Position numbers and translations under genes: made by a program
Assembly: GCA_922989275.2 (NCBI GenBank)
Contig: OV277868.1
Coordinates: forward strand, 78,296,216 to 78,360,215
DNA length: 64,000 nt
Reading direction: 5' to 3'
Source: Gari tellinella
Taxonomy: Eukaryota; Mollusca; Bivalvia; Cardiida; Psammobiidae
The notes under the pieces: model-generated
Told to the model about the DNA's origin: nothing
The model's database searches: none
Seen by the model: only the letters and a program-made list of their open reading frames with translations
Part shown: in pieces, positions 1-64,000 of the stretch
Layout: each line of letters opens with the position of its first letter
How positions within the stretch are numbered: position 1 is the stretch's first letter

Positions 1-240
1 CATTTTGCATAATTTTCTGTTCTAGATCTAATTTTGAATCATTTACCCCATCAAGATACTCTTTTTAAACATGTTAAAGGTGTAAGAAATCTAACAAAGG
101 GTCGTTGTTTTCAGCGGAGCTGCCTTTTATCTATTTAGACCTACATTTTTATTTAGACAAACATTTCAACCAATCATATTTGATCAGAAATTTAGAATTA
201 AGAGCACCTGTTGAAACTGAATTGTCTGATTGGATAGTAG

Positions 241-442
241 CCAGGGCTCCAGATAAGAGAATTATTTCAAAACTTAAAAACTTTATATGTGCATTAAACC
301 CTATGGTGTCCTACTCATTTGAATTGTCTCTTCGAGACGATAAAAATGAGTGGTAACACCATAGGGTTTGGTGATGAAATGAGTGAGAAATGTAAGATTT
401 GTTCAGTTTACTCCCTTTTATCTGGAGCCCTGATAAACTGTA
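241..442. mobile_element. Short inverted-repeat element
   Basis: Ends ccagggctccagataa and ttatctggagccctg are complementary. Inside, aaccctatggtgtcctactc pairs with accatagggtttggtgatg. A similar half is present at 17985-18065 (cataggctttggaactgac, tttactccctcttttctaga). The open frame over 105-356 is part of this repeat. Confidence 0.6.
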
Positions 443-1419
443 GCCAGTGCTACTGGTCTAATTGTGAGACACAGTGCAGTGTTTACTAATACTGAGCTGA
501 TGACATCATGCTTCTATTTTAAGATTATGACAATTTGTCTTTCTATAGATAGACAGCGGTACCTCTAAGGTGTTTTGTTACGGTTTACTAACAATTTATT
601 TAATTGTTAACTATTTGTACAAATTTACCATACATTGATAGCAATATAATAAATGGCCTCGAGTGAGTTAAACACAGTTGTGTTGTTTCATCATTTATTC
701 ACAAGAGTGAGGTGTTATAGAACTGTTGTTCTGTAAAGGCATGCACAGTTTATTTAGTTATAGTTTGTTTCAAGAAACTCCCCATGAATGAAGTTTGATA
801 TATAGAACAGTAGTTTAATCTGAGGATCTCCTACCAGTAGCTAGGATATGGGTTATATTATTGTTTTGCATTTCTGTACATTTATAGTTTTTTAGTCAGA
901 GTTATAGTTATCCTTGAATGTGTATTTTTTGCTTTTCAATCCAAGATATTACAATTCTTTGAAAAAACCCAATTTCATACAATTTTGCACACCCATCTAC
1001 AGCATGAATTCCACCACCCATTCCGCTGAATATCTTTTTTAAAGATATTTCTTGTTCAAATTATGATATAACGAACTTTATGAATTACCTCCCTTTAAAG
1101 GTGAAGAAACACCTACAGTAATTTTATTCCTCAAAAGCATTTTCATATTTTTTCTTTGGTTTGTTATCATTATAAAACTTACTAATGTTTAGCATTTCAG
1201 TACGACAAGGCATAAATTATCTTATGCATTTTTAAAACGTACATTTGGATAAACAAAAATAATATTCATAATATAGAGAAAAAAAACTTATTACAACGTC
1301 ACCACGTTGTTTTCTGTATTTTACGTTTGAACGTTAACGCGCCAAAACGTCTACAGCATAATTATTGTTTAACGTTACGTCATTAAATTAAATAAATATT
1401 GCAAAATGTAAGCCAAGTC
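443..1419. other. No gene seen
   Basis: AT-rich sequence with no credible frame, splice pair or inverted repeat that I could support. Confidence 0.5.
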
Positions 1420-1507
1420 TTATTTTTCCCTCCCTATAACGTCTCGCTCCCAGCAACACACACAATATGTGTCTCCAAATGGGTGTCGTTGCAGAGATGG
1501 AACACTG
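1420..1507. mobile_element. MITE family B, terminal fragment
   Basis: Runs from ttttccctccctataacgtc to tcgttgcagagatggaacac + tg: the end piece of family B with no second TIR. Confidence 0.65.
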
Positions 1508-2579
1508 TAGCAGACAAAAGGTGAAATACCAAGGGAAGTTACTCTTAACAGAGTGTCGGAAGAGTTGTCCATTCCAATATGAAAAAAATATAGATTTTTT
1601 GGATCCGAGTCCAATATGAGAAATATATGGCCTTCTGGGATAGCTTTTTTAAATTCCGGTACAATATAGGGTTCTCTTGTACCGTCACGTGGTAGAAAGA
1701 GGGGTTGTCGATTGGTTTAATCGATGTAGGTGTGAAATAAAGAGGTTATATTGTATTAATTGATGGATGTAACCTTTTGCACACTATCAAAACATTGATT
1801 TAAAGGTTTGTTCTTCTAGAGAATATCATCAGAGTGTCAAATAGATTGGCTCTAGATCAGACGCCGAGTTACAGTTATCACACGTTTACATAATACTAAC
1901 AAAAAACATAAATATGATGATATTGATTTCGTTATATTAATTCTAACTCGTAAACAGAATGAATACTGAACTAACATCAAATTGCTTATAACAATCAGTT
2001 GAAGATTCCAATGGACAATTCCAATTTACAATAAAGGCTGGTCCATTTGATACTATTTAGAGTTGTTTTTAATATTATATTGCAAAATCAGAAACAGTAA
2101 AGTCCCTGCAGGAGCCCTCTAATCAGGGACGTCACTGTTTGCATTCGACAAGTGTACTCTTCACAGGCACACCTTTGGTAAAGGAGGTATGTATGCGTCA
2201 CTAGAGTCCATTGAGTTGTGTGGAGTATTTGCCTAAACCCATTTCAGCCTAGTTATAACGAAGTAATCGGGACCGACTGTTTGTTTTCATTAAATCCACA
2301 ATCCATTTGGATCAGGTCCATTTTACTATATATACTTTAATTAGAGATGGGGAATACATTTTGTTATATCCAATATTTCGTTTTCTCACATAACTACCTC
2401 TGTTTTCTATAGCGAACAACGATCACGAATATCCTTGTCTCCAACATGTGTGATATCAATTTGATGACGTCACTATAACGTCACTATTTACATGTATAAG
2501 GCGTTTCGAGGTCATCGGGGTTAAAAAAAATGCCTATTGCTTTAACAAATAGCTTAAAGTCGTTGGTTATGTGAGAAAA
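1508..2579. other. No gene seen; family D-like fragment
   Basis: Around 2098-2230 there is gtccctgcaggagccctcta, cgacaagtgtactcttcaca and gcgtcactagagtcc, as in family D at 49.3 kb. The rest is anonymous. Confidence 0.5.
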
Positions 2580-2731
2580 GGATCTGTCACTCGTCGATGT
2601 TCAAGACAAGATGATCTCAAACTCGTCTAGAATAGAAAAGTTATTAAGCTCGCCAAAGCTCGCTTAATAACAATTCAATTCTAGACTCGTTTGAGATCAG
2701 CTTGTCTTAAACATCGACTCATGACAGATCC
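2580..2731. repeat. Long hairpin, arms about 65 bp
   Basis: ggatctgtcactcgtcgatg, ttcaagacaagatgatctca and gttattaagctcgc on the left pair with gcgagcttaataac-type sequence and catcgactcatgacagatcc on the right, with few mismatches. Confidence 0.8.
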
Positions 2732-2814
2732 TATATATATTCAATTTCGCTATAAGCGAGCTTCACTGTATACAAAAAACTCCACAAAAGTCCGCCTATT
2801 GAAGAACTGAAATA

Positions 2815-3163
2815 CAGTAATTCCTCTCTACTACAACACCCAAATGGGAGACAAAGGTTGTGCGTGTTGTTCGGAGGGAGTATTTATAAGGAGGGAAAAT
2901 TAAGACTTGGCTTACATTTGCAAACATCTTGAATGCAAATCAGACGCCGCATAACGCGGCGTCTGATCTGGATACAAGCTGTTTGTCACTCGTCATTATA
3001 TATACATGTATTATATCAAAATGTCCACTTATATGTAACTTTGAGAAAAACAGCAAATGACAATTTAAAGCAGAATTTATTCTAGCAGTGAAGGTGTTGT
3101 CTTGTTTTGTGAATTGCGGCAAGCGTCGTTGTAAGTGCGGGATGTTGTAGGGCGGTAGCACTG
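2815..3163. mobile_element. MITE family B, copy 1 (349 bp, TA target site)
   Basis: TA-cagtaattcctctctactac at the left and gatgttgtagggcggtagca + ctg-TA at the right. Inside are gggagacaaaggttgtgcg, a palindrome agacgccgcataacgcggcg and a second half carrying gcgtcgttgtaagtgcgg. No coding sequence. Confidence 0.85.
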
Positions 3164-3165
3164 TA

Positions 3166-5741
3166 ATACAGAAAGCTCAAGCATGAGCATTAAATGTATT
3201 AAGTACTGATGGTCGGCATCTATATCTTTCAAGTGTCCAGAACGATTGCACATTCAACCTCTTTTGACTACTAAAGCTTGATAAAAAAAACAACACTATA
3301 GCGCTATGTTAATCTGGTATAATAATAATAATAATAATAAACACCTCTATACTTGAATACTTTTGTCAATTTGTTTTTATTGTGTTTTATGAAGAATATA
3401 TGGATATATACCCCACTTCGAAAGCAATTAACATGGCTAAGATTATGTTCACATGCATTAGAAATATATGTAGATCGCTATCACGGTATTGAAAACCAAA
3501 ACAGATTATGTATCAAAATGTTCCTGAAACAGAATATCTCTTTATGATGACTTGTCCATTTAACAGAATTATTCAAAGAAAATACATTAAATATCGAGCA
3601 ATGTTTGCAAAGTATAAAACTAAAATTATGAAGTGTGCTAAATATATTAAATAAGCATTGACTTTAAGAAAATATACCCTGGAAAACATCATTATGTAAA
3701 TTGTTTCGTTGTTTTTGTATTATTTCTGAGTATATGTATATGGATAACGTATTTCATATTTTTCGGACGGTATAATATACCGTCCGAAATATATTAAATA
3801 CGTTATATATTAAATACGTTATAATACGTTAACGCATATTATGCGTTGCCTTCTATTACACTTTGAATTGAGTTGCAATTTAATTTGTTGTCTTTCCATA
3901 ATTTGCTTTATATATCTGATGTTTACAATTTCCATCTCTTTAACGATTCCCTCCGAACCGCGCACATAATGTTTGTCTCCCATTTGAGTGTCGTTGTAGA
4001 GATGCAACACTGTACTACAAAAACATATATCTTACCTGATGCACTGTCACTGTATGGCTTATCAGCTAGAACAGCTAATACGTGTACCCAGGAAAACACG
4101 ACCAGAACCAGCATGTTTCCAGACATGGATCCGTATAATCCCTGTTTCACTACCGAACAGTGGCATTTGTATCATTAGTAAAGCTACTACCAACTCATTA
4201 ATATATATAACCTCCACACTACTAATTGCACAGGAAACATGTTTATTGGATAACGGTATTTCGTTAACACTCCCATCTATCAATTACTTAGCCTAGTGGC
4301 ACCGACATGTTCAAACAATTTGGAACCTGATCAGACGATGATTAACTCGGTGTCTGATTAGGGTTCAAACTGTTCGTCGCTTATATTTCCTTTTCTTCCA
4401 TCGAGCTGCATAAAAACAAAAACGAAGGAATATCAAGCAAACAGCATTTTGTTCGCCAGATTTTAATCTGTCTTTATGATCAAATTTATTGTGACATGCT
4501 TACCCCTTCATCGCCAAAATGTCTTCTGCTTCAATATCGTTTTCTGTAACATTTTCAAAGTTAGATTTAAGGCAGTAAACCTGACGTAATTTCAAAAGAA
4601 GTAGCAAACAGTTTTAATCCTGATGAGACGCCGCGTTACGCGGCGTCTGATCAGGATCAAAACTATTTGTAAATGTGTTCTATGACGTCATTGAGAGTGA
4701 AAGGGTTAAACGAAAATGATAAATTACATGCATAATGGATAAGTTCGATACGCCCTGTGGTTTGCAGCGAGTGAGTTGGGTATACTGGATAGAAAATATA
4801 GCACCGATGAATGATGAGATGAGGTTAGGGGTGATTTCAGGCAGATAGAACGCCGTAGCTGCTTTGTAACATAATGACATAGATGTTGCACATGATAAGA
4901 CACAGTTTTGGACAAGTCAACACTGTATACTGACATAACAACACGCGTATTTGATATGATAACAAATTATATAGACAAGTTCACATTTCTCTTTAACAAG
5001 ATGACACTACTTTTTAACATAATAGCATAGCTGTTTAAAATGATAAAGCATGTTGTAGACAAGATCACATAGCGCTTCGACATAATGGCATGGTCTTTTG
5101 AGATGACAAGTCTCTATTTGAACAAAACAAGAAGAAATGTGACAACAGGAGACAGCTACGGCGTTCCATAAAGATGCAGTTGGCTAATCCAAATCCCTGC
5201 AAAGCTGCGCATGGAATCAACGCCACCTACCTGCTTTCCTTTTAGTTGTTTGCAGATGAGATAATGTCCGCCAAATAAACAAACACATCCTTTTGAAAAG
5301 TAACCTCTTTCGCTGCCTTACTCCGAATTAAACGGTTATTTGCAAACAGTTTGGTTTGGCGTAACGCGGCGTCTAATCAGAATCCAAACTGTTTGACACT
5401 CATTTCAATATTTTAATGTCAAAAATCCTCGCAATAAAAGCTTAAAATTGATGACGTCATGACAGTGAATGGATTAAACCAAAGAATCACTGCAAGGTAG
5501 GAAGGTCTCTGGCGCATGCGTACGATGTGTTGTAGGCGCGGTAAACAAAAAAAATCATCCATGCATTAAATGCACGGTAAAAAACACACTATATATGATT
5601 TTTCTATTCTAGGGCTAGATCTACCATATATATAAGAAAAAATATGTAACCTTACGGAAAGGGCGACCCTTGGTGGTACGAATCCATCGTGTTGTTTGGC
5701 TGATCATGCAGATACCACATATTGAACTATAACTTCTATTT
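3166..5741. other. No gene seen; palindromic modules and a MITE fragment
   Basis: Holds a short (taa)n run near 3320, an imperfect hairpin near 3765-3850 (cggacggtataatataccgt), palindromic modules at about 4316-4372, 4615-4672 and 5350-5395, and loosely repeated 'acaagatgaca' phrases at 4900-5110. Overlapping frames at 3.8-4.3 kb lie over a MITE end and look spurious. Confidence 0.5.
3935..4012. mobile_element. MITE family B, terminal fragment
   Basis: Runs from taacgattccctccgaaccg to gttgtagagatgcaacac + tg, followed by TA. Single end only. Confidence 0.65.
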
Positions 5742-5953
5742 TCAGCGAGTGCGAGAGTCCAATTCCTGAAGAAACTCCCGTTCTTTTCCGAGGTCTACAT
5801 AGATATTGTCCGGTCTCCAATCCACTTCCACATTCAAATTCTTATCCGCGAGCGATATCAGGGCTATTTTCTGCTCGTTGCTTTTAAGAAATGATATATA
5901 AGTTCTAAATCTAATGTTTATGTCAAAATTCAACCAACGACACAGCCCCAAAT
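5742..5953 (-). CDS. Possible terminal exon of an unknown gene
   Basis: A 69-codon frame begins near an acceptor-like ttttag (5955-5954) and ends with TGA at 5744-5742. The sequence (SLADKNLNVEVDWRPDN, then IYVDLGKEREFLQELD) looks like a real soluble protein in composition and codon mix, unlike the repeat-derived frames around it. I do not recognise it and see no partner exon within the window. It could be a gene end, a pseudogene piece or chance. Confidence 0.25.
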
Positions 5954-6599
5954 CTAAAATGTACCATCATAATGTGTAAATTTACTTTCTTTTTAATATT
6001 CAACGGCTTCGAAAGCAAGCGATGATTGACACGAACGTTGATTAGATAGATAGATAGATAGATATATAGATGTCTGTATTATCCTCCATAAGGAGAGCAG
6101 TTACATACAAATACAGAACATATAAACAATTCAATACATCAATACATGGAAAAAGAAAGAATGCGAATATTATACAATTATGACAAAACATGACGAAATA
6201 TACCTTTGCCAAAATAGTTACATATATGTACAAGTAGTAGAGTATTACAATGACGGATCAGAAGGGCGGCAGATGCATACGATAACCATATGCACTATAA
6301 GCCGTTTTGGTCAATCTTGGCTATGTGCATATCCCATTAGCATGAATCTCCTCCAACTGAAACGAAAGTATGGAGAACAAGTCAAATGGGATACAGACGT
6401 GGTAAACTGTACATTATCCCATGATTTAAATCTTCTCTACCCGAAACGAAACTATGGAGGATCTTTTATGGGATGTAGACAGCTGAAACAATATAAATAG
6501 GTACGCTGACATACAGAGAAGAACAAAAACAATACGTACGAGATATATACGTATGAACCGCAATGTAGCTATTGCTATCCATATTCATATAATGCATAT
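5954..6599. other. No gene seen
   Basis: A gata microsatellite (6043-6065) and two 75-bp imperfect repeats (gaaacgaaagtatggag / gaaacgaaactatggag at about 6358 and 6440). The 106-codon frame here has no recognisable feature. Confidence 0.4.
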
Positions 6600-7440
6600 A
6601 ATGACGATCACCAACACCATCATCATCATCATTTTTAGTCGCAGTATACTTATATGATATAATTATAATGCAATGACATCATGTTTTGGTGACTACGTCA
6701 GAGTCTGTATTTAAGCCGTTAATCATCAACATCATCATCATCATCCATGTGTCTCAATCAGCTTGTGGGTTATGTAACATATTACACACTAAATTATTGA
6801 TAGATGTGACATATTATGTATAAAATCACCTTCTTCATCATCAATGTGTCTCAATATAATTACTTGATATATGATACAGTGGCACTATGTTATTAATAGC
6901 TGTGACAGAGTATGCAAATAATCACTATCATCATAACCAACATCATTATGTCTCAATATACTTTTACATGTTTAGTACATAATAAAATGGCTCTGATATT
7001 GATAACTGTGATCTATTATGTGTACCATCATCATCATCATCATCAATTTGTCCATATATAATTACTGAATATACAATACAATGACATTATGTTATTAATA
7101 GCTGTGACATATTATGCATATAGTCACCAATATCATCGTCATCATCAATATGTCTCAATATACTTACATAATTATGTATAGTACATAATAATTTGGCTAT
7201 GTTATTGATAAGTGTGACAGATCATGTATATAACCGCCATCATTATTATCATCATCATCATCATCATCATAACAATATTTATTAATAACCGTGACAGATT
7301 ATACATATAATCACCATCATTATCTTCATCATCAATGTATCTCAGTATACTAATAGAACATAAATATAATACAATGACACTAGGTTATTGATAACTGTGG
7401 CAGATTATGCATACACTTATTATCATCATCGTCATCATAG
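6600..7440. repeat. Diverged tandem repeat of about 110-120 bp with (ATC)n tracts
   Basis: Units alternate catcatcatcatcat runs with aatgtgtctcaatatactt, a tattgatagctgtgaca block and gattatgcatataatcacc. About seven units are visible. Length of the ATC tract varies between units. Confidence 0.8.
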
Positions 7441-7639
7441 GTACTATAGTTCAATACACACATTCAGTTTAACACATATCGTATTTTCTGGGATAGAAAA
7501 TGGATGAATTTCACACTTATTTTCAAACTGTTCACTCTGGTTGAATCTTCGATATCTAGAAGAGAAAATCCTGCAAATAGCTGCATCATTTGCTCTTCTA
7601 CAGATAATGAAACCATTTTCAAAAACTGTACGTTTCCTA

Positions 7640-8700
7640 AACATGAGTGTAGAGCTTTCTAAGTGTCATGCCTAAGGTGTTCTTTATTGCCGCAGAACAT
7701 GACTAAGTGAACTGCCATATTATCGATCTCGAGAGAACAGTTTGGACAATAAGAAGTGAACTTTCTCGAAAAGAATCTACTCATCACATTCACTGTTGTT
7801 TGACAGTACTCAAGCTGGTCTCTCATATCTGACTAAATTTCCATAGAGTACACGGTATATAGTCACAGTGGATTTTTTTAATTCTAGTAAGGATGTTTTT
7901 GATTCAGATTTAGCTTTAAATTCATTAATTGTGTAATCTTTTATAGCCCCTTTTTACTGTTAATTTCTATGACGATGGAAAATTGCAGAGTTCAAAAACT
8001 GCTGCAGTTTAGGCACTAATTTATATTTGCCAAGGATACGATAAATATCTGGCATGAAACCGCGACTGACACTGGGCTGACTCTTGAACGAAGTTAAACG
8101 TTTCATGAACGTAACTTTGATTCTATATGGCCCTTGAAGATTACAGAATTGTCCGAAAAACAACAGCTTTCGTTTGTCGATAAGTGTTCCGATACTCTCA
8201 ATCCCTAAATAAGAAAGTGCAATGTCGTTGCTCGCAAATTGCGGCAATCCCTGAATAAATAAATTTAACACATTTTCTATGCGTGCGCTCTAGGCTCAAA
8301 ACTTGGCTTTCATTTAGACCAGTCCACAACTCACATCCATAAAGACCTTTTGATGACACTATTGTCTTGTAAATCCTATTAAGTGTCAGAGGATGAAGGC
8401 GATCGCTACTGAACCCACATCGCCGATACTGACAAATGTGCGAATAAGTTTTGAACAAGCATTTTTCACGACTTCATTAAGGTCTAAAATTGAGTCGATA
8501 AGGACGCCTAAATGGACATATTTATTTGTCTGTTCCATGTCATTATTGCCTAGGTTCCAAGGAAGAGTCGTGCATGCATTGTGGCTTTCATTATAAACAA
8601 CTACCTTACATTTCGTTAGGTTGTAGAAGTATCGCTCTTTGAATGAATTCGTATGGCAAATGTTTATTAAGGACTGGAGGCGAATCAGCGCTGGGGTCAA
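7640..8700 (-). mobile_element. Decayed LINE fragment (post-RT region to C-terminal knuckle)
   Basis: Pieces in different frames together match the part of a LINE protein after the RT core: TNKYVHLGVLIDSILDLN, SSDRLHPLTLNRIYK, TIVSSKGLYGCELWTGL, VLSLERTHRKCVKFI, then LPQFASNDIALSYLG and LIDKRKLLFFGQFCNLQ. Further on (about 7700-7790) is YCPNCSLEIDNMAVHL-VMFC, a Cys-Cys-His-Cys motif like that of the 23-kb LINE but divergent from it. Several frameshifts separate these parts, so the copy is long inactive and belongs to a different subfamily from the 23-kb LINE. Confidence 0.75.
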
Positions 8701-8840
8701 ACAGCAAGTCTGGTCGATTTAAATAGACGCTTGTTTGGGGGGGATGAGGTTGCTTATAAATCTCAAGGACAGTTTCTGTTGAAATGAGATTTGAGGCTGT
8801 GTCGTATATATATATATATACAATCTGAGCAAGTATTGCA

Positions 8841-8916
8841 TTGCAAACAGTGTATGATCAATGCCAGCCGTCGCGTCTTTGACGCGATGGCTGGCCTTGA
8901 TCTAAACTGTATGACA
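8841..8916. repeat. Palindromic module variant
   Basis: gcaaacagtgtatgatcaat, then gccagccgtcgcgtctttga + cgcgatggctggc and cttgatctaaactgt. A different tip sequence on the same 'caaacagt...' frame. Confidence 0.7.
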
Positions 8917-9149
8917 CCCGCAAGCATTTGTAAATAAATCATTTTATGTCACAATAAAATAAACGGCATTAGGTCATGTAGACGAAACTCAGATGACAAA
9001 GGCACTTTATCTGTACAAGGTTGTAATGTAATAAGGCAGGTTTGGTCATGGCATGAATAAATTGCCGAATTTGGTGCCAGATCAAACCCAAATCGTGTGG
9101 CAAAACAAAACAAAACAAAACAAAAGAGACTAAGGTCAAGGACACTTCG

Positions 9150-9545
9150 TTAGGACACACTTTTCACATGTACATGTATGGAAAAAGTTTGCCGCAAGGT
9201 ATGTGTGCTGCAAGTTTAAAAGTTGTAGGTCAAAGTGAATAGCAGTTGTGAGCACTATTCAAACACAGAGGCTGATGTCAAGGTCACAGGGGTCAAACGT
9301 TTCACATAGATTACAATGTCTTGTCACAAGGCATGTGTGCTGGAATTATAAAAGGTGTAGGTAGTCAAAGGGTTTAACACTTGTGAGCACTTTTCAAAGG
9401 AAAACACGCATTCCGAAACTTAAGTGAAGTCAAATTTGAGGTAAAGAATTTCACATGGATGGAACTATATTGTCAAACGGTAGGTGTGGTCTGAATTTGA
9501 AAGCTGCCGTCAAAGATCATACAAGTTGTGTACGCTTTCTTAAAA
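9150..9545 (+). repeat. Diverged tandem repeat, about 3 x 150-165 bp
   Basis: Three copies of cttttcacatgtacatg / cgtttcacatagattac / aatttcacatggatgga, each followed by caaggtatgtgtgctg-like and aaaagttgtaggtcaaag-like blocks and gttgtgagcac. It ends with acgatcgggagcgcagacgc, a phrase typical of a repeat border. Confidence 0.65.
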
Positions 9546-10404
9546 CTGCTAATACGATCGGGAGCGCAGACGCCAACCACTGGGTGACAACATAAACTCA
9601 ACTGGACTTTCGTCCAGCCCGGAGAGCTAAAAATAATCATCAACATGTACACGTTACATATATTAAATTATATTTCTACGATTCATTGCATTGTATCTGC
9701 CCTTAGGTACGTTTTTAAACGGAGAAATGTAACTCGTGACATTAAAGTTATGTAACAGTAGCTTCCTAATTTTCAATTGTCCTCCAAATATAGGGCTTTA
9801 AATGGCTATACAATTCAATATGCGTGTACATGTAATGCCAAACAATGTAAAGTTGTATTATTGTTTCCATGAATATTTTATGCGATACATGTCTATGTCA
9901 GGGTATATATTTACATTGCAATATAGCAGAAAGTGCAGACCCTGATCAGAGGGTCCATGTATGCATAAGATAAGTCTACACTTCATAAGTATAGTTAAAA
10001 ATCTATATTACGATCACGAAATTGCATTAACTATTAAGTGTTTATGACAAGTGACTGCTTAAAATGCAAAGGGACAGTAAACAGAAAGCTTGAGGAGCTT
10101 AATGTTTTATTGTCAACTTGCATTTAGCTGTCATCTGTCTTTTATACCGGTACAATTAATTAAACTTTGATTCAGTCGTTGTGATGGAGACGGTTTACTG
10201 TATAATCTTTGTAAATGTTTGATATATATGTCACCATATAGGGGCTAAAGGGTTGAAATGTGAGTAAGCTGCGGGGAAGAACTGTATCAAAGGTCAATGT
10301 TTTGTTAAATACAAGGTAATTATGTTCATATTTGTTGAAATATTACACTCAGATGATACTATTATGAACAAACAATTTCAAAGGCTGTATTTACTTTGCG
10401 CTAT
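9546..10404. other. No gene seen
   Basis: AT-rich. About 10090-10210 resembles the 'gctgtcatctgtcttttata ... ggtttactgta' repeat end seen at 54.4 kb; otherwise anonymous. Confidence 0.45.
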
Positions 10405-10428
10405 TGTCGTAGGGTGATCGTGTAATTA
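10405..10428 (+). repeat. 5' LTR stub
   Basis: A 24-base stretch identical to the start of the 3' LTR at 11501-11524. It is the only part of the 5' LTR left, which places one deletion breakpoint about 24 bases into the LTR. Confidence 0.6.
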
Positions 10429-10448
10429 TAAAACAGACACTTTTAAAA

Positions 10449-11114
10449 ATGTTAGGCACATTGGAAGAGAACCAAAAATCAGATTGGAAAAGCCACATAA
10501 ATACACTTGTACATGCATACAATGTAACACCTCACCCAAGTACAAAGTTTTCACCATACTATTTAATGTTCGGCAGACATCCTAAATTAGCTGTTGATGC
10601 GTTTCTTGGCCTCAGTAACGATGAAACAGACTCAAAGGACAATCATGAATACGTCCGGAAACTACAAGATAGACTCGCATCAGCGTACAAGAAGGCAAAG
10701 GAAGCGGCAGAGAAGACAGCTAGCAAGCAGAAGACAGGATATGATGCTAAGGCACATGCTACAGCTGTCAAGCCAGGGTACTACGTTTTATTGAGGAAAG
10801 TCAGTTTGCGGGGACGGCACAAGTTAGCCGACAAGTGGGAAGAAGACCCCTATGTTGTACTGAGACAGCCCAATTCGGATATCCCGGTATTTGAGCTGAA
10901 GAAGGCCGTTCCCCATGCACGGAAGACCAAGATGGTTCACAGGAATTTGCTTCTTCCTATACGAGTCTCATCAACAGGAGAAGACAAGACAAATACTCAA
11001 AGATACGTCATTCCTGCCAGACGCCAAGGTCATCAATCAGAAGGAAGTGGTGAAGACTATGCCAAGAAACCAAGACGCAGTCAGCGCATTCTACAGAAGA
11101 GATCATCGAGATAG
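10449..11114 (+). CDS. Ty3/gypsy integrase C-terminal region (pol remnant)
   Basis: An intact 221-codon frame. LVHAYNVTPHPSTKFSPYY + LMFGRHP is the end of the integrase core in gypsy elements (the 'HxSTxxSPYxLMFG' block). Next is a Lys/Ala-rich helix, and then KLADKWEEDPYVVLRQ and KMVHRNLLLP, the GPF/Y module (here DPY) that ends many gypsy integrases. The tail is basic (RRSQRILQKRSSR). The apparent ATG is probably just an internal Met, since the element is deleted just upstream. The frame is uninterrupted, so the copy is fairly young, but it cannot be autonomous. Confidence 0.85.
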   Translation: MLGTLEENQKSDWKSHINTLVHAYNVTPHPSTKFSPYYLMFGRHPKLAVDAFLGLSNDETDSKDNHEYVRKLQDRLASAYKKAKEAAEKTASKQKTGYDAKAHATAVKPGYYVLLRKVSLRGRHKLADKWEEDPYVVLRQPNSDIPVFELKKAVPHARKTKMVHRNLLLPIRVSSTGEDKTNTQRYVIPARRQGHQSEGSGEDYAKKPRRSQRILQKRSSR

Positions 11115-11500
11115 ATTTGGAATTATGTTGTTTTCTCTGTAGATTGACAGGTTGATATTGTTATTTCAGTTTACTTAGTTCTAATACTAGGTTTGATACT
11201 TTTTTGTCCAGGGTAGTTTACATTTAAAATGCATAATTTTTGCATTATTTTGGTGTCAGTATAAGTTGACTTTGCAAACAGTTGAATGTTTCTGACATTC
11301 ATTTTAGTTTGTGTTACTTTATACTGCTTGATGCCATGTTGTTTAGGATTGACATTTTGTTAATGTCATTGTATTTCTGGAAAGGCTTTATGTATCATTT
11401 AATCAGTCATTTCATTGTTATAACAGGCATTTATAAATCTTGTTTATATTGCTCGATGTTGTAAAAGTCGAGGACGACTTTTTTTCAAAGCAGGGAAGTA

Positions 11501-11767
11501 TGTCGTAGGGTGATCGTGTAATTAAGAAATAAACAATTTGATGATATGTTGTTTGTTTTATATTTTAGTTCAAATTAGTTAAGATCTCTATTTAAAGCTA
11601 ACGTCATTTATATTTTCAGGGGAAGTAATTCTAATTTATCTGCATGACTAACATTTTAACTTTTCCCGCAATTGCACGTGCACTTTCACTTGTACGATAG
11701 TCCTTGAAGGAGTCAGTCGCCATTTTCTGGCATATTTTCTTAGTGTATATATTTATTATATATACAG
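11501..11767 (+). repeat. Probable 3' LTR of the gypsy element
   Basis: Begins with TG directly after a purine-rich tract and 387 bases after the integrase stop codon. It shares its first 24 bases with the 5' stub. The end is estimated, because only the start is duplicated. Confidence 0.45.
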
Positions 11768-12399
11768 GTAAATATACTTTTTATATTATCTCATTACCAT
11801 AATCATCCTCATTATCATTATCGTCATATCATCATATCATTACATTTTGTATGTTAAACTTAAATAGCAGAGGCCATTTTTGTAACTCTAGTAATCTAGT
11901 GTTCATTGTATATGTAAACCCTTTTCAGGTCTCTAGTTCATAAGAGTTTAGTTTATGTGTACTCATACATGTTATTATTTATATTTCAGATATGCATACA
12001 TATTTATATGCATAATAGAAAGAATTGGAAATAAACGTCAAAAAACCTAATATATAAATTATAGTCATCAACTGAACCCACCACCACCTTAAACAAGTAA
12101 TTGTCCCTAAAGCCGGGGAAGGCCGATGACACTATACATTTTCTATACAATGTTCTTTCTCATAAAAAGACGAGGAAGTGGTTAACCAGATAAACTGCCA
12201 CATCCCGCAATGCACAGCGAGGTGGAGGATTGGAGTTTGTACACGTTTATCAACTGTTTTATTTATAAGTTAACAAGTATGGGAACACTCTAGACAGAGA
12301 TCAGATTTCATTCTCTTGCGCGGTATCTGATATCGGTCTGTAACGTCCGTTCCGTTCGTGTCTCTCTTTTCAAGACGTTGACCAATTATATAAATAAAC
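11768..12399. other. No gene seen
   Basis: Low-complexity tcatcctcattatcattatc at 11800-11850; nothing else supported. Confidence 0.45.
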
Positions 12400-12945
12400 A
12401 TAATTATGTGGGGGTCATTATTTGAACAATCTTGGTAAAGGTTCACAACATGATGCTACATATGAAATTTGGCTGTCCTAGGACTTATGGTGATTGACAA
12501 GAAGATTTTTAAAGTTTTTACTTCCAAATTGGTTATCAATATTACGTAAATACGGAAAATGACCACGCCCTCTGGCGGCCATATTTTCTGAAGGATGAAA
12601 ATTCTTTGAACAGTGTTGCAAGAATATCAATTGAAAAACATTTTGGTGAAAACCAAATGGAAATCGGAATAGTCGTTTTTGAGTAGAAGATTTTTTTTAT
12701 ATGTTGTGCATGGTTGCCATGGCAACATGACCGATGGCCCCATCTACTTGTTTTGAAAAAATTTCGAAACTCACAACTACGGTATGTATAAAATTGGGCC
12801 ATTGGCTTCAGAGAAGAAGTTATTTGAAACAAATTGTGAACAGACGACACTGACACCGACACCGACGTACGACGGACGGCGACCGATCACAATAGCTCAC
12901 CTTGAGCACTTTGTGCTCAGGATGAGCTCAAAACTAAGAGACTTT
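12400..12945 (-). mobile_element. Partial reverse copy of the 29.7-kb repeat
   Basis: Read on the minus strand it starts tgagcacaaagtgctcaagg, passes through gacggacggcgaccgatcac in complement, and reaches attatttgaacaatcttggt. This is the first 500-odd bases of the element at 29.73 kb. The rest is missing. Confidence 0.75.
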
Positions 12946-13322
12946 CATTATAAATGGTCAACGTCTTGAAAAGAGATACAATAGACTTTCACCCTGGAGA
13001 CCTTCCTACATCGTCGTGGTTCTAGGGCTTAATTGTCATAAGGATTTTTTTCTGTTTATTAGACCGATATTATTCCCTCTGTCAAGAACTAAAAGGAAGG
13101 CAGGTCGGTGGTTTTGATCTACTGTGCTGTTCGGAACAAATGAGATTAGCCGAAATCATCTTCCAGAAATCATCATCATCTCATCTCATCATCCGTCATC
13201 ATTTATCGGCGCTATATGATATATAATGTGTCGCAGTGCCGTAAAACTCATCATCAAAGACTTTCTGTGAAACAATATGATAATTACACAGATTACAACG
13301 CATCTCAACTCCTACCTGTGTT

Positions 13323-15351
13323 CTATTGCACGATAAAATATCTACAATAATATGACCTTTGTATAACCTCATTATGCTGATTAGTTAATTCTCTTCTGCC
13401 AGACTTGATTAGAAATTTTACGAGACGACAAATGTCATTGCTTGTAGTATTGCTGTGTAGTGACACTCTAACCAGTTTTTCTACGACATTTCTGATATTT
13501 TGAGTTGTCAAAGCCTTATTGCGGTACGATTTCATGCAAATCATCTTCCTTCTCTATTGTCGATCGGTCGCCCTACTGCCATGTCTCTTGGGAAATATGA
13601 CATTATTCTCATTCCTGAAATCTTCAAGTCCTTCCTGTCCACAGAACTCTACTACAACCGAATCTGTTGTTCCGCGACCACTTTCTATGTTCTTCCACAC
13701 AAAGAATCCACCCTGTTCCAATGTCGATACATCTTCCTGAACACGTTTACAATTGTTTGCAGTACTGTCAGGCTGGAACACTTTTAGAAAATGATATATT
13801 GCGTATTCAGATGTTCCATCTGATTTTGGTATATTGTTATAAAGTGTTTCTTTATCCATCAGGAAGAGATGAATGATTCCAAACGTTTGACACAGAATGC
13901 AATTTTATTTTATTGGCTTCTCCTGTCATTGTAACGATATAAAGAGGACAAAGAGTGTCAATTGTTTCATCTTTGGTAGTAGCAGATGTATTTGCACAAT
14001 CTTCAGCAATGTCATCTATAAGCACTATTTGTTCTAAGCATGTCAGAAAAAATGAAATCGTCTTCCCCTTCCACAAAAATAACTCTTCTAGCAAGAAATA
14101 TTGTAGCAAAATTGCAGCCACGAAATCATTCGAGCGACCTGTTTGCCCCCAGGTGGTAGTATGCTTCTCATAGCAACAACTTGAATATCTGTGCTCAGTC
14201 CCTTGTTTAATTCTACGAAAATGATATGTTTGAGGAATGCTGCACGGCGATAGGAAACTCGGCTGATGGCTTGTTAGAATGATGATTTTTTTTCTGTTCC
14301 AGCAAGAACCAAATCTCTGAATCGTTCGACCATCTGGATATGCATGCCTCTGTCAGCATCCTGTAGACACACAGTTTTATATCGGTCAAGCGATAGAATT
14401 ATCGATATCTTCTTAGCCTCGTATATACCCTCCGGTATTTTCAGAATAGATATTGCTTTCTTCTTTCCGTCTTTGAAATTGCCATTATGTGCTACAATCT
14501 TGTCGTTAATGATTTGGATCTCAAAGCCGCACCTGTCTGTTAAATTATTGAAATACCATTCTTCCTTTTCCTTTTCTTTGTCAGTGATATGTTCGATGTT
14601 TGTCAGATACCAGTTTAATATTTCAGCCCTTTCTGTTACAGTTTTGATGTTCTCTGATGTCTGGCTTTGTTTCAATTTTTCGCTTTCTGTCCATTGGTAT
14701 GGCGAAATACCTTTCATTGGAAAAGTAATAACAGTTGTTCTGTCAACATTCCGTCACAGAATTATTTCGCATTTTGTCTCGATTTGCTCATCGTTTTCTG
14801 AATTAATAAATTGTTTGATCTCAGAGTGGTATTCTCCCAATTTATCTATGAAATCGTCACCAAAACCAAGTTTGTTTTCCCAATTCCTGTAGATTTGTTT
14901 AAGTTCAGCTGTTGATTTTTCTGTACGTGAACTATCTTGTTACCTTTTCTTTCACAATGTCAACGGCAAAGTTATTGCAACCGTCCTGTTCCTTAACATA
15001 TACAATCTTTATAACATGTTCATTGTATTGTTCATCATCTGTGTTGTCAGCTATTCGAATCACTGACGAAAACTAATCATTGTTGTTACCTCCGGTATCA
15101 AAATGGCAAGTTACAAACATAAGTTTGTCTGACGCGTGTGGATTGGACATACAAAGACTCTTTGATGTGCTCATGCATCTTCGAATAGCTTCAAAAACAC
15201 AACTCTTTCCAGAATTATTTTCTCCAATGAAAATCACAGAACAGCTGATGTCGTTAATGCCAATCGTTTCATCTTCAAAATGCACAAAGTTCTTCAGTCT
15301 GAACTTCCGCAGCATTTCGACTATGAATGACACTCGTGTGGTATACTTCAA
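13323..15351 (-). pseudogene. Relic of an OLD-family ATPase with TOPRIM nuclease domain
   Basis: A broken intronless reading frame. At the N-terminus: KFRLKNFVHFEDETIG, then Walker A GENNSGKS (15225-15202). In-frame TAG stops at 15075-15073 and 14934-14932 are followed by a frame change and a TGA at 14756-14754. The next part has a Walker-B-like segment YKTVCLQDADRGMHIQMV (canonical Glu not visible), then, after a shift in an A-run near 14280, IIILTSHQP (switch His) and HIIFVELNKG. After further shifts RRVIFVEGEDDFIFSDML appears at about 14089-14036, whose E-G-x-D-D fits a TOPRIM acidic motif. The tail has GLEDFRNENNVIFPK and LVKFLIKSGRREL in other frames. ABC-type ATPase followed by TOPRIM is the OLD layout. 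At least five lesions make it non-functional as read. Confidence 0.75.
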
Positions 15352-15451
15352 TACAAACGAGAGAATCCGCTATTGACTTAGTACAGTAACGAAACAGTTA
15401 CGAACAAACGTAAACGAACGAAACTGTGTATGGAAAAACAACAGGGTCCAA

Positions 15452-15597
15452 GGTTATAAAGCTTTTGAGTTGAGTCAGATACTATTCTAAAACATTCGAT
15501 TGGTCAGTTTTGAGACTAGGCTCCAATCTGACCAATAAAATGCTTGAGAACTACATCAGGCTTAGCTCAAACGCTTTATAGCCTTGGAGCCTGACTG
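15452..15597. repeat. Inverted-repeat element
   Basis: ccaaggttataaagcttttg + agttgagtc pairs imperfectly with gctcaaacgctttatagcct + tgg; inner arms attggtcagttttgagacta / tctgaccaataaaatgcttg. A diverged relative is at 53198-53320 (ccaagattataaagccgttg, tcaatctctttataacattg). Confidence 0.65.
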
Positions 15598-16970
15598 ATA
15601 GTCTCCTTTAGGAAAAACGCTGGCTGATCAATGAAAGTCATCATTGGCCAAGGATCCCTGCAAAACAGTGAAATCAATTTACACATAAAAACTATATTTG
15701 CAGTTGTCAACAGCTTATATACTTAAATAGTGCTTGTTTTTATGATAAGTATAATGTTTAACCCTCCCGATGCTTATAAATATACTCAGCCAAAAAAGTA
15801 CCCACTTTACATTAGGTAAATTTTAAAGCTCTCTATCTTATAACCTTAACAACCCGAGTTTTGGTTTTAGATTTCAAAGGCTCAAACGTTTATCAATGTA
15901 TTCCATTTTGATTAAATGACACATGAAACGAAAATGAAACACTCAAAGGTAATAATTATTTCAAATCAAAGGGAGATAATTTGATATTTTAAGACTTTCT
16001 AGTCTTAGTAAGGCCGTCGATATAATATTGTAATGAATAAAAGTCCGATGTGATTTTATTTCTTTTACGCAAAAGTTCTAACTGCTGAATACCAGCACTA
16101 TCGTTACTCTTCTATATAAAACATTTCTGAGCGAAAAATGCTCTTTTCAGGAAAAAAGAGTTATAGACCTTTGATTTTCAATACAATGTGTCAGTTATTT
16201 AGCCTCAATGATTCCATATTGTCTGCCACTTTATATAAGTTTATGTACGAGATGCTGATAATTTAGAATACAAAATTAGGTACTTTCACTTTTGGCCGAG
16301 TAAAGCATATACAATGTACAGAGCAGAAAATCAGACACTTCACCCGGATCTAATCTATTTTAGCAGCAGTATTTATGCTCTCTATATGCTATGCTCAGGA
16401 CTGCCACAAGTTGATCATGAAAAATTCTAACATTTCATTTAGTTTCTAATTTTTAGGCGCGATTACTTAAAGCAGGTTGAAAATAAAACAGAAGGCGCCT
16501 AAAGATGCATTCTGCTTTACCTTCAGCCTGCTTTAAGCTACCACATGCTATGATAAAAATCCGAAGATTTTGGAAAATTCCGGGAAAATGGCAGCCCTGG
16601 AATATGCGTTACTAAAGAAGCAAGCTAGCTTTCTTTTACGAAGTCTTATAGATCCATATCACAGTATGCAAACTCCACATACTTCCTGTCCTTTAGGGAT
16701 ACGGCATCTGTATTCCTAGTCGCAAATATGAAAATGACACGGTAAATTACACTAGTTTTTCAAAGCTCTTGCGACTAAGCATACAGAAACTGTATGCCTA
16801 AGTGGAGTCCGCATACTGTGTATGAAAATAAATACTAAGTTTTATACACCATTGGAAAGATATTTTCAATTGCAGATCAATGCACTTTAAATGTAAACTC
16901 TATCATAATCGGTAATCAAGTTATGACGTTTTAAAGTTACCATGGTTACGAAAGTAGTGTTGCCAAATAA
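15598..16970. other. No gene seen; palindromes
   Basis: The second palindrome type at about 16470-16540 (aaagcaggttgaaaataaaa / cttcagcctgctttaa) and an inverted pair near 16655-16820 (gtatgcaaactccacatact / aagtggagtccgcatact). Otherwise anonymous. Confidence 0.45.
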
Positions 16971-17790
16971 TTGATCTGTGTCACCCTACGGTTTAAGGAC
17001 AATTACTTTTGTTTTAAGGGCCGATCACGATCATTTTTCGTGACCTGGTTGCTTATGAGAAGGGAATACTTATTATTTCATTTTATGTTGGTATGTCGAA
17101 TGTCACGTGATCTGTTACTAAAAATAGATTTTTGGCTTCCTTTCTGTTTCAGGACAATAATTTTTGTTCTGATGAACCGATCACAATCATTTTTAGTGAA
17201 CGGGTTGCTAATGAGAATAGAATGCTTAAGATTTCATTTTAATTTTGTTGGTGAAAGGTCACGTGATATGTTACTAAAAATAGATTGTTGGCTTGACTTT
17301 GGTTTCCGGACAATAACTTTTGTTCTTTTGGGCCGATCACGATCATTTTTTTTGTTCAACTTGTTGCTTATGAGGAGGGGATACTTAGGATTGCATCTTG
17401 GGTAAGAAGGTCAAAGGTCATGTGATCTGTTACTAAAAATAAATATTCGGCTTCGGTTTGGTTTCAGGACAATAACGTATGTTCTGATGAGACGATCACA
17501 ATCATTTTTGTAGAACTGGTTGCTTATGAGAATAGGACATTTGGAATTGCACTTTAGGTTAGTGGGTCAAAGGTCATGTGATTTGTTACTAAAAATAGAT
17601 TTTTGGCTTCGCTTTGGTTTCCGGAGACCATGACTTTTTATCTGGTGGGTTGACAATGATAACTTTTAATGAACTGGTTGTGTATCAAGGGGGGCTGCTT
17701 GGAATTGCATTTCGGTCTAGTTGGGCAAAGGTCACATAATCTGTTACTAAAATTAGCTTTTTGGTTTTCGTTTGGTTTCTTGTCAGTATC
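16971..17790 (+). repeat. Diverged tandem repeat, about 5 x 156 bp
   Basis: The phrase tgttactaaaaatagattt recurs at 17113, 17269, 17429, 17584 and 17742 (spacing 155-160). Each unit also has a ttggcttc...ggtttc block, caggacaataactt and a ggttgcttatgag block. The 144-codon frame here is a by-product of the repeat. Confidence 0.85.
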
Positions 17791-18798
17791 ATTTTATGTA
17801 GGGCAGGGCAGGTGATTGATGTGTTTGATCTGTCCATCTAATGCATATATCAAGTGTTCGTGTATTTTGGCTGTGACCGTTTTGATTTAAGCTATTGGAG
17901 GTTAAGGGATACATACGTTTTTCTCAATAATATATTCTAGTTACTCACTAGAATAGTTTATCAGAGATGATTTTATAAGTAGTTACACCATAGGCTTTGG
18001 AACTGACATGAGGGAGTAAACGGTTGGATTTGTTCAGTTTACTCCCTCTTTTCTAGAGCTCTGGGTTATGCTATATATGCCACTATAGAAATAAGAAACT
18101 AATTGGTGATGAAAATACAACTACACACGCATTCTGCTTTATTTTCATCCTGTTTTAAGCTCAGAATTTTAAGCTATCTTCTGTTACAGTATAAAATGTG
18201 TCCATTGTGCTGCATATATATGATTGTATAAACCTATGGCAAGTTCATAGCATTGCATATACGAGCACACGAGACAATCTTTAAAAGCCTATTTCTGGCT
18301 CTGCGGGTGTCAATTGGAGTGTTTATTGAGGTAGGTGTCAATTGGAGTGTTTTTGTGGTAGGGTTCTCACATGCTGGATAAACAGTTGTTTTATCATATT
18401 ACCTAGAGGTACAATGGTCTAGGGTACTAGCTCATGGTAGTACCGAAGTACTACCGTACTACCTGTGTGAAAAGTGTTTAAGGATTTAAGAATATTCATG
18501 AACGTTAACTAGCTGCATCTAGAATTGATTAAGAGATTGACGAATTAGTTTACCAATTTTATAAAAGGAATTCAATAACTTTTGTAAATCTAGACTAATG
18601 ATTCTAAAATCATCAAATTTCTAGAATTTTTGCAGAATATTCATGAACGTTAAATAGCCGCTTCTATGATTCTTCATGGTATAATTCGAAAATAAGTCAA
18701 TACCTTCCCACATGGGTAGGTATTATTACAAATAGATATGTGATCTAGTTGATTGTAATGCAATTATTTAAGAGATAAAAATGGGATTTCATAACAAG
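17791..18798. other. No gene seen
   Basis: A half element related to 241-442 at about 17985-18065, a duplicated phrase (aatattcatgaacgttaact / aatattcatgaacgttaaat at 18490 and 18638) and palindrome remnants at 18125-18165. Confidence 0.45.
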
Positions 18799-19305
18799 GG
18801 CCACCGTGGCTCTAAATCGCTCACCTTGTACACCATGTAAAACTTGACATATAGAGAGTGACTGACCTAGATTAAAACTGGACATATCCCATACTCAACC
18901 TTTAGAGTGTTAACAAGATTTTTTATTTGATCTAGCGACCAAGTTTCTGACCAGACACAATCCATATTTGAGTTTGACCTAGAATTGATGTAGGCAAACA
19001 TTCTGACAATATTTCATTCAGATCTAATCAGATTTGTAGCCACTAGAGGGTTAACACTGTTTTTCTATGGTTTGACCTTGAGACCTAATTTGTGATCTGA
19101 GATAACCCACATTCGAAATTGACCTAGATCATTTCAAGGCAAACATCGTCATGAGGTTTCATGAAAATCTATGTCTATGTCATGCAAATCGGACGAAATT
19201 TGAAGCCGCTAGAGTGTTAATGAACAAATTGTATACGGATGGACAGACGACGAACATCCCTCCACCCTAAACGCTCACCTTAGCACTTCGTGCCAGGTGA
19301 GCAAA
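18799..19305. mobile_element. Related 'ctcacc ... ggtgagc' repeat, about 500 bp
   Basis: Begins agggccaccgtggctctaaa + tcgctcacct and ends acgctcaccttagcacttcg + tgccaggtgagc. Inside are repeated phrases about 165 bp apart (gacctagattaaaactgg / gacctagaattgatgtagg / gacctagatcatttcaagg). Same general class as the 29.7-kb repeat but a different body. Confidence 0.65.
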
Positions 19306-20588
19306 AATACAAATTATGATGAAATATATTTTTTTTTAGTTGATATATTATCAAGTAATTTAATTACATTTATTACCAACTGTATTTTGTCAACTAATTG
19401 TCCAATGCAGTCCTATACATTATATGTAGTATACCACTTTTCGGAGAAGATTAACCTTTGTTTGAACACAGGTGACCTTTTAAAGCAGGTTGAAAGTAGC
19501 GCAAATAAGTGCTTCACTGTCAGCCTGCTTTAATATACCATCTGCTACGATTTAATAAACAATATATATTGTATATGGTACAAAAAAGCAGAGTTATGTA
19601 TACCTGCATAAAAAGGTGACCACTTGAAGAAGGTTGAAAGTAGAGCAGAACATGCTTTAAGCCTGCTTTAAGAAAATATCTGCTAGGATAAAGAATATGT
19701 TTGTATAATAATGGAACTATTTTCTTCAGTGTGGGAGCAAAATAAGGGCGTAAAAGTTTTATTTATGGAGTAATGTGAATACAAAAGGAAAATATTTAAA
19801 CTGTCACAGCTGTTTCCATCTCTTTATCACTAACTGTTCATATATACACGAAGAATAGTATCTGACTGTTTTGTTATTTATTATAAGACCCCAAATTTAA
19901 AAAATAGTAAAATAAAACCATCAATGTTCAATCTACAATCTGTATATTTAACCCTTACCCTGTAGTAATATCGTCTGCTTTAAATTGTTGTCTGCAAACA
20001 ATATTTAAATATGATTTGTACTTAACTTAATTGAAAACGTCTCAGAGACAAGTGTAAAAGAGTTTGGATACAGATCAGACGCGAAATTATGCAGTGCCTG
20101 GTCTGGAGTGATTTTGTTTGTAAATAACAGTCATAAAGTCGCGAACAGCATGATAAGGTTAATTGCAACAACTATCAGCATCCCCTAGATTTGTCTACAT
20201 CTATCAACAGTACCCTACTGTGATCATTGGTTTGCAATACACATACTCCTATACGGGTGATCTTCGCTTGGTTGACTGATTGGTTGATTGAATGACTGTT
20301 TCATTCATTCAATCATTCATAAGGTCATTCATTTTGTTATTCTATCAGCTCTTTTACATTGTTTGCTAATTTGTGTGTGTGTGTTCACTCATTTTGCATT
20401 GACATTACATTCAACCGTTTAGTTAATTGTATTTCAACACTCTCTGTTTTTCTTTCTTTTTAGTTCAGATGCGCCTTGGATGTTGGATGTGCCTTGTTGT
20501 GAAAATGTTTTGTCGCACCTACCCCTCCACTACCATGTTAACATTCAAATAGAAATGTTTTAAATACATTTTGGTTCGCCCTTTACGG
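19306..20588. other. No gene seen; palindromes
   Basis: Second-type palindromes at about 19480-19535 and 19625-19675 and an eroded first-type module at 20065-20115 (gatacagatcagacgcgaaa). Confidence 0.45.
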
Positions 20589-21783
20589 ATATATACTCAC
20601 GGAATTTAAAAACTGTGCAGGGTTAAATTTTATTTTAAATGTACACGTTTTCAATAAGCTCACGTAAAAACGGTTTATAAAGCTGATTAAAGTGTGTAGA
20701 AAATATTGGTTACCGTTTTCGTGAAATTTACGTTAATTTTGCGTGTCAAAAAGCGTTTGTCTATTTTGCATAAATTGGTCAGAATACTCATTTGTACGGT
20801 ACATGCAACACGTTTTCAATGTAAACTGTTTGTTTTGGCAGTATATAATCGGAAAACAAGTAAGATTTGTTTTATCAATCATGACGGCTATGCCAAGGCC
20901 GTCTGAAAATGCGCGTTTACGTTCAGTCAGCATATTAGTGGTTGGGATGAAGAAAATATGATGTCGCAGGCCGATTTGGTCTTTATCGTAGCATCATGTT
21001 GTCACTATGGAGACGTATCGACAAAATTAATTGGCAATGCTCGCGAGAACCTGCGACCTAGGATATCACTATTAACGTAACGTCGGCAAGATACGTATTT
21101 TTCCGTTACTCATGTGCGTGATCGTTTTCAGTTTTCAAACTTGACGGCTAGAAACATTCAAGGATTTAGTCTTATCAGCCGGAGTACAGTGCTGAAAAGA
21201 TTACGCTAATTTTGAATCCGTCCGTGACGGCATGCTGTACGTCCCGTTCTGACGTCAAACCAGTCATATTGTCTTAAGGCATGTCAGCGCTCACCCACAC
21301 GTTGCTCGCGTGCGTTGTCACGACCTTCATACAGAACAAAAACATCGAGGTCATTGACTGACTTGCAATCTCATCCGATCTCACGCTAACTGAGGGATGA
21401 GATTGGGCGTCGTTTGCGACGTCTACCGAATCAGCAATTTACGTTGGAACTGCTGGCTGATTGTTTAGTCATGGTAAGAAATGGCATTCCTTAGCAGTTT
21501 TCCTCAGCGTTTGCGAGGTCAACTCAACGTTGATGCCGTACTTGCTTTGATGCAAACGGAGGACACATGCGTTATCAGTTGTGTGGCATGGGTTTTGACC
21601 CTTCATGACAAAAACGCATGACAGTACAATCATGATTGGCATCACACATTAATGACTCTTATGAAACATTAGATCGATGTTTAAAATAACACTATAACAC
21701 AGTCGATTTATATCTGTTTTGTTATTCCTATTATTCATAATGCTATTCCCAATGCACAGTTTTTAAATTCCGTGAGTATATAT
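20589..21783. mobile_element. 1.2-kb element with perfect 31-bp terminal inverted repeats, no coding sequence
   Basis: The left end atatatactcacggaattta + aaaactgtgca (20589-20619) is exactly complementary to the right end at 21753-21783. Both ends merge with TATA, so a TA target duplication is possible with ctcacgg as the true terminus. No frame over about 75 codons is open inside, so it is non-autonomous. The interior is somewhat richer in CpG than its surroundings. Confidence 0.85.
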
Positions 21784-23282
21784 CAAGTCTTATGCGTGAA
21801 GTTTAAAACGTGCTGGCACAAGTCAGCGACCATGTATACCACGATCACTGCACATTTGTAAAACGTGTTGGATCCAGATTATACGCACAGTCACTAGCCG
21901 TCCTGTCTGGATCCACACTGCTTACAAAAGTCCTGGTTTTCAAAGTTCTCCATGGAGGGATAGATGCATCTGTAGTTTTCTTTATAATCATACATGCATA
22001 TATGGTACATGTAAATACAGTGAAACCTACCTATAATGACGACTTATATTACTGTTGATCGTTACGTGCTTATAATTGGTGATTGCCTTAGAGCGGGGTT
22101 GGGTGAAACAGAGGACCCCTTAGGGAATCTCTGGTATTTTAGACTGTCATCTGTCTTTCATAGTGTCGTTTACTGTGGTTTTAACTGTATGCCTACACTG
22201 AAGAGCTGTCATTAGTTGATCATGAACAATATTTAACCCTTTACCTCATTGTATACATGTTTTCCAGTTTGGTTGAAAGTAAAGCAGACTGCACCTTTAC
22301 GTGCATTCTGCTTTGCTTTTAGCATGCTTTAAGCTACCATCAGGTAGGAAAAAAATCCGCATATTAGGGGAAATTGGCAGCTCTGGCACTGTGTAAATGT
22401 TTTTAAGTGTTTGTAGAGATCTATTTCATACATTTGTATATATCACTGTTTATATGTGACATATTTTCAATTTATTGTTATTGTAATTTTCATCATAAAA
22501 TTGAAAGGTGGCAAAATAAGAACAAACAAAACCCTTATAAAAAAAGTTTGATTCTGACGTTGTGTTTTTTTGGGGTTTTTTTCTTTACAAACCATAGTGT
22601 ATTGTCCGAAAGTATGGTTATCCGAAATAGTGTTCAATTCGCCGCCACGTGGAAATTACCTCAGGCGTAATTACAACCCCTGCTTTGGATGCACCGCGGC
22701 AATATGCGACAAAAGATATCAAACAAGTAAATGGCTCAAAACAGTCATAAATGTTCATAAAATATGGACAATATGTTGCATTTAATTGCAAAAGAGTAAA
22801 TTGTGAATTACTGAAGCTTAAAAATGGACTATATTTAACTCTTTAAATTCATTTTTTACAAATATTTTTTTTTAGTCTGAGAAAAGGAGTTGTTCGCAGA
22901 CATATTGAGGAACAGATTCTGATGACGTTTTACACAAACTAACTTTTAATTTTGAAAATATTTTGCGAAAAACGTAAGAGGGTTTTTCCCGTGTCTCGTT
23001 TTCAACCCGCCATTTTGCTCTGCCGAAACGCTCACGTATCACAGTCGACGATAGAAAAAAACGCGCTCAGCGCCGTCATACAGAATTTAAACTAATTTTA
23101 TCCAATGATTAAAAGTTTGTTTTATTCGTTCAAGTCTAAATATTAGCACCTTTCATTTAAAACAAGCGCAAAACGAACAGCTGAAAATGCGGGTTTATAT
23201 AGGTGACACAGTAAGGGAGCTTCGATATATATGGAATCTCGCTGACGTAGCTATATAAAGACAAAAGGCGTATACATGTATA
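21784..23282. other. No gene seen; palindromes
   Basis: First-type module at 21866-21915 (gttggatccagattatacgc), second-type palindrome at 22265-22335, and a CpG-containing stretch at 22970-23060 without a supported gene. Confidence 0.45.
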
Positions 23283-25845
23283 TTACTGAAACTTATTCAC
23301 AATAATCTTAGTGAACTGACATAGGTTTTTCAGAACATTTGTTGAAGTAGAATTCATTAATTCATTGTATTTATGCATGTAAGGTCGGTTAAAGTAATAG
23401 CTCTTAAATATAATTTTCGCTCATTCTCAAAGAAAGGACAGATAAACAAGTAATGGAATTCATCACCTAAGTCATTTTTATCACAGAGCTGGCAACGTCT
23501 TTGATGATGCTGTATGTTATGCCATCTGCCAGTTTCTATTGGTAGTTTATGGTTTGATGTACGAAATCTTTGCAGATAAATACTAAGGTGCCTTGGAAGC
23601 GAAATTAGGTATTTTTCGAAATGATTTGTATGTTTGAATATGCTATAATGTTGACCTTTATTTGATTTGTGTGTGTTTGCATACCATGCTTGAATATATT
23701 GATCAATCAGTTTTTGTTTTATATAGGATTTGATAGGAGCTTTCTGATTGTCAAACTGGGATAACCAAAGATGTGAACAACCAGTACCATCAAGAATGTT
23801 CTTTATATGAGTCAACCATTTGTAAGTATGAGTAGTGTAGTAGTACGTATGTTGATATAGTAAGGCAGAAAATTTATTCTGATCACTAGAGATGAGATTA
23901 TGCCAAAAACTAACCATTCTAACCTTGATCACTATGTCTAGGGGGTAACCTCCGAGTTCACCGTATAACATGTACAGCAGTGTACTTTTCCTGCTGTTGG
24001 TTATTTTTCTAAGGAATTCATTGTGTACATTTTCAATTGATTGTAGATTTTCGAAACCCCAGACTTCACAGCTGTATGTCAGTATAGGCACGATGGTATG
24101 GTCGAAAAGTTTAAGCTGCAGGTCGATAGGTAAGTTTAAGTTACATATTCGTGTATAGAGAAGATGCATCGCTTTGCGGACTTGTTTCCCAATGTGTTTC
24201 TTAGCATTTAGTAAACTTCCTGATCGAGAAAATACTACTCCTAAATACTTGAAACAGTCAACAATTTCATTATTTGTATTACCAATTTTATATGTTGTTT
24301 ATAATTTTTGCGTGAACCGAATGTAATAGTTTTGGTTTTGGAAGTGTTAACATTAAGTTTCCAAGTTAGGCAATAGTCATTAAAGTCATCAAGTGATTTT
24401 TGGAAAAGTGTGGGGTCTTCACTTATCAAAACTGTGTCATCAGCATAAAGAAGGGCAATTATTTTGATAGAAAACGATGCGTTGTTGTTTAAATTATCTA
24501 ATGTTATGCCATCATTATTTTTTGATAAGAGGTCAGCTTCTAAGTCATTTAGGAAAATTGCAAATAAATAGGTGATAGGTTCTCGCCTTGTCTAACGCCT
24601 CGCTGGCAACAGAAAAATGGATTATTTCCCTGAAGTGATACACACGACTTTATATTTAAATACATGTTTCGGATTATTTGGATAAATCGGCCATTAATGT
24701 TGTGTTTGATAAGTTTATGCCAAAGTCCTGTTCGCCAAACTGAATCGAATGCTTGAGTGAAATCAATGAAGGCACAAAATAGTTTTTTCTTATTATTTCT
24801 GAGATATTGGATAAGGGTATGAAGGACAAATATGTGATCTACAGCTGAGTGGTGTTTACGAAAACCTGCTTGATTTTCAGAGAGCAATTCGTTTTCTTCT
24901 AAGAAAGAGTCTAGTCTCAAATTTAAAACTGATGTGAAGAGTTTACCGACACAGCTGATAGTTGTAATAGGTCGGTAGTTAGCCGGGTCTTCATGGTCTC
25001 CCTTGTTTTTGTAAATTGGTATGTTAACGCCCTCTGTCCAACATTTAGGAATAGTCCCAGTATCTAGTATTAAATTAATACATGGTAACATAGAGGGGAC
25101 GCATGATATGTAGTGTTGATTTAATGTATTCATTTAGAATGTTGTCCCTTCCAGCACATTTGTTAAGTTTTAGTTTTCCGACGCATTTAGTAATTTCTCC
25201 TTTTGTTATTGGAGAGTAAAGTATTTCATTATTTTGAATGTAAAAATCATCAGGTTCAATGTCAGGATCAGTGTAAGAGTTTATGTTTTTAAAGTAATCA
25301 TGATGGTCACACATAGATGGGGATTTGACTGAGGATTTGTTGGTTTTTAGACTGTTCAAATATTTCAAGTATTGTTTTGGATTACATTTCTGTAAGTTTC
25401 TGAGTTTCTTTTGCATATCCGTTTTATATTTATTTATTTCAGTGTTCATGGTTGTTTTGTAACTTTTGCTAGCTGTTTTAAGAATGTGTTTATTTTCTAC
25501 TGTTTTGTTCAGATTATATAGATTTCTACATTTTGTACCGAACCATGGCTTATTATTGGCACGCGGTTGAGTATGTGTGTGTCTGTGAGATCGGGTATTA
25601 AAAGACTTTGAAGCAGCATCTCCAAATATTTCTGATATGCTATTGGCCACATAATTAACGATATAATCACAATCTGAGTCCACACTACTTCTCGACCTTT
25701 GAATAATAGTTATTAGCTGATCCACTTTTGAGGTGTCTATTTGATATATATATTGATGTGTAAGTGATTCATTCCAGGACGGTTTATTTATTTTTTCAGG
25801 TATTACAGTTGGAGCAGGTGTGTCATTTGTGATTTTGTTTTATGT
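23283..25845 (-). mobile_element. 5'-truncated, frameshifted non-LTR retrotransposon (LINE) with reverse transcriptase
   Basis: The reading starts inside the linker after the endonuclease (PSWNESLTHQYIYQ, then KPWFGTKCRNLYNLNK), so the copy is 5' truncated near 25845. Reverse transcriptase motifs follow: NYRPITTISCVGKLF, NQAGFRKHHSAVDHIF, AFIDFTQAFDSVWR, RGVRQGENLSPI and, after a frameshift near 24575, LLYADDTVLIS (catalytic YADD). Further frameshifts lie near 25083, 24295 and 23393. The C-terminus has a Cys-Cys-His-Cys knuckle (CQLCDKNDLGDEFHYLFIC) and ends with FTKIIVNKFQ and a TAA at 23285-23283. The copy is dead. The clade cannot be named from sequence reading alone. Confidence 0.9.
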
Positions 25846-27638
25846 TTTGGATAAGTGAAAGTAAGCAGTTACAGAAATATTACGAGAAAATGTAATAAAA
25901 AAGATATTTTTTGTTGCAAATAATATCGTAGATAGATAATGGCAACATGTTCTTATAGTTCATGTTAGTGGAGACAGGATAAATTACCCTTATATTGGAT
26001 ATTTTGACTACCATAAAATAGGCACAAACAATGACACAATCTCAAAAACATATTATGGATGTAGATTGGTGACCCTATTAGGTACATGTATCTATGAGTA
26101 ACACAATCAGAGCATATCACCGTATTTTATTCGTTTAAGGAGGCCTGCGACACTGTTTTTGTGGAATTATATCCTTATATGAAGAATGAGCCCTTTATGA
26201 GTGACACATATTTTGGATACAGATCAGGGGCCCGTTTCATAAAACTTCGCACGACAAATGTTGTCGTAAGTCAGATTATTAAAGTCTCAATTATTATTTA
26301 TTTCTCCATCTAAGCATGTCTTGTGACAGCTCATTGGAATTATCTTGAACAGACGATTCCAAAGAATTGTCACAAGACAGGATTAGATAGAGAAGTTAGA
26401 AATTAAATGTATTTTAAAGTTTTGACTTACGACCGTTTTTGTCGTACGAAGTTTTATGAAACGGGCCCCAGACATCGAAATAAGTACTGGAAAAAGTTGA
26501 AAATGTTACTGTTGTCGAGCTTTGTACATAATGGGTTAAGTTATAACTGTTTTATTTTTTTTTTATCAAAGGAAATCATCTCTAAAACACGTCACATTTC
26601 TGTTCCATGCATTCATCCATAAAATCAAAGAGGATCATCCTCGATAGTTTTATGGCTGCTTTGGAAAACAAATTTAATTTTATGGCTGAATGTATGAAAC
26701 AAAACATGTGAAGTGTATTTGGACATACATGTAATTTTCTTTTATAAAGGTCCATAGAAGTCGAACTTTAGAGCAATACTATAAATTAATAGTGTTTTAG
26801 TTCCTGTTTTGGAATATTGTTATCTTCAAAGCGAAATTGAGACGTTTCTATGTGTTTGGTAGCATGTTATATATCACGTATACATAAAACAGATGTTACA
26901 AAATATCGTCTACATTGGTAGTGTCGTCTGCAATATTTTGGCAAACAGTCTAGATCCTGATCAGACGCAGAGTAACGCGGTATCTGATCTGGATTCAAAC
27001 GTTTTGGCACTCATTTAATATTTCTTGAGTCAAACTACGTAAAATGTATTTTTGAGAAATAAAAGGAGACAACAAATGTTTACAATTGATGACGTCATTG
27101 CATATTTTTCCTGAATCCCCGATGATGTACACAAATGTTCTTGAGCAAGACATGTACCGCGAATTGCTCCTCTCCACCCAGGGGTTAAAATTGGTACCTG
27201 TGAAGGGTCTGAGCCGGTACTGCGGCTGCATTTAATTGCGCTATATGTTAGCAGTGCTCAATATTGTAGGCAAGGTGGCTCAATGATCAGAGGAGTAAAT
27301 GTACAGTCGGCTGAGCGGTCATTCGAACTGAAAGTAGACTATAACTTGGTATATTACTTTTTTATTACAGTGAAGGAATTAACACGGCATGATCTACACT
27401 TTTGTTTCAAAGCTAGCTTTGTGTTAAAATGAATGAAGACATATAGGAATGATTGTCAAACTATTTGGACCTCACGTCACTTAAGGACCCTAACTTTTTG
27501 CAAAGTCGACTGCAGTCAAAATTGCGTGTAGACGCGTAACAAAATATGACGGTTGATAACATAAAACTCAATAGAACGAATCCTATTGTAGGTGAATACG
27601 AGTCCAATATTTTGTTAAATGTTGCAGTCTATATACAC
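25846..27638. other. No gene seen outside MITE F
   Basis: Apart from the family F element, a first-type module at 26940-27003 (gatcctgatcagacgcagag) and an inverted pair at 26645-26690 (gttttatggctgctttgg / aattttatggctgaat, direct rather than inverted on inspection). Confidence 0.4.
26227..26469. mobile_element. MITE family F, copy 1 (GGGGCCCGTTT ends, 243 bp)
   Basis: Left ggggcccgtttcataaaac, right gttttatgaaacgggcccc, with tacgaca/tgtcgta continuing the match. Inner inverted repeats (tcttgtgacagctc / gaattgtcacaaga) follow. Confidence 0.85.
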
Positions 27639-27850
27639 TGGGTGCCAACTAGGTATTACGATGAAATGTTTTGCTACGACTTATATGGATATTATAATAG
27701 ATGTGTATTGCTACGAAGTCAACTTTGTTTTCGTAGACAAACATTTCTCACTATATACACTGACTTCGTAGCAATACAAATCTTTTATAATACCCATATA
27801 GGTTGTCGTAGCAATACATTTTGATGATAATACGTAGTTGGCCTCCCGTG
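27639..27850. mobile_element. MITE family E, copy 1 (about 210 bp)
   Basis: Long inverted repeats: ggtgccaactaggtattacg and gatgaaatgttttgctacg at the left, complemented by ctacgtagttggcctcccgtg-type sequence at the right. Inside are a second pair around attgctacgaagtcaa. Confidence 0.8.
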
Positions 27851-28422
27851 ATATACCACGTATAAAGACGTCATGTTGTTTTAACGTCATCACATGCAGA
27901 AATCAAAACATGGTGAAGGATAAATGCATTAAATCCATGTACACACACAGCTTTTGTACAGAACAAATAGAGGGGTGGGTTTTATTTTCACGTTTAGATA
28001 TAAACACTTATTTAAAATCGTTATGATAATGATAAAAAAAACTCTCGAACCAATTTTTAAAGAAATCTAGATTTAATTGTTTTTAAAAAAAAAATTTTAT
28101 ATGTTCGATACTTTTATGTTTTGTAGCGTGTACACAAATGTGCACAACATTTAGAATGTAAGGTACATGTACTTTACGTAAACTTTAAAGAGTTAAGGGT
28201 ATTACACACACCGACAAGTTGGGGCATTTTAATTATTATTGTTGTTTTCTAAATACCATTTTATATATATTCACATAACTAATGCCAGTCTGCTGGTTAA
28301 TTATCATATGAAAGACTCAAGAATCATGCGAGAAAACAGTGCAGATCCTGATCAAACAGCTCCTGTAGAAGTTCTCTAATTTGTGTCTATACTATTTCAT
28401 GAAGTATAAATATACGCTTATA

Positions 28423-28668
28423 CAGTGGAGAATCTGTTATTCTTTCCCGTTTAAACGCAAACGTACGCAAACGCAAAGCGCTAAAACGTAGAAAAGAAAA
28501 ACTTTTGGACAATTCTGATATTTCATGTTTATCTTGGTGGCAAACAGTTTGGAGCCTGATCAGACGCCGGGTTACCCGGCGTCTGATCTGGCTCCAAACT
28601 GTTTGCACTGCAAATAATAGTTTTAGCGTAAACGCGTTTATTGGGAAAGAATAACAGATTATCCACTG
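28423..28668. mobile_element. MITE family A, copy 1 (246 bp, TA target site)
   Basis: TA-CAGTGGAGAATCTGTTATTC at the left and its near-perfect complement (gaataacagattatccactg-TA) at the right, terminal inverted repeats of about 28 bp. The centre is a 60-bp palindrome (tttggagcctgatcagacgc ... ) with ccgggttacccgg at the tip. No coding sequence. The TA duplication and CAGT ends would suit a Tc1/mariner-like mobiliser, which is inferred. Confidence 0.9.
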
Positions 28669-29069
28669 TAGCAGGAAATGGGACTAACCTTCACATGTCT
28701 AAAAGTGTCTTTAACACAATAAATGATTGTTCTAATATCGGGACTATAGCAATTAATTACTCTTTCTATCGATTGATACCTTGTCGTTTTTAAATAGATG
28801 AAATATGTTACAGCAGGCGAAACTGTAATTTAAGTTTTAAAATGAGAATTACACGATGATGTATTGACTTTGGATTAATGCACACAGCATCTGCAGTTTC
28901 AATTTAGTATTCCACAAGGAGAAAACGATAGATTTTATCCGTTTGTAATGCGCTTACCCTCTTCTGTCTCAATTGTCGTCTGCTTTAAATATGCCGTCTG
29001 CAGTTAATGGTTTTTTTTTCAACTGAAGTTGAACTCCTAAGTTAACTCTTATACTGTCCACGGGCCAAA

Positions 29070-29260
29070 ATGTGACTTTGCAAACAGTTTGGCTCCTTAT
29101 AAGACGCAGCGTAACCGCGGCGTCTGATCAGGGTCCAAAGCGTTTAACACTCGTACCGACATTTCTCTGTCAAAACAGCCCTAAAGCTGCCCTTAAAAAT
29201 ATTGCAGACGACACTACCAATGCAGACGATATTTTGGCGGTTAGAGGGTTGAATGAGATT
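29070..29260. mobile_element. MITE family C-like fragment
   Basis: Contains caaacagtttggctccttat, cgcagcgtaaccgcggcgtc and caatgcagacgatattttgg, as in the copy at 40.9-41.15 kb. The open frame here is made by repeat sequence and is not a gene. Confidence 0.6.
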
Positions 29261-29732
29261 TTAAAACTTTACAGGGAAAGAGTTAGAGAAAATTCTAATC
29301 AGAGCGTCAACGAGTATAAACTAGTTCTAATCATGCCGACTTACTCAGCTATACCGCAATTGCATGTAAATGCAAGTCGTAAGCGGCAGTTGATATTAGA
29401 AGGATTAAAGTTTGGCCCACTAGCGGCTAAATGGTGAATAATGCGTCAAACGGCGTCTCACCAGGATAACTACTGTTTGAAATTCTCATCTTATCTTGAA
29501 AAGAAGTTTTTGAAAATTAGAACAGCAGCAGATGACAATTCTAGCAGAAAACATATATTGTTAGTGTTTAAAGAGTTAAAATTGAAACCAAACAAGATGA
29601 TTTTCCCCATTGTCATACATGTATCTGAATTACAGTCCCAAAGGTATTTATCAACATTTATCTCTTTCAATGCTGAGTAATGTTTTTGTCTACTGAAAGT
29701 GTTATCTGCTACAGTTCTTAAACTAGATTTTT

Positions 29733-31452
29733 AGCTCACCTGAGCACAAAGTGCTCAAGGTGAGCTATTGTGATCGGTTGCCGTCCGTCGTACGTCGGTG
29801 TCCGTGTTGGTGTCCGTGTCGGTGTCGTCTGTTCACAATTTGTTTCAAATAACTTCTTCTCTAAAACCAATGGCCCACTCTTAACCAAACTTGGTCAGAT
29901 ACATACTGTAGTTGTGAGCTTCAAAAACTATAAAAGAAAAGTGGATGGGGCAATCGGTCTTGTTGCCATGGCAACCATGCACAATATCTAAAAAATCTTC
30001 TTCTCAAAAACGACTGGTCCGATTTCAATTTGGTTTGCACCAAAATGTTTCTCAATTAATATACTTTCAAAATTGTTCAAAGAATTTTGATCCGTCAAAA
30101 AACATGACCGCTAGAGGACGTGGTCATTTTTTCGTATCTACGTAATATTGACAACTGAAGTCAAAACTATAAACATCTTCTTGTCAATAACTATAAGTCC
30201 TAGGATAACCAAATTTCACATGTAGCATCATGTTGTGAACCTTTAGCAAAACTGTTCAAATAATGACCCCCGGGTCAAAAATGGCCCCGCCCCGGGGCTT
30301 ATCAGTTTTTCATAGGAAATCCTTTAAAACTCTTCTTCTCTAAAACTGTATGACCTAGACCTTTTATGTTTAGCATCTAGCTTTGCCGTATGGACCTCTT
30401 CTAAGTCTGTTCAAATCATGACCCCAGGGTCAAAAATGGCTCCGCCCCTGGGCTTATCAGTTTTACATAGACTTATATAGAAAAACCTTTAAAAATATTC
30501 TACTCTGAAACCGTAAGGCCCAGATAATTTATATTTGGCATCTAGCTTTTTCTTATGGTCCTCTACCAAGATTGTTCAAATTATGACCCCAGGGTCCAAA
30601 ATGGCCCCGCCCCGGGGCTTATCAGTTTTACATAGACTTATATAGGAAAACCTTTAAAACTCTTCTTCACTGAAACCGTAGGGCCCAGACCTTTTATATT
30701 TGGCATCTAGCTTTGCCTTATGGTCCTCTACCCAGATTGTTCAGATCATGACCCCGGATCAAAAATGGCCCCGCCCAGGGGCTTTTAAGTTTTACAAAGA
30801 CTAATATGTAGTAATCTGAATAAGGGGAGATCCTTTGAAAGCACAGAAAACAAAGCAAATACTGAAAATTGCAGACTCGGTTTAATTGAGTCTGTTCATG
30901 AGCAATACTGAAATATGCAACAGTACTCACGCCCCCTAGCACCGGCTTAAGCGGAATTCAACTTTCAACTGTAAATGCGCTGAAATCAATGATTAACCTT
31001 TAAACCTTTAAAAATCTTCTTTTCTGAAACCGTAAGGCCCATAGCTTTTATATTTGGCATATAGCTTTGTCTTATGGTCCTCTACCAAGATTGTTCAAAT
31101 CATTACCCCAGGGTCAATTTTACATATACTTCTACAGGAAAACCTAATTCTGTGTTCTTGTGGAAATTCAACTGTGTGGTATTGTTCATTATGATTAACT
31201 TCTAAAACTTTTTGATTTCACACACAAACATATTGAAAGCTTTACCTTTGGGAGCTTTCGCCTGTGTACTACAGGCTTTTTCAACCAACTGATGTTTCAC
31301 TGGGACTTGACATCTAATCTGACACTAATTCTGTGTTGTTACAGTTTCATGCAACAGTCCACATACATGCAATGACAAACTTCATTATGCATCGAGTATA
31401 ACACAATAGTTACTCAGGTGAGCGATTTAGGGTCGCTTGTGGCTCTTGTTCT
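29733..31452 (+). mobile_element. 1.7-kb repeat bounded by 'ctcacctgag' motifs, with internal 180-bp repeats
   Basis: Starts tagctcacctgagcacaaag + tgctcaaggtgagct and ends actcaggtgagcgatttagg + gtcgcttgtggc. From about 30250 to 31130 there are about five diverged units of about 180 bp (aatgaccccagggtcaaaaa, tggccccgccccggggctta, aaaactcttcttctc). No coding potential. I associate such 'agctcacc...ggtgagc' repeats with bivalve genomes; the class is unknown to me. Confidence 0.75.
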
Positions 31453-31810
31453 AAATATGTTTTCAAAACAAGATCAGAGTGTCAAACAGTAAGGCGGCGT
31501 CTGACCAAGATTTAACCCATTTGTGCCTACGGTCCTATAGAATATATGCTAAGACGATAAAGAAAATGTGCATTTGCAACTTTTAATTTTCTCTACATTG
31601 TCATTCACACACAAAATTATGATCTGCAACTTATTAAATGACATTTAAAAATACACTATCGTGTAGCCAATACAATTTTGATACCAAATTTGTCTATGGT
31701 TTGTACTTATAAGTATAACAAAACTCCCTCAAACCAACTGTAAACAAAAGTCCCTCAAACCAAATTTACAGTTTCTGTATATTGTGTTTGTACGATAGAA
31801 CAGCGGCAGA

Positions 31811-31867
31811 CAGTGTAGACTCTGATCAGACGCCGCACAATGCGGCGTCTGATCAGAGTCTACACTG
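31811..31867. repeat. Perfect palindrome, 27-bp arms
   Basis: cagtgtagactctgatcaga + cgccgca, a 3-base loop (caa), then the exact complement. Representative of the palindromic module found in more than twenty places in the window. Confidence 0.9.
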
Positions 31868-32179
31868 TTTGCTATTAGGAATTCATTGTAAAACAAAACG
31901 AAAATTAAAATTTAGACCAGACACTCATTAGATGGAAGATGGACTGACCCAATATATAAGAATGGAATAATCCACTAGGCGCAAAGGTCGAATATTAGTG
32001 CCTATCGCGGTGAAAGAGTATGATAAAACTCCACAATGAGGGTAGACAGAAACTGACGAACTATCGCTTTAGCAATTTACCAATATTTATTCAGTATGTA
32101 GGCGTATTTTATTTTAAAACATTCAAATATGATACAAGCGAATCTCGTTTACTCGATTCGAACATACTCTATATATGTA

Positions 32180-32425
32180 CAGTGGAGAATCTGTTATTCT
32201 TTCCCAGTAAACGCGTTTACGCTAAAACTATTATTTGCAGTGCAAACAGTTTGGAGCCAGATCAGACGCCGGGTAACGCGGCGTCTGATCAGGCTCCGAA
32301 CTGTTTGCCACCAAGATAAAAAAGAGTTATCAGAATTGTCCAAAAGTTTTTCTTTTCTACGTTTTAGTGCTTTGCGTTTGCGTACGTTTGCGTTTAAACG
32401 GGAAAGAATAACAGATTCTCCACTG
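32180..32425. mobile_element. MITE family A, copy 2 (246 bp, opposite orientation)
   Basis: The same TIRs (cagtggagaatctgttattc) and the same 246-bp length as the copy at 28.4 kb, flanked by TA on both sides and inverted relative to it. The central palindrome is gatcagacgccgggtaacgc and its complement. Confidence 0.9.
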
Positions 32426-33436
32426 TAGGTTCAATACATACTTATCAAGGAGATAACGTAATTAATGATTTCATTGTCAAGTTTAATCATCTAGTTTAAC
32501 CATTTCATTGTCATTATGACGTCATAACCCGTCTATCACACACGCGTCCATAAAATCGTCTGCTGTTGTTACAGACGATAATTGTTGCAGACGACACACT
32601 GACACTAGAACAACAGTTTTTTCTTTGTATAGAATATATATCTAAACCTAAAGGCTACAACATCATATAGACTTTCATATAGGTATTGTTTCACTAAAAA
32701 TGTTGTATATAGATCTACTGTCATCTAGATCTCACAGTAGATCCTCAATCTGACTAACTAGACATTTATGTAAAAAAAAATTAAAAATTGGCCTACTATG
32801 ATAGTTGATAATCTACTATCATATAGACTATAGTTGATAATCTACACAACTATATGATAGAAGCCTTGTCTATTAAATCTACAATATATTATTTTTTTTA
32901 ATTTCTTGTGTGTCAGATTGAGGATCTGTGATATCTACATGACAGTAGAACTTTATATAACATTTTATATCCATATGAAAGTCGATATTATAGTAGCCTC
33001 TAGGCTTATATATAGATTCTTTATTATATGGTTGAGATATAAATTCTACAATCGTCTCCAATTTTGTCTGTCTTATTCTATTTTTAGCAATACGGCACTC
33101 TAGCAACAAGTTGACATATACTTTAGGTAGGCTAATAGACAAGGCAGAATGTCAAATTTAGTAGCAAATTTTGACATAGATATTGAACAGGATGCAGAGT
33201 TTGAATTTAAGGAGTGAGTAAAGAAACTGTTCCAAAATAATGAACGACATTGATTTGGAAACGCATGCTATCAGTTATCAAAATGTATTGATTCATAAAT
33301 AATACAACATTTTAGTGATGATTAGATAACACATTTATTTCAAAATTTGTGTACAGAATTCACTACAATGTCACAATATATTATACATGTAAAAGGAATA
33401 TAGTAAGCAAAGCATATACATGTTTATCAAGAAGTA
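32426..33436. other. No gene seen; imperfect inverted repeats
   Basis: AT-rich; repeated ctatcatatagac / ctatatgatag and ctgtcatctagatctcacag / gaggatctgtgatatctaca motifs form weak inverted pairs at 32700-32950. Confidence 0.45.
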
Positions 33437-33784
33437 CAGTGCTCCCTCTCTACAACAACACCTAATGGAAGACAAATATGGTGTGTGTTTTTCGGAGGGT
33501 TTTGTTATAGGAAGGGGGGAATTAATACAGTTAAAGTACGATTGCAAATAATTGGAACGCGTCGTCTGATCTGAGCTCACACTGTTTGTCACTCATATTT
33601 ATGTTTCTTCTGGCAGAATGTCCAATACGTAACTTTTAGAAACAACAGCGGACGACATATTTAGGCAGACAATATTGTAGCAGTGAAGGGGTAAGACGTA
33701 ATGATATTGTTTAGAGAACTGTTGCAAGTGTTGTTGAAAGGACGGAATCGTTGTCTGGAGGGCCGTTATAGGGAGGGAACATTG
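33437..33784. mobile_element. MITE family B, copy 2 (348 bp)
   Basis: Left end TA-cagtgctccctctctacaac, right end ggccgttatagggagggaac + attg-TA. The palindrome is largely eroded (aacgcgtcgtctgatctgag). Confidence 0.85.
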
Positions 33785-34283
33785 TATTTATCTTATAATA
33801 TTTACATTCGCTCCGCATTGTCCTTATATAACACTATTCTAAAAAGAGACTTGCATATTTCAATGAATGCTCACTTAAAATCCAGTTCTAGCCGACTGGT
33901 TTAGGGGCGGAGCTATACTGATCACTTTCAAATCGATACAGAGAAGTTCGTATGGTAGGCACGGTTAACGCGGAGTAATCAAGTATGGCGTGTGAGTAAA
34001 TCGGTTTTAAAAAAGCGACCTAAATTTAAGATGCTAATCATACAAGTATTTCGTAAATTCGTGTGTTTTTAAATATCTCAAAAGGGATTTTAAACAAAAC
34101 GAAAAAGTTTACCGGTTAAAAGTCTAAACTTATCCAGTAAATATAATATGTGATTGGGACTAGTTTCAATCCATATATAGAGATCGTTACTACGATAGCA
34201 ACGCATAGCAACGGGTAAAGTGTCTATTAGAACGGTTATGTACATTTCTGGTTCATTTCTCAGCTCACGATGGAATATAAATA

Positions 34284-34447
34284 TAAGAAATAAATTGCGT
34301 ACTTCCGTTATTCATGAGCTGATGGCACGTCCATGCTTTTACTAGCAAAGTTAAGCGAGAAGCCCTTCGGGCTTCACGCTCTTTGCTAGTAAAAGCATGG
34401 AAGTGCCATCAGCTCATGAATGCCGGAAGTACGCAATTCATTTCTTA
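34284..34447. repeat. Long hairpin, arms about 75 bp
   Basis: The left arm (ataagaaataaattgcgtac, ttcatgagctgatggcac, tccatgcttttactagcaaa) is complementary to the right arm with few mismatches. The loop region is gagaagcccttcgggcttc. No coding sequence. Confidence 0.85.
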
Positions 34448-34566
34448 ACACTGTATTGTAAAGAAAGTATGTTTAGACGACCACTAATACAAGAAGCGTT
34501 GCGATTTGTGACCGCCATGGCAATGCTTTTTAGACGACCTCAAGATTATCTTTCTTCAATTTATTT

Positions 34567-34905
34567 CAGTACTCCCTCCGTAAAACGGCCTACACAACAA
34601 CTATTCCCTCTTTACAACACCGCTTACCTCTGTTCCCCAAACAAGACAACAATATGCAACATTTACACGCCTGCAATATCGTTTGCTTAAAACTGTTGTC
34701 AGCTCAAATATTGGGACATTTTGCCGAAAAACATAATGGCGAGTGACAAACAGCTTAACTCCAGATCAGATTCCGTGTTTCGAGGCGTCTGATCTGGATT
34801 CAAACTGTTTGCCAATGTATGTCAGTTTCCCTCCCTATAACAACTCCCTTCGAACAACACACACTCTTTATCGCACAGTGAATGTTGCTGTAGAGAGGGA
34901 ACACT
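34567..34905. mobile_element. MITE family B, copy 7
   Basis: Left end cagtactccctccgtaaaac, right end gttgctgtagagagggaac + act. Inside are gccgaaaaacataatggcga and a palindrome with ttccgtgtttcgaggcgtct. Confidence 0.75.
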
Positions 34906-35067
34906 TTACAAATTAAAAACGATGCTGACCCTGATTAGAGAGCTCTTTTATGACCACATTGATATGGAGCTTCACTGTTTTCATAGCCAACAACTTAGTT
35001 GTAAATGTTATAGATCCATTTAACCCATTTACCCCATAGCCTGTTTCTAGTTTGGAAGAAAGGTGAT

Positions 35068-35150
35068 CACTTTAAGCAGGTTGAAAGTAAAGCAGCAATC
35101 AAGTTAAGGTGCAGTCTGCTTTACTTTCAGCCTACTTTAAGATAATATCT
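35068..35150. repeat. Second palindrome type (gcaggttgaaagtaaagcag)
   Basis: ttaagcaggttgaaagtaaa + gcag pairs with ctgctttactttcagcctac + tttaa. The same module recurs at about 16470-16540, 19480-19535, 19625-19675, 22265-22335, 43915-43995, 52770-52850 and 60890-60955. Here it sits in a TTAA-bounded block (35018-35289) ending gggtaatgggttctgggttaa. Confidence 0.75.
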
Positions 35151-35423
35151 GCTAGGATGTAGAAAATAGTTCTTATGATTCATTTTCATGGCTGTATAAA
35201 GCGGAACTGTTTTCTTTAGTAAAGAAAATAAATTGAAAGCGTAAAACGGCGTTTTTTATGGGGTAATGGGTTCTGGGTTAAATGAGTTAATCCTTTCAAC
35301 GCACACAACGCACTAAGTCGACATTGCAAACAATGAAAACGCCGCATAACTGTCATGAGTTCAGTAAGGAAATCGTGGGCCGTCGATGGCCATCAATTGC
35401 GAGTTGGCTACCGGTCTGAAATA

Positions 35424-35628
35424 CAGTGGAGAAAACGTTATTCTCCGTTCAAACGCAAAGGCATGGCAAAGAAATATAGAAAAAGACACCTTTTTGACAA
35501 TTCTTACTAACAGTTTTAATCTGAGTGGTAAACAGTTTTGAGCCTGATCTGGCTACAAACTGTTTGCAATGGAAATAATAGTTTAAGCGGAAACGCGGTT
35601 ATTTGGAAAGAAAACGTTTTCTCTACTG
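35424..35628. mobile_element. MITE family A, copy 4 (diverged)
   Basis: Ends cagtggagaaaacgttattc and gaaaacgttttctctactg. The central palindrome is reduced to gagcctgatctggctacaaac. Older and shorter than the other copies; the right TA is mutated to CA. Confidence 0.75.
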
Positions 35629-35820
35629 CACTTTGCACGCTGCACACGGGACACACATTGCTAACCTAAACAGCAAAAGGTGGTAACTGAACACGCTACT
35701 GGTTGAAACTCTGATCAAAATTTGCTCATTCTGAACGTAAATTGTGCATAAAGCTGCAAACGCTAATGTAAACAGAAAATATTTCATCTGCAAAATTATT
35801 AAAGGAGATGGTTAAGTCAT

Positions 35821-35927
35821 AGTTAGAACATATTAAGTAAAATCTTAATGGTTACGAAAGGGCGGAACGAGCGTTAGCGAGTGACCCCCTTCTTAGCCAT
35901 TAAGATTTCACTTAATATGTTCTAACT
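35821..35927. repeat. Hairpin, arms about 45 bp
   Basis: agttagaacatattaagtaa + aatcttaatgg pairs with ccattaagatttcacttaat + atgttctaact. The loop holds gcggaacgagcgttagcgag. A similar 'acttaat' hairpin element could not be found elsewhere in the window. Confidence 0.75.
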
Positions 35928-35928
35928 A

Positions 35929-36554
35929 ACATAGAATACAACCTATATTTTGATTGGCCGATGATATTATATGCCCATTTATCGAAAACAAACCTTGCTT
36001 ATTCTGGTTGTGAGATCACCAAATATGGCAGAATTTACAACTAGTTGCTTCGAGGCGGAGTTATCTATACCGCGTGCAGACACCACGCGACGTCGATAAC
36101 CAGCAACATTCTTAATGATTAAGTGCCGTACTAAGGGTGCAAAAGGCAGTTTGATTGGTTAAAATGTAGGTTATATTAGGTTATATTCTAAATATGGCGA
36201 TGGAAGTATTAATCAGTTCGGTGCCACATTAATCGTGAGATGTTTACCCCTTCACCGCAATATTGTCCTCTGCTTTAATATTGTTGTCTACAAGAAAGGT
36301 TTCAAAGTTACTTGTAGATTTAGGGTAGTTTGACTTAAAATGGTGATACGAGTGTCAAACAGTTTGATCCTGGTAACTATGACGTCGTGTCTACGCAGCA
36401 TCTGATGTTGAACATAACCTTTTGCAAAGCTTACTGTAAGCGACTTCGGCTTTACAAGGGTTAAGCACTGGCACTCTGTCTTTGCGACAAATACAGACCG
36501 AATTTATTGACCTGGCAGGGCGGTGTTTCGATTCGAACCTTTGCATTTCAACTT
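35929..36554. other. No gene seen
   Basis: gattggccgatgatattata and gattggttaaaatgtaggtt repeat parts of the hairpin neighbourhood; an eroded palindromic module is at 36350-36410. Confidence 0.4.
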
Positions 36555-36582
36555 GGGGGGGGGGGGGAGGGGGGGGGGGGGC
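36555..36582 (+). repeat. G-tract
   Basis: About 28 bases that are almost all G, broken by one A. It could form a quadruplex; assembly of such a run is error-prone. Confidence 0.8.
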
Positions 36583-36671
36583 GGAGCACGCTCTTTTATA
36601 TCGGACTTTACCGTTGTCGTCTGTCGTTTTTTACCTCAACATTACAAATTAGTAGACATTTTCACAGAAGG

Positions 36672-36825
36672 AATATAAAGAAAGATGACACGCGGCGTCT
36701 GATCTGGATTCAAGCTGTTTGCAAATGTAAACAAAGTCTTAATTTTCTCTCCTTGTAATAACGACATCCGAACAACACACGCAATCTTTGTCTCCTGTTT
36801 GGTGTTTTGTAGAGATGGAGCACTG
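36672..36825. mobile_element. MITE family B, right-half fragment
   Basis: Runs from cgtctgatctggattcaagc to gtagagatggagcactg-TA. It matches the right half of the copy at 37.4-37.8 kb, and the similarity continues into the flank. Confidence 0.7.
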
Positions 36826-37005
36826 TACACACCTTTTTTCACGTGATATCGCTGCAAGCTCATTTGTTTTTTCATGTTGAAAGTATCGGAAAATAACTAT
36901 GCAATACGGAACTATAACCAATCATCCCTAAATTCAAATTTAAATTAGTTTATCATTGCCAAAGGTTAGTTTCGCCCTGCCAGGTGAAAATTTCGGCCTA
37001 TACAG
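36820..37005. repeat. Direct duplicate of 37803-37975
   Basis: gtatcggaaaataactatgc, atcatccctaaattcaaatt and atcattgccaaaggttagtt match gtatcggacaataacgatat, atcatccctaaaatctaagt and atctttgccaaaggttagct. The copy at 37.8 kb abuts exon 17. Together with the adjoining MITE halves this is a duplicated block of about 330 bp. Confidence 0.75.
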
Positions 37006-37118
37006 GACTGGCGGAAGGTCGGTGGTTCTACCCAGTCGCCGAATTGTTCCTGAAACAGTGCAAACATGACTTGTGGGACCTTCATCAACCTGAAATAAGC
37101 TGGACGTCGCGTTGTCGT
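37005..37118 (+). mobile_element. SINE body fragment
   Basis: The stretch actggcggaaggtcggtgg, ttctacccagtcgcc, cctgaaacagtgca and agctggacgtcgcg parallels the body of the SINE at 46.1-46.4 kb in the opposite orientation. The tRNA head is missing, so this is a 5'-truncated or older copy. Confidence 0.6.
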
Positions 37119-37448
37119 TCATCATTTCGAATTCTGCTTTGATGTGCTCGTTTCCTTTGTTGTCTCAAGCACGTATGCTCCAGCCCGTGACTCCGATTTC
37201 TTCTGAAAAAGAAATCGATAGATGAGTACTATTTATGTTACCGATTTCAAAACTTATTAAACCCTACAATATATTCGCCGTTCACATATAATGTGCATGT
37301 GGAGAATACCATTGTCCAAATGCAAACAGTGTAGACACCGTAAGAAGGCTCCTAAAGGGTTCTCTGATCAAGGATCTGAACTGTTTGTCAGCTTGCAATA
37401 AATTGTAAACCTACCCAACACAAACAAACGAAGGGCTAGACTTAATTA

Positions 37449-37808
37449 CACAATGCCCCTCCCTACAAAGACCTTCCAAACAACGACTCCCTCCTTACAA
37501 CGACTCTTTCCGCAGTTCCCTAAACACAACAATTATGTCCAGTGCTTTTACTTCTGCAATATCGTCTGCTAAAATTAGTCGTCTACTATTTTTTCTCAAA
37601 ATTACATATAAGTGGAGATTATAATAGAATACATATAATGACGAGTGACAAACAGCTTGAATCCAAATCAGATGCCGCGTTTGATCTGTATTCAAGCTGT
37701 TTGGAAATGTAAACCAAGTCTTAAATGTCTCACCCTATAACAACTCCTTCCGAAAAACGCACGAACTATTTTTCTCCAGTTGAGTGTTTTTGTAGAGATT
37801 GAGCACTG
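37449..37808. mobile_element. MITE family B, copy 8
   Basis: The right end ttgtagagattgagcactg-TA is clear; the left end is near atgcccctccctacaaagac. The palindrome is partly deleted (agatgccgcgtttgatctgt). Confidence 0.7.
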
Positions 37809-37997
37809 TACACACCTTTTCAACTTGGATATGGCTGCGAGCCCATGTTAAAAGTATCGGACAATAACGATATAATACGGAACTATATATATCATCCCTA
37901 AAATCTAAGTAAATTGGTTTATCTTTGCCAAAGGTTAGCTCCGCCCTGCCATGTGGAAAAAGTCGGCCTATACAGTCGATTGCAGAGTAGTTGGCAG

Positions 37998-38134
37998 TTA
38001 AAATACCTTTAAACCAACGACAGCGGAAAGTGTGTAGAGGAAAGGGTTCAAAGCTGAATTGACAGGCAATATTAACACTGCTGACCAGGCATACACATCT
38101 CCCGGGATAGTATAGCCGTCGTAGGCCATAATAG
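37998..38134 (-). CDS. GPCR exon 17: extracellular loop 3 and TM7 (NPFLYT)
   Basis: The acceptor is attttcag; exon 16 phase 1 plus this exon completes GVM-A-IMAYDGYTIPGD. TM7 reads VLILPVNSALNPFLYT, with the NPxxY motif and the P-x-N-S-A-x-N-P pattern typical of LGRs. Read through, the frame ends six codons later with GLKVF and a TAA. A donor-like AAG|gtattt at 38006 could instead splice to a cytoplasmic-tail exon to the left; a receptor without helix 8 or tail would be odd, so the 3' end is uncertain. Domain identity is not in doubt. Confidence 0.85.
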
Positions 38135-38776
38135 CTGAAAATAGAAACAGATAAGTTTGATCATTAAGGAAAGGACACGTCTTAACAAACAGTTAACTGG
38201 TACGAGGGGTGTTTCATTATGTATGCACTTTGACCAATAACTTCAACATAATGAGCGCAAAATGCCCACATATTTTTATTTTTCAATCAGTGCCGTCACA
38301 TATAACTCATTACGTTGAAAGATGACTCCTTCTGGCTATAGAAATCATTGCTGTTTGATAACTAAAAAAGCATTTTGATTGTACCATCCTAAACTCTCTC
38401 ACCCATGAAACTTCAAATGGAAAATTCAAGTTTCGAATAAAGTCTAAATCATTTTGACAAGTAAGTGTTGCTTCTACAATATATTGTAAAAGGACAAACA
38501 ATGCCAACCCTGATGAAAGGGATCCTATAGGAGACCTCTTATAAGGGTATACCAGGTGTGCATAGAACAAATTTTCTCTTCCATGGTTTGCTATTTGTAA
38601 ATGACGTAAATTATGTTGTTGGTGGTTCATATGTGATAAACACATAACCGCATGGTGGTTCGTTCAAGGGCGTTGTATTTAGCTACTGGCGTTGTTGACG
38701 AAACAAGCCGAGCTCACTTACCTCAAAGGCGCGAGTGAAAGTAGATGTTCCCGTCATCAACGTCTCAAGCTAAATA

Positions 38777-39130
38777 CAGCGTTCCCTCTCTACAACGACA
38801 CCAATTGGGAGACAGAAACTGTGTGCGTTGTTCGGAGGGAGTCGTTATAGGGACAGAAATTTGCTTATATTTGCAAACAGCATGAATCCAGATCAGACGC
38901 CGCGTAACGAGGCGTCTTATCTGGATTGAAGCTGTTTATCAATCCTCATTGATTTTTTTCTGTCAAAATGTCCATTATGTTATTTTGAGAAAAACAGCAG
39001 ACGACAATTTTAAGCAGACGATATTACAACTTCAAAACGTTAGACATGCTTGTCCTGTTTTGGAAACTGCGACAAGAGTCGTTGTAAGGTAGGAGTCGTT
39101 GTTAGGAGGGCTGTTGTAGAGAGAGAACAC
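38777..39130. mobile_element. MITE family B, copy 3
   Basis: Left end TA-cagcgttccctctctacaac, right end gggctgttgtagagagagaac + act. The palindrome is gatcagacgccgcgtaacga with a near complement. It lies in the intron between exons 16 and 17, ending about 60 bp from exon 16. Confidence 0.85.
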
Positions 39131-39188
39131 TTGAACATCGTCATCGATCGCCCCGCCAACTGGCAATGAGTAGACACATTTCACTTAC

Positions 39189-39718
39189 CCATTACTCCTA
39201 TAGGAAACCAGCAGAGAAAATCAGTAGTAAATACCAGAAACAAATTTCTAGCAATACTGATGTCATTTCTTCTTTGAGACCTGAATTGCTCCATTACTTT
39301 TGACGATTTCCTTATTTCAAGATATATCACAAGCTGCCCGATGGCTAGAAGGATGAAGGCGACAAAGTTGACGGCCACGTAGATGATGAAAGAGTAGAGC
39401 CATCCCGGAGGTCTGCGGCGGGTAAGAGGCATGGCAAGACATACGCCCGAGGTAGAGTAAAAGCTGTTCTGGAAATAGTCTTCAATCATCACTGGCATCA
39501 AGGCAATCAGAACTGATATAGACCAGTTAATACTAACAGCTATTCTAGACGATTTCGCACTGAATCTCCATTGTCCAAATGGATATTTTATGACCAGAAA
39601 CCTGTCCAATGTAACGAGGCACATAAAGCCGACACTGGCCTCAGAAGAGATAGTAGCCAAGATACCTGCCATGTTGCACCATATACTTTTTCTCCATGCT
39701 TCATCCTCCAAAATATAC
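39189..39718 (-). CDS. GPCR exon 16: TM3-TM6
   Basis: A 530-nt exon, phase 2 in and phase 1 out, has acceptor tcttttag and donor G|gtaagt. It joins exon 15 as RRYILEDEAWRKSIWCN. TM3 carries the disulfide Cys and ends LVTLDRFLVIKYP, the LGR form of the DRY motif. TM4 (INWSISVLIALMPVM), an extracellular loop with Cys (SGVCLAMP), TM5 (FIIYVAVNFVAFILLAIGQ), an intracellular loop rich in Arg/Lys/Ser and TM6 (FTTDFLCWFPIGVM) follow. The order and spacing match LGR-type rhodopsin-class receptors. Confidence 0.95.
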
Positions 39719-40194
39719 CTAAAAGATAAAAGGGTTTCGTTCATGTAGTTCAAAACAATATGATTACTTGGCATTAAAAGTTGGTACATGTATAACGACT
39801 TTGAAGAATTTCTAAAATACAGTTATGTTAGCTGCAGTTTAACGCATTTAACCATAGTAATTCATACACGCTCACTACCGGTATACTACAAGCTCTTTTT
39901 AGGGTTTTGTTTTGTACTTTTATCGATAACATTTAGAATGTTATGCCTTGTACAGAATTTAAAAATCATTGATACGAGTGTCAATTAATTTGGATCCAAA
40001 CGGATTTTACTCGTGAAAGGGTTAATAAAACATATAGATCAACATTTACAGGAAAATGTTATGTTTTTGTAATTTAATTGATTGTACAGCCACCTTGTAT
40101 CAGCTAATTTGTATTTTACTCTGACGTCGCTTTCGATTTAACGTGACGTCACTTACGTACATGTACAAGTGCCGCGTTATTCATTGCGGCAAAC

Positions 40195-40411
40195 CACGGG
40201 GGGCCAACTAGGTATTACGATGAAATGTTTCTCTACGACAACCTATATAGGTATTATAACAGATTTGTATTGCTACGAAGTCAGTGTATATAGTGAGAAA
40301 TGTTTGTCTACGAAATCAAAGTTGCCTTTGTAACAATACAAAATTGTTATAATACCCATATAGGTTGTCGTAGAGAAACATTTCATCGTAATACCTAGTT
40401 GGCCCCCCGTG
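40195..40411. mobile_element. MITE family E, copy 2 (about 217 bp)
   Basis: TIRs of about 55 bp: cacggggggccaactaggta, then ttacgatgaaatgtttctct and acgacaacctatat, with an almost perfect complement at the right ending ttggccccccgtg. Same family as the copy at 27.6 kb. It is in the intron between exons 15 and 16. Confidence 0.88.
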
Positions 40412-40824
40412 AAACAAAACCTCTTGTTCTGCTTCAAATAACTAATACTTCTTGGAAATAAAATGATTTAAACAACTATTTAGTTGTTTCTGGTGTGTAT
40501 TCAAGGCATATACTAAACACATCATCAGTTGGCAGTGCGCTACACAGTGTTGCATTTAGCGCTCGACGTTTTTGGCGGAAACAACCGATCAGACGCGCGC
40601 CAAGGCGCCCGTCAGATCGGCTATTTCCGACAAAATCGTCTCGAGCTAAATACATCACTCTGCATCGCACTGTCAACTGGTAATATGTATATATTCTACT
40701 GTTAAATAATTCTTCACTTTCATGACGGTATCTGCTTTAATAAAATTCTGTCATTAAATGTAAAGTAATATTAGACGAGTGTCAAAATATGTATATCCTG
40801 GTTAGACGCTGCGGCAGGCACCAT

Positions 40825-40894
40825 CCATATACCTATTTCTGAATGTTATGTCGGCCGTTGCTATTATAAGTAGGTAGATACCCATGAGGAAGTT
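40825..40894 (-). pseudogene. Partial duplicate of the TM2 end of GPCR exon 15
   Basis: About 70 bases (acctatttctgaatgttatg, tcggccgttgctattataag, taggtagatacccatgagga) repeat 41204-41275 with about five changes. On the minus strand they encode the end of TM2 and the following loop (YLLIIATADITF). The true exon border is missing, so this cannot serve as an exon. Confidence 0.85.
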
Positions 40895-40909
40895 TAGCAC
40901 CATTTTACT

Positions 40910-41155
40910 AGTCCACTGCCAATGGCGCCAAAAGGCGACTTTGTAAACCGTTTGAATCCTGATCAGACGCCGCGAATCGCGGCGTCTGAACAGGATCCAA
41001 ACTGTTTGACACTGGTAACGACATTTCGTCAGTCAGAACAGCCCTAAAGCTAACGGTAAAACTACTGCTGACGACACTACTAATGCAGACGATGGTTTCG
41101 CGGTAAGAGGGTTTAAAGCAGACGATAAAACTTGGCGCAGAAAGAGTTTAATTGG
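40910..41155. mobile_element. MITE family C-like copy beside exon 15
   Basis: Contains ccactgccaatggcgccaaa, the palindrome gatcagacgccgcgaatcgc and cagacgatggtttcgcggta. It lies between the end of exon 15 and a partial copy of the same exon at 40825-40894. Confidence 0.6.
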
Positions 41156-41183
41156 AAAGAATAATGTAGTATCTATTATATAC

Positions 41184-42264
41184 CTTCGCCCAAACTGCAC
41201 ATTATCCACGTACCTATTTCTGAACGTTATGTCGGCCGTTGCTATTATTAGTAGGTAGACACCCATGAGGAAGTCTGATGCTGCAAGGTTCAAAACAAAC
41301 ATTCCAAATCCCTTCTTTATTTTCTGTTTGCTGTTGATCAACCGATAAATGATTGTTATCCCATTGGCAACCAAGGCTGCAGCGCCGATCATCCATAGAA
41401 GTGTTTGGAGTATTGAGTTCTTCATCAAATCTTCACATGAGGAAAACTCGTCCTCAGATGGCCAACACTTATCCTTCTGCACCGAGCTTGGCTTGAAGCA
41501 GCAAAATTTATGAGAAGGTGTACGAACTGTAGTGAGATTTTGTATCCCAGTAAATATCAGTTCATCAAAATTTACAATTGGGTTTCCTTCAAAGTTAAGT
41601 TCCCCTACAGTTAAATTATTGAACGCATAGGCGTGCACTTCATTAATTTTATTATTCGAAATATCTAGTGTATTTAGTATAAGTCCGGAAAAGGTATTAG
41701 GCATTAGTTCTGAAATCTTTGTCTTTGTAATTGAAAGTTCTTTCAAGTAGGGTAACATTCGAAATGCTTTTGGCTCAATTGTCGATAAAAATTTATTAAA
41801 ATTGAGTTTTAAAATTTTGATATACTTCAATCCAACAAATGTATTTACCCTCAAAGTTTCAATATCATTAAAACTAAGATCAAGTTCAATTAGACTTGTT
41901 GCATTTGTGAATGTCATGTCTTCGATTGATATAAGTTGACAATGTTTTGCATATAACTTGATGAGGAATGGAAATTGTTTATGAATTGACAAGATACCTT
42001 CTTTAAACACCGTGGTATTACTAATATCTATCAACCGTGTGTTTGAATCAAAATCAACCAGACCAATGTCTCCCAAATCCTTTGAGTTGCAATTTGTAAT
42101 GTAAGGTTCACACGAACAATTTTTATTACATTGAACCTCACAGATGATTTCGTCGTCACCAAATGGGCATTGACGTTTTCCATCGCAGGTTTGATTGACC
42201 GGAATACGAATGTGGGATGACAAACATTTAAAGGTGCCCGATGTGCTTGTTGCTGTCGATGTTT
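41184..42264 (-). CDS. GPCR exon 15: LDLa-like module, leucine-rich repeats, hinge, TM1-TM2
   Basis: A long 1081-nt exon, phase 1 in and phase 2 out. It starts with an LDLa-like module (RIPVNQTCDGKRQC, then PFGDDEIIC) that has only four Cys. An LRR cap (CNKNCSCEPYITNC) and about six or seven leucine-rich repeats follow (for example SLIELDLSFNDIETL, LNTLDISNNKINEV). A hinge with HKFCCF, KCWP and SSCEDL comes next; CEDL is typical of LGR hinges. TM1 (GAAALVANGITIIYR) and TM2 (FVLNLAASDFLMGVYLL, with the conserved LAxxD Asp) end the exon. The donor is AG|gtatat. This exon fixes the family as an LGR relative. Confidence 0.95.
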
Positions 42265-43117
42265 CTAAAAGGTATTGAAAGGAATAAATGCAACCGAAAA
42301 TAAAACCTTTCAATATGGTATAAAAGTAGCCATATGATACAGTAGCTTATTTATGTAAGTTCAAATGTTACACATTTTATATAATGATCGGTTTGTACAC
42401 TGACACGAATAGCCACATAAATATAGCTCACCTATGGTAACCGTAAATATCTTAAAAAACAATTTGATTGGGACACCCGGTATCAACTGTTGTTATTATC
42501 CTTAAAATGAACTGCACGGTTTTGTTTTTACTCACAAACAAAAAGGCGAAGTGTAAATGAAAAACAGTGTAGATCCTGATCAGACAGTTCCTTGGGAGCA
42601 TTCTGATCAGGGTCTACACTATTTTATCGGACCTTTTAGTCCCAATATCTCGGGTCATTACGGTAAAAGTTATTGATCTCAGCCTATTAACCCATTCACT
42701 GCGACATAATTTCGTCTGCTTCACATTTGTTGACTGAATTTACTTGTTCGATTTTATCTCGGTATTGACCTAAGCACGCATATGGTATAGGAGCCAAGCA
42801 ATTTAGGTCTTAATTAGACGCCAGTCTCCGACTATAATTAACAGACGCATCTAGTTTCGATCCAGATCAAACGCCGCATCTGATCAGGATGCACGCTGTT
42901 TTACACAAACGTCATTTGTTCTTAAGTTCAAGCGCATAAAATTCCAAAATTTATAAGTAAAACTGACGACACTTAAAAGCAGACAATTAATATGGGAGAC
43001 GGTTAAAACGCCACACTTGCAGCGAAAATGTTAAAACCGTTTTGACATGAAAACAATGTATCCAACAGCAATAAACGAATGAATAACATCAAACAGTACT
43101 TTCTTCAAGTAACCTAC

Positions 43118-43621
43118 CATTTCCCAGGAAGGGAATCAATGTTGACCCCATACTTGCCAAAATGTCGATGTTTTTTACAGTAATGTGTGTGTCCACCCCA
43201 GTGTACCTCACATCAACCTGTCGTTGCATTCCATTGTCAACATGTATGTTGAACACATGGTCGATTTCAGAAACGTTCGAGTAATGTTTGGTGAGCGAAA
43301 GTTTTGGGAATTGTTCTAACTGTATATTAATAATGTTGATGCTCGATGCATTGTCTTTCAAATGATTGATGATTTCAGTTAATACAGAAGTGCTGTCTGC
43401 TTCAAAGTCTGTCGATTTGGCCATATGCAACACTTCATTATATGGATGTACCTCTCGTATGTTGACACTATATCTGTCGCTAGTACCATGATAATTTATC
43501 GCAAATACATTGATATTGGTTGAATAGAATTGTCTTGCAAACTTATATATAATTGATTTGATGTCATCAGCGAGTCTCTCGTTAAAAACTACAGCTAGTG
43601 TATAGTTCCCATTTGAATTCC
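43118..43621 (-). CDS. GPCR exon 14: 168-residue domain, possibly vWA-like
   Basis: A single 504-nt exon (phase 1-1) has acceptor cattttcag and donor G|gtaggt. It encodes NYTLAVVFNERLADDIKS, then YKFARQFYSTNINVFAINY, a hydrophobic strand, helix, strand order. The '..A..F....I.VFAI.Y' part resembles the second half of a von Willebrand factor A fold, but no MIDAS motif (DxSxS) is visible, so the assignment is weak. A run of strands with NIINIQ, DHVFNIHVDNG and DTHITVKNIDI follows. Its clean phase 1-1 borders suggest a single shuffled domain. Confidence 0.85.
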
Positions 43622-45018
43622 CTGAAAATGAAACAATTCAGTGGAAAAGATACTAGACTTTCCAGGGTAACCCATTTGCGCCCAGTATATTTTTTCATGT
43701 TTTGTATTGGATTAGTCCATTTTTTATCAAAGGGATGCCGGGTCAAAATTTTCATTTTCAGTTTGCTTTAAATTGAAATTCCTATCAGCAAACAGTGTAT
43801 ACTCTGATCAGAGTCTACACTGTTTGTATATGTCCCCTATATGGGATCGTGGGCACAAATGGGTTAACCCTTTGTTCAAACGTCCGTTTCTGGTTTTAAA
43901 GACAAGTAACAACTTATGGCAGGTTGAAAGAAAAGAGGAACACGCCTAAAAATACGTTCTGTTTTAGTGTCAGCCTGCAATAAGCTACCATCTGCTATAA
44001 TAAAGAACACATTTATTATAAAACACATTACTGACTGACTGTTGTCTTCAAGTGAAGGGTAGGTTTATGGCGTTAAACCGTATATATGTGGAGCAAAGGG
44101 TTAAACGAAACGAAATCCATATGTAATGCAGTAATATATGGGAAAAAGCTTCTTTAAAATGTTGGCAATTCTTCTAAAAGTAAGAGCCTAGCCAAACGGC
44201 GTATTATATTACAAAACGACATACAGATTTTAGCATTAACACGTATTTTTGACAGAAAAACGGCTTCCCCTATAATAATAGGCAACAAGAAGGGAATAAA
44301 TAATTACTATCGATAGCTTTAAACAGCTGAAAATGGAAAATCAATCGATCGTTTCGTCGTTCACCCCTGAAAATGTTAGGGAAATATTCCAATTTCCCGT
44401 TAAGTTTAGTCCATTTCAGATTTTTAACAATATATCGCAAAATGGGAAACTGTGGCGACGAAAAATGATTCTCGTAACAGGTTTGCTTTAGTACCACTCT
44501 GATCTGGGTCTGCACTATTTGCATAGGTCAAATGTACTCCTAACAGGTACAATGTTTCGATATGTTAATGTATTCAACATGATGTAACTTTAAAACTGTT
44601 AGCTCAATAACTAAAATGTATTTTGAAACTACGATCAATGAAACTATTTTCTACATATAATTTTAAAAAATGGGATTTCTTAATCAGGACGACAGTATAA
44701 CAAAATGCTCCTTTGGGAAATTTCTCTTTTACCTTAGTCCTGCTTTAATTCATTGTACCGTATTGAGGAATTTAAGCTACTTTAAGAAAGTAAGTGTTAC
44801 AAAGACACAAATAGAGCCATCTGATCATTCTCTACATTGTTTGTCATTTTACAATACATTGTAAATTTTAAAAACAAGTCTCAGGTGTCAAAATTGAACA
44901 AGACGAAATTGAGAAACGGGAATTGTCCTTTTGGAAGTTTCAGGGATTTGCAATTTACAAACTCTCATATGTGTCTACACTTTTTGTGACTGTCCCTTTC
45001 TGCGGACGATAGGTATTA

Positions 45019-45327
45019 CAGCGCTCCCTCTCTACAACGACACCCATTGGGAGACACAAGTTATGTGCGTTGTACGGAGGGAGTCGTTATAGGTAGGGAA
45101 TTGGCTCATATTTGCAAACAGCTTGAATCCAGAACAGGCGCCGCGTAACGCTGTGTCTGATCCAGATTCAAGCTGCTTGTCACTCGTCATTAATTTATTT
45201 TCTGTCATAACGGCCATTTTGTCACATGAGGAAAACAGTAGCATATATATTGCAGCAATAAAATGGTTAGACATAATTGTACGGAGGAAGTCGTTGTTTG
45301 GAGGGCCGTTGTAGGGAGGGAGGACTG
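45019..45327. mobile_element. MITE family B, copy 4 (309 bp), 16 bp from exon 13
   Basis: Left end TA-cagcgctccctctctacaac, right end ggccgttgtagggagggagg + actg-TA. The palindrome core is aggcgccgcgtaacgctgtg. The insertion stops just short of the exon 13 donor. Confidence 0.88.
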
Positions 45328-45343
45328 TATTTTTAAAACTTAC

Positions 45344-45460
45344 AACAGTTTTTCTCATCGTCTCCTCCAGGACACTGCCTCTCACCATCACATACAAATC
45401 GTTGAGCCAAACAAAAGCTGGACAGACACTTTATATAACCAAACGGACACAAAAAGTTCT
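45344..45460 (-). CDS. GPCR exon 13: LDLa module 5
   Basis: A 117-nt exon (39 codons, phase 1-1) has acceptor ttttctag and donor T|gtaagt. It encodes NFLCPFGYIKCLSSFC, then LAQRFVCDGERQC and PGGDDEKNC: a complete LDLa with six Cys and the GGDDE acidic box. A 309-bp MITE is inserted 16 bp downstream of the exon end (45019-45327), leaving the donor intact. Confidence 0.93.
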
Positions 45461-46098
45461 CTAGAAAAGAAACCAAGAAAACATAGTTATTCAATGGGTG
45501 TTTTTTCTAAAAGCAGAGCTAAGAAGAAATAGTAACGATATACTTTCAAAAGTAGTTTTCTAGTCATCTGTCGTAACCCTTTCTTTGTCTTTATGACGTA
45601 ATAAACCGTACAACACTATAATTTTTATAATATCGTCAGCTTCAAATTATTTCGACTGCTTTTATTGAAACCATTTGGTATTCTATGTGTTTTAATGAAG
45701 AAACATTGATGTAAACGTCGAACTGTCTGGATCCTAATCAGACGCTGCATAGCGAGGCGTCAAATCAGATTCTAAAATGTTTGCAAATATTAGCGTTGTA
45801 CATAGGGCTTGTCGGGTTAAAGAACAAATGAAGGAGTTGTGAGAATATCTACGAGTGTGGTTGTAATAAACCATTTAGCTGTGCAGACGTTATTAAACTT
45901 ATTTTAGATCAAAAACTCATACCGTACGTGGTAAGTTTGACAACGGCTGAATAAAAGAAAAGAATAAAAAATATGTTGCGAGTATTTAGCAACTGAGATT
46001 AACCTCAGCTCCACTAATGGCTGTAGAATCTGTCAATAAAATTATGTATTGCATTTTATATTTTTATTAACAGTGATGAGTATACTCCTCATTTACAA

Positions 46099-46383
46099 TT
46101 TTTTTTTTTTTAGATTTATTTTGATTTTACGTCGCTTTCAACAGTATTTCAGTCATATCGCGACGTCCAGCTAATTATAGGTGGAGGAAGACCCCAGAAG
46201 TCCTTTATGCACTGTTTCAGGCACAAAATGGCAACTGGGTAGAACCACCGACCTTCCGCAAGCCAGTTGGAAGGCTTCCCCACATGAAAAATCCGAACGA
46301 CCCTACTGGGATTCGAACTCACAGCGGTGAGGAGCTTAGTGATGTAAGTCACAGTGACTATACCCCTAGGCCACGGAGGCCCC
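46099..46383 (-). mobile_element. Full-length tRNA-derived SINE with 14-bp target-site duplication
   Basis: The minus strand starts gcctccgtggcctaggggta, with A-box tggcctaggggta (46373-46361) and B-box gagttcgaatccc (46320-46308), the internal Pol III promoter of a tRNA head. The body follows (ttgcggaaggtcggtggttc) and the copy ends in a poly(A) run at about 46112-46099. The 14-bp sequence ctcctcatttacaa stands on both sides (46085-46098 and 46384-46397), so this is a complete, recent insertion. It lies in the intron between exons 12 and 13. Confidence 0.92.
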
Positions 46384-46897
46384 CTCCTCATTTACAAACA
46401 ATGTACCTACGAGAATTACACTTGTTCCATGATCAGAGTCTACACCGTTTGTAATTTTAAAATATATTATTAAAATCAACCCTTGATAGCCAAATAGTGA
46501 CAAGACTTATTTTGAATTTGGAATTGTCCATTTGAGGTTTCTGGGGTGAATGAGTTAACAGAGCTGACAAATAAAACATCACAGCTTCAAAGACACTCTA
46601 ACAAGCGGTAACTTTCAAGACATCAACTGTTGCATCTAACGTTGTATTTACCGTGTGAAAAGAATGGTCGTGATTATACCCAAAAGGCTACTTTAGGAGC
46701 ATAATTATAGTGACTGCATTGTTAATGTGTCCGTCCGTCAATCTGTCCGTGTTCCCACTATCCGGAGTATACTTTCTATACCACATCAGCTAAGGATACC
46801 AAATGTGTCGGGTAAGTACAGCCTTTTTAATGTTACACTTATTGTGAGCAAGTTATTTTTCTATACTTAATGCACTTAACGTCAACACATATCTTAC

Positions 46898-47026
46898 CGC
46901 AATCATCCAGATGCTTAAAGTTGTGACATCCGTCAATTACGCCACCCCTGGTGAAATCATACAGGCATTTACGACCTCCTGACACAGTCTCGCCGTCTCC
47001 ACAATTGATATCTGTTTGAATATACT
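46898..47026 (-). CDS. GPCR exon 12: short Cys-rich module
   Basis: A 129-nt exon (43 codons, phase 1-1) has acceptor tatttcag and donor G|gtaaga. It encodes INCGDGETVSGGRKCLYD, then GGVIDGCHNFKHLDDC. The pattern C-x(11)-C-[IL]-Y-D ... G-C ... H-L-x-x-C, placed immediately before an LDLa, is one I associate with ectodomains of mollusc GRL101-like receptors (from memory, not searched). It joins exon 13 with a Glu completed across the splice. Confidence 0.88.
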
Positions 47027-47344
47027 CTGAAATACCAAAACCAACGGTGATGATGTTATTATTTTCCATTAATGCAAAACTCCAAATCGTTTGCCACACA
47101 CATTAAAACAAAAACTATAGAAAATCGATAATTGGAACTCGCTGTAGTTCTTAGCCACGTTTAAACTTTGAAATACGGGTATGTTCGACTTATGCTGGAT
47201 CAAGTATTCGAAATCAAACTTACAAAATACTGGTAAAGCGAATAAAGCAATATCGAAGTATAGAGTTTCCTTGAGATATTTACTTCTAGTAAGACTCAGA
47301 AATACATTTTACTTTTCTTTATTTCAATGTATTGTCCTGATCAG

Positions 47345-47686
47345 ACTGTTGCTCTAAACAACGATCCCCTCCTTACAACAACGTTTGTCGCTGTTCCCCA
47401 CACATTATATCCGACCCTTTTTAATGCTGCAATATCGTGTGCATAAAATGGTCTACTGTTTTTCTCAAAGTCACATATTGGATTTCTAGACAGAAAAAAC
47501 ATAAAGCCGATTGACAAACAGTTTGAATCCAGATCAGACGCCGCGTTACGCGGCGTCTGACCTGAATTTAAACTGTTAGCAAATGTTCTCCAATATTATT
47601 ATTTTTTCCTCCCTATAGCGACTCCCTGCGAACAACACACACAATCATTGTCTCCCATGGGTCGTTGTTGTAGAGAGGGTGCACTG
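47345..47686. mobile_element. MITE family B, copy 6
   Basis: The right end gttgttgtagagagggtgca + ctg-TA is clear. The left end is eroded (gatcccctccttacaacaac). The palindrome agacgccgcgttacgcggcg is perfect. It lies in the intron between exons 11 and 12. Confidence 0.75.
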
Positions 47687-48299
47687 TATACAACTGCAGT
47701 CTGCATATTATGTAAATTCTGCTTATAATTGTTCTACTTGCATGCTCTATAAGAAAGAAGCATTAGAGTGCCAAACAGTGTGGACACATTTGCGCATGAC
47801 CCGATGTCTCATCTCGGTCCATTCTTTTTATGATAATTTCGCCCATACTGTGCAAACTGTTTCAACTAGCCCGTCTAAGCTTTGATATAGTTGAACCAGG
47901 TTCAAAGTTAAGCATAATGAAGCGGTCATATATTCGAATACAGAAAATATTGCATATTCGTGATTGTATAATTGAAGTTTTTTCATTATGGAGGAATACA
48001 TTAGATAAATAAATATGCTTATTAATCGAGTAATATCTTAACACATTCAACCCTAGCGACGAGTATACTCGTCATTTACAAACAATGTACCTGTGAGGAA
48101 TACACTAATTCAATGCAAACAAAGTAGTCCATGATCAGAGGGATCCTTAAGGAGCACTCTGATCATGGTCTACAATATTTGTCATTTTGAAATATATTGT
48201 TAAAATCAAGCCTAAATAGTAAAACATGGACTAAACTTATTTTTAAATCGGAATTGTCCATTACAAGTTTCAGGGGTGAATGATATAAGAACGTCTCAC

Positions 48300-48466
48300 C
48301 TGCCAAGCATACCACGGGTTTAATTTCAGTGCTGAGATTTGCCAACACGCTGGTTGTGAAGTCAATATGGATACTTCGTACTCTTTGGAATTTCACAGAA
48401 TGTCCTGATACAGAACTATGCAAACCAGTCAAGGTTTCGTTTGAGTTGCCTTTCCAAAATCGATAT
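48300..48466 (-). CDS. GPCR exon 11: unassigned extracellular domain, part 4
   Basis: A 167-nt exon, phase 2 in and phase 1 out, has acceptor gttttcag and donor G|gtgaga. It encodes GYRFWKGNSNETLTGLHS, then VKFQRVRSIHIDFTTS and ends KPVVCLA. It contains NSNET, a possible N-glycosylation site. It finishes the domain begun after LDLa 4; that domain of about 170 residues has no family I can name. Confidence 0.85.
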
Positions 48467-49288
48467 CTGAAAACAGTTTTAAAAATGGAAATTTAATTTT
48501 TTAAACTTGATACGACACATTGTACATGTAATATGAAAAATGGTTCGCTTTGTCTGTACTAAATAGTTGTCATGTGTAATTTAATCATTTTCGTTGTAGC
48601 TTTTTATACTTAGTGTTTTTTAACGTGTTAGTATAGTCTAATTTAATCCTTTTTGTCGTAGCGTTTTCAGTTTCAACTCATTTACCTCTGAAACTTCTAA
48701 GAAACAATAAAACTCCCATTCAAGTATAGTCAATTTTGAACTACATGTATTTAAGGTTGTTTTTACAATAAATTGCATAATGACAGTGCAGAAACTAGTC
48801 AGAATGTTCTTACACTGTTTGTAAAAGACCAGATACTTCTCACAAGTCGTGTACAATGTAAAAGACTCAAAAGCATGACAAAAGGAAGCAATGACTTTAA
48901 ACCTTTCCTGGGTCGCTATCAACACATCACGGCCTCGTTTTCTCTGACGCACGCTAAAACCGACGAATCTAGTCTAGTGTAGTTTCAATTTTTACTAACA
49001 ATTGTTGTTTTGAGTGATATATTAAACATGACAATCAGTCCAGACCTTTGGGAAGTATTATTTTTCTGTTTCCTTTAAAATAACACCAACAAGGACACAT
49101 TGCCTCTTGTCCACAAAAGCAGACATTGGCCAACAGTGTAGACCGTGATAAAACGAATTTACTAGAATATGCAAACAGTTTAAATCCAGATCATACAACG
49201 CAAAACTTGACATTTGATCAGGATACATACTTCTTGACCCGCGTGTTAAGGATTTTAACCCTAGAATGACGTCAACATTAATTTTAAA

Positions 49289-49722
49289 CCCTTTCACTGC
49301 CATGGCATCATCAGCTTTAACTCTTTCCTCCCTGAAACTTTAAATGGACAATCCCAGTTTCCATTTTTGTCTAGTCCATTTCTGAGTTTTAAGGGTTGTT
49401 TTTGTCAATGTTTGGCATTGTGACAAACAGTGAAGACCCTGATCAGAGGGCTCCTTTCGGAGCCCTCTGATCAGGGTCTTCACTGTTTGCATAGGACAAG
49501 TGTACTATTCACATGTACACTGTTTGAAAAGCACGCCTATATGCGGGACTAGGGTTCAAAGGGTTAAACAACTGTCTTCTGCTTTTATTTAATTCATTTT
49601 CTTAAACTTAAATTTTAGGTCTTTATTAGGAAACAATATATTAGTGTGAGTGTCAAAAAGTCTGGTCAAGATACAAACTGTTTACAAATAACCATTGTAT
49701 CCAGGTTAAGGCAGTGAAGTGG
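49289..49722. mobile_element. MITE family C, interrupted by a nested element
   Basis: Left end ccctttcactgccatggcatc, right end gttaaggcagtgaagtgg-TTAA. Between them another TTAA element (49321-49563) is inserted. When that element is left out, the flanks read catcagctttaa-acaactgtcttctgc, which follows the uninterrupted copy at 63.46 kb. Confidence 0.8.
49321..49563. mobile_element. MITE family D nested in family C
   Basis: TTAA-ctctttcctccctgaaac to gactagggttcaaaggg-TTAA, with TTAA on both sides. Its centre is a 64-bp palindrome (49425-49488, gaagaccctgatcagagggc with complement and a tttc loop). Confidence 0.85.
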
Positions 49723-49790
49723 TTAATATGCAAATCGCCATTGTGAAGCAGACTATATTGCAGCAGTCGAAGGGGTTAGTAATTATGTAA

Positions 49791-50026
49791 ACCTTTCACT
49801 CTCAATGACGCCTAAAGGCGTGTTTGCAAACAGTGTGGATGCTGATCAGACGCCGCATAACGCAGCGTCTGATCAGGATTCAAACTGTTTGGCACTAGTA
49901 TTGAAATTGTGTCAGTCATATTGCCTTAAAGTTAACTATGAAACGATATAGCAGACAAAATAAATCAGACAACAATGAAATGGTGAACAGGTAAAAATCA
50001 CACTAACAATTCGGCAATGAAAGGGT
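49791..50026. mobile_element. MITE family C-like copy beside exon 10
   Basis: Left end acctttcactctcaatgacg, right end aattcggcaatgaaaggg. The palindrome is gatcagacgccgcataacgc with complement. It ends 16 bp from exon 10. Confidence 0.7.
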
Positions 50027-50041
50027 AAAAGTGAAATTTAC

Positions 50042-50154
50042 CCGTCAGTGGTGTATTGAACGCTCTTTGGTCGACAAAAGCTGTAACTTCCATTGTAGGT
50101 AGGATCGAGGTAGGCAGCAACTTTGTCTAAGTGATATTTGCATCGCTCTGTTAT
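50042..50154 (-). CDS. GPCR exon 10: unassigned extracellular domain, part 3
   Basis: A 113-nt exon, phase 0 in and phase 2 out, has acceptor ttttag and donor GG|gtaaat. It encodes ITERCKYHLDKVAAYLD, then PTYNGSYSFCRPKS. It is too short to stand out by itself; support comes from both phases matching (phase 0 from exon 9, phase 2 to exon 11) and from a paired Cys and an NGS glycosylation motif in keeping with an extracellular domain. Confidence 0.8.
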
Positions 50155-50495
50155 CTAAAATAAAGAAATTACATAACAGTAAACAATCTTATTGTTCATA
50201 TTCCATTTACCATATGGCCTATTGCTGGTTTTGAAGGCAGGTGACCACTTAACTCATTTATACCCGGTTGAATATTCATGTTTGTATATTGGATTAGTAC
50301 ATTTTTTATCAAAGGGATGTTTTATATTGAAATTCATATCATCAAACAGTGTAGACTCTGAGCAGACGCAACATAATGCGGCGTCTGGTCAGAGTCTATA
50401 CTGATTGCCTATGTCCCATATATGGGACCGTGGGCACAAATGGGTTAAAGCAGGTTGTAGATAAAGCAGAATGCGCCTTAAGTATTGTCAATATA

Positions 50496-50713
50496 CAGTG
50501 GAGAATCGTACGCAAACGCAAAGCAATAAAACGTAGAAAAGAACAACTGTTAGACAATTCTGATAATTCTTGTTTATCTTGGTGGCAAACAGTTTGGAGC
50601 CAGATCAGACGCATGGTTACCCGGCGTCTGATCTGGCTCCAAACTGTTTGCAATGCAAATAATAGTTTTAGCGTAAACGCGTTTATTGGGAAAGAATAAC
50701 AGATTCTCCACTG
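50496..50713. mobile_element. MITE family A, copy 3 (218 bp)
   Basis: Flanked by TA. The left TIR is shortened by a deletion of about 28 bases after cagtggagaatc; the right TIR is complete. The palindrome core is present. It lies in the intron between exons 9 and 10, ending 48 bp from exon 9. Confidence 0.88.
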
Positions 50714-50760
50714 TACCTGTATTTAATGGTCGTAATAAGGAGGTTTACTTATTGTCTTAC

Positions 50761-50942
50761 CTCGAATGTACATATCTGTCCGTGATCTCTGAAAACCTCG
50801 GCGCTTACAGAACCAAACATATAATTGCCTGACATTGCAGCCCATAGCCTAGCCCAGTCCAGTAGAGATCTTATCCCGAGAACGTTTGTATCAATCCAAT
50901 AAAACTGACAGTCGAGGAAGAGGCCAACATTTTGTATATCAA
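50761..50942 (-). CDS. GPCR exon 9: unassigned extracellular domain, part 2
   Basis: A 182-nt exon, phase 1 in and phase 0 out, has acceptor ttttacag and donor GAG|gtaaga. It encodes DIQNVGLFLDCQFYW, then a hydrophobic/aromatic stretch (SLLDWARLWAAMSGNYMFG) and ends near HGQICTFE. It has two Cys and many Trp/Tyr/Phe, consistent with a beta-rich extracellular domain. I do not recognise the family. A TA-flanked MITE lies 46 bp downstream of the exon, in the intron. Confidence 0.85.
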
Positions 50943-51014
50943 CTGTAAAAATATAAGACATTCTAACAGACATTGCGCCCACCTCTATATAAACAGAGAA
51001 GGGACGTATAAATG

Positions 51015-51393
51015 CAGCTTTCCCTCTCTACAACGGTCCTCCCAACAACGAATCCCTCTTTACATCGACCTTTGCGGAATTTCCATAAAAGGTACAATTA
51101 TGTCTACCGGTTTTACTGCTAAATATTAAATATCGTCTGCTTAAAATTGACGTCTGCTGTTCTTTCTCAAAGTAACATATAAGTTGCGATTGTGATAGAA
51201 TTAATATAATGGCGAGTGACAAACAGCTGGTATCCAGATCAGACGCCGCGTTACGCGGCGTCTGATCTGGATTCAAGCTGTTTGCAGATGTGAGCAAAGT
51301 CTTAACTTTCCCTCTCTATAACGACTCTCTCCGACTATCACACACAATTAATTTGTATCTCCCATTAGGTGTCGTTGTAGAGATGGAACACTG
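51015..51393. mobile_element. MITE family B, copy 5 (reverse orientation)
   Basis: Left end cagctttccctctctacaac, right end tgtcgttgtagagatggaac + actg. The palindrome agacgccgcgttacgcggcg is perfect. It lies in the intron between exons 8 and 9. Confidence 0.85.
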
Positions 51394-51669
51394 CTTTAAA
51401 TTCTCTATAAATGACAAGTGCGCTGTAACAGCTTAACGTGACGTCGAAATATGACTTTTAAAATTCGTGCACCAAACAATATAGCGCCGTTGCGTTGGAA
51501 AAAGGGCGTAAAAATAAGTATCCATTGAGTAGAGTGGTAAACTAACAATTCCGAGGATACCAAGAGGATCGTCAGCCCACGTAAATAACATGGCAATGCA
51601 CCGTATTTCAAACTTGAAGGCGCTGGTAAGATAGACTGTTTGCGTGTAGATTTATTGTGTCTGTATTAA

Positions 51670-51908
51670 CCCTTCCACTCTCAATGACGCCAGAAGGTAC
51701 ATTTGCAAACAGTTTGAATTCTGATCAGACGCCGCGTCACGCGGCGTCTTATCAAAATCCAAACTTTTTGACACTCGTATCGATATAGTTTAAGTCATAC
51801 TACATTAAATCTTACTTTGAAACGATCATGCAAACAACAAAATTGAAGCAGACGACAATGAAACGGTAAAGGGGTAAAACTATCACGGAGAATTTGGTAT
51901 TGAAAGGG
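51670..51908. mobile_element. MITE family C-like copy
   Basis: TTAA-cccttccactctcaatgac at the left, gaatttggtattgaaaggg-TTAA at the right. The palindrome gatcagacgccgcgtcacgc is near perfect. A D-like element follows directly, sharing the TTAA (51909-52177). Confidence 0.75.
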
Positions 51909-51912
51909 TTAA

Positions 51913-52173
51913 ATTCGTTTTACTCCTTCCTCCCTAAAACATTTAGAGGAAAAGTCCAGCATCCAATTCAGTCTAGTTCATATGTGACTATTTTTATTTT
52001 TTTTGTCAAGTATACTGCAATATGTGACAAATAGTCAAGACTTTGGTTAGAGGACTTCTTTAGAAGTTTTCTCCGAGTTGGGTCTCTTCACTGTATGCAT
52101 ACGACATGTGTACTCTTCAGAATTATATTTTTGTAATAACGCATATATGTGTGCGTGACTAGAGTTTAAAAGG
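51913..52173. mobile_element. MITE family D-like copy
   Basis: Contains actccttcctccctaaaaca, a weak palindrome around ggttagaggacttctttaga and gcgtgactagagtttaaaa before gggTTAA. Diverged relative of the nested element at 49.3 kb. Confidence 0.6.
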
Positions 52174-52296
52174 GTTAATTTGACAATACATTTCTCTTGT
52201 AAATCACAAAAAATAAGCACGTTTAGCGTTTTTGAACGCGCAACTCCTGTGGGAAAAGAGCGCTATATAAATCTGGTATAACAATAATGTTCTTAC

Positions 52297-52482
52297 CCAC
52301 GTCTTCCATTGTCAAATTTCTGTTGTAACCATCTTGCCAATATTCGTAGCATGTGTTGTAGGTTTTAGTACAGGACATTTCATCCCTACCATCGGCACAG
52401 TCAGAGACCCTGTCACAAACTAGAGACTTTGGTATGCATACCAAGTCACCGCAAGAAAAGGCGATTTTGTCGTTACATGACT
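52297..52482 (-). CDS. GPCR exon 8: LDLa module 4 plus start of unknown domain
   Basis: A 186-nt exon (62 codons, phase 1-1) has acceptor tatttcag and donor G|gtaaga. The first part is an LDLa: SCNDKIAFSCGDLVC, then IPKSLVCDRVSDC and ADGRDEMSC (GRDE replaces the more usual GSDE). After it comes TYNTCYEYWQDGYNRN, which starts a different domain continued in exons 9-11. The CxEYWxxGY opening faintly recalls the start of fibrinogen-like domains, but I cannot assign it. Confidence 0.92.
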
Positions 52483-52979
52483 CTGAAATATATTGTTAGA
52501 TGAAACATTGTCATAATAATAATATCACATAATACTATGTTATAACAGCCGTTCTCTTGCTGTAACCAAAACAACAGTCTGTCTAAAGTAAACTAAAAAC
52601 AATCTATAGTCCAATGTTTTTTTAATTAAATTTCAGTGCTTTTAATCATTTCCCCCATATAAGCGATGTTTTCGTATTTAAGTCATTCCTCCGCTAAAGA
52701 AAATAGTTCCAGTTTATAACCTCATGAACAATTACCATTACAAATATTTGGATATAGCCTAGCAGATGATAGTTTAAAGCAGGCTCAAAGTAAGGCAGCA
52801 TGTGCCTTAAGGCACATTCTGCTTTGCTTTCAACCTACTTTAAGTGATAACCTGTATTTAATGTTATATACGGGTTATTGAGTAAAGGGTAATGGGTTAA
52901 TCATGCAAGGCGGGGGGAAGTAAGCGATGTTTTTAAAAAGGCGATATACGGTATATATAAATATTCAGCAATGCCTTAC

Positions 52980-53096
52980 CACAAAGACGCTCGTCACTTT
53001 CATCATTACAGTCGATAACAGCGTCACACCTGGTATGTTCTGGAACACATTGGTCATTGTCACATTTATACTCCCCCGCTTCGCACTTTGGGAACC
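52980..53096 (-). CDS. GPCR exon 7: LDLa module 3
   Basis: A 117-nt exon (39 codons, phase 1-1) has acceptor aaaatag and donor G|gtaagg. It encodes PKCEAGEYKCDNDQC, then VPEHTRCDAVIDC and NDESDERLC: a textbook LDLa with six Cys and the acidic DxSDE calcium box. It joins in frame to exon 8, whose first full residues begin a further LDLa. Such modules bind ligand or stabilise the ectodomain in LDL receptors and relaxin receptors; the role here is inferred from family. Confidence 0.93.
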
Positions 53097-54106
53097 CTAT
53101 TTTAACAAACCATTTGAATAGTTGTACATTTACCTGAGGATCGAGATTTAACAAGTATTTGAAAAACAGCTATAATCCAAATTAGACACTGCGTTCCAAG
53201 ATTATAAAGCCGTTGATTAAGTCTGATATCATTCTCAATCATTGATTGTTAAGATTTGCGAAAAGCTCGAATCTGACCAATATCGATCTCAGACTCAACT
53301 CAATCTCTTTATAACATTGAGGCCGAGAAATTCCATATCTGACCAAATTCAGCCTATTTTACTTTTTTCAATTCAAAATACAGAAACAAAACTTTAGTTG
53401 AAAGCAGTTAAATCATATTTCTATTCATGTAGAAGAAATATATTACAAAACGAAAGGTATAACATATATAGTTGTAACATTAGAATCTGGATGAAAAGTA
53501 TGGAGTAAAAACATGTATTAGTATTCAGTGTAGAAAGTAAAATTCATTAGCAGATGAGTGTACAGAAAAAACAAGAAAAAGACGCTTTATTAATTGTATA
53601 AACAATGCAAGAAAAATGGAAACAAGGACAATGATTAAGACGGGTATAATATTAACACGAGGACATAAAAGCCCTGATATCGCTAACTTGTTATAATGAA
53701 GCCTCATAGCGTTACCTTTGAATTTCACCCGTTTTATTCGAATTCCATTCAAATTTGTAGTATAGCATGTAAACAAACATTGGAATACGACCTACTCAAG
53801 CAGAGTAACAGTACATCAAAGGCAGATAACTATCCTAAATAATACTAAAATGAAGCTTTCCTAGCATTTCAAAGTATATCAAGGGCAGATAAGTCTTGCC
53901 AGAATTATCAGATTTCAATAATAATTGAACCCCATCGATACATTTTAGCTATATACATTGTGTGCAAGTATAATTAAAATCCATTCAAAACTAGTTGCAA
54001 GAGTGTAAACAAAGTGTTAGATATGACATTTTCAGCAATTCAAGGAGCTTTCTGTTTTACTGTCACCTTGCTTTAAGCAGTCACCTATCGCAAACAAAGA
54101 CTAGTT

Positions 54107-54325
54107 AACATAATTTAGTGGTCGTAATAGAGGGGTTTTACTGTAGGTCATATAGTGCATATCGTAGTAGTAGTAGTAGCAGTAGCAGTAGTAGTAGTAA
54201 TGGTATAAGTAGCAGTAGTAAATGTTGTAATAGAATAAAGTGTAAAAAAAGCAGTTGAAGTAGCAACATATGTAATTGTAACAACAGCAGAACCTCGCTA
54301 TTACGACCACTAAATTGTGTTAATT
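54107..54325. mobile_element. Inverted-repeat element with (TAG)n core
   Basis: Left ttaacataatttagtggtcg + taatagaggggtt, right aacctcgctattacgaccac + taaattgtgttaa: 32-33-bp TIRs with TTAA at the outer ends. The centre is a gtagtagtagtagcag microsatellite. Both sides carry aaggtgacagtaaaacagaa-type palindromes (54031-54085, 54329-54405). Confidence 0.75.
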
Positions 54326-54500
54326 TCTAGCAAGGTGACAGTAAAACAGAAAGCTCCTGTAGACGATTTTTGTTTTACTGCCACCTTGCTTTAAGCTGTC
54401 ACTTGTCTTTTATACAACCAATTAGCCTTACTTTTAGTGTTCGTAATAGAGAGGTTTACTGTAGTTCCAGAAGTTATTTCAGATGCGAACAAGTATACAG

Positions 54501-55656
54501 ACGAATGTACAACAACTATACAACGTGCGTACTGCAGTATTCATCACTGCCATCGGGACAATCCTGAACAAAGTCACACACTCGCCCGACATGGATACAA
54601 ACACCATTGTTACAGGCGAATGTACAACAACTATACAACGTGCGTACTGCAGTATTCATCACTGCCATCGGGACAATCCTGGACAAAGTCACACACTCGC
54701 CCGACATGGATACAAACACCATTGTTACAGGCGAATGTACAACAACTATACAAAGTGCGTACTGCAGTATTCATCGCTGCCATCAGGACAATCCTGGACA
54801 AAGTCACACACTCGCCCGACATGGATACAAACACCATTGTTACAGACGAATGTACAACAACTATACAAAGTGCGTACTGCAGTATTCATCACTGCCATCG
54901 GGACAATCCTGGACAAAGTCACACACTCGCCCGACATGGATACAAACACCATTGTTACAGACGAATGTACAACAACTATACAAAGTGCGTACTGCAGTAT
55001 TCATCACTGCCATCGGGACAATCCTGAACAAAGTCACACACTCGCCCGACATGGATACAAACACCATTGTTACAGGCGAATGTACAACAACTATACAAAG
55101 TACGTACTGCAGTATTCATCACTGTCATCGGGACAATCCTGGACAAAGTCACACACTCGCCCGACATGGATACAAACACCATTGTTACAGGCGAATGTAC
55201 AACAACTATACAAAGTACGTACTGCAGTATTCATCACTGCCATCAGGACAATCCTGGACAAAGTCACACACTCGCCCGACATGGATACAAACACCATTGT
55301 TACAGGCGAATGTACAACAACTATACAAAGTGCGTACTGCAGTATTCATCACTGCCATCAGGACAATCCTGGACAAAGTCACACACTCGCCCGACATGGA
55401 TACAAACACCATTGTTACAGACGAATGTACAACAACTATACAAAGTACGTACTGCAGTATTCATCACTGCCATCAGGACAATCCTGAACAAAGTCACACA
55501 CTCGCCCGACATGGATACAAACACCATTGTTACAGACGAATGTACAACAATTATACAAAGTGCGTACTGCAGTATTCATCGCTGCCATCGGGACAATCCT
55601 GGACAAAGTCACACACTCGCCCGACATGGATACAAACACCATTGTTACAGGCGAAT
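54501..55656. repeat. Tandem array, 10 x 115 bp, each unit carrying most of an LDLa exon
   Basis: Ten nearly identical 115-bp units run head to tail. On the minus strand each encodes [15 protein letters not shown] followed by [14 protein letters not shown], the body of LDLa exon 6. Because 115 is not a multiple of three, the LDLa frame is lost from one unit to the next. Only the right-hand unit has the original acceptor and first Cys pair (55568-55678). Units differ by few bases (for example g/a before the tgtac motif, tgcgtac/tacgtac), so expansion or homogenisation is recent. Several units carry gtacgt, a better splice-donor match than the founder's gtacgc. Confidence 0.95.
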
Positions 55657-55678
55657 TCGTCAGTTAGGCATGTACCTC
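55568..55678 (-). CDS. GPCR exon 6: LDLa module 2 (founder of the 115-bp array)
   Basis: A 111-nt exon (37 codons, phase 1-1) has acceptor atttcag. It encodes [16 protein letters not shown], then [21 protein letters not shown] split over the remainder: a complete six-Cys LDLa module with the SDE acidic box. The proposed donor is A|gtacgc, which is weak. This exon is the upstream end of a tandem array of ten 115-bp units, of which only this unit keeps the sequence between the acceptor and the first Cys pair. The module and phases are convincing; which donor is really used is not settled. Confidence 0.7.
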
Positions 55679-56761
55679 CTGAAATGAATTACATAAGCAC
55701 TATTAATAAGTTATTTTTTCCCATTTAAATGCAAACGAAACGCATGCGCGTTGCACTATAAAATCTAAGTTGTCTTTACAGAGAGGAGAACACAATTCGT
55801 TCTCCCTAACGCGCTTGTATTCCTATAATTGAAGCACAGTCGAAACTTGATAATTTGAACCTGCTGTAGATCGAAATACCCATAGTTTAACGTTAAAACG
55901 TGACGCCATGACTGTGTTAACGTTGAAATATGGGTATGTTCTTAAAAGCGAAATCCCATTCTCAATTTAAAACTTATGAAATACTGGTAGGGTTGATTTT
56001 AGCGAGTTTGGGGTATCGAGTGTCGACTAGTCGTGAGCGTAATGTGGCGTTTGATCAGGGTCCAACTGTTAGAAACTAGTATCGATATTTCTTCAGTCTA
56101 AATACCCTAGATCTGACTTGAAAACATTATGTTGATGACACTATACATACTGATGCCATTTAGCGTTGAGAGGATAATCAAGCAGACGATTCTATTCGAC
56201 AAAATACCTTATTACACCTCACTTTTAGTTACAATGTTAATTTCCCATCGACAAAAATGAAACATTTAGTATGTCTTTTACATCTATCCAAAACGAATAC
56301 TGTCACAATGTGATATTCCTTTCGCTATGTTAATTTCGTAGAAAATATATAAAGGCAGGTTACTCCTGATCAGCTTTTAGTATTTGAGTTGCTTCCCTTT
56401 ATCCACTCCTTACAAACGTTTTAGCGTCTAGACAACTTGATCATGCTTTTTTTAACCAAGATTACTGTCACGGACGACACCAAACGTGGCATCCACACGA
56501 TATGCCACATTTTCGGAGGATGATATTTGCCAAGACAACTAGATTGAATACACGTCTGTTTCATTGTCTAAATGAAAAAGACGTGTCTTCAATCTACTTG
56601 TCTTAACGTTCTTCTTTCTTTTTTGTTATGATTGAACAATATAACGTCGTTTCCCGCCTTACGTGCACGGCGGCGCTAATTTGGTATTCACAACATATTT
56701 TATAAAATACGGAGGAGCATATTCCATAAACAGGGCTGATAAGCTCGGTGTAATAAAACAA

Positions 56762-56864
56762 ATATTAGATAGCAGTTTGGGTGACATTCAAATTGTCAAC
56801 CCTCGAAAATAATAATGTCACCCTCTGTGACAATTTTAGTGTCACGAAAACTGCTATCTAATAT
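56762..56864. repeat. Hairpin element
   Basis: atattagatagcagtttggg + tgaca pairs with gtgtcacgaaaactgctatc + taatat. It lies in the intron just downstream of exon 5. A second hairpin (56532-56606: aagacaactagattgaatac / ttcaatctacttgtctt) is nearby. Confidence 0.7.
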
Positions 56865-56883
56865 GTATATACAAATCATTCAC

Positions 56884-57066
56884 CTAAACGATGCTTTTCG
56901 CAGTACAACTCATCTGATCCATCTAAGCAGTCGCTGATTCCGTCGCACACTGCAATGTAAACAATCCATTCTGTGCTGTTGCACTGAAAGAGCAAGTCTT
57001 TGAATTCCGGTTCGACATTTGAGGCAGCAGTTTCATTGTCTTCATTTGTAGTATTATAGGTCGCAC
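56884..57066 (-). CDS. GPCR exon 5: acidic linker plus LDLa module 1
   Basis: A 183-nt exon (phase 1-1) has acceptor gttttcag and donor G|gtgaat. An acidic, Asn/Thr-rich linker with possible N-glycosylation sites (NTTNEDNET) leads into an LDLa-like module: FQCNSTEWIVYIAVCDG, then ISDCLDGSDELYC. The calcium-cage pattern C-x-DGSDE-x-x-C is present. The first Cys pair of a full LDLa is not obvious, so this module may be incomplete. It joins to the lectin exon upstream and to the next LDLa downstream. Confidence 0.88.
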
Positions 57067-57689
57067 CTGAAAACACACATATATAGATAATACTATGAAT
57101 AAGCCCGACTAAACGAATATAGTTCCAGATGTCGCTTTATCGTACTCAACCATTGTTAAGCATATTGGTTTCAGAATTTCTTTTCATGACAGTTTCCATG
57201 TATTGCAATTTGTATAGTTGCAATTAATTGTCTAAAATATTCGATTAAATCTGAATGGAAAACAGTTTGAAACTTGACCAGATGCAATGTTATCTGGTTT
57301 CTGAACTTGCCAAAAAATGATTGAAATAAATAAAAAAGGGTTTAGCATACAGCATTTTTTAGGTATTACATACATATAAGAATCTATCATGAATGTTTAT
57401 TGTAGGATAGGAATGTCTCGCCCTACCGTCAGTATATTCGCGTGAATTTAGGGTCAGAAAATATACCAAGGGACTAGGTTTAACCGAGTCCCTAACGTGC
57501 CGGAATTTTCTGACCCGAGGGTGGAAGCAGTCCTATTCTACGTAACGAGAGCACCACAAGCGGGTGTCAATGCTCGTCTGTTTTGTCATCCTAATAGATT
57601 ATGAATGAAAAGTGAGCTATTATTATGCCTTTGGATGTCTTGACTATTTATCTGTCTGTCTACTGTGGGCTCTAAATGATCCTGACCTT

Positions 57690-58330
57690 GTTCTGACATC
57701 AACAAACTTTTACTGAGCTCAAGAGCGACTTTCGTTGAGTATACATGCCAAATACGAAATATATATCACATGTTGTTTCATGAATTACGGAAAATGTCAA
57801 ATTTGACCTGTAAATTACCTAGACCTTTGTGTGACATGACTCACGTTTATTGGGTTAAGTACACATGCCAAAAGTCCAGTCTGTATCACATGCAACAGCT
57901 CCAAAGTTATGGCCAATGTTAAATTCAACCTATTATACCTCTGAATGACCTCTTTATATATGACCTTGACCTTTGTCTGCCATGACCAAACGTATGTTGA
58001 ACTCAAGAGCTTCTTGCGTTGAGTAGACATGCCAAATATGAAGTCTTCATCACATGTTTCAGAGTTATGGTAAATGTTAAATTAACCCTATTTGACCTGT
58101 AAATGACCTTGACCTTTGTCTGACATGACCCAAGTTGTTTTGAGTTCAAGAGCTACTTGAGTTAACAACACATGCCAAATATCAAGTCTCCATCACATGC
58201 AGTTCAAAAGATAAATGATCTTGACCTTTGTTGGACATAAACCAAATTGTACTCAGCTAAAGAACTGTTTCAGGTGAGTACACACACCAAACATAAAGTC
58301 TGTATCACATGTAGTTGTAAAGTTATGGCC
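57690..58330. repeat. Diverged tandem repeat, about 110-120 bp units
   Basis: About five units of gaccttgacctttgtctgac, atgacccaagttgttttgag, gagtacacatgccaaatat and gtatcacatgcag with changing spacers. It lies in the intron between exons 4 and 5. Confidence 0.75.
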
Positions 58331-58794
58331 AACGTTAAGATTTCGGACGATGAGGACAACGCATACGCCAGAGTGATGACAATAGCTCGTAGTTTCTTCG
58401 AAACAGACGACCTAAAAATGAATGGTTTTTTTTTCTCCCATTTAAATCTTTATAACAAAATACAAATAACCAATTCATTTCAGTCTGTTAGTATGTATCT
58501 ATATGGACAGTGAATAAAAATGTTCTGATCGAACAAACAGTCAGACATTGATATCTCGAACTCTTTGAAGTCGACCTTGTCCGTGCTTCTTCAGATGAAT
58601 TTGATAATACGAGCGTGATTAATTCGAACATAACCGTATTTTAATCAGGGTCTCTACTGTTTGTCAGTTTGAAATATATTGTTAAAATCAACCCTAAAAA
58701 GTAAAACATGGACTAGACTTGTTTTGAAATTGGAATGGTCTATTAAAAGTTTCAGGTGTGAATGGGTTAGGGGCATTTGGGTCTGACACTGTAC

Positions 58795-58964
58795 CTGAGG
58801 TGTTTACGATGGCGTACGGCTTTTCACAGAGTGAGACAAACATGCCATCTTGTAATCTAGATCGCTCACATGTATCGGTGTACCACGTCCCTTCTCCCGT
58901 AATCGTATCCGTCTGCATGTCAGTACAAAGACTTTGGAATACATTGTCTGGCTCTGTTTCGGCC
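58795..58964 (-). CDS. GPCR exon 4: C-terminal part of C-type lectin-like domain
   Basis: A 170-nt exon, phase 2 in and phase 1 out, has donor G|gtacag. It encodes AETEPDNVFQSLCTDM, then GTWYTDTCERSR and MFVSLCEKPY, the closing 'W-x-D-x-x-C ... F-x-C-E' strand pair of the lectin-like fold. With exon 3 the junction reads TFTAW-AETEPDN, as expected at that point of the fold. The acceptor (atcaaag before GGCCG) lies inside the first unit of a 53-bp tandem array that continues to about 59574, so eleven further degenerate copies of the acceptor region lie upstream. Confidence 0.85.
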
Positions 58965-59574
58965 CTTTGATAGAGTAATGACATTTGAGAATCGCATTGT
59001 CTGGCTTTGTATCAGCCCTTCGATAGAATTATAACAATTAGGAACCGCATTATCTGGCTTTGTATCAGCCCTTCGATATAATTATAACATTTAAGAACCG
59101 CATTTTCTGGCATTGTATCAGCCCTTCGATAGAATTATAACATTTAGGAACCGCATTATCTCGCTCTACTTCGGCCCCTTGATAGGGTTATAACATGTTA
59201 AGAATCGCATTGTCTGGCTTTGTATCAGCCCTTCGATAGAATTAAAACATTTAGGAACCGCGGTATCTAGCTTTGTATCAGCCCTTCGATAGAATTATAA
59301 CATTTAATAACCGCATTGTCTGGCTTTGTATCAGCCCTTCGATAGAATTATAACATTTAAGAACCTCATTGTCTGGCTTTGTATCAGCCCTTCGATAGAA
59401 TTATAACATTGAAGAACCGCATTGTCTGGCTTTGTATCAGCCCTTCGATAGAATTATAACATTGAAGAACCGCATTATCTCTGTTTCGGCCCTTTGATAG
59501 GGTTATAGCATATTAAGAACCACATTGTCTAACTCTGTTTCGGATCATTGATAGAGTAATGACATTAAGCCAAG
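58942..59574. repeat. Tandem array, about 12 x 53 bp, spanning the acceptor of lectin exon 4
   Basis: About twelve units of 52-54 bp, each with cattgtctggctttgtatc, then agcccttcgatagaattata and acattt-aagaaccg, run from inside exon 4 into the intron. On the minus strand each unit holds a short pyrimidine-poor tract, an AG and the first codons of exon 4, so the 3' splice-site region is multiplied. The unit next to the exon (58942-58994) is closer to units 5, 11 and 12 (ctgtttcggccc, gagtaatgaca) than to the middle units, which form a more uniform block. Confidence 0.92.
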
Positions 59575-60960
59575 TTAACCCTATTAACGCGTATAAAAAG
59601 TATGCACCTTTTATAAACAGTGCATATGTGAAAATTAGTCTTGTCCTATGCAAACAGTGTAGGTCCTGATCAGAGAAACTCCTGAATGAGCCCTTTTAAG
59701 AGGATCTGTGATTTTGAAATATATTGAAAGAATATATATTGCATGGTAAAATATGGTATAATCATAATTGTAAACGGGAATGGAGTTTCAGCAATGCGTT
59801 TAAGAGTTAATTCAAATAAGGTAATCAAGAAATGTTTTGGAAAGTTACTAACTAATTACATTTGCAAACAAAACCCTATTTTGTTATTGTATAACCTACA
59901 AATCCAAACTGCTTCTACAGTTCTAAGGCATTAACTGCCATGACGTCATCAATTTAAATAACTGTCGTCTGCTTTAATTCTCAAACTTAAAAATTAGGTA
60001 TTTAGAATATAGAAATATTTAAATGAATTTCAAACAGTTTGGATCCATATGAGACACCGCGTTACGCTGTGTCTGATCAGGTTCAAAACTGTTTGCGATA
60101 AACTATGGTACTCGGGTAAGTCAAACGAAAGATTAATATGTTGATATTAACTATGTTGGCTTATGTTATGTTAATAATCAATTGGTTGCAATTGTGCGTA
60201 ACTACTGAACGCATATTCAAAGGTTTTTTCCACCAATCAAGTTAAATATCCGACCCTAGGTAAGAGGAAGTTAACTTAACTATTCACACTAGTACTGACC
60301 TTGTTCTATATTGACAGAGACCTTATATTGTAATTACATGTTATCATAAGAATTGCCTCCTTTTGGAGCCATACTACAGAAATTTGAAAGAAAAAAGTAT
60401 TGGTGAAATGATAAGGATTTAAGTGTTTGAAACGATATCTTACAGTCAACAAATTTATTATTTTCTAATAATTATTTTAAAAAGAAACCTATACGTAGTG
60501 CAAAATAATATAGAAAATTACAGATTTTTACAACGTTGGCGATATGTTAATTGTAGTGACAAATTGTTCGGAGCCTGATAACTCTGTCTCCAAACTTTTT
60601 GTAATGGAAAAACTATATTTACAATACAGGCATTTATTTGCTAATAAAAATGTCTCCATTGTCCTTGTTACAATGTATACAGCTAATCTCACTTATAACA
60701 AAATTAAATTTAAAAAAAATATTAAATAAAACATAACAAATTTAATCTAAATCTCTAATTAAATAAATACTCCAAAGTTTCGCCTTTTTACAAATTTGAT
60801 TCATTCATCAATTGCAGAACATTGTTTCAATCTATACAGTCATTAATATTTACTTTTACAGGCATTTTCTACTTGCTAGTAGATGGTAACTTAAAGCAGA
60901 CTGGACGTAAATGAGAATGCGCATTCTCCTTTACATTAAATCCGCTTTAAATAATCACCT

Positions 60961-61171
60961 GGGGCCCGTTTTACTAAACTACTTACGCAAAAATTTTGCG
61001 TAAGTCAAAATCGTTTTACTCTTATTTTTCGATCATAAACGTTTGCAAACAGCAAATAGCCAGATCTGGCTATTTGCTGTTCGTAGCAAGTGATTATAAA
61101 AAATATAACCTAAAATTTAAAATTTTGACTTACGCAAAAATTTTGCGTAAGTAGTTTAGTAAAAGGGCCCC
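60961..61171. mobile_element. MITE family F, copy 2 (211 bp)
   Basis: Left ggggcccgttttactaaac, right gtttagtaaaagggcccc, continued by tacttacgcaaaaattttgc on both arms. The centre is a palindrome gcaaatagccagatctggct. Confidence 0.85.
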
Positions 61172-61330
61172 TTGTCCTCAAACCCATACAAAGGTTATAG
61201 AGTAAACGGTTAACGTTTAGCAAATGGACCGGATATAACGAAAATTGGATATAAATTGGAAAATCAGACAATCTCAAGGACTTCGTCATATGTGAGTTTC
61301 ACTGTACAAACACCAGATTGCGATATCTAC

Positions 61331-61406
61331 CAAGCTGTAAATGTAACTGTTGTTCCATCCTGCCAAATCTGCTGAAGTCCCTTGCTATCCTGATAACGAA
61401 CCAGCC
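61331..61406 (-). CDS. GPCR exon 3: middle of C-type lectin-like domain
   Basis: A 76-nt exon, phase 1 in and phase 2 out, has acceptor tttccag and donor TG|gtagat. It encodes GLVRYQDSKGLQQIWQDG followed by TTVTFTA. This is the 'WxDG ... W' core of a C-type lectin-like domain; the second Trp is completed by the first base of exon 4. It is too short to be found as an open frame and was located from domain expectation plus splice signals. The match of both phases to the flanking exons is strong support. Confidence 0.85.
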
Positions 61407-62160
61407 CTGGAAAATATTAAATGTTTCAAACAGCAATGGCAAACGGTCACTCGTGTCTCTTCTTGAAGAGTAAACTACTCATGTATCATGCCATGATATA
61501 CTATTTAATTTAATTCGTCATTTAATGATTACATACTACATGTAACACAATTTTTGAGTTTCACACAATGTCTGAGACAAATCTCGAAGAGAAACGTATG
61601 ACCGCTCGAAAAAGCCTCGCCGTAACTTGTTTCTCCCCTCGCAAAAGAAACCAGTCCTATGTCATCCGACCCTAAACCTTTTTCTTTTCATTTTTCGAAC
61701 AATGTATCGGCGAATGTCGGTTAATATTTTACGGGGCCTGTAATAGTAGTAATACGCCACGTAATTGTTTAAAAGGCTAATTTAAGTGTTTTAAGAATGG
61801 ATTGTTAAAAATGAATGAGGTAATATCTAATTGAATGTGTACTTAATTTGTCCAAAAGTATTTCCCTTGCATGTATGATTGCTAATTAATTAACCTGTAA
61901 CGAATGACACATTCGACATGTGAACAACACAATCCAAACCTTCCTTCATCTACTATATACATATGGACAATTTCTTTGCCGTTTTTGTATACCCCTATTC
62001 ATCAACAATGGTATCAGTGTAGATTTTAAGGTAATTATATCAAACACTGCATCAGAAAACGTAAAAATATTAGTGTATACTTGTTTAGAAACGTCTAATC
62101 TGTTTGTAAATGTTTACTTTAGCAGACACTAGGTTGAAATGGGTCAAGAAGTGTTCTCAC

Positions 62161-62379
62161 CGATGTGTGCACGAATCTGATAAATTCCTAGGCTTCCTTT
62201 GTACTCTAACTCCTTATACAGCAGCAACATTTGTAAAAAGTCCATCTCTTTTCGGTTGTGGATTATAGGATGATGCCACCCTAACGTGTGGCAAAACTGC
62301 GCATGCGTGGACCAGTCCATATAGTCCTCGACACCATGGCGTTTGTATCGGTAACATTTGTTCAGCTTCTTGGAACACA
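62161..62379 (-). CDS. GPCR exon 2: N-terminal half of C-type lectin-like domain
   Basis: A 219-nt exon (73 codons, phase 1-1) has acceptor ttctgcag and donor G|gtgaga. It reads CSKKLNKCYRYK, then WSTHAQFCHTLGWHHPIIH and KEMDFLQMLL. This is the opening of a C-type lectin-like fold: the first Cys pair, an aromatic strand, a W..A..FC helix and a GWHHP strand, followed by the second helix. It joins in frame to exons 3 and 4, which complete the domain. The domain is extracellular and N-terminal to the LDLa modules. Sugar-binding residues cannot be confirmed from the sequence, so 'lectin-like' refers to fold only. Confidence 0.85.
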
Positions 62380-62869
62380 CTGCAGAACAAGACGATATGT
62401 GTTTTCATTAGGAAGACCAACAAACATGAATCTAATACGAGTATTCTTTTTGAAGACGGTTAAATAGTTGTTGTAAACACTTGTGAAGACAAGCCAATAT
62501 GTAAATCGACTTATTCTACCTTCTATAAGTTTCTAGCTATCGGATTGGTTAAATGACGTCACGAGAAAGTCGTGTATTTTCTATCCACTGCCTTCAGTAA
62601 CCTAATATAAATATGACAAAAGTATATATTATGGACACGATGTCGGTTCGCTTGTATTGTGTACCTGACCATTCTGCCATTTATTGTCATGTCGATTTTA
62701 CTACATTTTGTACCATTCAGAAACCCATAGTTTCTAACACTATTCCTACAGGCTAATTGGTTGTACAAAAGACAGATGACAGCCTTTAAAAGAAAGGTGA
62801 GAGTAAAAAGAATGGTCCTAAAGCTCTACTTCCTTTTTAAAAGCAAACACTTGTCGCAAACGCCTATTA

Positions 62870-63192
62870 ATTAACAACAATAATATTATAATAATTATGA
62901 TAATACGCATTACTATAATACATGTCGAGATGATGATAAAAATGACGATAAATCTACTGATAATAATAATTATACTAATGATTATGATGATGATATTGAT
63001 AATTGTGATAATGAATAATTAGGAGGATGAAAACGATGATAGATCTTATAATATTAATTGAATAATAATAATGATAATGATGATAATGAATAGTGATGAT
63101 GATGACAATTATGATAAATCAAATAATGATAATGATAATACGAATACTAATAGTAATGATTTATTATGATGATGATAATAGACCAAAGAAGA
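62870..63192. repeat. Simple-sequence region (ATAATGATG)n-like
   Basis: Low-complexity ataatgataatgatgataat runs interrupted by short unique pieces, in the intron between exons 1 and 2. Confidence 0.8.
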
Positions 63193-63216
63193 AGAAGACG
63201 AATAACGATTGATTAC

Positions 63217-63267
63217 CAGTGTGTACTCCAATGTTGCTGTCTGTCATCTGACTATCGCTATCAGCCA
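63217..63267 (-). CDS. GPCR exon 1 (first visible): short linker before lectin domain
   Basis: A 51-nt exon, phase 1 in and phase 1 out, encodes a polar linker (ADSDSQMTDSNIGVHT). The acceptor is a tract ending ttcag and the donor reads G|gtaatc. The last base joins the next exon to give Val-Cys at the start of the lectin domain. No signal peptide or methionine fits here, so at least one upstream exon must lie beyond position 64000. The exon is short and rests on splice sites and phase alone, so it is less certain than its neighbours. Confidence 0.6.
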
Positions 63268-63309
63268 CTGAAAGTATGATACAATTTATCATTCAAGTCG
63301 AGAAGACAT

Positions 63310-63455
63310 ATCATTTTCTTTCCCAATAAACACGTTTATACTAAAAAGGTAAAAACAACAATTATTTCTATATGCGAACAGTTTGGAGTCGGAAATAATT
63401 ATCTACGTATAACTGTCATTCCCTACGTTGCATTGCTCTGCGTTTGAGTTTTGTT
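63310..63455. mobile_element. MITE family A remnant
   Basis: Contains tttcccaataaacacgttta, cgaacagtttggagtcgg and ctctgcgtttgagttttg, in the order seen inside family A, but with no recognisable termini. Confidence 0.45.
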
Positions 63456-63463
63456 TCTTTTAA

Positions 63464-63672
63464 CCCCTTCACTGCCATGACGTCATCAATTTTCAACAAT
63501 TGTCGTCTGCTTTTATTTATTAAATTTAAATTTTAGATATATTGACCTCAGAAATATTAAGATGAGCATCAAACAGTTTGGATCATGATCAGACGGTGCG
63601 ATACGCGGCGTCTGATCAAGATCCAAACTGTTTGCAAATACTAATTGTACTCGGGGTAAGGCAGTGAAGGGG
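63464..63672. mobile_element. MITE family C (TTAA target, piggyBac-like ends)
   Basis: TTAA-ccccttcactgccatgacg at the left and taaggcagtgaagggg-TTAA at the right. The palindrome is tttggatcatgatcagacgg with a near complement. A TTAA duplication and CCC-type ends are the marks of piggyBac-class elements; no transposase is encoded. Confidence 0.85.
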
Positions 63673-64000
63673 TTAAACAGGAATAATAATCATCTCCCCT
63701 GTAACGATTTAAATGAATTCCAATTGAACTCAGAACATTACAATCTAGAAAATGACATTGTTTTAAAATGTTGGCACTGTGTTTCAATATGAGTGTCAAA
63801 CAGGTATATCGAAACCCAGTATTTTGTAACCCGTAGTGAAATTGGCAAGACAATGACAGTGTTTGCGAATACAGTAAATTATCTATATAACGACTGTATT
63901 GTTGTTACATTGTAACTATCAGTTAAATATTTAGCCCCGCCTACCAGCAGGCTGATTCCTCTCAAATAGCATGCAGTCACGATTTATAGAGATTGATGTT

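Follow-up and report, generated by a model that had tools for sequence, protein, structure and literature searches.

Nucleases of the OLD family have been studied as defence enzymes of bacteria and phages, and the paper that classifies them states, in the portion of its text available to us, that homologues are absent from eukaryotes, its set comprising 833 homologues from KEGG (PMC6755086). Class 1 OLDs, such as P2 Old and the Thermus scotoductus OLD (TsOLD; PDB 6p74), are single genes, and two papers, in the portions available, suspect that the ATPase domain of OLD proteins controls a TOPRIM nuclease that uses two metals (PMC6755086, PMC10568477). GajA of the Gabija system (PDB 8sm3 and 8x5i) is a Class 2 OLD and the effector of retron-Eco8 (PDB 9lp9) a Class 3 OLD.

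Here we describe the relic of an OLD-type gene in a stretch of 64,000 nucleotides from the bivalve Gari tellinella (C13:78296216-78360215, the whole of which we call the window), and the gene family to which it led. The relic alone is an ordinary find; the weight lies in the expanded, selectively kept animal OLD family.

The feature in the window is a pseudogene (Table 1) that arose as a duplicate within a local cluster of genes of OLD type, with an ABC-ATPase and a TOPRIM domain. In a single blastn alignment of 2047 columns it is 81.5% identical in DNA to L005, an intact gene on the same contig at a distance of 0.37 Mb, and its main pieces align with L043 (82.6% over 1882 columns) and L044, which is the same locus as L034 (82.4% over 1849 columns). 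In a tBLASTn comparison, L005 aligned to the window in pieces, at 81% identity for residues 1-121, 57% for residues 130-633, crossing stops and frame changes, and 51% for residues 345-476. The homology includes ~120 nt of 5' flank, with the coding-equivalent start at 15315 and the coding part reaching down to ~13403. Relative to the actual 13403-15434, the extent first given for this feature, 13323-15351, was slightly shifted.

Table 1. Positions in the window of the OLD-type relic, its conserved segments and the adjoining palindrome
Feature	Position	Strand	Basis or remark
Relic of OLD-type ABC-ATPase + TOPRIM gene	13403..15434	-	blastn to L005/L042, tblastn pieces, L043/L044 alignments
Walker A / P-loop GENNSGKS	15202..15225	-	motif match; N-terminal piece passes Pfam AAA_15
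PEGIYEAK, conserved segment before Walker B	14412..14435	-	G, E and A invariant in 14/14 intact copies
DRGMHIQM, Walker B end and following residues	14331..14354	-	
Switch segment TSHQP	14260..14274	-	His invariant in 14/14; frame differs from Walker B
TOPRIM glutamate motif FVEGEDD	14057..14077	-	third frame
Conserved C-terminal segment NIRNVVEKLVRVSL	13458..13499	-	
152-bp palindrome, 76-nt arms, 76% complementary, MITE-like	15442..15593	.	outside the gene, at the 5' end of the homology

Four motifs had been reported in a fixed order on one strand, broken by stops and frameshifts, and this is what we observed: all four lie in order on the minus strand, spread over three reading frames. Because motifs alone are weak evidence (the string TSHQP has one further occurrence, on the plus strand of the window), the identity of the relic was decided by homology. 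An HMM search of the separate pieces succeeded for the ATPase head, with the N-terminal piece alone reaching 34.5 bits for Pfam AAA_15 against a cut-off of 32.1, but the other seven pieces, each searched separately against Pfam, stayed below cut-off, and the TOPRIM identity of the relic therefore rests on its paralogues. FVEGEDD is present and the TOPRIM string LLDYDA was not found in the relic.

Compared with L005 and L034, the relic carries three in-register stops in 619 codons, a rearranged linker and seven insertions or deletions whose length is no multiple of three. The substitutions found only in the relic are distributed 66:53:103 over codon positions 1, 2 and 3, which is an uneven spread (chi-square p 1e-4), and those confined to the L005 and L034 lineages are distributed 18:14:39 and 25:22:44, respectively. 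Since this spread is unlike purely neutral change, the relic was probably under coding constraint for some of the time after it became separate, before stops and frameshifts broke it down.

Intact relatives had been suspected elsewhere in the genome, and at least 14 long, uninterrupted, single-exon members were found. In a first genome-wide family search (1.598 Gb in 80 contigs), six long open frames came up besides the relic. With the protein of L005 (633 aa) as query, the whole genome gave 22 matches, of which 14 are uninterrupted frames of 635-810 aa. Of the remainder, four fall in the relic, two are detached C-terminal ends of copies that the count already includes, and two other broken fragments have one match each (C13:78.55 Mb and C1:91.00 Mb). 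Searching again with L007, which belongs to a different subgroup, yielded 16 matches, namely the same 14 copies and two pieces of the relic. Three large contigs (80-122 Mb) carry the copies, most of which are locally clustered: C13 has five towards its end (78.46-78.72 Mb, with the relic at 78.31) and one at 34.97 Mb, C12 has three (15.56-15.64 Mb) and C1 has five (60.6, 61.7, 83.8, 90.98 and 90.99 Mb). They form at least five diverged subgroups within one genome, and L057 (the same locus as L001) is very divergent within the family in the trees described below. Thirteen of the 14 look whole; the exception is L043 (L043:1501-3918, C13:78.67 Mb), in which the linker holds an expanded minisatellite of ~21-residue repeats (SRPSSADLPSVTSDTKGITKQ type) and the C-terminal end lies in another frame.

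That these genes form a family of OLD type is nearly beyond doubt. AAA_21 and OLD-like_TOPRIM (PF20469) were both matched in all 14 copies (Pfam, E<=0.01), which upholds the reading of the relic as an OLD-type nuclease gene, and in six members scanned singly PF20469 was always above its curated cut-off and SMC_N always below its own. The top PADLOC row was Old, GajA or AriA in each of these six, with GajA models best in three, but 50-91 families match each member at E<=1 in PADLOC, which is without cut-offs. All 14 copies have the P-loop (pattern GxNx[ST]GK[ST], with G, N, G and K conserved), two Walker B acids (the second being D in 11 and E in 3) and the switch histidine, together with the TOPRIM glutamate and DxD. 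In L049 (L049:1501-3528), one of two close copies, VEE stands in place of the [VG]EG of the others, so that the TOPRIM glycine after the catalytic glutamate is replaced. For the B. pseudomallei OLD, the available portion of PMC6755086 lists E404, T506 and E508 as extra metal-B residues. Placed by eye in our 14 sequences, the E404 equivalent is D or E throughout, the E508 equivalent is E in eight, D in four, Q in one and K or unplaced in one (L057), and the T506 equivalent is variable.

A profile of 15 own and database rows, which left out L043 and P0006, matched a profile of nine prokaryotic-type OLDs over 530 columns with 99.4% probability (E 3.7e-21). Against PDB sequences, the match of the family profile to Rad50 P-loops (at best 3e-5, residues 2-43 only) came slightly ahead of that to TsOLD (8e-4, residues 318-430). 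We also modelled L005 from a 13-row alignment (mean pLDDT 79.3); a model of L007 made without an alignment was discarded (pLDDT 34). For the L005 model, Foldseek listed only GajA, retron-Eco8 and TsOLD in its first eight ranks (E 8e-14 to 2e-12), with GajA best (E 7.9e-14), retron-Eco8 second (E 1.1e-13) and TsOLD matching over the whole length (E 1.8e-13), where the structural alignment shows 13% identity. Measured by query over the full chain, TM-scores to these OLD entries are low (0.33-0.45). VIA-align ranked Rad50/SMC heads first, over residues 1 to ~411, its best 50 rows covering mainly the head. Both this ranking and that of the PDB profile search can be explained by the shared ATPase head; neither covers the TOPRIM domain. 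The family does resemble Rad50/SMC in head fold and P-loop sequence, but the chain runs ~220-290 aa past the head, where all 14 copies have a TOPRIM domain, and the model, with a longest helix of 17 residues, has no long coiled coil. We therefore rejected an ordinary Rad50/SMC protein.

As in Class 1 OLDs, the ABC-ATPase head is followed by TOPRIM and no partner gene was recognised beside the family copies in the stretches read, whereas the animal host, the many copies, the size (~616-713 aa, L043 aside) and a variable linker before the last helices set the family apart. No UvrD/PcrA/Rep-like helicase, such as the GajB that adjoins GajA in Gabija, was recognised by Pfam among the 10 neighbouring ORFs of at least 130 aa near four copies (L001, L004, L006 and L007). 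Concerning retron-Eco8, the reverse-transcriptase ORFs near family copies match RVT_1 and are LINE-like by eye, and Rfam at gathering scores gave no match in the 64-kb window.

Nine pairs of copies were compared for selection, with L043 trimmed to 600 residues. The six recent pairs, involving nine members, have dN/dS values of 0.285, 0.290, 0.357, 0.241, 0.289 and 0.268 at dS 0.17-0.48; three of them include L043, which is partly disrupted, or other members of its cluster, and the highest value (0.357) involves L043. Two older pairs have dN/dS 0.25 at dS 1.2-1.4 and one is saturated. These ratios indicate that the intact reading frames are under purifying selection.

The close copies of the C13 and C12 clusters have non-coding flanks in common. 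Flanks are shared on both sides by L005 and L034, for ~1 kb past the stop and ~0.2 kb before the start by L052 and L053, and for ~0.56 kb past the stop and only 44 nt before the start by L049 and L050. No A-run of 10 or more was present within 600 nt after any of the 13 stops of intact copies examined. With shared flanks and no A-runs, duplication appears to have been mostly local and at the DNA level, L051 and L054 aside, which lie 1.1 Mb apart and share the coding part alone.

These observations bear on the suggestion that the window copy arose by retrocopying from a spliced animal gene, as a processed copy. The relic is without introns and its homology to L005 stops near the stop codon, as a retrocopy would have it, but all 14 relatives are likewise single-exon and ~120 nt of 5' flank lie within the homology, and neither the flanks common to L005 and L034 nor the stops without A-runs fit such an origin. 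Two genome-wide protein searches with exon-by-exon matching showed no intron-containing parent, and because every member found is single-exon, the lack of introns characterises the family as a whole. We consider a retrocopy, for which an intron-containing parent, poly(A) and loss of flanks would be expected, very improbable and rejected it. The earlier note had left the choice between horizontal transfer and retrocopy open; of the two, prokaryotic ancestry by transfer is favoured, with no donor among the matches listed. By eye, nine of 15 rows, including the relic and several subgroups, have an AG at 4-5 nt upstream of the start codon, a hint that it is possibly the splice acceptor of a 5'-UTR intron. 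The statistics are weak: a simple acceptor score reached 5.5 in five of 15 rows, which are not independent, compared to 11% of control windows.

On the 5' side, the homology between the relic and the intact copies stops at 15434, beside the 152-bp palindrome. Relatives of this palindrome occur within ~1.5 kb of four of the 14 intact copies (L047, L052, L053 and L054) and ~1.1 kb after L001, and there is one partial place elsewhere in the 64-kb window. Such an arrangement could arise if the OLD genes were passengers or parts of a mobile element, either a transposon or an integrated virus, that spreads them. The spread of copies over three large contigs and the coding part being all that L051 and L054 have in common would also fit, as would the reverse-transcriptase or endonuclease-like ORFs near two copies: near L004 one RVT_1 match is above cut-off and one below, and near L007 there is one weak match. 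However, the side and distance of the palindrome vary between copies, the flank pieces common to subgroups are short dispersed repeats at varying places, and most subgroups sit in local clusters. The flank comparisons, with an unsystematic look at terminal repeats, revealed no common element ends. Viral sources argue in the same direction: one scan of viral contigs gave four distant OLD loci (two with both TOPRIM motifs), a second gave no OLD relatives, and one query against 50,697 phage records gave none. A mobile element as carrier is thus quite improbable, and L052 and L053 may share their palindrome relative by descent.

Some eukaryotic entries in protein databases are named after GajA or Old domains. 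In searches of 5.8 billion proteins, with ~8,000 candidates scored per search, we found at least six non-distant relatives (P0001, P0002 and P0007-P0010). The only named close relative among the matches listed is P0007, the hypothetical protein CHS0354_020388 of the bivalve Potamilus streckersoni, which has the same architecture, matches PF20469 above cut-off and falls on the same side of the tree; it differs in its 828 aa and longer linker, and shows 30% identity at 80% coverage in the comparison with L055. A scan of genome contigs for closer relatives gave at least 20 loci, among which a regular expression found both TOPRIM motifs in L010, L018, L019 and L026; L008, L019 and L020 run off the contig end. 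Bacterial-looking matches were trimmed to an ORF start by script.

Our second tree has 35 rows (13 own, 6 database and 16 prokaryotic-type) and a midpoint root; P0003-P0005 and P0011-P0019 are taken as prokaryotic-type from their Pfam content, the size of their contigs and, in two cases, the source name (OLD-family endonuclease). The own and database rows split from the 16 prokaryotic-type OLDs at 100/100 support, on a branch of ~1.9 changes per column, with a warning from the program that long branches meet across this split and a flag on the composition of P0013 and P0015. The order among the own and database rows is largely unresolved in this tree; a smaller first tree had grouped P0001 and P0002 with the C12 group and L057 at 96/93. 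L043, trimmed to 600 residues in the first tree as well, is absent from the second, and P0006, L010 and L029 are in the first only. Loci without both TOPRIM motifs together (L008, L009, L011-L017, L020-L025, L027, L030 and L031) are in neither. The tree points to no donor group, and no prokaryotic donor or intermediate was found among the genome-contig matches listed, the viral contigs or the phage records.

Transfer from prokaryotes is favoured by the single exon of all 14 copies together with the reported absence of OLDs in eukaryotes (PMC6755086, available portion), and we judge a prokaryotic origin by transfer likely. Inheritance from a common eukaryote ancestor with loss in most lineages would account for the long separation of the own-plus-database clade from all sampled prokaryotic-type OLDs (branch 1.9) and for a donor not turning up in the searches made, but the same single-exon structure and the same report, with no eukaryotic homologues among its 833 from KEGG, make it improbable. 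Bacterial or phage DNA contaminating the assembly, which might come to mind since OLD genes are typical of bacteria and phages, has a practically negligible chance. The copies are on chromosome-sized contigs, an RVT_1 ORF lies near L004, at least five diverged subgroups occur together in one genome, and no close prokaryotic relative was among the matches listed. In addition, the flanks of L005 hold dispersed repeats that recur in the window at up to 95% identity, which places L005 in the same genome as the window. Contamination was rejected on the shared repeats, the contig sizes and the diverged subgroups, and the relic belongs, as had been assumed, to a eukaryotic genome. As the best explanation, we consider it likely that an old acquisition of a prokaryotic OLD was followed by birth-and-death expansion, the window copy being one of the deaths. 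The prokaryotic OLD gene would have been taken up early by an animal lineage, in which duplications, mostly local, and losses then gave rise to the present set of at least 14 single-exon frames on three large contigs.

No account of animal OLD nucleases was found among the matches listed from the open-licence PMC literature, and one may be in print elsewhere. The words OLD, Gabija, rotifer and bivalve do not occur in the available text of PMC13142454, on another transferred bacterial immune protein, nor do 'endonuclease', 'TOPRIM' and 'bivalv' in the available main text of PMC13342648, a compendium of transfers into animals.

The intact proteins would have a SMC/Rad50-like ATPase head with an inserted helical region and would form dimers, in which ATP binding would gate a C-terminal TOPRIM active site (E, D/E, DxD and mostly a later E/D) that would cut DNA with two metals. 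Such an ATP-gated DNA nuclease is plausible because the metal-A residues and the acid equivalent to E404 are kept in all 14 copies and the E508 equivalent is mostly E or D, and we think it reasonably likely that active DNA nucleases are encoded. Their most likely use would be cell-autonomous cutting of foreign or damaged DNA. Foreign DNA as the target is a guess from the history of the OLD family and from the birth-and-death clustering, and we suggest a role in defence, perhaps antiviral, only tentatively.

A clustered birth-and-death pattern that includes pseudogenes is common among defence genes but uncommon among repair genes. The copy number pattern seen here accordingly speaks against the main rival reading, in which family and transfer are the same but the role is in host DNA metabolism (repair, replication or germline) and not in antiviral defence. 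That reading has in its favour the Rad50/SMC-like head and an average selection that is purifying, not positive. It also has a precedent in the archaeal OLD protein Cran1, which, according to the available portion of PMC12796447, acts in cell-cycle progression and apparently not in antiviral defence, suggesting that OLD proteins can serve host DNA metabolism. We regard such a role as rather unlikely for the present family.

Returning to defence, molluscs are not known to have adaptive immunity, and with a selectively constrained, single-exon, multigene animal OLD family it becomes possible to test whether animals have acquired and retained an immunity enzyme of prokaryotes. In its widest form, which we consider doubtful, the proposal is that a prokaryotic OLD was domesticated in bivalves, and perhaps in further animal groups, as an immune effector that stands alone, works inside the cell and cuts DNA under the control of ATP. 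Within each genome this effector would have split long ago into five or more subfamilies, with birth and death ongoing, and would constitute an animal branch of a defence family reported absent from eukaryotes.

The window also holds features apart from the relic. A leucine-rich-repeat ORF (PF13855) adjoins a rhodopsin-type 7tm ORF (PF00001) at 39181-42346 on the minus strand, and the two are probably exons of one host LRR-containing GPCR gene. A reverse transcriptase ORF (RVT_1) lies at 24549-25133 on the minus strand, and an ORF at 10413-11114 on the plus strand resembles the end of a retroelement integrase by eye and has no Pfam match. At 54395-55728, a short-unit tandem repeat is open in all three plus-strand frames, one of which was scanned and gave no family above cut-off.
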